DNA of 64,000 bases from Lytechinus variegatus. Its lineage: Eukaryota > Echinodermata > Echinoidea > Temnopleuroida > Toxopneustidae. The position numbers were made by a program, and so were the translations under genes. How positions within the stretch are numbered: the stretch's first letter is position 1; every line of letters begins with the position of its first letter. A model generated the notes under the pieces. The model was not told where the DNA came from, did no database searches, and worked only from the letters and a program-made list of their open reading frames with translations. The DNA lies in contig NC_054755.1 in assembly GCF_018143015.1 (NCBI RefSeq), positions 15,532,778 to 15,596,777 on the forward strand, read 5' to 3'. Below are positions 1 through 64,000 of the stretch, piece by piece.

Positions 1-733
1 AAAGCTAGTTAGCTCTTTCCTCGATGGAAGTTAACCTTTGTACTCTATTTCTATTCAACTTCATTTCCCAATAACGGGCCCTAACTAAATTACACGTTTT
101 CTGAATTCATGCCCTGGATCGGCAGATCATGTTTACATAGGCCAACTTGTATATCGTTCTCTCCACAACTAATACGCTATCTTTTATGAAGCCAGGATTG
201 ACTACCGGGTAATTCTTAGGTAAGGGTCCATTTTCGTTTCTCAACCATTATTGTTTATTCCGGGTAAGATTGCCAAAAGATGAGACCACGTATGGCAGCC
301 ACATGAGGGCTCCTTATAATCTATGTGAGGGTAATTTCGAAAACGAATATTCTTGCCAAAATATTTTGCATGCAGCTTGCTAGTTGAACTGCCAATCAAC
401 ACATCGTTAAAGGCTTCATGGTCTCACTGCAGAGAGGATGTTAACCGGGAAAAAATCTTGTCATCCTTTGGAAAACGTATATATCCGTTGTGTATACTCT
501 TTGCATACGTACGTTCTATCCATCGAACACCCGTCCACTAGCTGTGATTTCATTATATTGTTCGCCCATTTTGTTCATTTTCTGGAGTGGATGAAAACGG
601 ATGCTGGAGCCACTCCGAATTTTTGATTGTCCGCTGTATCCGTTCTGAACCTTATTGAATACGTTTTGTCCGTCGGCCAGTATCTAATTGATTTTTTTAT
701 GATGTTGACTTGTCATGATTGTATTCATTAGAT
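1..733. other. Intergenic, nothing recognised
   Basis: AT-rich sequence with only short chance open frames. No splice-bounded coding segment, RNA gene or clear repeat is visible. It may hold the eroded 3' end of the LINE that follows, but the recognisable reverse transcriptase similarity stops near 735. Confidence 0.5.
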
Positions 734-734
734 T

Positions 735-1125
735 TAGGCCTGTAGTTTGCTGAAAATAAAATGAAAGAAAAGCTTGATGATCCCAATATTTCTTGCCACA
801 GTTTTGCAAATATTGTTGATATGAGCATTCCACGTAAGTTCGTTATCAATAAGACCTAAAAATGTTGTTGTTTGCACTTCTTTGATTTCAGTATCAAACG
901 TATTTGATGCGGCAGATGTTTCAATGAATGACAAAAAAGCAAATAATTATTTTTTTGCAGATTCAATGACAGTTTGTTGGCTTTAATCCAGTTGTGTAAA
1001 TTCTGCTGCATTCATAGACAAGTGCTCACAAGTACACGTGGATCATGATGTGTGTAGAAAATATTGGAATCCTCAGCAAAGAGAATAAATGAGAGGACAT
1101 AATTTAAGATGAATTTTTCATATCA
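735..1125 (-). mobile_element. LINE reverse transcriptase fragment (C-terminal part)
   Basis: Read on the minus strand, this encodes recognisable C-terminal RT blocks of a non-LTR retrotransposon. Near 1105 the segment SFILFAEDSN matches the catalytic FADD box (second position D to E). It is followed by a WIKANKLSLNL-type segment near 980-1010 and by FLGLIDNELTWNAHI near 860. Frames are broken and no endonuclease or 3' tail is seen, so this is a dead 5'- and 3'-truncated copy. The style resembles Jockey/CR1-like LINEs of marine invertebrates; the clade is not certain. It belongs to the same insertion as 1712-2480, from which a foldback element at 1130-1704 separates it. Confidence 0.7.
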
Positions 1126-1129
1126 TTAA

Positions 1130-1704
1130 AGGTCAAGTCCACCTCAGAAAAATGTTGATTTGAATTGGTAGAGAAATATCAGACGAGCATATGCTGAAAA
1201 TTTCATCAAAATCGGATGTAAAATAAGGAAGTAATGATATTTCAAAGTTTCGCTTATTTTCATGATTTTTAACAAAATAGTTATATGAACCAGCCAGTTA
1301 CATCCAAATGAAAGAGTTGGTGATGTCACTCACTATTTTTTTTTTTAAATTATACAATATTTCAATTTTTACGAATTTGAGGACCTCCTTGCCTGAAGCA
1401 AAAAATGTTAAAATAATGGAATTCCACGTGTTCAGGGAGTAATGAAACTTCATTTCACATGACAATGATGAGAAAATAAGAATATTTTATAATAAAATAC
1501 AAAAGAAATAGTGAGTGGTGACATCAGTTCCTCATTTGCATACCGACCGAGATGTGCATATAACTGTTTTGTGAAATGAAGAGAAACTTAAAAATGCCAT
1601 AACTTTCTTATTTCACATCCGATTTTGATGAAATTTTCAGTGTTATGCTTGTTGAATTTTTCTCTTTTTATTCAAATCAAGTTTTTTGGGGGTGGACTTG
1701 TCCT
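1130..1704. mobile_element. Foldback/MITE element, AGGTCAAGTCCACC family, copy 1
   Basis: A 575-bp element with terminal inverted repeats: left AGGTCAAGTCCACCTCAG, right ending GGGGTGGACTTGTCCT. It is flanked on both sides by TTAA (1126-1129 and 1705-1708). The arms continue inward with sequence resembling AATTTCATCAAAATCGGATG and its complement, so the whole unit can fold. It has no coding capacity. A second full copy lies at 32672-33279 with the same TTAA flanks. The TTAA could be a piggyBac-type target duplication, or a TA target plus conserved end bases; the ends do not decide this. Confidence 0.75.
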
Positions 1705-1711
1705 TTAATTC

Positions 1712-2480
1712 CATCAGCATGATCAGTAAGATAACTCCTAAACCATTGTAGAGCTGTACCTCTGACATGTCTGCATAATACCGCAATTTGTTAGCTTATA
1801 CATAATAGTATTTCATGATCTATTGTATCAAACGCTTTTGGAAGTCGAGGAACAACCATATACGTATATGATCAGAATTGTCAAAAGAAGTAGATATTTT
1901 ATTTATTAATGTCAATATAGCAGGAGTAGTATTATGTTTATCTCTAGAACCGAATTGATTATCACATATTACTACATTTCTTAAGGAAAAAAACTGTCCT
2001 TTATAAATTGTCCTTTCAAAGATATTGGACGACATTTACTAGTAATTAATCATGTTAATTGATCTAATCTCCCTTCTTAAAAATGGGTATAACTTTAGCT
2101 ATGTTCATATTCTTAATTGGGACCTGACCAAGATGCAATTATAATTTAAATGTATGAAGCAGAGGATCAGTAAGAGAATGTATGTTTTCACAACTCTATT
2201 TGTAATGCCATCATTACCAGGGGTCTTTTCTGCTTTCAACTTTCAATTCAATTTCAAGAAATTCTTGCCTATGAACTGCTTGGAGTATATTGAACTATCA
2301 TTTTGTTCATCCAAAAAGTCCTTAAACGAATTTTCTATAGCCATAATATTTCCAGCTAACTTTGGTCCAATTTTTAGAGAAATATGTACTCAATTCATAT
2401 GCTATAGAATGGGTGTCTTCAACCATATTTCTATCTACACATTAACAGCACTAGGTTTGCTACTTTTGTTTAGAGCCTAA
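1712..2480 (-). mobile_element. LINE reverse transcriptase fragment (N-terminal and central part)
   Basis: Minus-strand RT blocks in order: DPLLH near 2150; NIAKVIPIFKKGD near 2070-2110; NIFERTIYKGQ near 2010; NQFGSRDKHNTTPAILTLI near 1920-1960; LFLDFQK near 1830-1850 with AFDTIDHEILL near 1790-1825 in a shifted frame; GTALQWFRSYLTDH near 1720-1750. These are the standard palm and finger blocks of a LINE RT. The copy has frameshifts and stops. The segment normally joining WFRSYL to the FADD box is missing at the foldback insertion point, so a deletion accompanied or preceded that insertion. Confidence 0.75.
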
Positions 2481-2911
2481 TTTATTGTATTCACTGTATT
2501 TTTAAGGTCGTTTTAATGATTGTAATTTTTCTGAATAATACCTCTTTTCTAGAAAAAAAAATCGTTTATGGCCTTTAACTGAAAGATGGTATTATGAACA
2601 TGATAATATACCCCCGTATACATAGCCCTTGGTGTGTGTGTGTGGGGGGGGGTGTTTCCCAAAATTTTGAGAACCATTGCTGGGAAAACAGTTCATTGCC
2701 GAACTGATGTGGCTACCCTGGGTAAAACATGACGTTATTATTATAATTATTATTACGTAATCCCCCCCCCCCTGCTCGGACCGTATTTAAGCCAATGTTT
2801 TAGGAAGTCTTCATAGTTCAAAAAGAGTGGTTTCAATTTATCATGATTCGGTGACCATGGTGACCAAAAATGTTAATACTTTTTCCCCTTATCATAGATA
2901 ACGCCGTCACC
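2481..2911. other. Upstream region of the lengsin-like gene
   Basis: Holds a GT repeat running into a G run near 2631-2652, a run of twelve C near 2761-2772 and a TATA-like TATTTAAG near 2785. The stretch at 2879-2897, ttttccccttatcatag, looks like a 3' splice site (pyrimidine tract plus AG, with a TTAAT branch-like motif before it). The gene may therefore have a non-coding first exon further upstream, with the coding exon starting at 2898. Confidence 0.4.
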
Positions 2912-4276
2912 ATGAGCTTAGAGCAAGTAGAGGGTGCTTTGAAGCTGATTGAAGACCACAATCTAACAGCAGTTCGATTCGAACAGACCGATATGCATGG
3001 CATCGCACGATGTAAGACAATCCCGGCGTGTCACTTCAAGGAGAAAGCCACCAAAGGTATCAACTTCGTTTTGCTCGCACTAGGAGCTCTGGATGTCAAG
3101 GGTGAGCTGGTTGAACTGGTCGAGGATACTGGCTACGGAGAAGAGGTGTCATTCGGCGATGCGGTGGCGTTTCCGGATTTCGATACTCTCTATCCGCTAC
3201 CGTGGTTGAAAAGCACCGGAAGAATCCTGGTCGAACCGACGTACAATGGCGAGTCCGTTTCCGGGCATCCACGAGTAATTGCGAAGCGGCAACTGGAGAA
3301 ATTGAAGGGAATGGGGATGTCCCTTCTATCGGCTCACGAGCACGAGTTCTACCTCGTGGAAAAAGAAACGCTGAAGCCGATGAACGGAGATGACTCAAAC
3401 ATCTTCGCCACTATTCGTAATACCCCGATCCTGGACCTGATGGATAAGTTCATCGAATACCTACCGCAAGTTGGAGTTTCGGTTGAAAGTGTCGAAAATG
3501 AAATGGGGCCTGGTCAAGTCGAGATATCGTACAAACCGGCGTTTGGTTTGCGTTCTGCGGACAATGCCCACACCTACAAAACATCCATCAAGGAGATAGC
3601 CCTGCTCAACGGCTGTGTGGCATCGTTCATGAGTAAACCCTACCCACAGCAAGCTGGCTCCTCTAGTCACTTTTGCCATTCTTTATGGGATGTCGAAGGC
3701 AAGGTACCCCTCCTGTACAACCATGACGACCCGACGCATCTCTCGGAGATTGGTCAGCAATGGACTGCAGGAATCCTTGCTCATGCTCGCGCTACTGAAA
3801 TCCTGATGGCACCTACTGTTAATTGCCTTAAACGTGTTAAACCGATGGCCACTCCCATCAATGTCACATGGGGTTTGGACAATCGCACCTGCCTTGTTCG
3901 GGTCAAGATCAATGGTGACACTGGAACCTATCTTGAGAACCGAGCAGGCGCCTCAGGGTGTAACCCATACCTCTCTCTGGCGGCAACAGTTGCTGCCGGT
4001 ATTGATGGTATCGTGAACAAAATGAAGCTACCACCACCGGTTACCCGAAATGCTTACAAGCCTGAAAACATCCCTCCAAAAACAGCATCTATCCCAGACA
4101 ACATGGAGGACGCGCTAAAAGCACTCCTTGACGATGAGGTTATTTGCGATGCCCTTGGAAATGACTTCATTAAATCTTTCTCTGCTCTGAAGAGGTACGA
4201 AGCGAATCAAGAGAGAGAGGCAAGAGATAAGGGCGACGAAGACTGGGATTTCAACAAGTTCTTCTATTACTTGTAA
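2912..4276 (+). CDS. Lengsin-like protein (class I glutamine synthetase fold)
   Basis: A single open frame of 454 residues. The ATG at 2912 (context caccATGa) is preferred over the one at 2870, because a splice acceptor-like AG lies between them and the extra 14 residues do not resemble the family. The N-terminal beta-grasp and catalytic domains of class I glutamine synthetase are recognisable: paired glutamates in HEHEFYL; ENEMGPGQVEI, which matches the third and fourth metal or substrate glutamates; the histidine in SSSHFCHSL; NRTCLVRV; and ENRAGASGCNPYL near the C terminus. The flap that carries a catalytic Glu in bacterial enzymes (GYEAP) reads PMATP here, and the usual FDGSS loop is absent. 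That fits lengsin, a glutamine-synthetase-fold family whose vertebrate lens member lacks the enzyme activity. The coding GC is clearly higher than the flanks. A true but divergent synthetase cannot be excluded. Confidence 0.85.
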   Translation: MSLEQVEGALKLIEDHNLTAVRFEQTDMHGIARCKTIPACHFKEKATKGINFVLLALGALDVKGELVELVEDTGYGEEVSFGDAVAFPDFDTLYPLPWLKSTGRILVEPTYNGESVSGHPRVIAKRQLEKLKGMGMSLLSAHEHEFYLVEKETLKPMNGDDSNIFATIRNTPILDLMDKFIEYLPQVGVSVESVENEMGPGQVEISYKPAFGLRSADNAHTYKTSIKEIALLNGCVASFMSKPYPQQAGSSSHFCHSLWDVEGKVPLLYNHDDPTHLSEIGQQWTAGILAHARATEILMAPTVNCLKRVKPMATPINVTWGLDNRTCLVRVKINGDTGTYLENRAGASGCNPYLSLAATVAAGIDGIVNKMKLPPPVTRNAYKPENIPPKTASIPDNMEDALKALLDDEVICDALGNDFIKSFSALKRYEANQEREARDKGDEDWDFNKFFYYL

Positions 4277-4571
4277 AGCTAGTATAGCTTACGTGAATTG
4301 AATAGTTTGCTTGTAAGGACACCTAAGACAAAGAATTTTGAACGTAAAATTCAAATCTATCTATTTTATTATATATTTTGTTTTTCTCTTTGAATACATT
4401 ATTCATTTTATAATTACAACGCAAACTGATTTTTTAAATCGTTCCTCCTCTACTAATTTCTTTCCGTTTCATTTTATGCTGTTCATCTAGCAAGTTATTA
4501 CTATTCTATCGCCTATTGCGCATTCCTTTTCATCTAAATTCTTTCATATATGCATATTACAGGGTATAAAG
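4277..4571 (+). other. Probable 3' UTR and flank of the lengsin-like gene
   Basis: AT-rich sequence after the stop at 4274-4276. No second gene, no clear canonical poly(A) signal and no structure were singled out. The last eight bases (4564-4571) are the left target duplication of the hAT-type element that follows. Confidence 0.45.
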
Positions 4572-4973
4572 CAGCGCTTCACAAACGGTGGGCCGTGAAA
4601 AGCTCCAGGGTGAGAAAAAATATAGTAAAAAACTGTTTTATATTTCACAGACCTGTCCGAATATGGTATGTCCGATCAGTCTATGGCGGGTCAAGCCAAA
4701 CTGAAGCACGCTTCTAGGTATCATGCATGTTGCAAAGCATGCACTTGCACTCTATGATGGTTTTAATGCAATTGTCGCCCATTTACCGGACATTTGCGAA
4801 TGCAGATTAGGTCTCAATGTTTTTTTCAAATGTGATTCAGAGCTTTGTGTTCAAATTTCACAATACATATTTCCATCAAAATTGACGGGTCTTTTTTAAT
4901 TTTGGTAGGTGGGCCTCGAAAAAAATCTGAGAGTCAAAGTGGTCCTTGAGTAAAAAAAGGTTGAGAAGCGCTG
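4572..4973. mobile_element. Non-autonomous hAT-type element (MITE)
   Basis: A 402-bp element with ends CAGCGCTTCACAAAC and its near inverse GGTTGAGAAGCGCTG, matching the CAGnGnTTCTCAA style of hAT termini. It is flanked by 8-bp duplications gtataaag (4564-4571) and atataaag (4974-4981), 7 of 8 identical. The 8-bp duplication and the termini together support hAT. There is no transposase frame. Confidence 0.8.
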
Positions 4974-4981
4974 ATATAAAG

Positions 4982-6524
4982 TAACTTGTATACCATTTCG
5001 AAATACTATATATGTCATAAAGATATATGGGGGGTATCATCTATACGGTACCTCATAGTGGGTGATTTAAAGTTTTTATTCTTCATGTACAAAAGTTAAT
5101 TCTATAATTGATCATCATATCATTGTTACTTCTATCTCATTAATTTCTGCATATTGTTTAATTTTCATGAGTAATTTACGCTTTTGTTCTTTTATACATC
5201 TCTTTTGTAAATTAACAAAATAGTATTTAGATCTTTTACCGTCAACAAATACATTGAATCATTAAAATCAAATACAAAGTTTGGGGTTCATTACGCCACT
5301 GTACGCATATGAGTTGGCGGCTGAAGATCTATGATAATCATGATCATGATAAAAATCCACTTTACTTTTAGTAAAAATTGTTTTATTCGAATTTTACGGA
5401 AATATAGGAATTAATTTCAATGTATGTCAATATTATTATTGAATACAAGAAATGTGAAGATGGTGCAGTAACGCTTTTAAATTTATTTTGAACTTTATCA
5501 CTCAGTTGAAAAATACATTTACGTTAAAATAACAAATTTGTATCATTTTTATAACAGATGGAAGTGCGGAATTTTGATTTAGATGTATAAGGTGCCTACT
5601 TAGATGTAATATTATTCAACTATACTCTTGCTGCTTTTTGTTTTGTCACATACAAAGTTTTCTTATTTTGTTGCAGTAGAAATATATGAAAAAAGATGAT
5701 ATGATAAAGAAAAAAAAACACGATACCATGTCAATCCTATAAAGAGGTGGAGCTTATTTGATCCACCTTTTATAGACATCACAAATTTTAGTTGCATTGC
5801 CAATAGGAGGATCTTCACAGCATTAGGGATCTCATCATTCAAATAACTTTCTTATATTTTGTTCAATTTTTCTCAAACTTTCATTGACATGTTTCTTTGA
5901 TTTTTCTGTTTGGAACACAAATTTCCTTGTTTAAAGTGTTTCATTCATTATCCTTTTGAATACTGGTATAAAAATCAAAACTTGAGATGAATAACAACAA
6001 TGCAAGCTGTTATTTAGTGCTCAGCTACAAATGCATATAAACATAATTTATATGCAGTTTATTTGTATAATTTGATTTGTAGATATAACGTGTCATTTCA
6101 ATAAAATACATACATAACTAGCCATATATATAAATACCAGACAGAAATTCTATGATATATTGTATGTAAATTGAATACAATCGATAAAATAGTACTTAAT
6201 TGTCTCAATACAAAAGCACATGAAGTGATATTGCATTTTCCATCAATAAATCAACAGTCAAACCTTGATTGAAATCTTCATTCAGGAGATGCATAGAATA
6301 TTTCAAAAGAATTGTTTCTATAAATTGCACCTTTTACAAGACAAGCTAAATCATATAAAAACAACAGGAATTATAATAATTATCATAATTAATGTGAAAT
6401 GGAGGACACCATCTAAACTGTTTGAACAAAAATACATACTGAAAAAATAGAAATTCCGGCTTTTGTTAAAAAGTGCTAACCCTGAATACTCATACAACTT
6501 GTCGTGTTATTTCAGAGATCATCT
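4982..6524. other. Intergenic AT-rich stretch
   Basis: No gene or clear repeat. Only short palindromes such as atgataatcatgatcatgat near 5330 and microsatellite-like attataataattatcataat near 6370 stand out. Confidence 0.4.
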
Positions 6525-6689
6525 GGTGGGTGTTTCATAAAGCTGTTTGTAGGTTACAATCAATTTTATGAACAACTTGGGACCCTTTCTTTGAAACTAA
6601 ATCAATGGGAATTGGGGGAATTCACTAGAGGGAAGGATCACTAGTCAAAGTCATTCATAAATTGTGAACAGCTTTATGAAACACCCACC
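6525..6689. mobile_element. Short foldback MITE with perfect 23-bp ends
   Basis: A 165-bp element. The left end starts GGTGGGTGTTTCATAAAG and the right end is its exact complement over 23 bases. The termini resemble the CATAAAGAGTT-style ends seen at 41466, 48573 and 60548, which suggests one superfamily of small foldback elements in this genome. Confidence 0.75.
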
Positions 6690-6902
6690 CGATCCCTGTA
6701 CAAAGAGATACAGTTGATATTTACAAAAAAATTGTTCATGATTTGCTACAGAGTTCACAGTGTATAAACGCTGTTTAAAAATTTTAAGCACATAGTTTAT
6801 TTTAAGCCTGTCACTCTAACACCTGTTGTTTAGATGTTATGGGGGGGTAATGGGTTCTGGTAATCTGGTAACTATGCCATCATGGTATTTAAGTTGTTAT
6901 TG

Positions 6903-7165
6903 AGAACCCCTGATTCTGATTGGCTGCTCCACTCCCTGGGGAGTATTCCTGTCAGTTGCTGGTGAGGCGCACACAGTACTGGACAAGCTATAATGAATTT
7001 CACATCCTACCAGGTACCAATTTAGCACCTGGGTTGAGAGTGGCAAAGTGTGGATTAATGCCTTGCCAAAGGACGCCAGACTGCAGTGGTATTCGAACAC
7101 ATGACCCTCTGTTTACAAGGCGAGAGTCAGAACCACTACAACATGGCTTCTCCATACCATCTGTT
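6903..7165 (-). mobile_element. tRNA-derived SINE
   Basis: Minus strand: an A-box-like segment TTGTAGTGGTTCTGACTC near 7140 and a B-box-like GTGTTCGAATACC near 7095. A body follows that shares CCTTTGGCAAGGC and ACTCTCAACCCAGG with the SINE at 48823. The 5' tip is divergent. No internal poly(T) terminator was identified. Confidence 0.6.
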
Positions 7166-8409
7166 AAAAATCCAGTCATTCTTCTGTCATGCTAAACATC
7201 ACAATCTGTTCATGAAATGCCCTGAGTAATCCTCACATGTATCTCACTATATGTATACATCCAATTAGTGATGGTTTAAAAAAAAAACCTTTCTAGCTCT
7301 CAAAAAGCTCAAAGAATATGAGCAAATGGATTCACTAGATGAACACTAACACACAAACAGATCTATTGCACTTATACTAGAAACAAAATTGTGGAATGCA
7401 GTCAAATTAAACCTTCTAGATCATGGATAATATAAGAAGAAATATGAACACGTAAAATGTACACATTTCCTAATTGCACATTCTGTGACCACTCTAACAT
7501 TATAACTAGTCATCACATATAATACATTTCAACACAAAACCCTGTCCCTTCTATTTGTGCGAGATCTTCTACATAAAATGAAAATTGCAGATACTGCATT
7601 ATCATTATAATGAGGCACATTTACATTTTTTTCCTCATACATGTACCAGGGTAATTAGATTGAAAATTATAACTTAAAAAAACAGCCAGACAATAAATGA
7701 ATAAATGTCACTTGAAGTTTAAGACTGAAAATAATGAATATATACAGAAGTACAATAATATAAAGGATTTCTAGTAACTATATAGTGCTCAGACAAAATA
7801 TTGATCAACTTTACAGGTGATAGCTGCTGAATACAATCTAATATGGCAGAAATTGGTTAATGATTGTAAATGTTTGCGAAAACAATTATTTTTAAATAAA
7901 TATTTAACTTTTGAGATGATCATGTTATGGCAGATTACAAAATACAAGTTTGGCACATACAGTACACCTGTCCTGGATATTGACAAAATGTTAAGGTACA
8001 TGTAGAGAGGGGCTAAATGGTGTGAATAAAATCTTATCAAGATTATGGCATGAATCATGGCATATAAGTAAAATGACATACACCTGTACAAAACAACAAA
8101 AGTATTTTAAATCAATGTTAATTTTGTGCAAGAAATAACACCATCTAGACTCTATAAGATTTTGCAAATGAAAATAACTTGGTATACACACCAATATTTT
8201 ATGCAAATAAAAAATATGCATTGATAGAATAAATGAACTGCCATTACACTACATATAAAAATAATAAAATACAAATAACATTATAAATTCTGTATGAAAA
8301 TTCAAATAAGGATAAAGACATCTTCAGCACAAAGTATTAATTGACAATATTACCACAAATCAAATTTTAAAAATCCACTTGTTGCATCAGCATAAAGAAG
8401 CACATTTCA
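7166..8409. other. Intergenic AT-rich stretch
   Basis: No gene was recognised. The open frames near 7789-8221 are AT-rich chance frames with no family resemblance and no plausible splice sites. Part of it may be distal 3' UTR of the KCTD-like gene transcribed from the right. Confidence 0.4.
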
Positions 8410-8790
8410 AGGTGCTACATAACTTTTTAAAATAGTTCAAATATACTTGCTCAAAAATCTATTTCACTTGCCCGAAAAAATCCTTGAAAAAATAGTTTTT
8501 CCTCTTTAAAAGAATGTTTTGCAGTTTCATAAATCATTTACCTTTTTCTCTCTTTTGACATGAACTGATCTACCTTGGTATTGCATTTCTTTTTCCTAAT
8601 AGATTTTATCTTGCCTGCCATGACCAAAATTAGGGTCAATATCATATATCGACCCTAATTTTGGTAATTCTACTGTGAGAATTTCGCTTGCCCAATCCGG
8701 GCAAGTAGTTTTGGTCTTTACTTCAAAACACTTGCCCGACTCTAACTTTTACTTGCCCTGGGCAATCGGGCAAGTGCTTATGTAGCACCC
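8410..8790. mobile_element. Foldback element with GGTGCTACATAA ends
   Basis: Inverted ends GGTGCTACATAA (8411) and TTATGTAGCACCC (8779-8790). Inside are several copies of CTTGCCCG/CGGGCAAG on both strands (8470, 8690, 8735, 8765) and a hairpin built from accaaaattagggtc and its complement at 8618-8666. It has no coding capacity. Confidence 0.65.
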
Positions 8791-9833
8791 TGCATTTATA
8801 TTAGAAACAGTAGTACCTACAATAATAAATTCAGAATCAAAAGTTTACTAAGATACACATTGATCATTATGTGACTAGATAGTACCCTGGCAATTCCAAC
8901 ATGAATAGCTATTCACTAAGGTGATACTATGGGTGAAAATCAATGTTTGCAATTGAACTTCACAAAATTTAAATGATATCTGATAAATTTGACTTCTTTC
9001 TAAAACTCTAATCACCATTTAATGAGCATAAAAAGCTCTATGGGGAATCTGTCTTCAAGATTCAGCACATTTCCAAAACTCAAGCCCTCAAAACGATTAC
9101 CTCAAGATACCATTGCTCTGCAAGCTCTAAGCTTCAGTTTCAATATCTACACACATATCCATCAAAAGACAGTTCTTACACATAATGAATAACGTCTCTA
9201 TGCGCTTGGATATTGTTACCCTGGCTGTAGCTAAAGCAGCCTTCCAGCGCTCGGTGCATTTCAAGGTATTCCTGCCAGGTACCCATTTACCTCACCTGGG
9301 TTGAGTGTAGCACAATGTGGATAAATTTCTTGCTGAAGGAAACTACACCATGGCTGGAATTTGTTTGAACCCACGATCCTCTGTCCGGAGACTAATCCAC
9401 TGTGCCACAACGCTCCACACTTAAATCAGAAATAGCAGACAAATCGCATTCTACAACTAACATTAGGTTGTTCTATATGAACCAGAGTTTACTCTGTTCA
9501 AAGTTTGCACATTACACTCCACCTCAAGATCTTTAATAGCCATATCAAACATCTCTGAGATTAAGAATCAAGTATCAACTACCCCCATCAGCTTAGCATA
9601 ACTTCTTAATTGGGGGAATTTAAGCTATTGAGGATTGCACTTTGGGCTTGTCTTAATGGCAGAATAATGACATTTTATACTGAATTGCTTAACCCTAATA
9701 AGTAGCCCTTAAAATGGAAGAAATAGCCCCTAAAATTCCTCAATCACCCCAGAGTGAAAAAAAGATAACCCAATGGAACAATGAGAAAGTTGTTCAACAA
9801 ATCCAGCCATTCATTAGTCTTTACTTTAATAAC
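8791..9833 (-). other. Probable 3' UTR and flank of the KCTD-like gene
   Basis: AT-rich sequence downstream (minus strand) of the KCTD-like stop. It includes the SINE at 9190-9420. No other gene was recognised. The exact 3' end cannot be set from the sequence alone. Confidence 0.4.
9190..9420 (-). mobile_element. tRNA-derived SINE
   Basis: Minus strand: the head is GTTGTGGCACAGTGGATTAG with a B box GTGGGTTCAAACAAATTCC. The body contains the complement of CCTCACCTGGGTTGAGTG and TTTCTTGCTGAAGG, both shared with the copies at 30525 and 49091. The tail is the complement of the CTCGGTGCA region. Confidence 0.65.
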
Positions 9834-10541
9834 TTATTTTGCTTTTGTTGGAGTTGTGCAGGTAGTACTGCTCGATTTCACCTCTCTTGTAAAGACCCAT
9901 CGATCTGTTGACCTCTCATCTCCGCCACTTGAGGACGCTGATGCAAGTTTGAAACCCAACTGAGTGATTTGCCTGAAAAGCTTAACACGGGACAACGGTT
10001 GCTCCCTTGGCACAATCAACCCATTCTCCTCTGGACCAAAAATGTGGTCCAACTGGTTGCGGACCAGCCGCAGATGGTTCCCAAATCCTTCCATGACTAT
10101 TGGGATTTTCTGAAGGGTGTCAGAGCTTCCGAATATAATCCATCGACCAGTTGCACATTCAAACTCGGCCTCAAGAAACTCTTGCTCTTGGATGCGTTCC
10201 TTTGCTCTTGTCTCCTCCTCCTTAGCCATGGCAACTGTGATTCTGAGCTGAGACACAGCATCAATTAACTCCTTAATCTGGTAGTAATCGGCCTCCTGCG
10301 CGAGCATGTCCAGCTCTTTGAAGTCCTCGGGCAAGACAAGGATGGACCGCCGCAGGAAATTCAGCACATAACGAAACAATGGCCCGTCTCCATCAATTAG
10401 GTAATTCCCCTTATCATCTTGTGTGGATGGGAGGCGATCACTGAACATTGATCCCAGCATAGAATCCGGAAAACGAGTCAGGGTAGCTCGAGATGTTGTG
10501 TATATTGTCCCTCCGACATTGAGGCTCACAAAATCAGTCAT
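9834..10541 (-). CDS. KCTD6-like BTB/T1 domain protein
   Basis: 235 residues from the internal Met at 10541. An upstream in-frame ATG at 10631 would add a basic 30-residue leader not typical of the family. Residues 1-90 are a BTB/T1 domain: MTDFVSLNVGG, then YTTSRATLTRFPDSMLG, then GPLFRYVLNFLR and EADYYQIKELI. These match the KCTD6/KCTD21 (KCASH) group closely. A strongly charged helix (about 98-125, rich in E, K and R) follows. The C-terminal domain shares the pattern LSRVKLFRQITQLGF and RWVFTRE with KCTD6. KCTD6-group proteins are Cullin-3 adaptors; in vertebrates they target HDAC1 and dampen Hedgehog signalling. That function is inferred here only from the BTB match. The gene is intronless in the coding region, like KCTD6/21. 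Orthology to one vertebrate member is not settled. Confidence 0.85.
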   Translation of the reverse strand: MTDFVSLNVGGTIYTTSRATLTRFPDSMLGSMFSDRLPSTQDDKGNYLIDGDGPLFRYVLNFLRRSILVLPEDFKELDMLAQEADYYQIKELIDAVSQLRITVAMAKEEETRAKERIQEQEFLEAEFECATGRWIIFGSSDTLQKIPIVMEGFGNHLRLVRNQLDHIFGPEENGLIVPREQPLSRVKLFRQITQLGFKLASASSSGGDERSTDRWVFTREVKSSSTTCTTPTKAK

Positions 10542-10871
10542 ATTTCTAGGAAATACGGATCTCCTATGGATCCTAAGCAGCTTTTTAACAAAGACCAGCA
10601 GCAGACCGTCACGAACTTCTGCATAGCGCATAATCCTCGGCCGGGAGTTTAATAACCTAAATGTTTATTGTGTGCGACCAATAAGCAATTAGAAGCAAGC
10701 AACTAAACCCCAAGGTCTTGTATCCCCAAAATGACTGATCGAAAATGAAATACTTTCTACGATTCTTCTCTACCGTTTGAAATCCATCTAGATCAAGTGA
10801 ATATTAATTCACTCATCTGAAAGAGTGAATATTTGTGAACGTTCATTTTTCACTCAAATTTGAGTGATCCC

Positions 10872-10879
10872 TGACGTCA
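10872..10879. promoter_or_regulatory. CRE palindrome upstream of the KCTD-like gene
   Basis: The full palindrome TGACGTCA, the CREB/ATF consensus, lies 331 bp before the chosen start codon of the minus-strand KCTD-like gene. The promoter role is inferred from position only. Confidence 0.4.
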
Positions 10880-11285
10880 CACCAAGGGTAAAAATGAAAA
10901 CTTTGTAGGACATTTTCTCAAAAGCATGATTGTATATCTCATAAACTTTTTCGGGAAAAATTTGAAAGCGAGGAACAAAACAACCAAGCTTGTCATTAAG
11001 GCTCTAGCAGTTTATAAAGTGAAATTGAAGGATTTCCTGCTTACTTTTGATGAGTTTTGTGAAAATTTAAGTTTAAAAAAAAAATTCTGCTCCCCTCCCC
11101 CCCCCCCCCCCCCCCCTCTGCTGCGTAGGGCCATGATCTTGAGGTCCCTGGGCCTAATCCTTTTAGAGTAATTATGGGCGAGAAATAGAGGACGGGAATA
11201 TTCATTTTCTTTTTGGGACACGAAATATATGCTAATGCTATGTAGTTTGTAGGAAGGATCGATGCAGGGACGTTTCGGCAAAGTG
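10880..11285. other. Intergenic with a long poly(C) tract
   Basis: No gene. A C-rich run at about 11091-11116, nearly uninterrupted, is the most prominent feature. The remainder is AT-rich. Confidence 0.45.
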
Positions 11286-11572
11286 TGCTGTGCAAACCCT
11301 TCACTCGAGTAAAGGGTCTGAATTGCAGCCTTTCTCATGCCTTTCTCTCACACACTAAAGTTTCAATTAGGGTCTGCGCCTGCAGACTACTTTCGGCACG
11401 GCACGTCTATCCACTCTTAGTCTGCAGGCACAGACCCTCATTGGAACTTTGATCAACAAGTGTGCCTCCACGCAAAGACTAGCACATACAAAACTTGCTG
11501 TTCCAATACAAGGCATGAGTAGGCTGCACATTCAGACCCTTATTTCGAGTGAAGGGTTTGCCCAGCAGACTA
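11286..11572. mobile_element. Large imperfect palindrome (foldback element)
   Basis: About 287 bp that fold on themselves. The outer arms are TGCAAACCCTTCACTCGAG (left) and the complement of CGAGTGAAGGGTTTGCCCAG (right). The inner arms are AGGGTCTGCGCCTGCAGACT and the complement of AGTCTGCAGGCACAGACCCT. The inner motif recurs alone at 56288-56307. No coding capacity. Confidence 0.7.
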
Positions 11573-11579
11573 ATCCACT

Positions 11580-12060
11580 CTTACGTTTTTCCTTTTTCAC
11601 TTCTCTTTAATTCCATCTCTTGTTATCCCTTTCTTTTTTTCTCTTCTTTTCTCTCTCCCTCTCTCTCCCCATCCCACTTATCTCTCTGCTTTTGCCAGTG
11701 TATTTCCCCAGTATCACTTCTTTCAATTCACTTTCCTATTTCAGTTTCGCCCCTTTCCATATTTTCTCTTTTCTCTCTTTCCCTTTTTGTTTTTATTTCA
11801 AGCTCAATCTATTTCATTTCTTTATCTCACCATTTCCCTTCCTGTTCTCCCTCCCCTTCTTTTCCCTTTCTCAGCCCCCACTCCTTTGATCCTTTCCCCT
11901 GCAGTAGATCCCTTTCTACTCCTCTATTTCTCCCTCTAATACTTTCTTTGCCTTCTCTTTTCTTTCCCCTTCATTTTCTCCCTCTTCACTTCCCCTTCTT
12001 TCTCTCACCCTCTTCTATGTGTTCGCCTCTATGTTTCTTTTCTCTTCTTTCCCCCTCTTT
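11580..12060. repeat. Polypyrimidine tract
   Basis: About 480 bp of C/T-rich sequence (TTTCTC, CCCTTC type) on the plus strand. It ends abruptly and changes to purine-rich sequence at 12061. The open frames here are low-complexity artefacts. Confidence 0.8.
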
Positions 12061-12260
12061 AAGGAAGGGGAAAGGGGGAGAAAATGAGACTGAGGAATAA
12101 TCAGAAAAGTAACCTGGGAAAAGGAAAGAAAAGAAGGAAAAGAGAATGAAGGAAAAGAAGGGAAAAGGATCTAAGAGAGGAAGTGAGAGAAGATTCATAA
12201 TAATTATACAGGAAATGGAGAGAGGAAAGACAAAGAAGGGGAAGAAATGCAAGATAATAA
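12061..12260. repeat. Polypurine tract
   Basis: A/G-rich sequence beginning AAGGAAGGGGAAAGGGGGAG and directly following the pyrimidine tract, so the strand bias switches within a few bases. The two tracts can pair as a loose hairpin or form triplex-prone DNA. Confidence 0.7.
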
Positions 12261-12276
12261 AAGGGATAGATAATAA

Positions 12277-12537
12277 TAATAGGCATTTATATAGCGCCAT
12301 CTATCTAGAAATATTCTATTCCGAGGCGCACAAGAAAAGAAAGAATGAGAAAGTCTGGATGAGTGTCAAAGTGCAAATAACTGATACTGTTAGAAAAGAT
12401 AAGATTTCAGTTTAGATTTAAAGGTCTCCAGTGATTGTATAATTCTTAAATTTAACGGCAAATTATTCCAGAGAGAAGGTGCTGAGGCAGAGAAAGCTCG
12501 TGCACCCGATATGCTACTCGTGTCTTGGGAGTCTTAG
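12277..12537. repeat. Interspersed repeat with SINE/LINE-like tail
   Basis: Begins with ataataataataggcattt followed by atatagcgcc, which is the reverse complement of the tail of the SINE at 48823 (agcgctatataaatg plus an ATT repeat). A body follows that contains TTATTCCAGAGAGAAGGTGC. The element therefore probably reads on the minus strand. It is interrupted on its right by the foldback element at 12538. Confidence 0.5.
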
Positions 12538-13132
12538 AAACCAAAACCCAAGACGAGAAGCAATCTTATTGGAAAGAGTAAAATGAGAGGAACAGTTTAA
12601 AAAAAGTTTCATCAAAATCGGTTATGAAATAAGCAAGTTATGGGAGTTTGAATTTCTTGTTGTACTTTATATGGGCATGATGGGGATCCTCAAATTGGCA
12701 AACGTGCTTCAAAATGGCTGATTTTGTGGACAACTCTCCATTTGTTTTGTACACAAATTTTTAGATTTTCCTCATTATCTTTCAAATTGCATCTTGCCTC
12801 CTTCTGAGCACAACATATGTCATGGGGACATATAATTCACACCACATATATCAAGGTCAGGAGGAGATAATGTGAAATATCTAAAATAATGGGGAAAATC
12901 TGAAAATTTGTGTACAAAACAAATGGAGAGTTGTCCACAAAATCAGCCATTTTGAAGCATATTTGCCAATTTGAGGATCCCCATAGAAAGTACAGCAAGA
13001 CTTTTTAAACGTTCATAACTTCATGAACTTGCTTATTTTATAACCGATTTTGATGAAACTTTTTTTAAATTGTTCCTCTCATTTTACTCTTTCCAATAAG
13101 ATTGCTTCAATCTCTTCTTGGGTTTCGGTTTA
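12538..13132. mobile_element. Foldback element with arms of about 270 bp
   Basis: About 595 bp in which the left and right halves are inverted copies. Left GAAGCAATCTTATTGGAAAG pairs with right CTTTCCAATAAGATTGCTTC, and the arms continue through ATTTGCCAATTTGAGGATCC-type sequence to a centre near 12830. Arm similarity is high by eye, so it is relatively young. No coding capacity. Confidence 0.8.
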
Positions 13133-13224
13133 ATTCCTTTAATTTAAGGAGTTGTGATCTCAGGCTTCGAGTTGGTGCATAGGTATAATAGGAATAGAAG
13201 TGAAAGAGAGGAGATATGAAAGTT

Positions 13225-13260
13225 TTTCAACCCTCGCTTCTTAAGAAGCGAGGGTTGAAA
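13225..13260. repeat. Perfect 36-bp palindrome
   Basis: Arms tttcaaccctcgcttctt and its exact complement meet at TTAAGAA with no loop. It sits inside a purine-rich stretch (13197-13500). Confidence 0.9.
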
Positions 13261-13500
13261 GACAGAAAGAGAAGAAAAAGGAAGAAAAATTGAGAAAGGA
13301 AGGAAAGCGAAAAAAAGGGAAAGAAAGAGAGGAAAGAAAAGGGGAAGGTAGAGACAGAGAGGGCTTTGGAAGAGGGGAGAGAAAATGAGGGATAAAGAGA
13401 AAGAAAAAATGAAGGAAAAGAAAAGAAACGATAATTTTGGAAAGAGTGATGGTTATCGAAAAAAAGAAAGGGACGTGAAAGAAAAGGAAGAAAGGAGATC
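13261..13500. repeat. Purine-rich (GAAA/GGAA) tract
   Basis: About 240 bp of A/G-rich low-complexity sequence following the perfect palindrome. No gene. Confidence 0.7.
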
Positions 13501-14473
13501 CGCACCAGATGTAGAGTAAATTTTGGCAATACTGGCACTTGAATATATGAGGAGCATAGTGGCGTCATGAGCCAACATTTTGAGGGGTCAGAGATGGCGC
13601 TCCGGGGGCAAAATTTTTATTAAAAAAACTGCGAGTGAGTGAAATAACCGATAAAACAATCATAAGCCTATTTTCCTTACCCCCTTGTTTTTCTTGGGCG
13701 TGAAACTTTTTTTTTTTTTTGGGGGGGGGGGTCCAAGACACTGTCGGCCTAGTAAATGCATGATGGCGCCCTTAAAATCGTAGGTCCATCTTAAATCTTT
13801 GGAGCAGAATAACTCTTTCAATGTATGATGATATAAATGCATTTCACGAAATCAAAATGCCTCTTATATTATAATGCCATTCCTATCATTGCCTATAGAT
13901 TGAGTATTCTTTGCGATAACTCATATTTCAGGGGCCGCTGAAGCCCCGTCCTCCCATTTTTATTCAAAATCACTTAAAAAACATAAAAATGACCATCTGA
14001 TTGTGATTTTTTGCATGGTCAACCAATTTCGGCTCAGCCCCCACCCCCCCCCCCCCCACCTTTCCGCAGCCACTTGCAAAAGTTACAATGTAAAAGATTA
14101 GACAAACTTACTGATACTACAATTCGCCCTTTTTAGGCTTACGAAGTGAACACTAATATATTTCGATGGATAAATAGGAATAAACAAATAAAAAAACAAC
14201 CGAATAAAATAATAAAATTAATAACGAAAGCACATATTATATAAACACACGTCATGAATTAGGGGTGACATGCTTTCCCATATTGAGATTGATAATTTTT
14301 ATTTACTTTTTCTTATTCTCTCATTCTCAAACACAGAAAAACCCAATGATTAATTCCCTAAGTCAAAATTGTTATTTATATCTAGGTATCGAAATCTGAA
14401 ATGGCAAATACAAATGATTGTTTTCATTTCGGAAGACACCATAAGCAGGATGTATTATATTTTGTGAGCTTAG
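13501..14473. other. Intergenic with homopolymer runs
   Basis: No gene. Contains an adjacent T14-G11 type run near 13708-13732 and a poly(C) run near 14041-14059. A TGAAGCCCCGTC/GGCTCAGCCCCCA pair hints at another degraded inverted-repeat element at 13930-14060. Confidence 0.4.
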
Positions 14474-14559
14474 TTAGCAGTAGCGGAAGTCTTTTTGGTC
14501 GCTGAAGATGCTAGTCCGAGTAAACATTATCGCTAATGCGGAAATAACTCCACACATAT

Positions 14560-14569
14560 TGCGCATGCA
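14560..14569. promoter_or_regulatory. NRF1-like site upstream of the Shark-type kinase
   Basis: TGCGCATGCA resembles the core of the NRF1 palindrome (GCGCATGCGC) and lies 178 bp before the kinase start codon. Single-motif evidence only. Confidence 0.3.
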
Positions 14570-14746
14570 GTTTGTGCGGAATCGTATTTTCGTGAATGAC
14601 AGGGAAATCCGTTTCATGTTTTGGTGAAATTCGTGATCATGGCTTGAACTGAAACGAATGACAGCGACTGTTATATGTTTGTAACGTACAGTAGGTCGTG
14701 TTAATTTTTGTTTTTTTGATCTAAGTTGTGTGAAACTGCAGAAAAA

Positions 14747-15309
14747 ATGGACACTATCGGCGGTGGATTCAGCCGGACTTCTCGGCCCCGCGGTACGGTG
14801 CAGGGACTGTTCACTCCCGAGGACGAGTACGGGGACCTGTACCCGGAAGTTAGCTCCATGAGAAAAGACTCGCCGCCGCTGCGAGAGATTCTTTCGAAAC
14901 GAGGTGCCTCCTTGTCGGAGTATCTCATCAGCGATGCGGCCGCAGCCAAAGATGAAGAAAAGGACCTCTTCTGGTTCCATGGCCGTATAACAAGGGACAT
15001 AGCCGTACATATTCTACGGGACAATGGGTCGGGAGAAGGGACATTCTTGGTGCGAGAGAGCACAAGTCGGAGCGGAGATTATGTTGTCTCGATCATGCAC
15101 AATGGAGCACCGCAACATTTTCAGATTCAGTGCATGGGAGACTTTTATTATAAAATAGACAACGGGCCCCTGTTTCAGGGACTGGACCAACTCATAAACT
15201 ATTATCGTCTGGGCTCTAATGGGCTTCCGACGAAACTCACTGTATTTTGCAAGGGGCTAACTCCACCTGCTTGCTCAAGACGATTTGGTCGGACAACACC
15301 GCTCCACAG
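14747..15309 (+). CDS. Kinase exon 1: N-terminal extension and SH2-1
   Basis: Start ATG in context aaaATGg. It encodes a 75-residue extension with the acidic motif [11 protein letters not shown] (25-35), then the complete first SH2 ([31 protein letters not shown]), and ends in GRTTPLHR, the start of ankyrin repeat 1. Donor cag/gtaaga; phase 2. Confidence 0.95.
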
Positions 15310-18300
15310 GTAAGAAAATTCTCCAGTATACTATAGCGCAAAAGAAAAGCCTACATGTAGATGTCAACCTAACGTTGAAAAGTAATGTGAAACAGACTAA
15401 CATCATAAATATAGCCTTACTGACTACAGGATTGGAAGGAAAAGGTGTACATTGGCAGGAAATATTTCTATAGACTATAATGATGTTTTTTATGTGTGTT
15501 TGATCAGAAAAATTACAATGGCAGTATAGGATTTTACTTGATGGAAAGTAAAGTGCATGTACACAAAAAGTTTGCACTGAGAAATAATCCTGTAAATTGT
15601 ATACATGTGTTTGTAATAAAGGTAATAATATCTGTAAAAAACAGTGCGGAGGGAGAAATAATACTGGAATATACAGTGCGTATCAAAAGAAAAAAATATT
15701 CCTGTAAAATTGTATATTTGTAATATCCTGAAGCTTTTTCCACATTTGAACATTGGTCCATTTCTCTTTTTAATATAAGCAAATGACATGTACATGTAAA
15801 GTCTGTCAAAAATCTTTCTGAGGGAGCACCACTTTTGAAAGATTGTGAAAAATGATTTGTGCGGAACTTGAAAATAGTTATATGATATGAATAGAAGTAG
15901 ACACTATTCATGCAGAACACATGCATTAAAACAGGGCTCCACACTAACCCATTTTTTCTACTGGTCCAACCTTTTCATGTCGGACCAGTAGATACCCACT
16001 TTTTCAATTTTTTACTGGTCCGAACCTAAAATCTACTGGTCCCAAAAATTAAAGAAAACATAAAAAAAGGCGCAAGTTTATTTTTCTAGCCTTTCGTTAC
16101 CCCCCCCCCCCCTCCCCCCAAAAAATAAAATGAAGGAATGAAGGACAAAAAGAAAGCAAGACAGAAATGAAGAAGGAAGGAAAGAAAGAAAGAAAGAAAG
16201 AAAGAAAGGAAGGAAGGAAGGAAGGAAAAGAAAGAATAAAAGAAAGGAAGGAAGGAAGGAAAAGAAAGAAAATAAAAGAAAGGAAGGAAGAAAAAAAAGG
16301 TAAAGAAAGGATAGATGTTAAGGAAGGAAAAAAAAAGAACTAAAGAAGGAAAGGAAGTAAGGAATAAAGAAGGAACAAAAATAAGAAAAAAGAAATGAAG
16401 GAAAGAAATGAAGCAAGCATTACAGAAAGAAAGAACAAATCCGGAAAGTAGTAAAGGAAAGAAAGAAGCAACAAAAAAGGGTAAAAGGAGAGATGGAAAG
16501 AAGGACAAAAGAAAGAGGAAGGAAGGATTGAAAAAAGGAAGAAAGGAATTAAGGAAGAAATAAAAGAAAGTTAAAATGATAGATAGCAGGAAAGAAAGAA
16601 ATAAATTAAGGAAAGAAGCAAGCAAAAAAGAAAAAGAAAAGGTAAAAGAATAGATGAAAGGAAGGAAAAAAAAGACAAAGAAAGGTAGGAATGAAAGAAT
16701 AAAGGAGAGAAAGGAAGACTGGGCGTTGTGGCGTGCGCCTGTAATCCAAGCTGTGGGGAAGTTACAAATTGATGCAGAGGTTCGAAGTTCGAGCCCTGGT
16801 ATCGTCTTTCGGATGGTGACGTTAAAGGTCGGTCCCAGACGTAAATAATCATATCTGATTGATACACGTCTGACAAAACTCAAATACACACACACACACA
16901 CAGCAAGCAGTCAAAAAAAAGAAAGGAAAGGTAAAAGGATAGATTTAACAAAGGGATTCAAAAGGAAAGAAGAAGACAAATAGAAGAAAGGAAGGAATTA
17001 ATGAAAGAAAGAGAGGGCTGAAAGAAGGAAGAAATAAAAAAAACAAGGATATATAAATTATGGATGGAAGGAAGAAAGAAATAAAGAAAGTAACAAAGAA
17101 TGAAGGAAAGAAAAGGGTGAAAAGAAGGAAGGAAAAAAAGGAAGAAGAGAAGAGATGAATATAGGATGGATGGACTCAAGAATTAAAGAAAGAAAAATAT
17201 CAAAAAAAGAAAGGAAGGAAGAAAGAAAGAAAGAAATAAAGAAAGAGAGAGAAAAAAGAAAAACAGAAATTTTTTTAAAAGGATAGAAAGAATGAAAGAC
17301 GAATTAAAGAAAAAAAGGGAAAATAAAGAAGAAAGACAGTAACAAAAAAAATTAAGGAAGAGAAAGATTGAAAAGAAAGATAGGAAGAAAACAGGAAGAA
17401 AGCTAAAATTATCATCATAAATAATTTATCAGTTTCTTTTTGGCTCAATTTCTTTTTTTTTCTCCTATCTATCTATCTATCTAAAGTTCTCTTTCTTTCT
17501 TTCTTTCTATCCAATCTATCTATCTATCTACATGTATCTATCTATCTATATATATATCTATCTATATATCTATCTATCTGAAGTTCTCTTTCTTTCCCTC
17601 TTTCTCTGCTTCTCTCAGCTTGCTTTCTTTCTTTCTTTCTTTCTTTATTTCTTCCTTCCTTCCTTCCTTCCTTTCTTTCTTTCTTTCTTTTGTATGTACA
17701 TTTAATACACTTACATTCCTGTGATTTGGGAGTTATACAAAAGGTATAGTGTCTGTCATGTGTAAACATGTCAGACCATTCTCATTACGCTATCTAAAAC
17801 TAGTTTACTGGAATCCGATTCAGGAAATCAGTTTGGAAGATCGCTTTAATAATAAAATTTCAACCAAGAACTACAATTGGATTGAAAACTGATTAAGTGC
17901 ATTAGTTACATTGCTGCAACTTATTTCATCATATAATGGAGACATGTCATTTACACATGTATAGAAAAATGAAACATTTAATATATCATGTAATAACATA
18001 AGAAAAGGGAAAGTGGGGATGTGACATCATCAGCCCACCTAATGAATATTCATGATGATGTGCACATACATGTATTCATATCTGTTTTCACAAAATAGTG
18101 ACAAATTTTAAAATTCAATAACTTAGTTATTTGTTATTCGATTTTGATGAAGTTTTCATCATTTTTGCTATGAGAATTTTACTCTACATGTATTTATTTA
18201 GAGATAAATAATTTCAGCTCGGACCATCCCTTTAAGATCTGTTTGAAGTTGTAAGAGAGAGACCCACATGTGTACATGTACACTGTATAATGCAAGAGGA

Positions 18301-21300
18301 ACAAAAATTGTAGCTTTTATCTGGGGTCCACAGATCACTAGCTGACCCAACTCCTGAATATAGTTAGAAGTTTTAATTAATGTGAGTCTTTTTAACCCCT
18401 GCATGGAATTCTTTACTCTAAAAGGAGTGTCATTTTAAAGGGCGAGAGGCCCTCAATAGAATATACTTGGCCTACTGATGTGTAAAAACATGCATTGAAT
18501 TATGTGTACATGTAGTATGTGTATTTTGATTGAGAAATAATTTGTTGAATAAGAAATTAAGAATTTACCTGAATATCACTCGTCCATTTTTACTTTCCCC
18601 CTCAATCTGTTCAAATCAACTCTATATTTCCCCCCTTGAATTATAAATCTTTCCCCAAGAAGAAGACATTTCTGTAAAAGTATCCCCGAGTCATCAAAGA
18701 ATGTTGGATTGTGAATAGAGGAAATTGAGGATGCTTATGAGACAAGATCACCACTTATTCCTCATCTTCGCTAATAATAGCCCCCGCCAAATTTAGAAAT
18801 GGAAATATTTTTAGAAGCACGTGCAATTGTAGAAATTACATATTTCCTTTTGGATGAACCCGAGTTGGGGGGCTTGACACCGTGTCCAAATGTCACTCAT
18901 TAAAAGTGATCTTTTGGAAGAGAAAAGTGCAGAGATGATTAAGACAGATAGGATGACAATTTGAACACATTTTTTTCATTTTCTGTATCATCGGTATACA
19001 TCAATGACCTTTGATGGTAATATTATTACTAAACAAAAAAAATCTGATAAGGCCAATATTATCATGAATTATGAATAAACACCTTTCAAGTGTTTTTTTT
19101 TTGTTTTGTATTCTAGAGGAAATTGTTTCCTAAAAAGTTAAAGAATATTGTCATTTTTATCAGCCACGGTCACGTTACCAACTTACCATTGATCTCAAAT
19201 TGGCAATCGTCACATGATTCCTGTTTCAATCTCTCACACATAAGTCCTTTATCTAGAGCTGCATCATTAAAGGGATACTGCGGGCTGGAGATATTTATAT
19301 CAAGATAAGTAGAGTAAAATTCACAGAGCAAAATGCTGAAAATTTCATTAAAATCAGATAACAAATAACAAAGTTATTGAATTTTAAATATTTGCATTAT
19401 TCCGGTGAAACAGTTCTAGGCATGTCTTCAATGAATATTCATGAGGTGAGCTAGTGATGTCACATCTCTACAGGTGTACTTTCCTTTTTCTTATGTTATC
19501 ACCTCAAATCATAATTGTTTCATTTTTTCATTTAAATGTTTATTTTTAAAGTGATGTGTCTCCATTATGATGAAATAAGTTGCAGCAATAAATAACTAAT
19601 GCACTTAATCAGTTGTCAATCCAATTGTTTTAGTTCTTGGTAGAAAATTTTTGAATAAACCTAATTTCATGTACAATGTAACAAAATACAAAAAGAACAA
19701 GTGGGGATATGACATCATCAGCCCACCTAATGAATATTCATGAAGACATGAATACATGTAGAACTGTTTCAACAGAGTATTGAAAATTCAATAACTTCTC
19801 TATTTGTTATTCGATTTTGATGATATTTTCAGCATTTTGCTCTGAATTTTACTCTTTTTATTGCGATATGAATATCTTCAGCCTGGAGTATCCCTTTAAA
19901 CCCTCTCAAAAGCTTTACATGGTAAAAAAATCAAAATCAATTATTGCTCTACTTTTCCAACAATCCATTTTTACATTGGACCCTTTTTCATTGATGGATT
20001 CTATGTCAAAATTTGAATGGAATTGCTGAACCAAAATATCATCCTTTCTCATTCAATGTTATCATACCTGTATCCCTCTCCTAATGGAGGCCCCTCAAAC
20101 AATATCAGAAAGTTTGAATACAATTGAATTTCATACTTGAGAAGTGGTTTAAGAAAAATACTGTTAGTGATCAATAGAGAGAAAATTACATGTATGTGAT
20201 TATGAAATGAACAGTACCCCTAAATGTCAGATTGCTTCTTCTCCAAATAAAAAAGACTCATTCTTCTTTAACGTACCATTGTTTTTTAAACTTTTAATTG
20301 ATGTCATTCAGAAATTTCAAATAAACTCACACGATGCAATGAATTCTTAATGGAGTATACCTGTATAATGGACGTACATGTTCCTGTGACAAGCTTTCAT
20401 AAAGTCGAGTTCATAATCCTACCAATTATTCAAAAAATATCCACCTGATCTAAATAATCGGCTACACCACAATTGATCCTAAAAATAGACCAGGCAGCAT
20501 GAAAATAGTTACAGACAGGTGGGGACTGATGATCCAAGGGATTGTTTCGTCAAAAGATCTCGAGTGATTAAGGTGGTTATATTAGTATTCATCCGACAGG
20601 TTGGGATTAAACAAACTTATAATAGGAGAACAGTCAGTGGGTACATTTGTCATACCTTTTGTGAGGTAGAATTAAGATTTCATAACATGTTAAGAGGGGG
20701 GGGGGGGGCAATTTCATTAAATAATCAACCTTTTTTTGTACGTCCGACCCCCATTTTTCTCAAGTTTTACTTCACCTCATAGACTGACCAAGACATGGTC
20801 ATTTGAGAGCATTACAGACTATCAAAAGAACCAGAAATCAGGGACAGAAAAGTTAATGAAAGTCCCACATATAGGGGGTCAGACGTACATATTTTATGGA
20901 ATTGCTCTGGGTACCTTGTGTTAGATGCATATTCAGACTGACTAGATCACCAGAATACCTATTCAGGCTAAAAATTCATAATTTCTACATTCACACCGAT
21001 CTAAAGCAGACCCTTTGAGATGAGTTCTTGATTTTATGCGAAGTATCCATGGTCTGAATAGCAGGAGAGTCACACGATTCAAAATTGCCAGTTCAGCAGC
21101 TCCCCCTAAACATGTACATGTCCATTCTCTCTAACACAGTGTACTATCTTCACCACTTATCCCAATATTATTGTTCAGTATGAATCTCTCATCTGTCTTC
21201 TCAACCTCCTCCTTCATCAACCCAATCATCTCTTTACCCCCCCCCTCGACCCCCTCATCCGCCACATCCCATCTTCCATCACTCCCACTCGCCCATCCCC

Positions 21301-24300
21301 CTCCTGCTTCCTTCTTCCACACCTCCCTCTCCCACACTCCTCTTTTATTGTTCCTTTCCCCCAACCCCCCATCTTCTTCCCCCCCCCCCTCAACCTCATC
21401 CTCCCTTTCTCTACCCCTCCCTTCACCCCCTCTCTCTCTACTCATTTTCTCTTCCTTTCAACCTTCCTCACCCATCTATCCCCATACATGCACATTCTTC
21501 TTTCCTCCTTCTTGAGCCTATCCCCACCCCTTTCCCTCTTCACCCCCACTTACCCTTTTTCTTCATCTTACTTCCCAGGCCTGCTTCCCCTTCCTCCATG
21601 CTCTGAAATATGAATTATTTTTTTTGGAGATGATATGTCATATTCAGAATGTCAAGTATTATGCAATTTATATGCACCTTAAAAGGAAACAGTTATTTTG
21701 CCCCCCCCCCCCTGGATCTGTTAATGTTAAGAATTTGTTTTTTCCATTTGTTTTGTATATATGCTTGTATTTTGTTTTGTTTTACCGGTATGTTATACAG
21801 GGGCCCCCAAGTACAACAGTATTTGAAAACAGACAGTGCTATCATGTTAAAATAATTCTTAATGAATTGATAAATAGATAGATAAATAAATGTATAAATA
21901 AATTAATAGACAAATAGATGAATAAATTATATAAATAATAAAATAAATAAATAAATAAAAACATGTACATGTGTAGATAGATAGATAGGTAGGTAGATAG
22001 ATAGATAGATATATAGATGATAGATAAGTAAATAAATCCTTCATTTGCCCCTGGATGCCCTCTTTGATTCTCCCTCCATTCCCCCATCCATGCCTCCTCA
22101 ATTGTAAAAAAACCCTGTACTGCAACATAGGGAAAGTTGAAGATAAAACCAATAGTAATTGACATAATTATACTAAGTACTAATGTGAGCAAACTGTGTA
22201 ACAAAATAAAATTTATATTTAGAAAGAAAGTGAAACTCTACAGAACTAGTTCAGTAGTTACTGTACTAGTTCTGTAGACCTACATTTCTCTTGTAACAAC
22301 CATTGTGGTGACTTTCGAAGTTATAATGAATTACATTGTTGGTTTTATAGAATGATAGATTTTGTATGGGAATAACAACAAAAGTCAATGGCTTGCTAAA
22401 CAGTGATCCCCTTACATACACAATACACAATATGACATGGTAAATTAATTAGAACTTAAAAGAACATTCAAATCTACAAGAGGTCAATTACAACAGACTA
22501 CAAGCAACAGACATACACACACAAATGTACATAGAGTACGTTCTTTCCAACTGACTCTGGAGACGGTGTTCAAGCTAAAGAAAAATCCTTGCTTATGATT
22601 GGCACTGAAAAGAATAATGGAAATCACTGAATAATTTGCTCCATGGCCCCCGACCCCCTTTATATTTTGATTTTTCAGGAATTCCAAACTGTTATAGTTG
22701 TCTGTATATTTAGTGAATCATAAAAAGAGATACACTGTACAGTACATCTGGTACCGGTATATCTAAGATAAAAGACTCCATTTCCTTGACTTCTTTCTGT
22801 AGGCACATTGTACGTGGCCATGTGCACGTCAAGTAGATTACGTTTGGTTTTAAAGCCATTGAATTGTTAAGCTTCCTGAAATCTGATCAACAAGGAAATC
22901 TATTCAGTTGTCGTAAAGCAAGTAGTTTAACTTTCTAAATGAATTAATGGGAGTGTTTTATTTTGATCTAAAGATATATTGGTATGAATTTTGTCAAGGA
23001 AATGTAATATGAGCCCTGCATGTTATGAACATGTGTGTAGGTGTATGAATAGGGTTTTTCCTTTTTTATTTGTTTCACAGCATGCATTTAATTGCATTTT
23101 CTTTTGAAGAGTCTTGCATATATATAAAAAAAATTGTTTATGCTTTATAGTATGTTACAAATTATTACTTGAACAGCATTCCTTCATCCTTGTACACAAT
23201 GTTTTGTAATGGAAGATGTTGATGATGATGGAGATGATGGTGGTAGTGTGGTGAAGGAATGTAGTTTTAATTATGGTGAACTGAAGATAGTGATACATTA
23301 CAAGAAAGAGAAGGGGGAAATGAAGTAGAGGAGGAAGAAGAAGAAGGAGGAGGAGGAGGAGGAGGACGAGGAGGAGGAAATGAAGGAGAGGATGAGGAAA
23401 TGAAGAAGGAGAGAAAGAAAGAAAGAATGAAAGAAAGAAAGAAAGAAAGAAAGAAAGAGAGAGGAGGGAGAAGGAGGAGAGTCTAAGCTACATGTATAAA
23501 AAAGAAAAAGGAGGAAAGAAAAAAAATACAATTTGTGTAAATTGCAACTTGTGTATAAGATTTAGATCTAATTCTATGTGGTCATACCATTTTTTTTTCA
23601 CGATGATCATGAAAATCTTTTCAACCTGATCCAAATCTAACCTTGCTGCCACTTGTCCTGAAGAAGAAAAAAAAATCCCATCTGTGACCTGCGTAACCCC
23701 TATCATGCTAATTTGATCGTTTGAATCATGTCAACCCCTTCCTCCGAATAATCCTGGGCTTAGGAAGAACAAAGGTGGCAGCAGTCATCTGAGGGCTGCC
23801 GCTGTGACGACGTGAGTCACGGCTTATTGGAAGGAAATTGCGGCACTGAAGAGTCAATTATGTGCCTACTTGTTAACCAGTCATTGTGGTGCTTTGACGG
23901 GAATGAGGTTTTGCGATTTACCGCTGTGACAGACATTGCTAACCTGAGCAAGGCAGGTGCTCAATGGAAGCACTGATCTGATAGGTGCAAGTTTACCCTG
24001 ACAAAAAGTTTGTTGTAAAAATAGCAGAAAAAACTAATTAGAAATATTGATGAAGGTTTGGCCCATTGGCCCATATTCTGAAGTCGAGTTTAACTTAAAC
24101 TCAGGTTTAAAGTTGTGGTTTAAGTATGGACAGCCAATTGTTACATAGGAAGCCTATCGATTTTGAGGTCAAAAGGTCTAAAGTCAAGGCTTTCATCTAA
24201 CCATTCTTAATTCCTTGTAAATACAACAACTTCAGTTTGACTTAACTTAGGCTGATATAATTTGTTTTGTGTATGATACTAGTATGAATCCCAGTAAGCC

Positions 24301-27300
24301 TAGTGATTTTGAGGTAAAAGGTGAAGTCGCCACCTTTCACTTTCTTGCTTGACCAATAACTAAATTTTCTGTGTTACAGGCGTACTATGTGTTAGCCCTA
24401 GTGACACTCTTGTTAGCACTAGTTAGTAATACTAAAAACATAATAAACCATTTACAATAATTACAATACTCGGTAAAATCAGAGAAACATCAGGTTTTTT
24501 AAAATGTATTTTAATTGTTTTAACTAGCTGGTAGTTGTTACTGGTGCAACTGTCAAACGATTTCCAAATTTGATCACCAGTGACCTATTCAAGTCCCCCG
24601 ATGTAAAACCATGTCTGCAATGTGTCTTGAATTTGAATAACCCAGGATGCTATGCCAGGGAAACTTTGCAACATCTTCATTTGAAAGTTTTAATGAGCTT
24701 TCATCCTGATGAAACTTGGAAAGGTCACTTTGAGAAAATGAGCTAAATTTTCTCCAAACAATGTTGTATCCCGCACTATGTAATATTAAAATGGCAGATT
24801 AAATGAAAAACAAATTAAAATCATGAAAATTAACTTCAGAGTTATATTCATTGTTGTTCAGGAGATATGATTAAAGTGCTAGAGAGCTGATCAGGGTAGC
24901 TATGGTAAAGCAGTTTTTGTTTGCAGTGCTTGTTGTTGTTATTGTTAATTTTTAGACTTTGTCAGTCATTCTGGTGAATCCCACAACTCACAAACTCTTT
25001 TCGAAAAAAAAAAGGTTCTTACAGGGTTCTGCATGTATGATTGTCCCTCATTTGGAAGTTATTAAAGGTTCCCTAAACCTTTTTAGGACATACTGTGTAA
25101 GGTTCTTGAGAATGTACATGTACAATGTAAAGGACCTTGTTGGGACCATTTTTCTAGAGGTCCCAAATACGGAACAAAGAGGCTCCAGTTTGTACCTTTT
25201 TTAGAGTGCAGCATACACTGATTATTAGTGCAGTTTAATCCACATCTGCAGTTTAGGCAGTCTCTGTTTTTATCTTTAAAAATTGTAACCTGTTGTTAAT
25301 AATAGATACATGTATGCTGTATTATATTTGTATTGTTCTGGAGAGTTGAATACTCACCACTGTATCCAAAAAGCAAATAATCAGCCTGTGCCTATACCAA
25401 CAACCCTACATTTACATGTATGTTGACTACAATTTCCTAAATATTAATAACAATAGTCACGTACCTGTATGCTAATTAAGAGCAATCTACATGTATGTGA
25501 TATTGGAGAAAATTATTGACAAAGTAACTTGTCCCTTCAAAAGAAGATGCACTGTTACAACTGTGGGATTATAAAATTACCAAGTGTACGTTGGTTAATT
25601 TGTTTATGATATTTGCACTGTACAAATCACACACGTATGTCATAAGATGCAAGGAAGAGCTTTTAATATATTTTGGTATACGTTCAAGAAAAGATCCTTT
25701 TTTATGTAAAATGCCGATTTAAATCCAATGTTCATTTAATTCAAATGTTCAGAGAGATTTATTAAACCTGATAGAGAAATTTTATCTTATTAGTATATCT
25801 TAGATTAAATAGTTTGTCTACTGCATGTTTATAAACTTGTTTTGTAACTCCACATACATGTACACTGTGCCTCAAAAGAAATTGTTAAAATGAGAAAGGA
25901 ATATGAAGAATAAAGTACTCTGAATGAGGAAAAGAAAAAAATGACAAAATTTATGCACTATTTTTACCCCCAAGTATCAAAAATATTATTCATCATCAAA
26001 CCTTTAAGATAGAATCATAATTAACAATATTTATAAAGCGCTTTAATAATACGCATTGTTTCTAATCAATCCTCATTTTTAATTCTTCATTTTCCTGACA
26101 TTACACATTATATATTTCTTGTTGTTTTGCAGTATTTTCTCTTCTGCTATTCTCTTTAATAGTACAAAGTGAGTTGAGCAATCTGCATGGAGGTTTTAAA
26201 AAATCTATTACACTGTATTTTCATTATTATTCCAATTTCCAAAGCACTAGATTGACTACATTATGCCTTACCATACATATATGTATATTATAGCAGGTCA
26301 AAATATGTGGTCTAATATTTGTTTTTATCCATTCTATTATTTTTAAAACACAGTTTTTCAATAATTTCTAAATACATTTATGACATTCTACAATTCGCAT
26401 AAAAAATAATCAGCATGTTTGTTATGCTCAGAAAACAAATGAATGTATGTGAATGGATAAGAAAAAATAAATTCAAATCAAATTATTTCATATCATCAAT
26501 AAGACTTGTGATAGCCAATCTGTTAAAGAATTAAACTAAGATCTTTATACCTACATGTACAGGTATTAATGATTTGAGTATGATGCTTGATCCACCTTCA
26601 TTTGTGCGCCTTGAGCATCTTTAACGAAATGGATTTGGTACCTTATTTATAATTGCATGTACATGTATATAAATATTGATATTTTCAGAGATTACGTGCC
26701 GTATCTTTGTAAATTCACACTATACTCAGAAAAATAGAACATAATTTGGCTGGGCTTTCAGTGTACTTGTGATGAAGGTTGATTTTTACATTTGAACTTC
26801 CTCTCAGAACAAGGTTAGTTTCCTTTCTATAAAATATCAAATCAAATAAAATCAAATTAAATCAATAGTCTTATGTCCCATTTTTTTTTTTTTTCAGAGA
26901 ATAAAGTATTTTTATAAATTCACACTACTCAGATAAAAGGGAACATTTGGATGTTTTTATGTGTACTTGTGATGAGGGTTGGATTTTTACGCTTGAAACT
27001 TCCAATAGAATGAGGTCATTTTCATTTCTGAAAAATATAAAATGAAAATCAAATCAATAACTCTATCTTAATATCAAATTTTCAGATAATAGAGTACATT
27101 TGTCTCTTTTAGTAAATTCACATTACTCAGAAAAATAAAATTTTTGAATGGTCTTTTTGTGTACTTGTGATGTATGTAGGTTGGATTTACATTTGAACTT
27201 CCTCTTTAGAATGAGGTCAGTTTCACTTTGCCTCCCAGTGACATGAATGAAAAGTGGAGTCGAATGAAGTCTTGCCTAAAAATGATTTGTGGTCACACGT

Positions 27301-30300
27301 TAATAGCTGGTTTGGCTGACAATCAGATGTTTTCTTGATTCATTATTTTTACAGAGGAAGTAAGCACTAAAGTCAAGCTGTTGTTTTTTTTTAGCTGTAA
27401 AATATAAATATAATGGTGGTTTGAGGAAAATTTGCCAAAGAATGACATAGATACATATAAAGGTCAGAATCAACCCAGCAAAAAAACTTGATTTGATTAT
27501 TTAAAAAAGGAAATTCAAACGAGCATAATGCTGAAAATTTCATCAATTTATGAAAAAATGAGAGTTGTGGCACTTTCAAATTTTGCTCATTTTCAAAGAA
27601 ATAGCTACTACATGTATATGGTAGCAGTGCATTGTACGAAATGACATCTGAAAACAGAAATAGCCCCGAAATTAATTCATCGTGGACTTGGCTCTCACTG
27701 CGCAGCGCCAGATTGACTTGGCTCTATCTCTTGATTTGTTGAATGCCGAACAGGGTAGCAGCAACTCCCATCTTTTAACATCTTTTCAGTCTGACATGGC
27801 CGGGGTTTGAACTCCCGAACTCTCGTTTGTGAGACAGATGCTCTACCAATTAAGCCAACACACCGGTTCTAATCCTTTCTATCTAATCTTATCTCATCTC
27901 AACCCATCACATCCCATCCCGTCCTGTCAAGTCCCATCCCCTTCCCCCCTCACCATCCCCATTCCCTTTCCCTCCTCCCCCTCCCCATCCCATCCCCCTC
28001 CCCATCCCCTTCCCCCCCCCCTCACCATCCCCTCCCCATCCCCATTCCCTTTCCCCACCTCCCCATCCCCTCCCCCCTCCCCCTCCCCTCCCCATCCCAT
28101 CCCCACCTCCCCATCCCCTTCCCCCCCTCACCATCCCCTCCCCCCTCCCCATCCCCTTCCCCCCCTCACCATTCCATCCCCTTCCCCCCCTCACCATCCC
28201 CTCCCCATTCCCTTTCCCCCCTCCCCATCCCATCCCCCCCCCTCCCCATCCCCTTCCCCCTCACCATCCCCTCCCCATCCCCATTCCCTTCCCCCCTCCC
28301 CATCCCCATCCCATCCCCCATCCCCTTCCCCATTCCCTTCCCCCCCTCCCCATCCCATCCCCCCTCACCATCCCATCCCCATTCCCTTCCCCCCCCCCCC
28401 TCCCCATCCCCTCTCCCCTCCCATCTCAATGGGTTTATATCCAATTGGTCTAATGCCAATTCTTTCAATTCCCAACTCGTCTGGCTATTATTTGGTCTAC
28501 CATCAGTTCATCCACTATCCACATGGTCTAATTGCCATTTCATCCACTCAACCCATTGGTCCAATAGCCATTTAGTCCATATACTATACTGTCTAATTGG
28601 AAAAGTTTTAATTGGGCGAATTGAATGAAAAGAATATGGAAATTAGACCAACTGGTTTTAAGACAAAATGGTCATACTTGTAGATGAACTGGTGATTAGA
28701 CGAAGTGATTATTGTACCAAAGGGTTATAGGACCAAATGGTTGTTAGACGAATCTTAATGGATGGAATGGCATTATCAGATAGACCATGTTGTGAGTGGA
28801 TAAGTTGGCAATAGATGATTGGCTGTTTATCTCTCAATATAGTCATTGTCTTCTAGCCCTGCACAAAATCTCACACATTTTCTGCTCCTTGAACTTTGTG
28901 TCTCATAAATTTTTCTTTCTTTTCATTTTATTGCAGAGCTACGTGCGAACGATGGGCGGAGGGCGTGGCTCTGATACTGGAGGACAGCTTATGCGGTACG
29001 CTCGATGCAAGAAACGCAGACGGTCGTACGGCGCTTCACGAAGCTGCCGCTTTAGGAGAGGAAAACATTATATTCAGATTACTAGAGAAGGGAGCAAATA
29101 TCAACAGTAAAGACAGCAATGGGGTCACTCCACTCTATGTAAGCTCTTAAAATATATTTTAATGGCCAGAGTGTATCAATAAAAATGATATTTTTTGGAA
29201 AAGCTGTAAAAATCATGTTTAAACAATCTTCAAAACTTGTTGATTTGCTCTCAAGTGTGCTTTATCAAATGACTTTAAACATTTATGAATAGACATAGGG
29301 TATTCTGAGAGAAATATAAAATTCTGCTTTCAACTTATTAGAGAAAATCTAACCAATAGTTGGATAGCATGTTGTTATATAATGCAAAGTTTGATATACA
29401 ATGCATTATTATAATGCAATATTATACAACGATGTGTCATGTTATTGGTAAGAGTTATTTTTGTCTGATACATGCAGTATGCCAAGGTTATTACTCATCC
29501 TCTTTTGTGGCCATCATGAATCGTTCTGAAAGTGCAAAGAAAAAAAAGAAAGGCAGGGATGGAGAGAGAGAGAGAGAGATTAAAAGAGAAATAGAAGGGT
29601 GAGAGAAATCCCAGTTCTTATCTACATGTATATTGTGCATCTCTAAACTACAGGTAGTTTAGAGGAAACCAGTTTGGGTGTCCGAAGGGTTCTTGGAAGT
29701 GATCTTAGACACCGTCTTCATTACAATCCCCAAAACTAGTAGTGGAAACCAGTTATGGAAACCAATTTGGAAGATCACTTTGATAGCGTTCCCATTTGAT
29801 CACCCGAAAGTGGTTTTCTAAGCTACTTCACGGCCGCTTCACGGAAAGCGAGCTTGTTGCTTTAGGTAGTACGCTCTCAGTTTCACATAAAATTTGAAAC
29901 TGCACTATTGGCATTCTACACACAACATGCGTGTACATCGCTTCCTGAAGGTGGTTGTGTCCTCACTTACGCTTAAACTAGTTTAACGAGGCAAAGTGAA
30001 CTTTAAAGCTGAACTTTAAAGCTACATTGCCAGGTGGGTGATGGAGCTGGCCTGGTTTGGAAAATTGCTTCCAAGTCTGCTTCGACCTTTATTACACATT
30101 AAACTAGTTTGAGGATGGTTATGAAAATGTGGTTTTAAGTGGTTGGTCTTCCAAACCAATTTGGAAAACCACCTTGCAATTTTCAAGACCGCTTTGCCCC
30201 ATCAAACTGGTTTAAGTGTGGGTACGGACCAACCATTCTTAAGGGAGTGATTTTTGAATGGAAGTATGAAAGCATACATTACACAGTGGTTCAAATTTCA

Positions 30301-33300
30301 TGCGGGACATGTGATTCTGCCAAGAATGTTACCCATAGCAACAAGACCACTTTACGGTAAGTAGTTGTGGAACCCATTTGTAGAGATGGTGATGAGAACA
30401 CTAGCGAAACCATCTTCTAAACTGGTTTCTTAGACTGGTTTAATGGAAACCAGTTGAAGAAAATAGGTAATAATAATAATCATATAACAATACCTGGATT
30501 TGTTACACATTTTTTTCTTGAGGAGACTAAGCGCTGCTATTATTTCCCCCATCTTATTTGTGCTGCCATATCGAAGCATTCAAGGAATTTCTTAACTGTG
30601 TACCCATATTCACCTCACCTGGGTTGAGTGCAGCACAGTGCGGGTGAATATCTTGCTGAAGGAAAACATGCCATGTCTGGGAATGGGAATCGAAGCCACA
30701 TCCCTCAGATTGAAAGATGGGAGTGTAAACATTTTTAACTAGACCATGACGCCCCCCATATGATAAGAACAATGTCAGAGAGATACGTTGTACATGTAGG
30801 AAAGGAGGATTCAGGGGAGTTTCCCTTTGCTTGGACGCCATTGTGAATGCAGAGTGAGAGAAAGAAAGAGATACAGATATACACTGTTCTCATTATGCTT
30901 TCTAAAACTAGTTTACTGGAAACCTGTTCAGGAAACCAGTTTGGTAGATCGCTCTATTCCCATTTGATGACACGAAAGTGTTTTTCAAAATTACTTCACT
31001 TAAAGCGATCTTGTTGCTATGGAAATGCTCTCAGTGGGGTGACACGTTTCGCGCAAAATTCAAAACCGTAGCGTAGGCATTCTACACCTGTCGTGTGGAG
31101 TAGCGCGCTCCAAATGTGCGGAGATTGCTTCCTGCAGAACAGTTGTGTCCTCACTTACGCTAATACCAGTTTAACATGGCAAAGCGATCTTGAAACTACA
31201 TTGCGAGGTGGTTTTATGAACTGGTTCGGAAGATCGCTTCGAAGATTGCTTCGACCGTTCTCATTACACATTTAACTAGTTCCCACTGATCTAGTTTCCA
31301 GCACTAGTTTTAGGAAGGTAGTGAGAACAGTGTCATAATACATGTACATGTATGCAGAAGTAGAGAGAGAGAGGGAGAAATGGAGAGTGAGATAGAGACA
31401 CAGAGAGAAACAAACAAAAAAGAATAATACAACTAATTATGTTCTTCTAGATGCTGACAGATGTTTCTGTATGTGGAATCATGAGGATCATTTTCATAAG
31501 CTTTTTAAATTAGAAGCAATTGTGACTGGATTATGAGATGTACATGATTGTCTTGACTACAGGCTATTGTCTTAAAAATCCACGCTGGCTAGTAGCAGGG
31601 TGTTTTTCAAAGAGAGGGACTTGAAATTTCACTTCAGTTTTCAGTTTGGCCCGATGTCGCCTGTACTTTAATGTACTTGCTAGGATGGTTTTTAATAGTT
31701 CTCATACTTGACATTCGCTTCTATCTTACACTCAGGGCTCTGGGAACAATTTTTTTTACAGGGGGTGCTGGTTTGAATTTAGAAAGCAAAAACAACAAAA
31801 AGTGTTTAATAGATAAATTCCAGTTTCGGTTACGATCTCAAAATGACTTTTTACAAAATCTAATATAATGACCACCCAAGTGTCTGTATGTATTAAAAAA
31901 AATATGTGCCAAAGGATTCTTGAAGAAATTGTGTAATTGCTGAGAAAAAAGCAAAATAAGCGCGGATTCGGTCACTTCCGTCGGGTCTTTATTCCAGCAA
32001 TAATAATACACTGTCCCACGTGTGCCTATCTGTGTTGGTGATCTTCAGTGTGAACGTTTTTCAGCGTAGATTTCAAGATTTCACAAAGTTCAGTTTATGT
32101 AACTGTACCAGATCTAGATCCTCGATGATATTCTGACAATTAAGCCTGGTTCTACAGACTTTCTCATGAAATCAGTGTTTACTGCAACTACAGGCATTTC
32201 TCTTTAATAGCTATTAAAGAAAGGTGATTTTGTTCCAGGCCAAAAATGCAGGTCCTTTTGGTAATATTTCTGTCATTTGGGCATACCTACCAGATTTCAA
32301 GGGGGTGCTGCCTATCGCCCCACCTTCTTCTGGTCAATGAATTGGATTGCCCTTCAAATTTGAGAGAGATACAAAAAAAAACACGCACAAAAAAACCCAT
32401 CAAAAATGAAGGAAACAAAAGGGGTATTGCGTCCTATGGTGCCCCTAATGATTTGGATTGGAAATAAAATGTAAATGCTACCCCATTGTGAGCTTGTTTG
32501 AAAATAACCATAACTTTGTACATGTGTTAATGTTTTTCTGATACATACATGTAGGCTACCTTGAGAACAAATTTACATGGGGCTCAGAGCTTTTTCACCC
32601 CCAAAATGGCCAAAAGAGCCATGGAAAGCAAAATAGAAGCCCTGAAAAATCCCCATTCATTGCAATGTTAAAGGTCAAGTCCACCTCAGAAAAATGTTGA
32701 TTTGAATCAATAGAGAAAGGTCAAACGAGCAAAACGCTGAAAATTTCATCAAAATCGGATGTAAAATAAGAAAGTTATGGCATTTTGAAGTTACGCTTAT
32801 TTTTCACAAATCAGTGATATGCCCAACTCAGTGACATACAAATGAGTCAGTCAATGATGTCCATCACTCACTATTTCTTTTGTTTTTTTATTGTTTGAAT
32901 TATTTCATTTTTTTACATATTTGACAACAAGGACCAACTTGACTGAACCATATAATATAAAACAATGCTCATTCCACATGCATGTTCAGGGAGGAATTAA
33001 TAATTGTTTAGCTTGACCATGAGAATTAAATGAGAATATCTCATATTTCATATAATGAAATGCAAAAGAAATAGTGAGTGAATGATGTCTTCAGTCTCCT
33101 CATTTGCATACCGACCTGGATGTGCATAAAACTGTTTTGTGAAATTAAGCAAAACTTTAAAATGTCATAACTTTATTATTTTTATATACAACCGATTTTG
33201 ATGAAATTTTCAGTGTTATGCTTGTTGGATTTTTCTCTTTTTATTCAAATCAACCCTTTGTTGGGGGTGGACTTGTCCTTTAAAAGTAATATCCAAGATG

Positions 33301-36300
33301 CAGAATAATAGGCAGTAAATTGTGAACAGTAGCCCCTAAAATATAGAATTAGTTTTTTGCCTTAGGCCAACAGTTACATGTAGGCTGAAGAGGAAGTTTG
33401 GCAGAATGTTCACTGTACAATACAGGCCTACTTAATTCCACTTCCAAGAGAAGTAAAGAACAAAAATAAAACTTCCTATTTCGACACGTGCCTCTTTCCG
33501 GTTTGACTTCTTATAAAGGCAAGAAGGAATCAGCGACAAGGAAAATTGAAACTTGAGGAAAATAAATGACCACAGTTCTTCCTGTTATGTATGTGAGCTG
33601 ATCGATGCATTTGGTTGTTTGATAAAACTTAACAAATAAGATTGAGCAGATCAGGAGATAAAATATTTAGAGAGATACACTCAAAGGTTAAGTGCAGGGA
33701 GATTGAATGAAACTGTTGTCCTCTTTTGCTTTAGATACAAGTACATGCGTCGCCAGTATTGAACTCATGGGCCTACATGTACATGTACATGTACATCCTG
33801 TTTAACATGGTGTAACTCCGTAACAAAATTATGGGAAGCCAAACATTTCAAAATTTAATAATACTATGTTTCCACTGGCGGATCCAGGGGGGGTGGCCTC
33901 GGGCTGGCTTTGAGAGCCGCAATTAAACTTTGTAATGTAAAAATGCCATTTAAACCACCCCCCCCCCCTTTGAAAGTGAAGACCTTTTGTTTTTGTCAAA
34001 ATTTTCCTCTGGATTTTAGAAAATCTTGGGTCCGCACAGGCGGCATGTTTCCTTTACATGTGGGTGCATGGTATCAAATGGACTGACAAAATGTACTTGT
34101 GTCTGTCACAGTTGGCCACAACTTCAAGCCAGAGTTAGATTCAATGAGCCATGGGGGACAATTACTTCTAGAAGTGATTTTATTTTTTATTCAAGAATAT
34201 AAATTAAGATGTACAAAAAGCTTTATCCAGAGGTGTATCTGGAAAGTTATCTATCAGGAAAATTACATGTAGTTTAAACAGGGACCTATTACTCTTGTTT
34301 AAGATGCAATGTATATAAATTATGCAGCGATTTTATTACATTTTTGTTTCGCCTGCATAGCAGAGCGAGACTATAGGCGCTGCTTTTCTGGTGGCGGCGG
34401 TGGCGTCGTCAACATTGAAATCCTAACCAAGGTTAAATTTTTGAAATGTCATCATAACTTAGAAAGTATATGAACCTAGTTAATGAAACTTCGACATAAG
34501 AGTGATTAAGTATTACTGGACACTCTGCTTGAGGTTCAGGTCACATGACCAGGGTCAAAGGTCATCTAGGGTTAATGAACTTAGACCATGTTGATGGAAT
34601 CAATTTTATCAAAATCTTAAACTAGGTTAAGTTTTTGAAATATTGTCATAACTTCAAAGTTATATTGACCTAGTTAATAAAAATTAGAAATAATTGCAAT
34701 AGTGCATCGCTGAAGATCCTGCCTGAGTTTCAGGTCACGTTATTATTATGGTCAAAGGTCACTTTGGGTCAATGAACTTAGGCCATTTTGGGGTTATTTG
34801 AGGAATTGTCATCATAACTTTTATCTAGTTCTTGAAACGTGGACATAAGAGCAACCATGTATCCCTGAATATCATATGCGAGTTTCAGGTCACATGACCA
34901 AGGTCAAAAGTCACTTAGGGTCAATGAACTTTCGCCATGTTGGGGGTATTTGAAGAATTGTCATCATAACTTTGAAATTTCATAGATCTAGTTCATGAAA
35001 CTTGGACAGAAGAGCAATCAAGTATCCTTGAACATCTTGTGTGAGTTTTAAGTCACTTTAGGTCAAAGGTCATTTAAGGTCAACAAATTGTTAATTTTTG
35101 GGGTATTTGTGGAACTATCATCATAACTTTAAAAGTTTATGGATCTAGTTCATAAAACTTGGACATAAGAGCAGCAATGTATTCCTGAATACCCTGTGCA
35201 CTTTTCAGGAACATGGCCAAGATCAAAGGTCATTTAAAGGTCAATTAACTCTGGCCGTGTTTGGAGTATGTTTTGAATTGGCATCATAGCTCAGAAAGTT
35301 TATGGATCTAGCTCATGAAACATTGACATAAGGGTAATCAAGTACATGTATGAATGATTGTTTTCAGCATGTCTTAAGTCACATGGTCAAAGGTCATTTT
35401 GGGTTGAAGGACATATGAATTTGTTATCATATGAGTGTTTTCTTCTGTCAATAATTATTTATTAGCTGTTTTCAAAGGCAGCACTGCTGCTATATCGAAT
35501 TGCATGATGCAGGCGAGACTGCCAGAGGCGTTCCACTTGTTGTTGTTAAATTATTTCAGGCTTGATTCTCTCCCACAGGGTGCAGTACAGAAATGAGGGA
35601 TATGGCTTGGGGCATGGATGGGTGAGATAGATAGATGGATAGATGAATTGATGGATGGATGGATGGATGAATGGGTGGGTGGGTGGATGGATGGATGAAT
35701 GGATTGATGGATGGATGGATGGGTGGATGGATCATGGATGAATAAAGGAATGAATAGATGGATAGATAATTCAATCAGTTGATAAATCAATCATTCAAAC
35801 TTTCAGTCTGGAAAAAAAGTATATAAAAAAGCTACAATAAAAGGATTATTTAAGGCTTTTAAATAAGAATTTCCTTGTTAAAAATCTCATGACATTTCAT
35901 GAAGAAAATAGAGATAGATTGAATAGGAATAAATGTGAATTCAATTTCTTCTTGATTTATACAGACAGCCTGCAGTAGCAACCAGCCAAAGGCTTGTCAA
36001 TTCCTGATGATAAAGGGGGCTGACCCCACCCTCAGGCACCCGAGGACGGGATGGGTTCCCCTCCACGAGGCGGCGATGAAAGGTCATGCAGGCTGCGTCA
36101 AGGAACTTATCATGAATGGCGCCCCCTGTCATCCACGCAGTGCAGATAACGACACTCCTCTTGACTTGGCGAGGAGATACGAGCACCAACATGTCGTTAT
36201 GTACCTCAGTAAGAAAACTCTCCTACATGAGAAAACTTTGTAATGTTGTGTAAACTGAATCAGAGTTCACATTACCCTGTAAATGTAAATACAATAGTTT

Positions 36301-39300
36301 GATCAATAATTTGATTTGATTCAGAGAGTATATCATTACATTATAACATATGTCATGGTAAGAGCTTAAGAATGATATCCAGAAATGAAAAGAAAAAACA
36401 AACAAACATAATTGTGCAATTGCATGAATATTATATATGCACTCCTTTCTGAGTGTGACTATACATGTGTACCAATCTCTTTGCAGTGTGAATTTTAACT
36501 CTCTTGGGAGTAAAAATGACCAAAAAGTAGCTAAAATTCACTCTTAAAGGAACAATGCCTTACATGTATCTCACAGCAAGAGGAGTTTGATTAGGGACCA
36601 GATTTGGTAAGTTTGCATAACAGAGTATTTTCAGAATTTTTTTTAATTCCTTTTTTTTTCTTTAATGAGAAAGATCCAATAAAATATTGGATAGATAATG
36701 AGCCCCACACATCCATGAAAATTGAAGAAATTAATAGAGATTTCTTCTTTTTACTATATAGTTATTCTAAGAAATTCCCAGGAAAGAACTACCTCACTTA
36801 ATTCTAATGGAAAATAAGCCCCGCACTTCAAAAAATGGCGTGAATTTATATCACAAATTCATAAAGTGCTATAAAAACAATGTAATAATACCAACAAACT
36901 AACCAAATGATAATAATCTCTCACTGCTCCCATTCTTTCTTCCCCCTTCCATCTCTGTCTGGCTCTTTTTCTCTATCTCTCTCTCTCTTTCATTCTGTCA
37001 TCCCCCCTTATCTCTTCGTTTCCCTTCATTCTCTATAGAGACTTGTAAACCTAAGAATCCTAGGCTACAAGGCAAACCCTGGTTTCACGGATCCATGGAC
37101 CGGAAAAAAGCCCTGGAATCGATTCAGAAACACGGTGCTAAAGATGGCCAGTATTTGCTCCGGAGCAGTGCTAATAAACCTGACACCATGGTGCTTTCAA
37201 TGGCTGCAAACGGCACTGTCTTTAACTTTGAGATTAACACTAAAGTAAGAAATTAACACTTAAAGTAAGAAATAACAATGAAGTAAGACATAACACTAGG
37301 GCCCTGTTGCATAAAAGAAAAACTTTGGCAAGTTTGTTTGCCAGAGTTTTTGTTTATTTGCAAGTCTGAGAGTTTTCTATTGCAAAAGTATTCTGCAACT
37401 GGCCCCAAAGTAAGTTATTAAGTATTTAAGACTGAAATAAGTAATTAACAGTTTTAGCATTAGAAGTAAGTAGTAAACACTAAAGTAATTTCAAGATTAC
37501 TGATAAATTAGGGTGCTCTTTCACAAAGAGTTGAGTGTAACTTATGCTTCAAGTCTAACGTGCACATGCTATTCAGCATAAAAAAAAAATTGGGTCGTCA
37601 AACTGATAGAACCCCTTGTGAGAATAAAATTATGTTACCTTTAAGTCGCCTTGCCCACCCATTGAAAAACTCTAACACCAACCCTGCATGGATTAGTCAA
37701 TCCTGGCCGGGGGCCCATTTCATAAAGAGTTAAAAACTATGGTAACTTGCCATTATGAAACCTACCATGGTACTAGGGTAGCAGGGCCCAGCAGCCAATC
37801 ACAATCAAAGTTTCCATGATAGTTTACAATGATGGTAAAATTGTCAAAGATTAGTTCTTCATGAAATTGGGTTCAGATGTTTCAAGTTGTATATTTCACC
37901 TTGATCAATTACTCTACTTTCTTTCTTTGCCATTTCAGATGGAGAGCTACTACATCGACGACGGCCCTTACTTCGACACCCTAGAACAACTCATCGATCA
38001 CTACTCGCGCTACGATGATGGTCTTCCAACACAACTCCTCTTCCCCATTCCCCCTCCCCCGGGGCGTATCGACAATGGTCCCCCTACCAGGGAAAAGCCT
38101 AGTCCTGCTCCTAGACCAGTTGATCTTACCTCTCACAAAGGAGTTCCAGTCAGGAGGGATAGTCCTGAACCTCCTGTTAGTCCTCTGGACAGGGAGGGGT
38201 CAATACCCATGTCTCCCCCTCCCGTAAGTACAGGAAATTTTTCTTTCGGGGGGGGGGGCTTTATTTTTTTTAACATTTCTATTTTGTTATTTGATCTTTT
38301 GGGCCTGATGTTACCATCATAACATGATGAAAAGTCACATATTTACCAAATTATACAGCATGTTTAGAATAAGTAGTTGGAAGTTCTTACATGAAACTAA
38401 TTCTGTCCATGTTAGGAGCTCTGGGAAATGTATTAGCAGGAAGTATATGTACGTTCCACAGCGGAGTTGGATAAGTCGATAGCAATATCTCCCCTCCTCT
38501 ATGTGGGAGGAAGTTTATTTACATTTTTTTTTTTTTTTACTTTGGATAGGGGTGGGTCAATACCCTTGTCATCCCTGTGAGTGAGTTTATTAGATTTGAT
38601 TTGATTAATGCTTTTGTTTGGGATGGCTTTATTTAAATTTTGATTTCTTTTATTACTTGGGCTATTAGGTCTGGATGCCCATGTCATCTCTCATGCTCGT
38701 TTATGAATTTTAAATTCATGTTCATTTTATTCATGAAGACAGTGTTATGCATGTCTTGTATTATAATCGTCATTGTTTAGATCAAATTATTATCATTTGT
38801 AGGAGTTGCCAACAGGGAGAATGCCTAAGACAAACACCTTCTCCAAGTTGTTTGGTGGAATCCGAGCTTCAGAGAAGATCAAGAAGAAAGAGATGGATCG
38901 ACAGAGAAAGGAACTCCAGAAAGCCATTAATGAAGCGCCTGGTGGAGGCTCTGACGAGGTTCAGTGTATAGATGCCAGTCACATTGAAAGAGGTTAGCTC
39001 TCACCGTTTGTGGTAATTCAGAATTTAAATTTGATAAGCAATTGTCAAACTGGCAACGCGAATATTATTCTGTATTGCTGCATTTTTTTTTGAGTTAGAT
39101 GCTCCTCATAATGAAAGAGGTAAGCTTAGCTTTTGCACCTGGGGACAAGGATTTATATGAATCTGTATTTATAAGCTTTTTTGTCAAATTGGCAACGTGG
39201 ATGGACAGACAGATAAAATAACTCAAGAAGACAATCCATGAGGCTACTAGAGGGAGCTCTGATGAGGTTCTTTGTATAGATGCCAGTCTCATTGAAAGGT

Positions 39301-42300
39301 ATAAGCTCTGTGAAAACTGGGGGTTTAAAAACTCTTATTAATTAGCTTTAATTCATGAAATTGTCAACAAATTAATATTTTCAGGTTTCAAATTCTTTGT
39401 CCCTTACAGGTAACATAACTGGCCAGGGAGACTTTGGAATGTTCTTGATGGGATCCTGAATGGCAGCTGATGGAAGAAAATAACTTTGAAGTACTTTTAC
39501 TAGGTTTCAATTCCTTTGTCCCAAGCAGGTAGCAGGATTGACCAGGGAGAGTTTGGGTTTGTTCTTGATTGCAACCTGAAGGGACTCTTATCAGAGAATA
39601 TTGTTCTGAAGAATTTTTATAGTCAGATTTCAATTTCTTTGTACCATGCAAGGAACAAGATTTTTCCAGGGAATACTTGTCTTTGGGGCAGAGTTAAACA
39701 GGGTACCTGATGGATGGATAAACATAGAAGTGAAGACCTTTGTCCTATACATTTAGCGCAATCAGCCTTGAAGAATTGGGGTTTGTTTTAGGGCAGTCCA
39801 AAGGGCAGCTCATAGAGGAAAATAGTTCTGAAGATTTTTTTTATTGAGCAAGTAGCACGACTGGCCACAGAGATTTGGTTTGATCTTGGTAAAAAAAACC
39901 AAACAGCTCAAAGAGGAAAATAGTCCTGATTTTTTTATGTTGATCAGGTTTCAATTTCTTTGTTCCAGGCTGGTAGCAAGATTGACTAGGGAGAGTTTGG
40001 GCTTGTTCTTGATTGCAAACAGAAGGATTGCTGATGGGAGGAATTTAATCCCCCATTGAAGAGATAGACAATTTTTGATTGAGCTACTCATGCTACTACC
40101 ACAATCTCTTAATGTAGCCTCACTTCTTAAGATCATTGTAGAAATTCCTGAAGCAATATTGGCCATGGAGAGTTTGAGCTTGATGTTGATCTGATGGGCA
40201 GCACATTGAGGAAATGTTTCTGGTCTTTTCCATTGATCAGGTTTCAAATTCTTTGTTCCAAGCAGGTTGCAAGATTGGCCAGGGAAAGTTTGAGCTTTTT
40301 CTTGATGGCATTCTTAAAGGCAACCAATGGGGAAAGTAGTGTTGACAATTTTGTATTGAATAGATTCAAACTTCTTTGTTCCATCCAGGTAACAAGATCG
40401 GCCACAGAGACTTTTGGTTTGTTCTTGTAGGCAAACCGAGTGAAATCTGATCAGTGAAAATAGTTCTGAAAAATACTTTTGATTGATCAGGTTTTCATTT
40501 TCTTTATTCCATGCAGGCAACGAGATCGGCCAGGGAGAGTTTGGCTCTGTCTTGGAAGGCAAGCTGAAGGAGGGTAACCGGTGGGTGAAGGTGGCTCTGA
40601 AGACCCTACATGCAGATCATCTTCAGACCGGTCAGAAGGAGTTCTTGAGAGAAGCTAAGGTCATGTGTGGTCTAGACCATCCCTGTATTGTCAAGCTCAT
40701 GGGAGTGTGTCTTGGTCCACCTATGATGTTGGTAAGATCTAATGATGTTCATTATTATTCATAATAGGTCAAAATACCAGTATCAGATTTTGAATACCTA
40801 ATTATAGATATATGTCAATTCTTAGTCTGCATTCATTTGAAAGAAATGGGAATAAAGAGTAGGTGATGATGAAGAAAAAAGGAGAAGGAAAGAGAGAAGA
40901 AGGAGGAGGAGGAAGAGGAGAATAATTAGAATAAGAAGGACGAAGGAAGAGAAAGAGAATTAGAATAAGAAGAAGGGCAAAGGAGTAGAAGGAGGAGTTC
41001 TTGAGAGGAGTCAAGGTCATGCATGGTCTTGACCATCCTTGTATCGTCAAGCTCATGGGAGTCTATCTTGGTCCCCCTATGATAGATCACATGAACCCTG
41101 CAAAATCAAGATTGTCAATGAATAGCAGTTATGAAAGAAACAGTCTGATTGGTTCCTGGTGTTTTGAACCAAGTGTGCATGACACAATAATCTTGATTGC
41201 CCATTGGTACATGTATTTTGGAGTCAATTGCAAACCATTATGTATTTGTTTTTCAAGGTTCAATTGTAGAATTTTGCCAGTCTTGTAGTCTGTATTCATT
41301 CCATAGGAGTGCAGAAAAGAATAGGAGGAAGGAATAGTTAGAAGAGGAAGAGGAGGAGAAAGAGGATGAGAAGGAGGAGAAAGAGGATGAGGAGTATGTT
41401 GATTCTTTCATTTTAGTTACATATAGAAACATTTCATGAACCATCCAAAAAATTTCAGAGACCACGGCCCCGTCATACAAAGAGTTGTGACTAATCCAAT
41501 CAATAGCAACTATGGAAAGCCAGCAAAGTCAACATATAAAATGCATGTTCTTTTAAAAAATGTAGATATGAATGTATATCCATAAATTCATTGATTTCTT
41601 GCCAACTTGGCGTGTTCTTTGTTTACAAAGGACATTTTGCCATAGAGTTACGATATTGGATCAGACGTAACTCTTCGTAAGACGGGGCCCTGATTTCCTG
41701 TCTGCTAACCACATCCAAACCTTATAGGTTGTTAAACAAAATTTAAAATGAAAATTACTTCAAAGGCCTATCTTGAAATGCATGTTCTATCCTGCATTTA
41801 TGAAACTTCTAATAATCTAGTTCTGGCCCCCATAATACAAAGAATATACATTATAGCTTCATTGCAGGGCTATGATTATAACAGTGATCATAATATGAAG
41901 TCATTGGTACAATTTGTACGTGTGCAAGAATATAGATGGAGGTAAATCAAGCATATAAGTTTGTTAATAGAAAAGGTTCTTTTGTTGCTTTTGCAGAAAG
42001 CTACATGCAAAGGCATGCTTGTATGCTTTCTTAATTCTAGTTCCGATCAAGATGTCTGTATGGTAAACTTTTATTTGTTTGTTTCTTTTGTTGGCAGGTC
42101 CAGGAACTGGTCTCTCTTGGGGCTATGTTGGACTTCCTCCAGAATGATTCCATCACCGCCTCGGACCTGAAGCTCTGGGCCACCCAGATAGCCTCGGGGA
42201 TGATGTACCTGGAAGGAAAGAAGTTTGTTCATAGAGACCTTGCTGCACGGAACATACTGTTGGAAAATAAAGGACAGGTTAGTATGGTGTCTTCTAAGAG

Positions 42301-44540
42301 GCAAAAACAAACTGAAATTTGAGTACTTAGTCTGTCCAAAGTAGAGTGGGGTGACCATATTTGACGCATAATTTGTAGATGATTTTCGAGGTGATGTCAG
42401 AGAGTTTCTTTTAAATTAGGCAAATCAACTAAAATCATGTAACATGAATAAGAAAAAAAATCCTAACTACCAAATAGACAGCAAGATCTTTGTTCACATC
42501 TTGTGGAATCAAGCTTTGAGATTTTGGCCACCTTACTGCATATTCTACCAATCAGTCATAAAAGAAGTTACCATTAATTTCTCTCATTCATATTTTAGGC
42601 AAAGATCAGTGACTTTGGTCTGTCGAGAGCCACGGGAGCAAACAACGACTACTACAGATCGACAACCGGTGGACGATGGCCCGTCAAATGGTAAGTTAAG
42701 TTATAGGATGTCGTGTATTTTTTGACGACTGGAGAGACATAGGCCTGTATTCTGAAGTCAAATTTAATTTGAGCAGAGAAAGATATTTAAGTTATTATTC
42801 CTAGATATTTCTGGACGATTTGAGATGTATTGAGGCATGGGACAGGGGGAGGAGGAGGGCATTCTGATCTGGGCTGTTTTTATTATGTACACAAAGTATA
42901 AAAACGAGCCATTTTCGGCGTTACATTGTAAAATCGAAAATGGTGTGGCAATGCTTATACCCATACATGTATATTGTGAATGTGATCTTAAAAGTTGTGC
43001 CAGATTTAAAAGAAAAAAAAAGTCGAAAATGTTTGTGGCTATCTTTGTGTCTTTCGAAATAATCACGCAAATCGTTGAGGGTGGCCATTATGGCCCCAAG
43101 TCCTTTTAGGTTAATGAATTGAGTGCCATATGAACTGCCATCCCCACTCATATAAAAATCAATACACTGTACTGTATGTAGTTTCTCAATATGCCGTAGT
43201 TTTTACTGGCGTTACCACCACACTTCCAATTCCATGATTTATCCATTGAGTGGAACTCTTGCTCAGGATATAAAATTGAAAGAGTTGAGCTCTTTTTTAC
43301 ATGTATGACTAGCAAACTGAACATAACCAATGTTTCATTTCCTTTTGCCTACCTGTAGGTATGCACCAGAGTCTATATACTATGGTACCTTCTCTCATGC
43401 ATCTGATGTTTGGAGTTTTGGTGTAACGTTATGGGAGATGAACTCAAGGGGATCACAGCCCTATGGAGAAAAAACTGGTGCTGAGGTAAGATATCAACAG
43501 TAAATCACAAGTTTCTATTCAGCTCTTTGTCTGTTTTCATTTTGTGTGGAACTTGAGTTTGTTTGATTTGAAGACTGACTGATTTGAGGTCAATGAACTT
43601 AGACTAGACCTAAACTTGAAAGAAAAAAATCTGTTAAAGAACTTAGACTGTGTCATGCTATCTCTAAAACTTAATCAGTGGGGGCCACTTACATTGACGA
43701 GTGGATACCGTGCGCGACCAAAAAAACATGTAAAAGGGATATCTTTTTCAAGATAGGGCACGTTACGTACGTAACGTGATAAGGGTGTCAAAAACACAAA
43801 AAATAACGAAAAGAGGATATCTATTTCGCTTTGCGGGGATGATAAATCAAATTTAAATTTGTTTATAAAGGATGTCCTTTTTGCCCCAACACTACGTGTC
43901 TAGAGTCCGATATGCGCGAGCTTTGCCTGTGGAAGGTGGGCCTTACTAAACCAAATGATGTGTAAAGGTAAAACCAACGACCGACGGACCCGTCGGGTCT
44001 TCCGTGACATAACAATAAAATTGTTTAGGGGTTCATTTCAGGGAATACTTGCCAAGAGTATCGTTTTGTTTCCAATACTTGGTAAGGGTAGGGTTTCACA
44101 CGCCAATACTTGTTAAGGGGTGCATTTTCAGAATATAGAAAATACGTGTGTAGTGTGCTTTTCGAGACCCCACGGTCGCGCATGGTATCCACTCATCAAT
44201 GGAAGTGGCCCCCCCATGGCTACTGTATATGTTGCATCAGTAGAAAGAGAGAATATATTGATTCTGATTAAGTGAAGCTTATACTGTACATGTAGAGTAA
44301 ACAATATTGCTACTCTGTTTTCATGTTTTGTTTTAGGTCATCAAACAAATAGAGAATGGCCATCGTCTGTCAAGACCCGATGGATGTCCACAGAACGTCT
44401 ATCACATCATGCAGAAGTGCTGGTCCTATAAACCTTGCAATAGACCTACCTTCTCACAACTCAACGACATGTTCCGGGACGATCCTGAATACGGTGCTTT
44501 CTACCACAGAGGGGCCCATAATCCACCCAGCAGGAGATAA
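14747..44540 (+). CDS. Shark/HTK16-type non-receptor tyrosine kinase (SH2-ANK-SH2-kinase), 11 exons
   Basis: Eleven exons were assembled by hand: 14747-15309, 28937-29138, 35965-36208, 37039-37244, 37939-38223, 38803-38992, 40517-40731, 42098-42277, 42599-42690, 43359-43485 and 44337-44540. All introns are GT-AG, every junction keeps phase, and the total is 2508 bases (835 residues). Domains: N-terminal extension 1-75; SH2 76-170 (Arg103 in FLVRES); five ankyrin repeats about 181-336; second SH2 351-442 (Arg378 in YLLRSS); proline-rich and basic linker 443-563; kinase 568-820 with GQGEFGSV, Lys592 in [12 protein letters not shown] 680-687, DFG 700-702, activation-loop Tyr713/Tyr714 and APE. 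An in-frame TGA at 14717 fixes the start. The family (fly Shark, Hydra HTK16) acts in the cytoplasm downstream of ITAM receptors and in epithelia. The fly protein is somewhat longer. All catalytic residues are present, so an active kinase is expected. Confidence 0.93.
15943..16047. mobile_element. Partial foldback element (GGCTCCACACTAACCC end)
   Basis: Begins AGGGCTCCACACTAACCC and repeats CTACTGGTCC/GGACCAGTAG several times on both strands (15959, 15985, 16013, 16031). No matching right end is seen; the purine tract takes over. Probably one arm of a foldback element. Confidence 0.45.
16097..16718. repeat. Polypurine microsatellite (GAAA/GGAA)
   Basis: After a short poly(C) run at 16101-16115 come about 600 bp of interrupted GAAA and GGAA repeats. 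With 16912-17402 it forms one tract split by the 7SL-like insert. Frames open on the minus strand here are low-complexity artefacts. Confidence 0.85.
16719..16901 (+). mobile_element. SINE-like repeat with 7SL-RNA-like head
   Basis: The segment GTGGCGTGCGCCTGTAATCC (16729-16748), followed by AAGCTG, closely matches the start of the Alu domain of metazoan 7SL (SRP) RNA. Downstream, GAGGTTCGAAGTTCGAGCCC (16777-16796) sits where the 7SL/Alu B-box segment is expected. A tail follows with CGTCTTTCGGATGGTGACG and GGTCGGTCCCAGACG, a wording common in retroposon tails, ending in a CA microsatellite (16885-16901). The head match is seen directly. That this is a 7SL-derived SINE and not a chance or truncated 7SL pseudogene is inference. 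Confidence 0.5.
16912..17402. repeat. Polypurine microsatellite (GAAA/GGAA), second part
   Basis: Continuation of the purine tract to the right of the 7SL-like insert. Confidence 0.85.
17436..17700. repeat. Polypyrimidine tract with TATC repeats
   Basis: TTTC and CTTC runs with blocks of (CTAT)n at 17465-17482 and 17510-17580. Because purines dominate to the left and pyrimidines here, strand bias flips near 17420. Confidence 0.85.
17783..18231. mobile_element. Chimeric foldback remnants (two families joined)
   Basis: 17783-17845 matches the left end of the ACACTGTTCTCA family (CTAAAACTAGTTTACTGGAA, as at 30900). 17845-18231 matches the centre and right arm of the AGGGATACT family (compare 19600-19895) and ends CCATCCCT followed by TTAA. 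One element has replaced half of the other. Confidence 0.6.
19271..19895. mobile_element. Foldback/MITE element, AGGGATACT family
   Basis: A 625-bp element with ends AGGGATACTGCGGGCTGGAG and the near complement of GCCTGGAGTATCCCT, flanked by TTAA at 19267-19270 and 19896-19899. The arms share AATTTCATTAAAATCAGATA-like sequence with the AGGTCAAGTCC family, which suggests common ancestry or a shared subterminal motif. Confidence 0.75.
19900..20731. other. Intron 1 stretch without recognised structure
   Basis: AT-rich, with one poly(G) run near 20695-20708. No coding exon. Confidence 0.4.
20734..20894. mobile_element. Short foldback element (TGTACGTCCGACCCCC ends)
   Basis: Left TGTACGTCCGACCCCCA and right GGGGGTCAGACGTACA pair with one mismatch. 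About 160 bp, no coding capacity. Confidence 0.65.
21160..21600. repeat. C/T-rich low-complexity tract
   Basis: About 440 bp rich in CCCC and TCC runs on the plus strand (GGGG/GGA on minus). Frames in it have extreme composition and are not genes. Confidence 0.75.
21866..22038. repeat. AAAT/GATA microsatellite
   Basis: Alternating (AAAT)n and (GATA)n blocks, for example gatagatagatagatatata near 21995. Typical tetranucleotide slippage. Confidence 0.85.
23297..23480. repeat. GAGGAA purine microsatellite
   Basis: (GAA)n, (GGA)n and (GAAA)n blocks in series. A short GATGAT repeat precedes it near 23218. Confidence 0.8.
24065..24265. mobile_element. Degraded foldback element (CCATATTCTGAAGT end)
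   Basis: The left end GGCCCATATTCTGAAGTCG matches the family at 56367. A loose right arm is visible around AACTTCAGTTTGACTTAAC. The right boundary is approximate. Confidence 0.4.
24990..25208. mobile_element. Probable foldback element (AAAAAAGGTTC ends)
   Basis: Left AAAAAAGGTTC near 25008 and right GTACCTTTTTTAGAGTG (25191-25207) form short inverted ends, and further GGTTC/GGACC words lie inside. Weak but consistent. Confidence 0.35.
26685..27235. repeat. Three-copy tandem repeat of about 200 bp
   Basis: Units begin near 26685, 26892 and 27080 with TTTTCAGAGA/TTTTCAGATA. Each carries TAAATTCACA..ACTCAG, GTGTACTTGTGATG, a GGTTG..TTTTTAC or equivalent word, and an AAATCAAAT-rich end. The copies are clearly diverged, so the array is old. 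Each unit starts with a splice-acceptor-like TTTTCAG, but the units are not open. Confidence 0.75.
27660..27866 (-). mobile_element. tRNA-derived SINE with Val-CAC-like head
   Basis: Minus strand from 27866: TGGCTTAATTGGTAGAGCA is a good A box and D arm, TCTGTCTCACAAACGAGA resembles an anticodon arm with CAC, and GGGAGTTCAAACCCC is a good B box. The acceptor-stem halves do not pair, so this is a SINE head or tRNA pseudogene and not a working tRNA. A body of about 130 bp follows to the left. Confidence 0.6.
27930..28428. repeat. CCCCATCCC minisatellite, G-run-rich on the minus strand
   Basis: About 500 bp made almost only of CCCC, CCCCC, CAT and TTCC blocks. The minus strand carries well over 60 runs of three or more G with short spacers, the pattern of G-quadruplex DNA; the plus strand is i-motif prone. 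It lies about 500 bp before the acceptor of kinase exon 2. Confidence 0.85.
28440..28800. repeat. Palindromic minisatellite of GGTCTAATTGCCAT words
   Basis: The left half repeats words like TGGTCTAATTGCCATTTCATCC (shortened variants at 28455, 28490, 28525 and 28556). After a centre near 28605 the right half repeats their complements (TTAGACCAACTGG, GGACCAAATGG, GGAATGGCATTA). Tandem and inverted symmetry are combined. Confidence 0.65.
28937..29138 (+). CDS. Kinase exon 2: ankyrin repeats 1-3 (part)
   Basis: Acceptor ttattgcag, donor tat/gtaagc; phase 2 in, phase 0 out. It completes repeat 1 begun in exon 1 and carries [19 protein letters not shown], the clearest ankyrin consensus ([16 protein letters not shown]). 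Confidence 0.95.
29640..30440. mobile_element. Foldback element(s) of the AAACTAGTTT family, degraded
   Basis: Contains both arms of the family better preserved at 30881-31333: GGAAACCAGTTTGG, GTTGTGTCCTCACTTACGCT, AAACTAGTTTAA and their complements (AAACCAATTTGGAAAACCACC, AACAAGACCACTTTACGG). About 800 bp, probably two overlapping copies. Confidence 0.55.
30525..30750 (-). mobile_element. SINE, minus strand
   Basis: Shares CCTCACCTGGGTTGAGTGCAG, TCTTGCTGAAGGAAAACATG and GACCATGACGC with the copy at 49091-49360. The head lies at the right end (complement of AACTAGACCATGACGCC). Confidence 0.6.
30881..31333. mobile_element. Foldback element, ACACTGTTCTCA family
   Basis: A 453-bp element with ends ACACTGTTCTCATTATG and GTGAGAACAGTGT. 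The arms carry AAACTAGTTTACTGGAAACC and its near complement. No coding capacity. Relatives lie at 17783, 29640 and 62007. Confidence 0.75.
32672..33279. mobile_element. Foldback/MITE element, AGGTCAAGTCCACC family, copy 2
   Basis: 608 bp flanked by TTAA at 32668-32671 and 33280-33283. The ends AGGTCAAGTCCACCTCAG and GGGGTGGACTTGTCCT are the same as in copy 1 at 1130. High similarity along both arms. Confidence 0.8.
34348..35516. mobile_element. Tandem-repeat element, period about 160 bp, copy 1
   Basis: Starts TTCGCCTGCATAGCAGAG and ends near TGCATGATGCAGGCGAGAC, giving short inverted ends. In between are about six diverged units, each with CATCATAACTT (34450, 34646, 34809, 34963, 35120, 35281), AGTTCATGAAACTTGGACA, CAGGTCACATGACC and GGTCAAAGGTCA. 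A second copy in the opposite orientation lies at 53690-54735. Confidence 0.75.
35620..35775. repeat. GGAT microsatellite
   Basis: (ATGG)n, (GGGT)n and (GATA)n blocks. Open frames on the minus strand here are repeat artefacts. Confidence 0.9.
35965..36208 (+). CDS. Kinase exon 3: ankyrin repeats 3-5
   Basis: Acceptor tttatacag, donor ctca/gtaaga; phase 0 in, phase 1 out. Encodes the rest of repeat 3 (ending [14 protein letters not shown]), repeat 4 ([17 protein letters not shown]) and repeat 5 ([20 protein letters not shown]). Confidence 0.95.
36209..37038 (+). other. Kinase intron 3
   Basis: AT-rich. A small hairpin at 36488-36547 (GTGAATTTTAACTC paired with AGCTAAAATTCAC) and a pyrimidine-rich acceptor region (36930-37038). 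No gene. Confidence 0.6.
37039..37244 (+). CDS. Kinase exon 4: first half of SH2-2
   Basis: Acceptor tctatag, donor aaa/gtaaga; phase 1 in, phase 0 out. Encodes [15 protein letters not shown] and YLLRSS, with the phosphotyrosine-binding Arg378 kept. Confidence 0.95.
37245..37938 (+). other. Kinase intron 4
   Basis: Contains degraded halves of small GGGCCC..CATAAA foldback elements (37292-37405, 37505-37545 and 37713-37800). No coding potential apart from the exon 5 flank. Confidence 0.5.
37939..38223 (+). CDS. Kinase exon 5: end of SH2-2 and proline-rich linker
   Basis: Acceptor catttcag, donor ccc/gtaagt; phase 0 on both sides. SH2-2 ends at LPTQLLFPI. The linker has IPPPPGR, PAPRP and SPEPPVSPL, plausible SH3 or WW ligands (inference). 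Confidence 0.93.
38224..38802 (+). other. Kinase intron 5
   Basis: A run of G at 38249-38257 and a T run near 38525. It repeats part of its own exon-flank wording (GGGGTCAATACCC..GTAAGT-like at 38548-38580, matching the exon 5 end), a faint further case of exon-edge duplication. No gene. Confidence 0.5.
38803..38992 (+). CDS. Kinase exon 6: basic linker before the kinase domain
   Basis: Acceptor tttgtag, donor gag/gttagc (weaker than the others); phase 0 in, phase 1 out. Encodes a basic, probably helical segment ([18 protein letters not shown]), then an acidic stretch leading to the kinase. Confidence 0.9.
39086..39305 (+). pseudogene. Decayed extra copies of the exon 6 tail in intron 6
   Basis: 39200-39305 aligns with the second half of exon 6 and its donor. 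Compare GAGGTTCTTTGTATAGATGCC with the exon's GAGGTTCAGTGTATAGATGCC; the copy continues into CATTGAAAGGTATAAGCTCT. 39086-39130 is a shorter copy (ATAATGAAAGAGGTAAGCT). The flanking GTCAAATTGGCAACGTGGAT repeats the intron text at 39043-39063. The copies have no intact frame and no partner acceptor, so they are exon fossils. Confidence 0.75.
39381..40485 (+). pseudogene. Tandem array of decayed exon 7 acceptor plus glycine-loop copies
   Basis: Units of about 120 bp repeat the text around the real exon 7 acceptor (40486-40570): TTTCAATTTCTTTGTTCC, then an AG, then AGATTGGCCAGGGAGAGTTT, which in the gene encodes IGQGEF. Clear units start at 39381, 39501, 39623, 39942, 40237 and 40360; weaker ones lie near 39735, 39846 and 40140. 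Some keep short open stretches in the kinase frame (for example [10 protein letters not shown] in the unit at 39501), others have stops. They end after about 25 codons, so none could replace exon 7. Confidence 0.8.
40517..40731 (+). CDS. Kinase exon 7: glycine loop, catalytic lysine, helix C
   Basis: Acceptor ccatgcag, donor ttg/gtaaga; phase 1 in, phase 0 out. Encodes [14 protein letters not shown] (Lys592), the helix C Glu region EFLREAKVM, and [12 protein letters not shown]. Confidence 0.95.
40857..40990. repeat. Purine microsatellite in intron 7
   Basis: (GAA/GGA) rich tract. A shorter related tract lies at 41315-41395, and both follow similar text (TCTGCATTCATT and TCTGTATTCATT), which points to local duplication. 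Confidence 0.8.
40992..41084 (+). pseudogene. Partial copy of exon 7 in intron 7
   Basis: About 90 bp matching the 3' half of exon 7 at high identity. The frame stays open and would read [20 protein letters not shown] and GPPM, but the donor GTAAG is lost and no acceptor precedes it. An exon fossil, more recent than those in intron 6. Confidence 0.85.
41466..41690. mobile_element. Foldback MITE (GGCCCCGTCATACAAAGAGTT-type ends)
   Basis: The left end GGCCCCGTCATACAAAGAG and right end CTCTTCGTAAGACGGGGCC are inverted. The centre holds a second pair (CCAATCAATAGC and GATATTGGATCAG). No coding capacity. Confidence 0.7.
42098..42277 (+). CDS. Kinase exon 8: hinge, helices D-E, catalytic loop
   Basis: Acceptor gttggcag, donor cag/gttagt; phase 0 on both sides. 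Encodes [14 protein letters not shown], then HRDLAARN (680-687), the tyrosine-kinase form of the catalytic loop. Confidence 0.95.
42599..42690 (+). CDS. Kinase exon 9: DFG and activation loop
   Basis: Acceptor atattttag, donor atg/gtaagt; phase 0 in, phase 2 out. Encodes [13 protein letters not shown] and the NNDYYRS activation tyrosines, ending GGRWPVK. Confidence 0.95.
42691..43358 (+). other. Kinase intron 9
   Basis: Carries one arm of the CCTGTATTCTGAAGTC foldback family near 42745-42775. The rest is unremarkable AT-rich sequence. Confidence 0.5.
43359..43485 (+). CDS. Kinase exon 10: APE motif and helix F
   Basis: Acceptor acctgtag, donor gag/gtaaga; phase 2 in, phase 0 out. Encodes [20 protein letters not shown] and LWEMNSRG. 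Confidence 0.95.
43680..44215. mobile_element. MITE with about 40-bp inverted ends in intron 10
   Basis: Left GGGGGCCACTTACATTGACG continues to GAGTGGATACCGTGCGCGACC. The right end is the near complement: GGTCGCGCATGGTATCCACTC, then ATCAATGGAAGTGGCCCCC. The interior has GTTACGTACGTAAC and repeated AATACTTG words (44043, 44078, 44108). GC content is above that of the intron. No transposase. Confidence 0.8.
44337..44540 (+). CDS. Kinase exon 11: C-lobe end and stop
   Basis: Acceptor ttttttag-like tgttttag. Encodes [29 protein letters not shown] and a short tail ending [10 protein letters not shown], with stop TAA at 44538. Confidence 0.95.
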   Translation, partial: VIKQIENGHRLSRPDGCPQNVYHIMQKCWSYKPCNRPTFSQLNDMFRDDPEYGAFYHRGAHNPPSRR

Positions 44541-44541
44541 T

Positions 44542-44800
44542 AGTCTTGGTCTAGATCCAGGTCTAGGTCAGGTAGTCCTGGTGTCTAGTCCCTAATTTCG
44601 TGTAGCCAGAAGTGCATTTTTACAGCCAAAGCAATCAGTAAAAAACAAGATGTAGTTTTTATTCATAGAAATATACGATGGTCATCAAGCAAAATGTGAC
44701 AGTCTAGGTCCAGTTCAGGTAGTCCTGGTCTAGTCTGTGTAGTTCTGTATTTTGTAGCCAAAAGTGCATTTTCACAGAAAAAATTGATCAGTAGTTGTTG
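44542..44800 (+). repeat. Diverged tandem duplication in the kinase 3' UTR
   Basis: Two units about 157 bp apart share AGGTCAGGTAGTCCTGGT/TTCAGGTAGTCCTGGT, GTGTAG, GTAGCCAGAAGTGCATTTTT/GTAGCCAAAAGTGCATTTTC and ATCAGTA. A third faint trace (CCTAGTCTAG, GTCAGAAGTG) lies at 45033-45080. Confidence 0.7.
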
Positions 44801-46069
44801 CACAGACTTGCGTCTTATCGCAGAAACAATCGCTTTTCTGTCAGGATTTGATAGTTGCTGTGGTCCAGGAAAAAAAAAAACATGCTTCTTAATCTTAATT
44901 TCTAGCCTCTCTACAGCCAAATCAACTCGTAATATTGTCCAGAAATATTATTATTGCACACACTTTTTATTATAGAAAATCTTTGATGCAGTAAATTTCC
45001 TGTATCCGAATCTCGGTTCTGATCACAAACATAGTCCTAGTCTAGTTTGATTGGTCCCAAATCATTGTCAGAAGTGTTTTATCTGCTCCAAAACATGTTG
45101 GAAATTAAAGAATCTTATAAAGATATGTTAAGGTGTATCTTGTTTTTCATTGTTTGTCTGATTTGCAAATTTTTGTATAATTTGCATGTCAGGTAACACT
45201 ATTTTGGTAATATATCACCATAGCGATGAATTTAAGCATTTTGACAAATCAATTCTCTAAGATTTGGGTTCTGAATTTTTACATTAATTCCTGTAAGAGG
45301 GATCAAGTCCATGTTTGGGGCCAATTCAGTTTCAAATCTTAGATAATCTCACCATTCCTCTGGCATCACTGCTGTTTTGTACATTTATGTCACAGAAGTT
45401 TGTAACACCATGTGTGAACGGGCCCTTTATGATCTCTTTCAACATTACCAATATACACTCAAACTCTAAGTATTATTTTATTAGATATTCTGTGACCAGT
45501 GAAAGCTTTGCCAATCTTTGAAGCATAGCTTGGCTGTTATTTGTCTGTAAATACTTGAATATGATATATAAGATTTTGATAATGATCTATTTTCTCAACA
45601 ATGATTGTGATATGTATATCTGGATATACACCGGCAGGTCTGGTTATATATTTCTGTTTCAAAGAAAATGTGAAAAATAAGAAAATGGAGTGAAAGGATA
45701 TTGCATGTCTGTGTATTAAAACAATACTATATTTTATAGAAAATATTAAAGGAACATGTGTTTTCTTTGAAAAAAAGATGATGTTAAAAATATATATGTA
45801 ACAATGTTTGCACTACTTTGAAAAGATATTCTGTATGATGCTCTTCATTTTTTTAATCGATCACAAGTAAATCTTTGAAATACTTTGTAATAGAAGTTTC
45901 TACATTTATAAGATGCACTTGTATGTACACGAACATTTACAGAATTGAATATCATTCATATACATTTGGCATTCCATAGTTGTTAGTAATACATTAGTGA
46001 TTGATAGTCAAGTATAAAGTAGGTCACTTGTGAATAACAAAATTTGTGGATCAAATCTCATTTTGCTGT
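44801..46069 (+). other. Probable 3' UTR and flank of the kinase gene
   Basis: AT-rich. ATTAAA near 45104 and AATAAG/ATTAAA words at 45676-45750 are possible poly(A) signals, but none is clearly better than the rest. No other gene. Confidence 0.4.
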
Positions 46070-46540
46070 GGCAACCTTCTGAAAGCATTACATGTGCCAC
46101 TCTCTACCCAGGGGATACTGATATTGTTTCTCTGGATAGGATGTAAATGCTGTTTGTGCATGCATATGAAATGTCAACCTTTTTTTATACTCCCCTAGGA
46201 GTGGAGTAGTACATCAAAATCATGTTCAAATCAATTTTCAAGGGAGGTGATTGTGGGTAAAATATAAATGCTGTTTCTGTATGCACATAGATAATGCCAT
46301 GTTTAATACTCCCCAGGGAGTGGAGTTTGCGCACTGACACAGTCAGTTGTCATGGATGATAATTGTGAAGAGAATATGAATGCTGTTTGGGCATGCAATA
46401 TAAATGACACCCTGTTGAAATATTCCCCCTGGAGTGGAGTGTGTACACTTTCACGTTGAGCTCAATTGTATAGGGTGATGATAATAAGTAAAATAGAGAT
46501 GGATCATTCCCGAAGGAGAGGAGTGTGGGTACTGTCATTT
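46070..46540. repeat. Three to four degenerate tandem units of about 115 bp
   Basis: Units near 46139, 46255 and 46365 each have ATAAATGCTGTTTGTGCATGCA-like text (shared core AATGCTGTTT, GCATGCA), an AAATGNCANCC word and a palindrome like ACTCCCCAGGGAGTGGAG. The palindrome occurs once more at 46742 (CTCCACTCCCTAGGGAGT) and in the SINE at 6935, so the array may be SINE-derived. Confidence 0.6.
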
Positions 46541-48572
46541 AAAGATTAGCCATCTGATTTATTGTCCTCATTGATGAATTCTATAATGATGAGGGCAATG
46601 ATTGTTGAGATAATAATCCCTTTATTAATAAGGCGCTTAAGACATTCACTGTACATGTGTGTATGAAATTGTGTACAGAGTATTAATACTCTGGTCATCA
46701 CATTCAATAAAATCATTTCCGCATGTGATGCATGCACATCCTCCACTCCCTAGGGAGTATTCTAGCCAGATATTGGAAGAAAGGAATAACCAAGAAATAC
46801 TGAGCCCTGAAAACATGAGGAGCGGCACAGTAGAAGTGGGACTTTCAAAACCACTGCAGTCTGAGACATTCAGGCGATTTAAAATTATTATTTAGTTACC
46901 AATGTCAGGACAATGGCTGTGATGTTCCACTTGTATGCTGTTATTATAAGGAATATGCAGAGAAATAATATTTTTTATAATTAAATCATACTTTTGATTG
47001 TTGTACATGAATATACAAGCATTCCCTTCTAATATTGTATAAGTGGTACGATTTCTGTCCAGTGCTATTAAAACTGATTATACATCACTAAAAAGAGAAA
47101 TTACTAGATTTTAGATTTAGTGGCTTTATTAGAAGTTGAAATATTTCTGAATGTTTTTTTAATTTACAAATGTCTCGTTATTTCATTTTATTTCACTCAG
47201 AAAGAATCCGAAATTAATTACCAGTATATTGACTACTATATAGTTTTAAGAGGAAATAATTAAGTTTTCTAAAATGAAATCATATTTCATCAGTTTTGTC
47301 TGTTAAAGAGCAAATGGCATTCAAATGCATAAACGAAGAAAGGAAAGAAAAATCTAACACAATTTGTACCTGTAAATGCATATTTGTGGTTGAAATTCAA
47401 ATTGGTACTGAAATCAAAGATTGAAAAAAGGGGAAAAGAACATCCCGATTGCATCAGAAGTTTGCTGTTACAATCATATTCTGTTTGTATATGCTAGCAC
47501 TCAGGATGATCATTAACAGTAATGTGTCTTGATTGAGACACTGGCCCTCATGTTAATGAAATCTTTTTTTTTTTTCTTTTTACTGACATTGCAAAGGCAC
47601 AGTCACATCATTCCATGAAGGCCTTGCATGTGGCTTGCAGGCGACTATAATAGCTACCCGTAGGTCACCTGCATTGACATTATCTTGCACGTACTGTTGC
47701 CTGCAGAACTGCACGCTAGTCTAATTCGCATACAGAAAAGTTGTGAACACGCTCAAAAAAAAATTGCGGGTGAGCTGCGGCAATTGCTTGCAACTTGCCC
47801 GCAAGGCTTGTACAATTCAGATACTCCTCATATTTCTACCTGAAATAAAAATTACCAGTAAAAGCTGCTTTCAAGCTTAGGTGTTTATGTTTGTTTTGTT
47901 CCATCTTTCATGTCCTGTTGTAGTTTACATTGTGATATAGTCGTGGCTTTAGTTTCAAGCTGACTATAGAATCTGCTTTTATTTGGCACTTAATACATCC
48001 AGGTTGGCAATTTCACAAAGGTATTCTACAGATATTCATTTACACCCCGTTGACCCGATAAAAGCTCTCAAGTAAAGTGGCTTATTCTGGTTGTGCCAAT
48101 CAAGCATACAATCAATCGCTATCATTTGTGAAACCACACCCAGATTAAAAGTCCTATTTATTCCCACATTGCAGATAATTAGACCGTTGTGCTTTTGGTA
48201 GGTTTCGGTAGAATATTATATATTTTTTTTCATATTGTATGTTTACATGTAGTTTATTATTATCAAACACAACTTTTATCTATGATTGTAAGTTATGCAT
48301 CAATGAAAATAAAATGAAATTTTTCAGATATGACTGCAGACTCCAATGTTTAGTTGTGTGAAGTATCTTTGCATTCTTTATTTCTGTATTTTCAGAAATT
48401 TAAATGGCCTTGATAGCAGCACCTCTAGTCCTCAACTAGCCATATCTGGTATTGTTTATTACCCACAGTGCATCATTCTCAGCAGTGTAGTTTTGTACTA
48501 TAGGCCCAGTTGAATGATAACACACAAACTACTTGATGTATTCATACCACCATAATAATGTTAATAAGTACC
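46541..48572. other. Intergenic AT-rich stretch
   Basis: No gene recognised. 47590-47830 is less AT-rich, with words CTTGCAGGCGAC, GCGGGTGAGCTGCGG and TTGCCCGCAAGG, probably an old transposon fragment. The remainder shows nothing recognisable. Confidence 0.4.
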
Positions 48573-48720
48573 AGGGGCCTGTTGAACAAAGAGTTTCAAT
48601 CAATCGCAACTCTAAAAATTATGCACAACTTGATTTTCAACCAATCAACAGCACGCATTTGGGACTTGCGATTGAATTTTTTACTTGCGTTTAAACACAA
48701 CTCTTTCTGCAATGGACCCC
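48573..48720. mobile_element. Short foldback MITE (GGGGCCTGTTGAACAAAGAGTT-type)
   Basis: Left AGGGGCCTGTTGAACAAAGA and right CTCTTTCTGCAATGGACCCC are inverted, with inner pairs CAATCGCAACTC and GACTTGCGATTGA. 148 bp. Confidence 0.7.
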
Positions 48721-48822
48721 AGTACTTTTCATCTGGGCTTTTCTTCTCAAAATTATAAGCCAATTTTTTTTTTATTATCCATAGTTTCCTTGAAAGATAC
48801 ATGAAATATTAATATATGTGTA

Positions 48823-49090
48823 GGGGTGTTGTGGCTCAGTGGATAAGTCTCCGGACGGTGAACCACAAGGTCCGGGGTTCAAATCCCACCGCAGCACTAG
48901 CGTTCTTTGGCAAGGCGCTCATCTACGTTTGCCACTCTCGACCCAGGTGTAGTAAATTGGCCCCGGTAGGAAGAAATTCCTTGAATGCTCGATGCGCCCG
49001 ATCAGGGTAGCCGTGCTAAAGCCGGGGTAATAGTATGCAGCGCTTAGAAACATTTGTATTAAGCGCTATATAAATGTTGCATATTATTAT
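48823..49090 (+). mobile_element. tRNA-derived SINE, well preserved
   Basis: The head GTTGTGGCTCAGTGGATAAG (A box) and the B box GGGGTTCAAATCCCACC are 30-40 bp apart, as in tRNA-derived Pol III promoters. The body has TTTGGCAAGGCGCTCATCTA and ACTCTCGACCCAGG. The tail has AGCGCTATATAAATG and ends in (ATT)n. This is the best SINE in the window and the reference for the others. Confidence 0.8.
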
Positions 49091-49360
49091 TATATATTTA
49101 TGAGGCGCTGATTATCTAATTGCCTATTCAATAGCGCACTATATATTACCCCGTCTGTAGCTCCAGCTGCTAATGGTGCTCGGTGCACTCAAGGAATTAA
49201 TCTTGCGTGTACCCATTCACCTCACCTGGGTTGAGTGCAGCACATTGTGGGCGAATTTCTTGCTGAAGGAAAACATGCCATGGCTTGGATTCAAACTCAT
49301 ACTTCTTGGACTGAAAGAAAAGATTTGTAACCACTTGACCATGATGCGCCCACAAAGGTA
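49091..49360 (-). mobile_element. SINE, opposite orientation, abutting the previous one
   Basis: The tail text TTATGAGGCGCTGATTATC/AATAGCGCACTATATATTACC lies at the left. The body is the complement of GGTGAGGTGAATGGGTAC-type text, and the head lies near 49330-49355. The two SINEs are tail to tail, giving an inverted pair. Confidence 0.6.
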
Positions 49361-49384
49361 TATGAGACCAAACAAAGCGTTGGT

Positions 49385-50030
49385 CACGGATCGGTCTTAC
49401 AAAGAGTTACAATTGATTCAATCAACCTCAACTACAGTCAAACCTGTATTAGTGGCCACCTGTCTATTGCAGCCACCTGCCTACATTTTCATTTATTGGT
49501 TTCTGCAACACTTTTTCATAAACACATGAGCAATGAAAATACAATAATAATATACGTATAACTGACAAGCAAAACATTGAACATAATTGCATTTTCTATT
49601 GATATATATATCGATTGTTAGAAGGTTGCAGGGGTTACCACTATAAGCTAAGCTTGACTGCGTATAGTGACAACTAAAACTGATTCCCATGTAGGTAGAT
49701 TGTGCATATAAGAACCTATCTACACTGTATAGCAGCCACCTGTATATAAAGGCCACAATTTGTGCTTCCCTCAGGTGATCACTATAGACAAGTTTCACTA
49801 TATGGAAATCCATCAATGTCATAATTTTTTCCACAGGAAATTTGCACAATGTCCTTTGTAAACAAATAGCACACTGAATTTCCAAGATAATGATGAATGT
49901 ATGAATATACTGTACATAATACCTAGAAATTATTTTGAAAATGCCACATTTTACATGTTGATGTTGCTGGCTTTCCATAGTTGAGGGATATATAACTCTT
50001 TTTAAGACAAGACCCAGATTGCTCCCTGTT
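49385..50030. mobile_element. Nested foldback elements
   Basis: Outer element: the left arm GGTCTTACAAAGAGTTACAA (49391) and right arm ATAACTCTTTTTAAGACAAGACC (to 50013) match the CAAAGAGTT family. Inside, from about 49436 (AGTCAAACCTGTATTAGTGG) to about 49805, sits a second element with repeated CAGCCACCTG and TATAGTGACAAC words. Confidence 0.5.
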
Positions 50031-50379
50031 TATAGAGGAACGGGCATCAACTTTCAGGGGAAGTGGATTATAACATGTATTTGCTGATCTTGGGCTTCGT
50101 GAAAAGCACTAGAAAATGCCTGTTACATAGACATCTGTGGGGAGGAGCAAACTTGGGTGTCCCAGTTGAGACCCTTCGGCCAAGCCTGCCTAGCCCTGGG
50201 CAGCTGTAAGGCCAGGGAAAGACTTTTCCTGAAGGCAATTTCCATTCAGGCATTACATAACGTCTGGTGGTCATAAATCTCACTCTACTGTGGGCAATTT
50301 AAATCCAAATGTCAAATTCACCATGAAAATGCATACATACAGTATTTGTAGATGCCGATGATTGTACAAGGTGCTCAAT

Positions 50380-50580
50380 GCTATAGATGTCACAGCTACC
50401 AAGTCTCACGCATTATGCGTGAGACTCAAGCATTTTGGACCCTTTGTTCGTCCCCTCAAATCTCTGTCTCACGCAACTATCACAGCCTATCCCCATATAC
50501 ATTGTACACAATGTCTGTGATCTCACTCAGATTCACAATCTCACGCATAGCTGGTCTTTGAACTTGGCATCTCTGAGATG
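50380..50580. mobile_element. Foldback element with TCTCACGCA words
   Basis: The left arm GATGTCACAGCTACCAAGTC and right arm GGTCTTTGAACTTGGCATCTC are loosely inverted. TCTCACGCA occurs at 50404, 50467 and 50540. It contains the perfect hairpin at 50402-50426 (agtctcacgcat, one T, then the exact complement). Confidence 0.55.
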
Positions 50581-51671
50581 TATATAGCAGAGCATATAAT
50601 ATACAGTATATATATATATATGTTGTTCTTTTTCTTTACTTTCCAGATTTCTATAGGTGGGTAATCATTAATACCTCTTCAACAAAAAAGAAATCAAAAT
50701 TTATATCCCCAAGGGAGGCTCTCATTAGATACATATGCGAAAACATTAGACTAAAAAATACATGTATTCATTTTTATAAAAAATAAAGATTAATACACTG
50801 TATTTGGGTATGAATATAATGCACCCTCCCCCTCTATAGCGCCAACCCAGCCTGGATTGTATGGTAATGCATCCTCTACAGCTAAGAAAATCAATGAAGA
50901 CATTTTAAAACTCAATTTCATTTGCACAAGCGACATTTAATAATTTCATCAAAATGATGCGTAACAGTGAACATTAATCAAAGCTGAATAAGATTTTCAA
51001 ATTTGAAATATCAAATTAGTTTCTTGCTATTAAGCTAATACATAGCATCACCACTGGCACTGGCGTAAATTCAAGCAGCAGATATATTGTTGGGGGGGAG
51101 TGAACTATTGTGTCACCCTCCCCCCATTTGAACTTGAATAGTATGACTCATGTATTTATGAACATATATCTAGAAATCTGTAACCTTGATATCACATGTA
51201 GTCATTTATAAATTCCATATAAATCTTTAAAAAAATCAAACATAAAAATGGTGTTGGAAGTTCTTGGAACAAATAAATTACTGGATTGTAAACCTGAACA
51301 AATATGCAATCCATCATTAAGCATTCCGGACTTGTGCATTTACTACGGGGTAAACACTACAACGCTTCAATTCCTTTTAAAACTCAAGTCAAATCACAAT
51401 GAAGAGCTGAGAGGCTTTTGTCGAAAGGTGGTGGACCAGAACAACAACATTATCTCATGACTCTGGACAAGACATATTTGCAACTGTTCGTCCTTAGCAA
51501 ATCTTTGGATGATCTGCTTTCCCAGTTCAACGTGCGAAAAAGGCTCTCAGTTCTCCACTGTGATTTTAATTGTATTTTCAAAGGAATTGATGCATTGTAG
51601 AGAGTTTCCCCGTAGTACATGCAAATGCGAAAACTACCTATTGATAAAATTCTTAAACAATAAATGTAGAC
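50581..51671. other. Intergenic AT-rich stretch
   Basis: No gene. Open frames near 51248-51600 have no family resemblance and no supporting signals. Confidence 0.4.
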
Positions 51672-52205
51672 ACAACAGCCCGTGATCTGAAGTTGGGTTT
51701 AACTAAGAACATGGTCTAACCAGGGATGTGAGAGGGTATGGGAAGCCAAATATTTGTTTAAATTGCATGTTTCAATATGTTTAAACACTGTTATTTCTTC
51801 AGTCTTTAATGGTGAAGGAAGCTACATGTACATGTATCTCATTCATCCTTCTCAACAGTTATGAACAATCTGAGTCAAGAGGGCTGATGCATTGAACCTC
51901 TACATATAGATATTTATGTCACAACTGGCTACCCAGGCTGCCAACCTGAACAAGAACATTTCAGTATTTTAAAGCTGAAAATCAGTATTTGGTGAGGAAA
52001 TCAGTATTTTCAAAAAAAGAAAAAGCATAGGACAACACATAAAACTGAAACATTAGACATGAATATTTTGCATGAAACCCATCATCACTATTCTCATTTT
52101 TCAGTACTAAACACAGAAAATCTGCACTACTTGGCAGCTCTGGCAACCTATAGTTAATCCACAACTTTAAACCAGAATACAAAATCAAATCAGACTTTAG
52201 AATCG
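51672..52205. mobile_element. Foldback element (CCCGTGATCTGAAGT end)
   Basis: The left end GCCCGTGATCTGAAGTTGGG and right end GACTTTAGAATCGGGCC are inverted. GTTTAACTAAGAACATGGTC pairs loosely with TTAATCCACAACTTTAAACC. Same family as 56367. Confidence 0.5.
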
Positions 52206-53639
52206 GGCCAATGTGAACATATGCAAATTAAGGTTATTTGATATAAATCCAGTGATGTGATACATGTAATTGTATAGAATCTTGCCTGACGTACCAACAA
52301 CCCGTTCATATAAACTGAATTCCAAAGAACATGGCTTGTTAATTAATATGAATATACAAAATAATACTAAGAAAAGGATGCTTTAATAATGGCAAGCTTG
52401 TTTAAAGGTGCATATAACTGGAAAATAAAGGAATTATAGGCTATATTCATGAGGTGTCTCTACATGTATTTATTTGGTAGTACATGTACATAGCATTGCA
52501 TAAGGTGCTTATAAATCACATTTATCATAGCTATTGAGTACTAGATATTTTAGGTTATAATGAAATATGAGTTTAATTGCTACAAAGTTGTTTATTTCTT
52601 CCATTTCTTACTTCCCTGAAGACAGTGTACAAGTTTGGTTTATCCTAGATGTGTAAGATGGTGGATCATGGAAAGAATTATGAATTTATTTCTAACATGA
52701 TGAAAAAATTATGATTTATCCTTTAAAGAAATTTGTAGCAATGCTTATAAAAGTATTTCAGCTTTGTTGATGCTGATAATATATTCTACAAAAAAAAGCA
52801 AACTTAACAAAAATCAACAAATATTCAAGGAAAAATTAAATATCCAAGTACCAATATTTTTGTGCAAAAAACTAGGCACCAAAGTTAAACATATATTTCA
52901 AATATAAACAAATATTTGTGCTTACAAATCAGTACAATATGTGGAACCATACAAAGTTAATATTACCCCATGCATATGAAATAAAAAGTTAAAGAGAATG
53001 AATGAGTGACAAGGCAAATATCAACTCACTTGATAAAGCAGACATATTTTTATAACCAAACTATAGCATTTTAGCCTCATCTAAATACAGGAAAAATGAT
53101 ATTGTGTCATCAAACAATTAATCACATAAAATGGCAGCAAACAGACAGTTTGTGACACACAATTTTGAAACAGTCAACAAGCCAGAATTAGCCAAGCTTA
53201 ATGTGACTGTACTGACATAAATGACACACTAAATACAATACTGATATTATCTAAGCCGCTCCTTGCATGCATAGAAATACTTTTGATATTGTAGATTCTA
53301 AAAGCAAATATGACTAATTTTAGCCCCATGGATAGGAAAATAAGTTGTTTAATCTTTGGCCAAAAATGCATTAAAATTTTGATAATAAAAGATGAAAATT
53401 CCAATTGTGACATTTTGAGCATTATTTCAATATAGCACAAATTCATATTCAGCTGTCTAGTAAAACTCATACATAATCTTTGTATCAAGTTTTGGCAATT
53501 CTTAATAATAACATAATTCATTCCTTAAAGTTTGAAGTAATTGTCCAACAAGAAATGGTATATCATAAAAGATAAGTATAAAATATTTAAAACAAAATCT
53601 GATATTCACTGGAGAAATTTAAGGCCTCTGGCAGGAATG
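52206..53639. other. Intergenic AT-rich stretch
   Basis: No gene or distinct repeat was recognised. TACATGTA palindromes occur near 52262, 52460 and 52480. Confidence 0.4.
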
Positions 53640-53689
53640 AAAAAACAAGTGGAATGCCTCTGGCCCTCTCACCTGCATCACGTGATTCA

Positions 53690-54735
53690 AAATAGCAGCA
53701 GTGCTGACTTTGAAAACTACTATAACTCGCACAAGATGTTCAGTGATACTTGGTTAGTCTTATTTCCATGTTTTATGAACTAGACCAATACACTTACAGA
53801 AATAGGATGGTAATTCAACAAATATCCCCAATGTGGCAAATGTTCATTGACCTCACATGACCTTTGACCTTGATCATGTGTCCTGAAACTTGCACAGGAT
53901 ATACAGTGATACTTGATTACTCTTTATGTCCAAGTTTCAAAAGTCAGATCAATAAACTTGCAAAGTTATGATGGTAATTCAACAGATACCCCCATTATGG
54001 CCAAAGTTCATTGACCTATGACCTTGGTCATGTGACCTAAAATGCGCACAGAATGTTCAGTGATACTTGATTACTCTTATGTCCAAGTTTTATGAACTAG
54101 ACCAACATACTTTCAAAGTTATGATGGTAATTCAACAAATACCCCCAATTCGGCCAAAGTTCATTGACCCTAAATGACCTTTGACCTTGATCATGTGACC
54201 TGAAACTTGCACAGGATGTTCAGTGATACTTGATTACTATTATGTCCAAGTTTCATGAATCAGATCCAAAAACTTTTAAAGTTATGATGGTAATTCAACC
54301 CCCAAGTTGGCCAAAGTTCATTGACCCTAAATGACCGTTGACTTAGTCATGTGATGTGAAACTCACGCAAGATGTTTGGTGATACTTGATTATCCTTATA
54401 TCCAAGTTTAATGAACTAGGTCCATATATTTTCTAAGTTATGATGACATTTCAAAAACTTAAGGTTAAGATTTTGATGTTGATTCCCCCAATATGGTCTA
54501 AGTTCATTGACCCTAAATGACCTTTGATCTTGGTCATGTGACATGAAACTCTACTAGGATGTTCAGTAATACTTGATTAACCTTGTGGCCAAGTTTCATG
54601 AACTAGGTCCATACACTTTCTAAGTTATGATGTCATTTCAAAAACTTAACCTTAGGTTAAGATTTGATGTTGACGTCGCTGCCACCGTCCGAAAAGCGGC
54701 GCCTATAGTCTCAAGTGCTCTGTTATGCAGGTGAG
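53690..54735. mobile_element. Tandem-repeat element, period about 160 bp, copy 2 (inverted)
   Basis: Six units marked by GATGGTAATTCAAC (53807, 53970, 54120, 54284) or GATGACATTTCAAAA/GATGTCATTTCAAAA (54441, 54628), each with TGACCTTTGACCTTG and CAAGTTTCATGAAC. It ends GGCGCCTATAGTCTCAAGTG and TGTTATGCAGGTGAGAC, the complement of the start of copy 1. Confidence 0.75.
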
Positions 54736-56366
54736 ACAAAAATCAAGCATAGAATCATGAAAAGTAGGATGATATGCAGGGACTCAGTTTCATAATTTTG
54801 AAGGGAGCAATAAAAAGATCTCCTAAAAGTTTGAAGGGGAGTGGTAGGGGATCATTGACTGACACTTGTTTAACATTCAGGTCAAGTGATGTCCGTATAC
54901 AGATTATACATGGAAATAAAATGTACAAACAAAATGTGTATGATGCTGCCTGATTTCTAGTTTTTCAACATTTCTGCATTTATCGTTTCATGTCACAAAA
55001 AATTATATTTCGCTGAGACGAGTGATAAATTGCTCTACCTGAAATGGATTAAGACAAGAAGTATCGAATGATCGTTCTAACTCCCTTTAACCCTTTGGAC
55101 GCTAATGGTGCAATTAAGCACATTCTTACAATTAAATTCAACAATCGTAATAATTACTTTTCTCCCCTAACTTCACATTAGAGAAGCTCATAATAAAACG
55201 TTCTTGGACAACATCTTTATAATAATCAGTGTCAATGGTTCAAAATGGAAATCTTGATTCCAAGAAAATAACATGGAAACAATAGTCATTATTGTCCCCA
55301 AAATTAATTCAGCGTGCAAAGAGTTAAAACTGAGTCCCTGGATACGCAGCCACTAAAAAATTGTATTAAGGGTTTTTATTTAGAAAATATTTTTACAAAT
55401 AATTACAATTATACGGGTAACATAAAAAGAAGAATATTTCATATATAATCAGCCAAGGAAAAATAATGCATTGGTAAAAACACATTTACAAGAATGAAAT
55501 GGGAAATTAGTATGATATAAATTCACAATACGGAACCTTCACCAAATCTTCAAACAGGCTCTGGCAAATATACAGCAATGAACTCAAATAATTTCTCTGC
55601 GAAAATAACGTTCCAACATGTAAAATCTTTTGTCAACATTCCAACCCCTGGGAATGTTGATAAAAAGTTATTAATAAGTGTGATAGAAAAATACCTGTGT
55701 TCTTAAAGAATAGAAATCAAGTGAATATTCAAGAAATCAAACAGTAACGTATCATACCCTTAAAAAGATGGCGCACATTTTAAGTAAAAAATAATATGAA
55801 TACACATCTGTTTGTGAAATAGAACAAAATATGTTTTTTAAAAATATGAAATTATCTCCTTTGACTCTTTATAAAAAAAAAGATGCACCCTTAAACACAT
55901 TTAACAAATTCTAATCCCCAAGAAATGATATAGAAAAAGGCAAAAAAAAAGAATAGAAATTACAAATAATTTCTCTGAGAAACAAAAAAGTATCAGTGAA
56001 GCACCATCAAATAGCATGTATAGTTATGTTTTTAGTCACTTTGGCTAGTACTACGAGCAGATATGTTTCACAAAGATGTGTGACTAAAATTGTGATTAAC
56101 TTCTCAGTTGCGAGCGATATATAACACATCATCACATTGGTCAGATTGCTAACAAGCTCAAAGGATGTGCACTAATGGTTAGTTATCAATGAGGTTAAGT
56201 GTTAGAGTGCACACACTGATATTTACACTGTACTTTGTAAGAATGACTATATTGAACTCAGCTTTTTGTGACACAGCCCCTAGTGATAGTCTGCAGGCAC
56301 AGACCCTATGTTTTTGCAATTCGCATAGTGCATCATACAGAGTCTGAATAAGTGAGACTAGATTCA
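54736..56366. other. Intergenic AT-rich stretch
   Basis: No gene. 56288-56307 (AGTCTGCAGGCACAGACCCT) is an isolated arm of the palindrome element at 11286. Confidence 0.45.
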
Positions 56367-57509
56367 CCGTATTCTGAAGTCGAGTGTAACTTAGACCATG
56401 GTCTAAATCTGTTCTAAAATTATGGGTCGCCAAATATTTGAAACTTCTGTTTATATTGTATATCTCTTAATATGTTTACTATTTTGTTTTCTGTTGCTTT
56501 CATAAAAAAACTTCAGTCATCATTCAACGACAGAATATGAACAATTAGAGTGTCATATGAGTTAATAAACTGAATGTGTAGGGGAAGGCGGGGTAAGTTG
56601 AGCATAGGGGCAAGTTGAGCCACCAGCCCCAGGCCAATAATGAATGAGTCAGACATTGTGGTGGTGTCATGTATTGATGACCCATAGCATAACCCCTAAC
56701 CCCACCACATTGTTTTCAACTTTGAAACAAAAAGTAGTTTTTTAGAGGGAAAAATATGAATTTCAGCCAAAAAAGTAAAAAAGAGTGTGAAATAGATAAG
56801 TGCTTTATAAACACACGTCTTTAAATATAATAAAGACATGATAACAACATTATTAGTCCAGGTATGGATCTTCATTCTTGTCATAGTCTTTTATATGATG
56901 GATGCATAATAAATGTGTGGATACAAAATTATCGCACAAAGTTCGGACTGGGGTAAGTTGAGCCAAACAGCATGGGGCAAGTTGAGCCATGGTAATTCCT
57001 ATGGTGATGTATCTTAAGAACAAACAAACCATAAAAATCGATTGAAATGCTGGCTGAAAGGAGCAAATTTACATGACTGCTCTTTTCATTTTAAAGAATG
57101 TTAGTATTTATAGAGAATTAGCAAGTGAAAAGACTTTAAACAAAAAATTGACATGCTCGTTCTCCCCTCATACATTTTGTACATAGTTTTTGTGGCTCAA
57201 CTTACCCCAGAAGGTGGCTCAAACTTACCCCATATATGGGGCAAGTTGAGCCATTTGACATCGTTTTTTTCAAAGGTCACGATGACTTTCAGTGTGGGGA
57301 TAGAAAGTTATATATAGGTGGAAAATATTTCAGAAGAATTAAATTTCAGGGCAAGGTACTTATTTCGAAAAGATTATTAATCATATCAATTCTAACATAC
57401 AAAAAGCAAAAACTGTCACAACTTACCCCGCCTTCCCCTACTGTTAGGGATTTGTGCCCCAATTGGCTCTCCATAGTTAAACCAAAATTTTTAAAGTTCA
57501 GAATACGGG
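56367..57509. mobile_element. Foldback element (CCGTATTCTGAAGT family) hosting a nested MITE
   Basis: The left end CCGTATTCTGAAGTCGAGTG and right end GTTCAGAATACGG are inverted, with inner arms ACCATGGTCTAAATC and CTCCATAGTTAAACC. It is split by the element at 56581-57438. Relatives lie at 24065, 42745 and 51672. Confidence 0.65.
56581..57438. mobile_element. TA-flanked MITE with subterminal repeats
   Basis: 858 bp. The ends GGGGAAGGCGGGGTAAGTTG and its exact complement are flanked by TA on both sides (56579-56580, 57439-57440), so a TA target duplication is likely. Inside, GGGGCAAGTTGAGCCA-type words recur at 56609, 56950, 56975 and 57238, and as complements at 57192 and 57211. The clean ends suggest recent activity. 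Confidence 0.85.
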
Positions 57510-58800
57510 CCACAGAGTTCTAATCTTACATTTTTTGTGATGTGGAAAAGTGTGGAAATTAAGATTCATCAAATTTTCATTTGAAAATTGGCTTTCACAT
57601 TTTGAAAATGTTATCCTAAAATATTTTGCCCCATTTCAGGGGACACAATGAGGCTTTGATATATATTTTGTCATGTATTCAATATCCACTTTTTTTCATC
57701 AAATACAATTGGAAACACATGTTTTCCCAATAATTTTTTTTTCAACACAAATCACTTTCAATTTTTTCAATGAAACTACCAGCATCACAGTTTGCCATCA
57801 AAAGCTTAAGTGGACGCATGTATTCTTTTCTACTTCTTTAGAAATTGGAAACTACATGAATTAATTTGCAGTTCATTGTCCCTCCATCCTTTTTAACTCC
57901 ATGATAATATCATTAGTGATTGAACAATGAAATCATACAGGACTGGAATGGAGAAATAAGAAATACATGTTAGCCTATATGATCCCACTAAGAAAGAAAT
58001 AAGGCATGAAATACACAATTTTACAGATTACATTCATAAACAAAATAACCACACGAAATCTTTGTGCATATATTGTGGATGGTTGATGGTTATAATTTGC
58101 ATAATCTAATTTGAATGAAACATATACATGTAGTTTTTGTAAAAGATAACCCACACAATATATGGTAATTGTGCTTTAATCTGTATGGGGCATATGGTGT
58201 GTGGATCTTAAAGTACGATGTACTGGTACATGATGAAAATACACTGAGCTACAAAGAAAAATACATGTTAATAATAAACTCTATAAATTGCACAGAAGTA
58301 TAGCAATGAATACATCCTGTAAAATACATATTTCTTGTCATGAAACAAAGATATTGTAATGAGGTGCTAGTTTTAGCAAGTCTAATGTATTTGAAAGATA
58401 TGTTATCTCTTTGAATTTTTAAGTAGATCTAAATCAATTGCACATTTTGTACATTCAGTGGCAGACATAGATATTGCACAGTGTACAATCAGCGGCAGAA
58501 TTTCAAAAGCCCAAGACAGAAAGACATTACTATTACACTAAATAAAAGCCCACAATGAGACACTCATCACCACATTTCAAGCCCATAGCACAAACAGATC
58601 ACAATAATAGCAATCAACTATTGCATATCAATATAATACTGAATTACATAAATATCTAGCGTTTCACCAAAATATACAAATACTGTATCTAGATTTAATA
58701 TATATCTGTCTGTAAACTCCATAATGGCAATTAAAAGGCATTCTTCATGCACTAGGCAGCTGTTTTACATATTCAATCAAGCTCCTAAAAGGTGCAAAAT
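57510..58800. other. Intergenic AT-rich stretch
   Basis: No gene or clear repeat. It may include distal 3' UTR of the transporter gene transcribed from the right. Confidence 0.4.
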
Positions 58801-59074
58801 ATATATATCTTTAGAATCATCCATGAATATTTTGTGAATATTCTTTGTTTCTTATTAAGGGTTACAGTATCAATAAAGTATTTTGATAAAAATATATATA
58901 TCTCCAGAATCAGACATGAATATCTTGTGTTTTTTCTTTGCCTCCTATTAAGGGGTAGAGTATCAATATATTTTGATAAAAATATATATATCTCAAGAAT
59001 CATACATGAATATCTTATGGTTTTTCTTTGTCTGTTAATAAGGGTTAGAGTATCAATAATATATTTTGATGACA
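58801..59074. repeat. Three-copy tandem repeat of 90-93 bp
   Basis: Copies begin at 58801, 58894 and 58984 with ATATATATCT. Each has AGAATCA, CATGAATAT, TTCTTTG, TTAAGGG or TAAGGG, and AGTATCAATA. Both periods are multiples of three, and the minus strand stays open through all copies as part of a 149-codon frame (59234 to 58785). Nothing else supports translation. Confidence 0.8.
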
Positions 59075-59662
59075 AATATTTGCTTGTACAACCTCTGTTT
59101 GAATAATAATTTCCAACTGCTGTATCATAACCTAACACTGTGTTGATTGGAGGAGTGGGGAATGATGGGGAGGGGGAGGAGGGTGTAACCTGGGAGACAG
59201 GACTTTTCAAAGATTCATCTCCTTGGTGTAACATAAAAGAGATACAATCAATCTATAATTGATTCCAACTTTTCGGATGTGGTTTTATACCGTGGATGTG
59301 AAGTTGCGATTAATTGTATTCTGATTGTACATTTCGTCTTTTGATTTCTTGAAAAGAACGTTGAGCACTCGACAGAGTGGATTGGGGCAATATAACAAGG
59401 CTCAGATCAGATATCAATGAGAGTTGAAAAAATATGATGTGAACACAAATCACTCAGTGTTAACCAATTAAAATTATGGGTAACTTACAAACAGCTGTAT
59501 GAAAAGCCACAATGATCTGTCTGAATGCTAACCCAAGCTGAAGATATAATAATATTCACCACATAATGGCGAGGTGAATATTTATGAGGGACAATACATC
59601 GCCTTATCATGGTGATCGAATACCCACATATGCAGTATGGTGCAGCGGAAACTGAAGGTTTC

Positions 59663-59718
59663 TCATATATGATTTCCTTCTTGGTTCTTCACTCGGAAGA
59701 AAAATGTGAGGACAAGGC
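59663..59718 (-). CDS. Transporter last exon
   Basis: Minus-strand acceptor tttcatacag. Completes the Gly codon, then LVLTFFFRVKNQEGNHI and stop TGA (59665-59663). The phase fits the previous exon exactly. Confidence 0.8.
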
Positions 59719-62700
59719 CTGTATGAAAATATAAAAATTGAGAGAGAAAAAAACAGAACAACATTACGTGAATCCTGTGTTTAAAAAATACCCCACCAGC
59801 TTATAACACAGGAACCCCATTGCCCTGCGTGTTATGTCAATGGGAGGTCAGGTGGGGAATCTGAAACCCCAATTTCAGATTTTGGGAGAGCTTCAATTCT
59901 CTCGTTTAAACTGGGTTGGGGTTCATTTGACTGCTGATAAGGCCTTGCGTGTAAGTCAATGGGAACTCAAGTGGGGTATCGACACCCCAATTTCAGTTTT
60001 TGGGGAAAGTTAAGTTTTTCTCGTTTAAACTGGGGTGGGGTCGACTGCAGCTGCTGATAAGAGCTGAACAAACACCACGCTGGAAACCGCAACATCTCTC
60101 CCTCTCTCTCTCCCTCTGCCTGGCCGTATGAAGGTCACTTCTCCTTGGGGGAAGGTGGATTATCTGGGAGAGTGTGTGGTTGTTTACTTAAGGATTACCA
60201 TTCCTGCTGATATCGGGATGGGGGAGGGGGCAGTGAGAGAAGCTTGGAATTTGAAATTGGGGTGTCAGAGGAGATCTGTTTTTAAACACAAATTTTCGTA
60301 ATGAAAACAAATGCTTTAGACCACACCATTGCTTTTCCCTGCCAGGCAAACATGACAGATTATCAGATAGATTATTAAATAATTAAGGAAAAAAAATAAG
60401 GGACAAATATATGAATAAATAACAATAACAATTAATAATAGTAATAATACTAATACTCGTATATACTGTATAATGAAGTATTAGTTTTAACTATTTATTG
60501 AAAAGCCACAGTTTACACACTCATAGAGATTAAAACTTAGTAAGGCCTGGGCCCCATAACACAAAGTTTATCGATCAATCGCTAATTTGAAAGAGCAATT
60601 CTGATTGGTTCTTAGCCAGTCTTCTGAGTAAAATGAACCAGCAACAATGATTATGATAGGCCATTTCATTTAGCGATCAATCGCTAACCTTTGTGTGATG
60701 GGGCCCAGGGGATACTGTAGTGTTTAAATGGGGTTTGTAACCACTTGAAAGAGAAGCACTGTGATTAATCAATGGTGTTTGGTCGATTGATCTCTCAGGA
60801 TTTAAGAAAAGAGATATGTCATTATAAGGGTGAAGTCTGCACACATGTATTAAGGTGACCGTACACCTTACAATTGGTCTGCGACCCGATTTCAGAATAA
60901 AATGTAGTAGAATTTGATGCTAATATTGATATTTGGAATATCTTACTGTGTAATGTTCGAAATCATCGTACGAATACCTATGTTCTAATCTGTGACTATG
61001 CTATCATCCTTCTTAGAATAAAAGCAAATTTATCATCTAGTCGTAATGACGTCATAGCAGTCATACGATTGGCTACGATATGAAACAAATTTGGCCTTTA
61101 CTCCAATATAAAGGTTTGCAATCTTTGAAAATGGTTATATTAATATTCTTACAATTAATTTTAACCTCAAATGAAATGATATCTTCAATTCACATTTTCA
61201 GAAAATTAGGAAAGTGAGATTAGTTCCAAAATCGGATCGCGAACAGTCGTAAGGTGTCTGGTGGCCTTTACAATAGTGACTCACCGATGATGGAGAATCC
61301 TGCCATGATCATGAACATTCCAAACCAAGCCAGATGATCATGAAGGGTCGTAGCTAGCACAGCTCCTATCGCTGATGAGAGAGCCACTGATGTAAACACA
61401 ATCCCATAGTTGGGCCCTACGTACTTGGATCCAAACGCCCTATGGAAGTAAAATAACAAGGAATCAAGACTGTACTTGAAAGACTTTTGATGGGGAAGGG
61501 TGAAACCAAAGTCGAAACTTGTGACTTTGATGCTTTTAGCTTTTAACAAGTGGGTATTTAGCAATTGTTCTGAATCATATTTATGGCCTTTGACCTCTGA
61601 CCTGGGAACGTTTCATGAAAGGATTGTGTTACCATGGTAACAGTGGTTCTCAGCCAATCATTCTCAAGGAAAGTTGTCAGATCTGACAACTTGTCGGATG
61701 AAAATGTTGTTGAAGCACCCCCCCCCCCCTCTGATGTGACCTTACCTTGCAGTGGCAGTTGGAAAGAGGGCAAAGTTTCCGGAGAAGGTGAAAAAGATTC
61801 CGCAGATCCAGATAAAGAACATGGCCTTGCCCCCATATTGTGCGGCAACAAGAGTGAGGATGAAGATAGCGTTTGATCCAGTCAGTAAGACCATCGCCAA
61901 CTATGGATAACAGGAAAGAGAGTTATTCCAACATCACTTGAGATTTTACTTACAAGTGCCTCAGGGCACTGTGCGAATAAAGTTCTCAGCTTTGCCTCTA
62001 AGCCCCTGTTTTCATTACAGTCAGTGGAAACAACTTCAGAGGAAACTAGTTTAATGTTTAAATCGCTAAATGCATTCTTGAAAGTGATCTTTCAGACTAG
62101 TTTGGAAAACCACCTTGCGATGTGGTTTTCAAGACCGCTTCTGCCTCATTATTTTGAAAACTAGTTTAAGTGTAGGTGAGGACACAACCGTTCTTCAGAA
62201 AGTGATCTTCACACGTTTGCCACGCTACTCCACACACTGTGTGTAGAAACATGTCACCCCACAGAGATTGTTCCCATAGCAACAAGACCACTTTGTGTGA
62301 GATGTATTTGAAAACCACTTTCCTGATCTGGTTTCCACTGAACTCAGTTTTAGGATTTTAATGAGAACGGGTCTAGCTCCATGTATTTCAGGCATATACT
62401 TGGTATTAATCGGTTAAGAAGCATTGATAGTCTAGACACAATTTGAGAATAAACTTTATAAACATCCGAAATGAAGTCAGGCAAAAATTTGTTTTAAATT
62501 TTCTGGGGCTACTTTTCCTCACTTACCACCTAAATCTACAACTTTGGATAAGATTGCGATGAATGGGGATTTCCAGTGCTCCCTTTTCAGTTCCCAGCGG
62601 TCTGTTGAGCATTTCAGGGGCTAAATCACTCCAAGCCCCCGTGCATTTTCTACCCTGAATTAACTAAATGTACTGTCCTAATTGCTGAATCATTATTTGA

Positions 62701-63120
62701 ATACCTCATTGTAAATCAATGGTTATTCCATCCCTCATTTGAGATATAAAGGCAAAGTTGAAATATAACCGTAATGATTATGATTATAAGTGGCTACGAT
62801 TCTAAGCTAATATGGATATTACTCCGAACTTAAAGCATGGAGAAACGCAATATTATGTCAGTATTCCAAGTTATTCTGAACCTCAAAAGAGATCATTATA
62901 GGTGTTTATGATATGGGAAGGTATTCAAAATAAAGTTTCTCCCAAATTTGGATCGCATACCAGTAGTTTGAAGGTGTGTGGTGGTGCTGATATTTACCTT
63001 GTAGGAATACCTGTCTGCTAAACAGCCCCAGAACAGCCTACCTCCAGCATTAAAGATGGCTGCAAAGGATCCTACCAGAGCAAGGAAATGGTCATCTGGG
63101 ATAAACATCTGACCGTATGC
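59663..63120 (-). CDS. MFS transporter, oxalate/formate-antiporter-like, C-terminal exons (5' end beyond the window)
   Basis: Four minus-strand exons join in phase (63120-62998, 61900-61746, 61439-61285, 59718-59663) into the last 162 residues of a 12-helix transporter. They contain the family's second-half signature GSFAAIFNAGGRLFWGCLADR (loop 8-9), then hydrophobic helices around VLLTGSNAIFILTL, FIWICGIFFTFSGNF, NYGIVFTSVALSSAIGAVLA and MFMIMAGFSIIGLVLTFFF, and a short polar tail RVKNQEGNHI. FPTATARAFGSKYVGPNYG is typical of the OFA/monocarboxylate-like branch. The substrate cannot be read from the sequence; small carboxylates are a family-based guess. It acts in the plasma or organelle membrane. 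Upstream exons with the N-terminal helices must lie to the right of 64000. Confidence 0.85.
59825..60060. repeat. Direct duplication of about 120 bp
   Basis: Two units share CTTGCGTGT(A)AGTCAATGGGA, AGGTGGGG/AAGTGGGG, ACCCCAATTTCAG, TTCTCGTTTAAACTGGG and GCTGCTGATAAG. Each unit also has short inverted GGGG and CCCC words. Confidence 0.75.
60548..60707. mobile_element. Short foldback MITE (TGGGCCCCATAACACAAAG end)
   Basis: 160 bp. The left end TGGGCCCCATAACACAAAG pairs with right CTTTGTGTGATGGGGCCCA, and inner ATCGATCAATCGCTAA pairs with TTAGCGATCAATCGCTAA. Nearly intact arms. Confidence 0.8.
60852..61267. mobile_element. Foldback MITE (AAGGTGACCGTACACCTTAC end)
   Basis: The left AAGGTGACCGTACACCTTAC then CGACCCGATTTC, and the right GGATCGCGAACAGTCG then TAAGGTGTCTGGTGGCCTTT, are inverted. 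Its right end lies 17 bp from the donor of the 61285-61439 exon. Confidence 0.7.
61285..61439 (-). CDS. Transporter exon (third from the window's right)
   Basis: Acceptor acttccatag, donor atcg/gtgagt; phase 2 in, phase 1 out. Encodes AFGSKYVGPNYGIVFTSVAL and helices 11-12. Confidence 0.9.
61746..61900 (-). CDS. Transporter exon (second from the window's right)
   Basis: Acceptor tatccatag, donor caag/gtaagg; phase 0 in, phase 2 out. Encodes helices 9-10 from LAMVLLTGSNAIFIL to FPTATA. A poly(C) run at 61720-61730 lies just beyond the donor. Confidence 0.9.
62007..62372. mobile_element. Foldback element, CCCTGTTTTCATTACA/AAACTAGTTT family
   Basis: Left CCCCTGTTTTCATTACAG and right TTTTAATGAGAACGGGTC. 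The interior matches the element at 30881 (GAGGACACAACCGTTCTTC, AGCAACAAGACCACTTTGTG). Confidence 0.65.
62755..62995. mobile_element. Right arm of a CACCTTACGAC-type foldback element beside an exon
   Basis: TTTGGATCGCATACCAGTAG then TTTGAAGGTGTGTGGTGG matches the right end of 60852-61267. It stops a few bases from the splice donor at 62997. The left arm is eroded. Confidence 0.5.
62998..63120 (-). CDS. Transporter exon (first in the window)
   Basis: Acceptor cttcatccag, donor caag/gtaaat; phase 0 on both sides, 41 codons. Encodes AYGQMFIPDDHFLALVGSF, the helix 8 region, and the NAGGRLFWGCLADRY motif. Confidence 0.9.
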
Positions 63121-63270
63121 CTGGATGAAGAATAGTTTTATCTTGAGGTCAATAGTCTACCAATACCTCATACCTATCATTGATATGGTAAATTATTTGA
63201 CTGATGACAAATTTCAATTTCAGAACAACACTTCTATATCTACTAATGTTGTTGATGTTGTGGTATCCCA

Positions 63271-63385
63271 ACAGAGCAAGGAAATGGTCATCAGGAATAA
63301 ACATCTGTCCGAAAGCCTGGATGAACAATATTTGATGTTGAGATCAATAGTATTAATACTAATATATCATACCTATGAGTATTAT
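63271..63385 (-). pseudogene. Partial copy of the transporter exon start and its intron flank
   Basis: Copies 63072-63180 about 199 bp away: AGAGCAAGGAAATGGTCATC, AATAAACATCTG, GCCTGGATGAA and ATACCTAT all recur. On the minus strand it reads AFGQMFIPDDHFLALLG, then the match ends. The acceptor (CATCCAG) is kept and no donor is present. Either an exon fossil or a remnant of alternative exon duplication. Confidence 0.75.
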
Positions 63386-63440
63386 AGTGAAATTATTGTA
63401 CGATAAATCACTCAAATCAAATAATCAAAATCGCTTAGGT

Positions 63441-64000
63441 TTGTGTTATAGGCCATTAACCCTAGAAAGACTGGGGGGCTGATTCAGCCCCCCCTCGACA
63501 CTTTCGCGAGAAGTCCGCCGCGCAAAATTTTTTGACCGCGTCGCTCACTGACTTTTTACTTTCAAGTCTCGCGCAACTTTTGAGACCAAAATTGTGATCC
63601 CCAGGTACGCGGTTCCGAAACTACGCAACATTTTATAAGTGCATGCAGACCCATAATTACTAAAAAAAGTGAATTTGTGTACAAATCCAATGCAAATAGT
63701 GTTTTTAGCCAAAATTCATAAATGTATCATTATTTTTCCTTTTACTGCTTAAAATCAATTAATTTTATCTTTTTTATGGTCAAAATAAAGTCCCCGACAA
63801 TTTCCATTGAAAAAACAATAAAAAACAAAAAGTCGAAAAACAAAGAAATACATAAGAAATTTAGAAAACAATAGAATACATAAGAAAATAAATGTGATGT
63901 TGAAATTTTTTAAAAATAAATTTGATCAGATGCCTATCTAGAGTATGTGAAACAAAAATTAGCATTTCAGGGGCATTATTTTATTAATCAGTGCAAACTA
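63441..64000. other. Right edge: interspersed repeat with a GGGGGGCTGA hairpin
   Basis: The hairpin ggggggctga, T, tcagcccccc lies at 63473-63493, preceded by TTAACCCTAGAAAGACTG. A GC-rich stretch follows (TCGCGAGAAGTCCGCCGCGC), then AT-rich sequence to the end. Probably one end of a larger repeat. No exon of the transporter was seen here. Confidence 0.5.

Follow-up and report, generated by a model that had tools for sequence, protein, structure and literature searches.

The window, i.e., the whole stretch of 64,000 nucleotides of Lytechinus variegatus DNA that was analysed, lies on contig C16 of a genome of 869.6 Mb in 33 contigs. It contains a gene with 11 coding exons, running from 14747 to 44540. 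In a protein search, a spliced model of the last eight exons was identical at 498 of 498 residues to an 835-aa protein annotated as 'tyrosine-protein kinase HTK16-like [Lytechinus variegatus]' (P0001), which identifies the host gene as the urchin HTK16/Shark kinase. SH2, ankyrin, SH2 and tyrosine kinase domains are combined in a single protein, as is typical of HTK16/Shark kinases; the ankyrin part of P0001 is taken from a precomputed Pfam list. With its 100% identity to the annotated protein over the 498 aa, the host protein is an ordinary member of these kinases and shows no departure from them. Intron 6, at 38993-40516, measures 1524 bases, and the numbering of this intron and of exon 7 in the preliminary description of the locus agrees with the 11 coding exons. 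A single intron is present here in the gene model, and the annotated protein joins at the last acceptor of intron 6.

Elsewhere in the window, two arrays of ~163-bp units at 34340-35344 and 53747-54743 are inverted relative to each other and 76% alike over ~1 kb. Self-complementary stretches of ~600 bases are found at 12538-13131 (81%), 1125-1709 (67%) and 32668-33283 (70%), the latter two being 77% alike, and all three are perhaps hairpin-like mobile elements. An intronless open frame of 470 aa at 2864-4276 matches the catalytic domain of glutamine synthetase.

Intron 6 contains, at 39369-40487, nine decayed copies of its own 3' end together with the start of exon 7, followed by the real exon as a tenth unit (Table 1). 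In each decoy unit, ~30-45 bases from the very end of intron 6 are followed by approximately 85 bases from the start of exon 7, some units being truncated. The units repeat, side by side and in direct orientation, a segment with both an intron end and an exon start, i.e., a tandem genomic duplication across a splice boundary. Direct-repeat families span 39381-40570, with neighbouring members mostly 116-128 bp apart, and the diagonals of the array are visible in a self-BLAST of the window. When the units were compared with the real unit, the scores of U1, U2, U3, U6, U7, U8 and U9 were reached by none of 500 dinucleotide shuffles and those of U4 and U5 by one of 500 each. Tandem Repeats Finder gave no row at the array, because the units are too diverged. 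The borders of the U units, as well as those of the V copies described below, were set by eye.

The preliminary description had read this region as a serial tandem duplication across a splice acceptor followed by decay, with six to nine units of ~120 bp beginning at 39381. Repeat families, self-BLAST, alignment and shuffles bear out both the array and its proposed origin, and the self-comparison that had been suggested as a check gives the expected diagonals. The unit alignment likewise agrees that the real exon is the last unit and the sole one running on into exon 7. The number of decoys settles at nine, at the upper end of what had been proposed, but their lengths vary from 95 to 153 bp and the array, real as it is, starts ~12 bp earlier, at 39369.

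Table 1. Real splice junctions of the HTK16/Shark gene and their local copies, in window coordinates.
Feature	Position	Strand	Evidence
Short copy (36 nt, 83%) of exon 5 end (38183-38217) in intron 5	38540..38575	+	local copy search
Exon 6, HTK16/Shark gene (real)	38803..38992	+	spliced model identical to P0001 over 498 aa
V0, end of exon 6 with donor and intron start; source of V1 and V2	38893..39070	+	alignment with V1 and V2
V1, truncated donor-side copy (same parts as V0); donor at 39120	39096..39194	+	repeat families, alignment, shuffles, donor score
V2, donor-side copy (same parts as V0)	39195..39368	+	repeat families, self-BLAST, alignment, shuffles
U1 decoy, acceptor CAG 39407-39409	39369..39492	+	repeat families, unit alignment, shuffles, acceptor score
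U2 decoy, acceptor CAG 39526-39528	39493..39619	+	repeat families, unit alignment, shuffles, acceptor score
U3 decoy, AG displaced by one base	39620..39737	+	repeat families, unit alignment, shuffles, acceptor score
U4 decoy, heavily decayed, weak AG 39755-39756	39738..39848	+	unit alignment, shuffles (1/500), acceptor score
U5 decoy, without pyrimidine tract	39849..39943	+	repeat families, unit alignment, shuffles (1/500)
U6 decoy, junction CTG, AG four bases upstream	39944..40083	+	repeat families, unit alignment, shuffles, acceptor score
U7 decoy, ~62 bases of other sequence at start, acceptor lost	40084..40236	+	unit alignment, shuffles, genome search
U8 decoy, acceptor CAG 40263-40265	40237..40359	+	repeat families, unit alignment, shuffles, acceptor score
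U9 decoy, acceptor CAG 40386-40388	40360..40487	+	repeat families, unit alignment, shuffles, acceptor score
Real unit: exon 7 (40517-40731, with glycine loop IGQGEFGSV) and the intron 6 stretch before it (40488-40516)	40488..40731	+	spliced gene model, P0001 match
Copy of exon 7 3' half in intron 7, 87% identical to 40634-40727	40990..41083	+	repeat families, self-BLAST, alignment

The donor side of intron 6 has been copied as well. The exon part of V2, at 39200-39309, is 76% identical to 38892-39001, which covers approximately the last 100 bases of exon 6 and the donor. For the intron parts, the comparisons V0-V1 and V1-V2 each beat 500 of 500 shuffles; the intron parts of V0 and V2 alone are not significantly alike (score reached by 74 of 500 shuffles), and 39060-39095 showed nothing above chance when compared with the U array (85 of 500). 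The real exon 6 donor at 38993 is weak (GAG|GTTAGC, score 5.8) and the donor of the V1 copy at 39120 is near consensus (GAG|GTAAGC, 10.4). With the borders drawn by eye, intron 6, 1524 bases long, breaks down into ~1330 bases of copied junction, ~62 of insert and ~130 of original ends, and the original intron would have measured ~130 bp. The neighbouring introns hold copies of exon ends too: the copy of exon 7 in intron 7 has no detectable donor at its end, and intron 5 has, besides the short copy of the exon 5 end, a possible second one near 38660-38690, a candidate only. The preliminary description had placed the event at the exon 7 acceptor, where it does lie; it is not an isolated event there, and the donor ends of exons 5, 6 and 7 and, as shown below, junctions of other genes have been copied too.

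The copies in intron 6 are confined to this locus. DNA searches of the urchin's own genome with 39010-39943, 39944-40487 and 40488-40740 returned this locus only, with the sole exception of a 73-nt match (78%) on contig C2 to 40074-40145 of the window, at the border of U6 and U7, a piece that, to judge from this match, may be an inserted dispersed repeat. The genome search scores the best candidates only and skips very common words; at this sensitivity, the searches argue against units scattered through the genome as a dispersed repeat, the finding that the preliminary description had named as fatal to its reading.

Local duplication is common in this genome. A survey of 260 kb, made up of positions 1-60000 of the window and 20 spaced loci of 10 kb each, two of which lie next to the window, found 50 local direct-repeat clusters covering 12% of the sequence. 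Of 600 random 120-bp windows in the 20 loci, 127 had a copy within 4 kb, 92 a copy of at least 50 nt and 19 five copies or more. The corresponding counts for the 20 internal junctions of the HTK16/Shark gene are four, three and one, which puts the gene at the background rate; enrichment of copies at junctions, which was considered, is rejected on the comparison of these rates. A uniform rate does not, however, account for the fact that the affected junctions sit in three exons in a row.

The same pattern is seen in other exons. Junction-spanning copies were found in four of 28 other sampled exons, namely three of 15 in loci L004-L023 and one of 13 kinase exons; any copy within 900 bp was found for 62 of 400 random windows. 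The 15 exons were chosen by codon score and by eye (one in L013, four in L018, two in L022, two in L015, three in L011 and three in L019), and open frames taken as repeats or non-coding, several of which have local copies (L009, L014, L020, L023), were not counted as exons. Pfam was run on 13 of the 15 chosen frames and six passed the cut-off. The 13 kinase exons, in 10 loci, were the authors' choice from a list of 151 matches. One example is L011:4440-5090 (minus strand), where two decayed units, consisting of an acceptor and the first ~40 exon bases and spaced 161 and 171 bp, precede an exon that is of the PRDM2-type PR-domain by Pfam. A DUF3535 exon (Pfam) in L015:1321-1527 (minus strand) has its end and donor repeated 100 bp downstream, with GTAAGT intact. 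In L019:6493-6880, the end of a coiled-coil-like exon is repeated 294 bp downstream, where AT stands in place of the donor GT; this copy was noticed via the survey of local repeat clusters, and the exon frame failed the Pfam cut-off. Lastly, the end and donor of a kinase exon in L032:1140-1391 (G000:C7) occur in three identical 63-bp units, the first of which is the real one, and in a fourth unit alike at 46 of 63 bases. GTAAGT is present in each of the first three, and judged from its sequence this looks like a very young junction array. The L035 kinase exon has an intron copy only, ending short of the acceptor, and no copies were found at the remaining 11 of the 13 kinase exons.

Several of the decoys in intron 6 still resemble functional acceptors. 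U1, U2, U8 and U9 retain a CAG precisely at the junction, the AG is shifted in U3 and U6, it is weak in U4, and it has been lost from the junction in U5 and U7. Acceptor scores are 9.9 for U1, 9.4 for U2, 5.0 for U3, 6.2 for U4, 7.4 for U8 and 10.8 for U9, and the AG four bases upstream of the junction gives U6 a score of 11.6, compared to 11.5 for the real exon 7 acceptor. The preliminary description had credited every unit with a decoy 3' splice site; this applies to five of the nine, which score near an ordinary acceptor, but not to U5 and U7, which have none at the junction, and hardly to U3 and U4, which score low. In intron 6 as a whole, 14 of 117 AGs score at least 5, and the real exon 6 acceptor itself scores 4.8. 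All values come from a simple frequency score with tables typed from general knowledge, the exon 1 donor being left out. Read in the frame of exon 6, the decoy junctions lead to a stop after 16 (U1), 60 (U2), 34 (U3), 5 (U6), 24 (U8) and 20 (U9) residues, so that all six translated decoys stop early, within intron 6. Within the U array, donor-like sites of at least 4.5 are limited to the AG|GT junctions, at 39410, 39529 and 40389, in U1, U2 and U9; scoring of intron 6 revealed no such site after the exon part of any unit.

All units have diverged. They are pairwise alike at 44-78% of aligned bases, the closest pair being U2 and U6 (91 of 116), and their tree is star-like and weakly supported. 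From the majority differences, the decoys had first been read as a clade of single-copy origin to which the real exon was the outgroup. This reading was rejected on account of the tree, and it is also countered by the five private changes of the real unit in 104 columns, which fall within the range of the six fuller decoys (6, 6, 5, 4, 3 and 1). A remaining hint for such a clade is the T at 40547 in eight of nine decoys, giving Phe or Leu except in the gapped codon of U1, at a position that encodes Ser in the real exon and in 91 of 109 homologues. Six of 10 changes are synonymous (p 0.016), a result that is given no weight, the neutral synonymous share of 0.24 being assumed. Per-column conservation among the six fuller decoys is 78% in the acceptor stretch, 74% in the next 41 exon bases and 61% in the remainder. 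Since the first two values are not different (p 0.26), nothing indicates that acceptors were kept for their own sake, and special keeping of the acceptors is rejected. Acceptor and first 41 exon bases together are kept better than what follows in the unit (p 0.003), the part with the least certain alignment; this may be due to alignment error or to weak constraint.

Very probably, intron 6 grew via repeated local head-to-tail duplication across its own ends, which left two copies of the donor junction and nine of the acceptor junction. Local tandem duplication would strike splice junctions just as it strikes other sequence. A duplicated unit across an acceptor would create a new partial exon inside the intron if the last acceptor stays in use, and the protein would be unchanged. 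Donors would behave as the mirror image, with splicing keeping the outermost real junction. The copies would then drift and decay, presumably neutrally, and the intron would remain longer. That splicing settles on the last acceptor is most likely a matter of exon definition, the simplest explanation: 215 nt separate this acceptor from the real donor, and use of the nearest decoy would give an exon of 343 nt with a stop. Three points tell against this explanation, i.e., the decoys that score near the real acceptor, the three consecutive exons that are affected and the conservation difference with p 0.003; the decoys may be under weak constraint.

Such constraint would be expected if the decoys were a kept regulatory device that tunes kinase output, either through early-stop transcripts that are destroyed or through a kinase-less SH2-ankyrin protein. 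The five decoys scoring 7.4-11.6, the early stops in all six translated decoys and the better keeping of acceptor and first exon bases are in line with this. On the other hand, the acceptors are no better kept than the neighbouring exon code, those of U5 and U7 have been lost, decayed sequence would hold stops anyway and junction copies occur at the background rate; the source name of the homologue, which carries no isoform label, argues weakly in the same direction. Altogether, a regulatory device is unlikely. Considerably less likely still is that the AG|GT junctions of U1, U2 and U9 serve as recursive splice points (zero-length exons) for stepwise removal of the intron. Their sequence, CAG|GTAACA or CAG|GTAGCA behind a pyrimidine tract, and their donor scores (7.3 for U1, 4.7 for U2 and 7.3 for U9) would suit such a role, but the intron is merely 1.5 kb, and the T, which is present in seven of nine decoys, may be an older synonymous Gly state (GGT vs. 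GGC).

Mutually exclusive splicing arrays of the Dscam type consist of related copies of one exon head to tail. The urchin units are likewise related copies in tandem, upstream of an exon, and the distance from U8 to U9 (123 nt) is a multiple of three. Unlike the members of such arrays, they are partial: the 3' part of exon 7 is present in no unit, the AG|GT junctions provide the only donor-like sites, no donor follows the exon part and the six translated units carry stops. No copy thus has its own donor and an open frame, as every copy of a mutually exclusive or cassette array would, and it is highly improbable that the units are, or were, alternative exons. Equally improbable is an assembly artefact or a dispersed repeat that resembles the exon by chance. 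Local repeats are indeed common in this genome, but the decoys differ mutually by ~22% or more over the full unit, unlike assembly stutter, and the searches place the units at this locus only.

The preferred explanation, growth by local duplication across the intron's own junctions, has known counterparts. A review counts tandem genomic duplication among the well supported ways in which introns are gained (PMC3443670). In the potato RNA-dependent RNA polymerase gene, as summarized in the report on it, a tandem duplication over an intron-exon boundary made a new intron (PMC4974935). In both potato and urchin, a short duplication across an intron end and the start of the next exon copies polypyrimidine tract, acceptor and exon code. 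Compared to the main lines of the potato case, which concerns one event and a new intron, ~nine serial copies lengthen an existing intron in the urchin, and donor-side junctions of neighbouring exons have been copied too (PMC4974935). In the Drosophila cases of intron gain by tandem duplication, as presented in brief (PMC2891723, PMC2809761), local duplication yields extra AG and GT sites, as do the AG|GT junctions of the urchin. Unlike those cases, the urchin array makes no new intron: the coding sequence has no new interruption, and no intron has appeared at a new position as in the AGGT model of intron gain by tandem duplication. Duplication over a splice boundary is therefore already known; the urchin case is set apart by its serial nature, the lengthening of an old intron and the involvement of donors and acceptors of neighbouring exons. 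Among the titles and abstract openings listed from the open-licence literature, none dealt with serial acceptor copies inside an intron.

It can tentatively be proposed, as a generalization that is for now rather doubtful, that introns of this urchin grow largely by head-to-tail duplication that includes their own splice junctions. This would leave ladders of decoy donors and acceptors for splicing to reject, and the conserved exons would act as a reference that keeps the growth readable once plain intron copies have faded. At the HTK16/Shark locus, the possible growth of one intron from ~130 bp to 1.5 kb can still be read from the sequence, and a true acceptor is naturally pitted against a series of several nearly equal decoys upstream of it. 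With the young L032 array beside the old HTK16/Shark array, duplication, tolerance and decay, together with the rule that the outermost junction is used, become directly testable.
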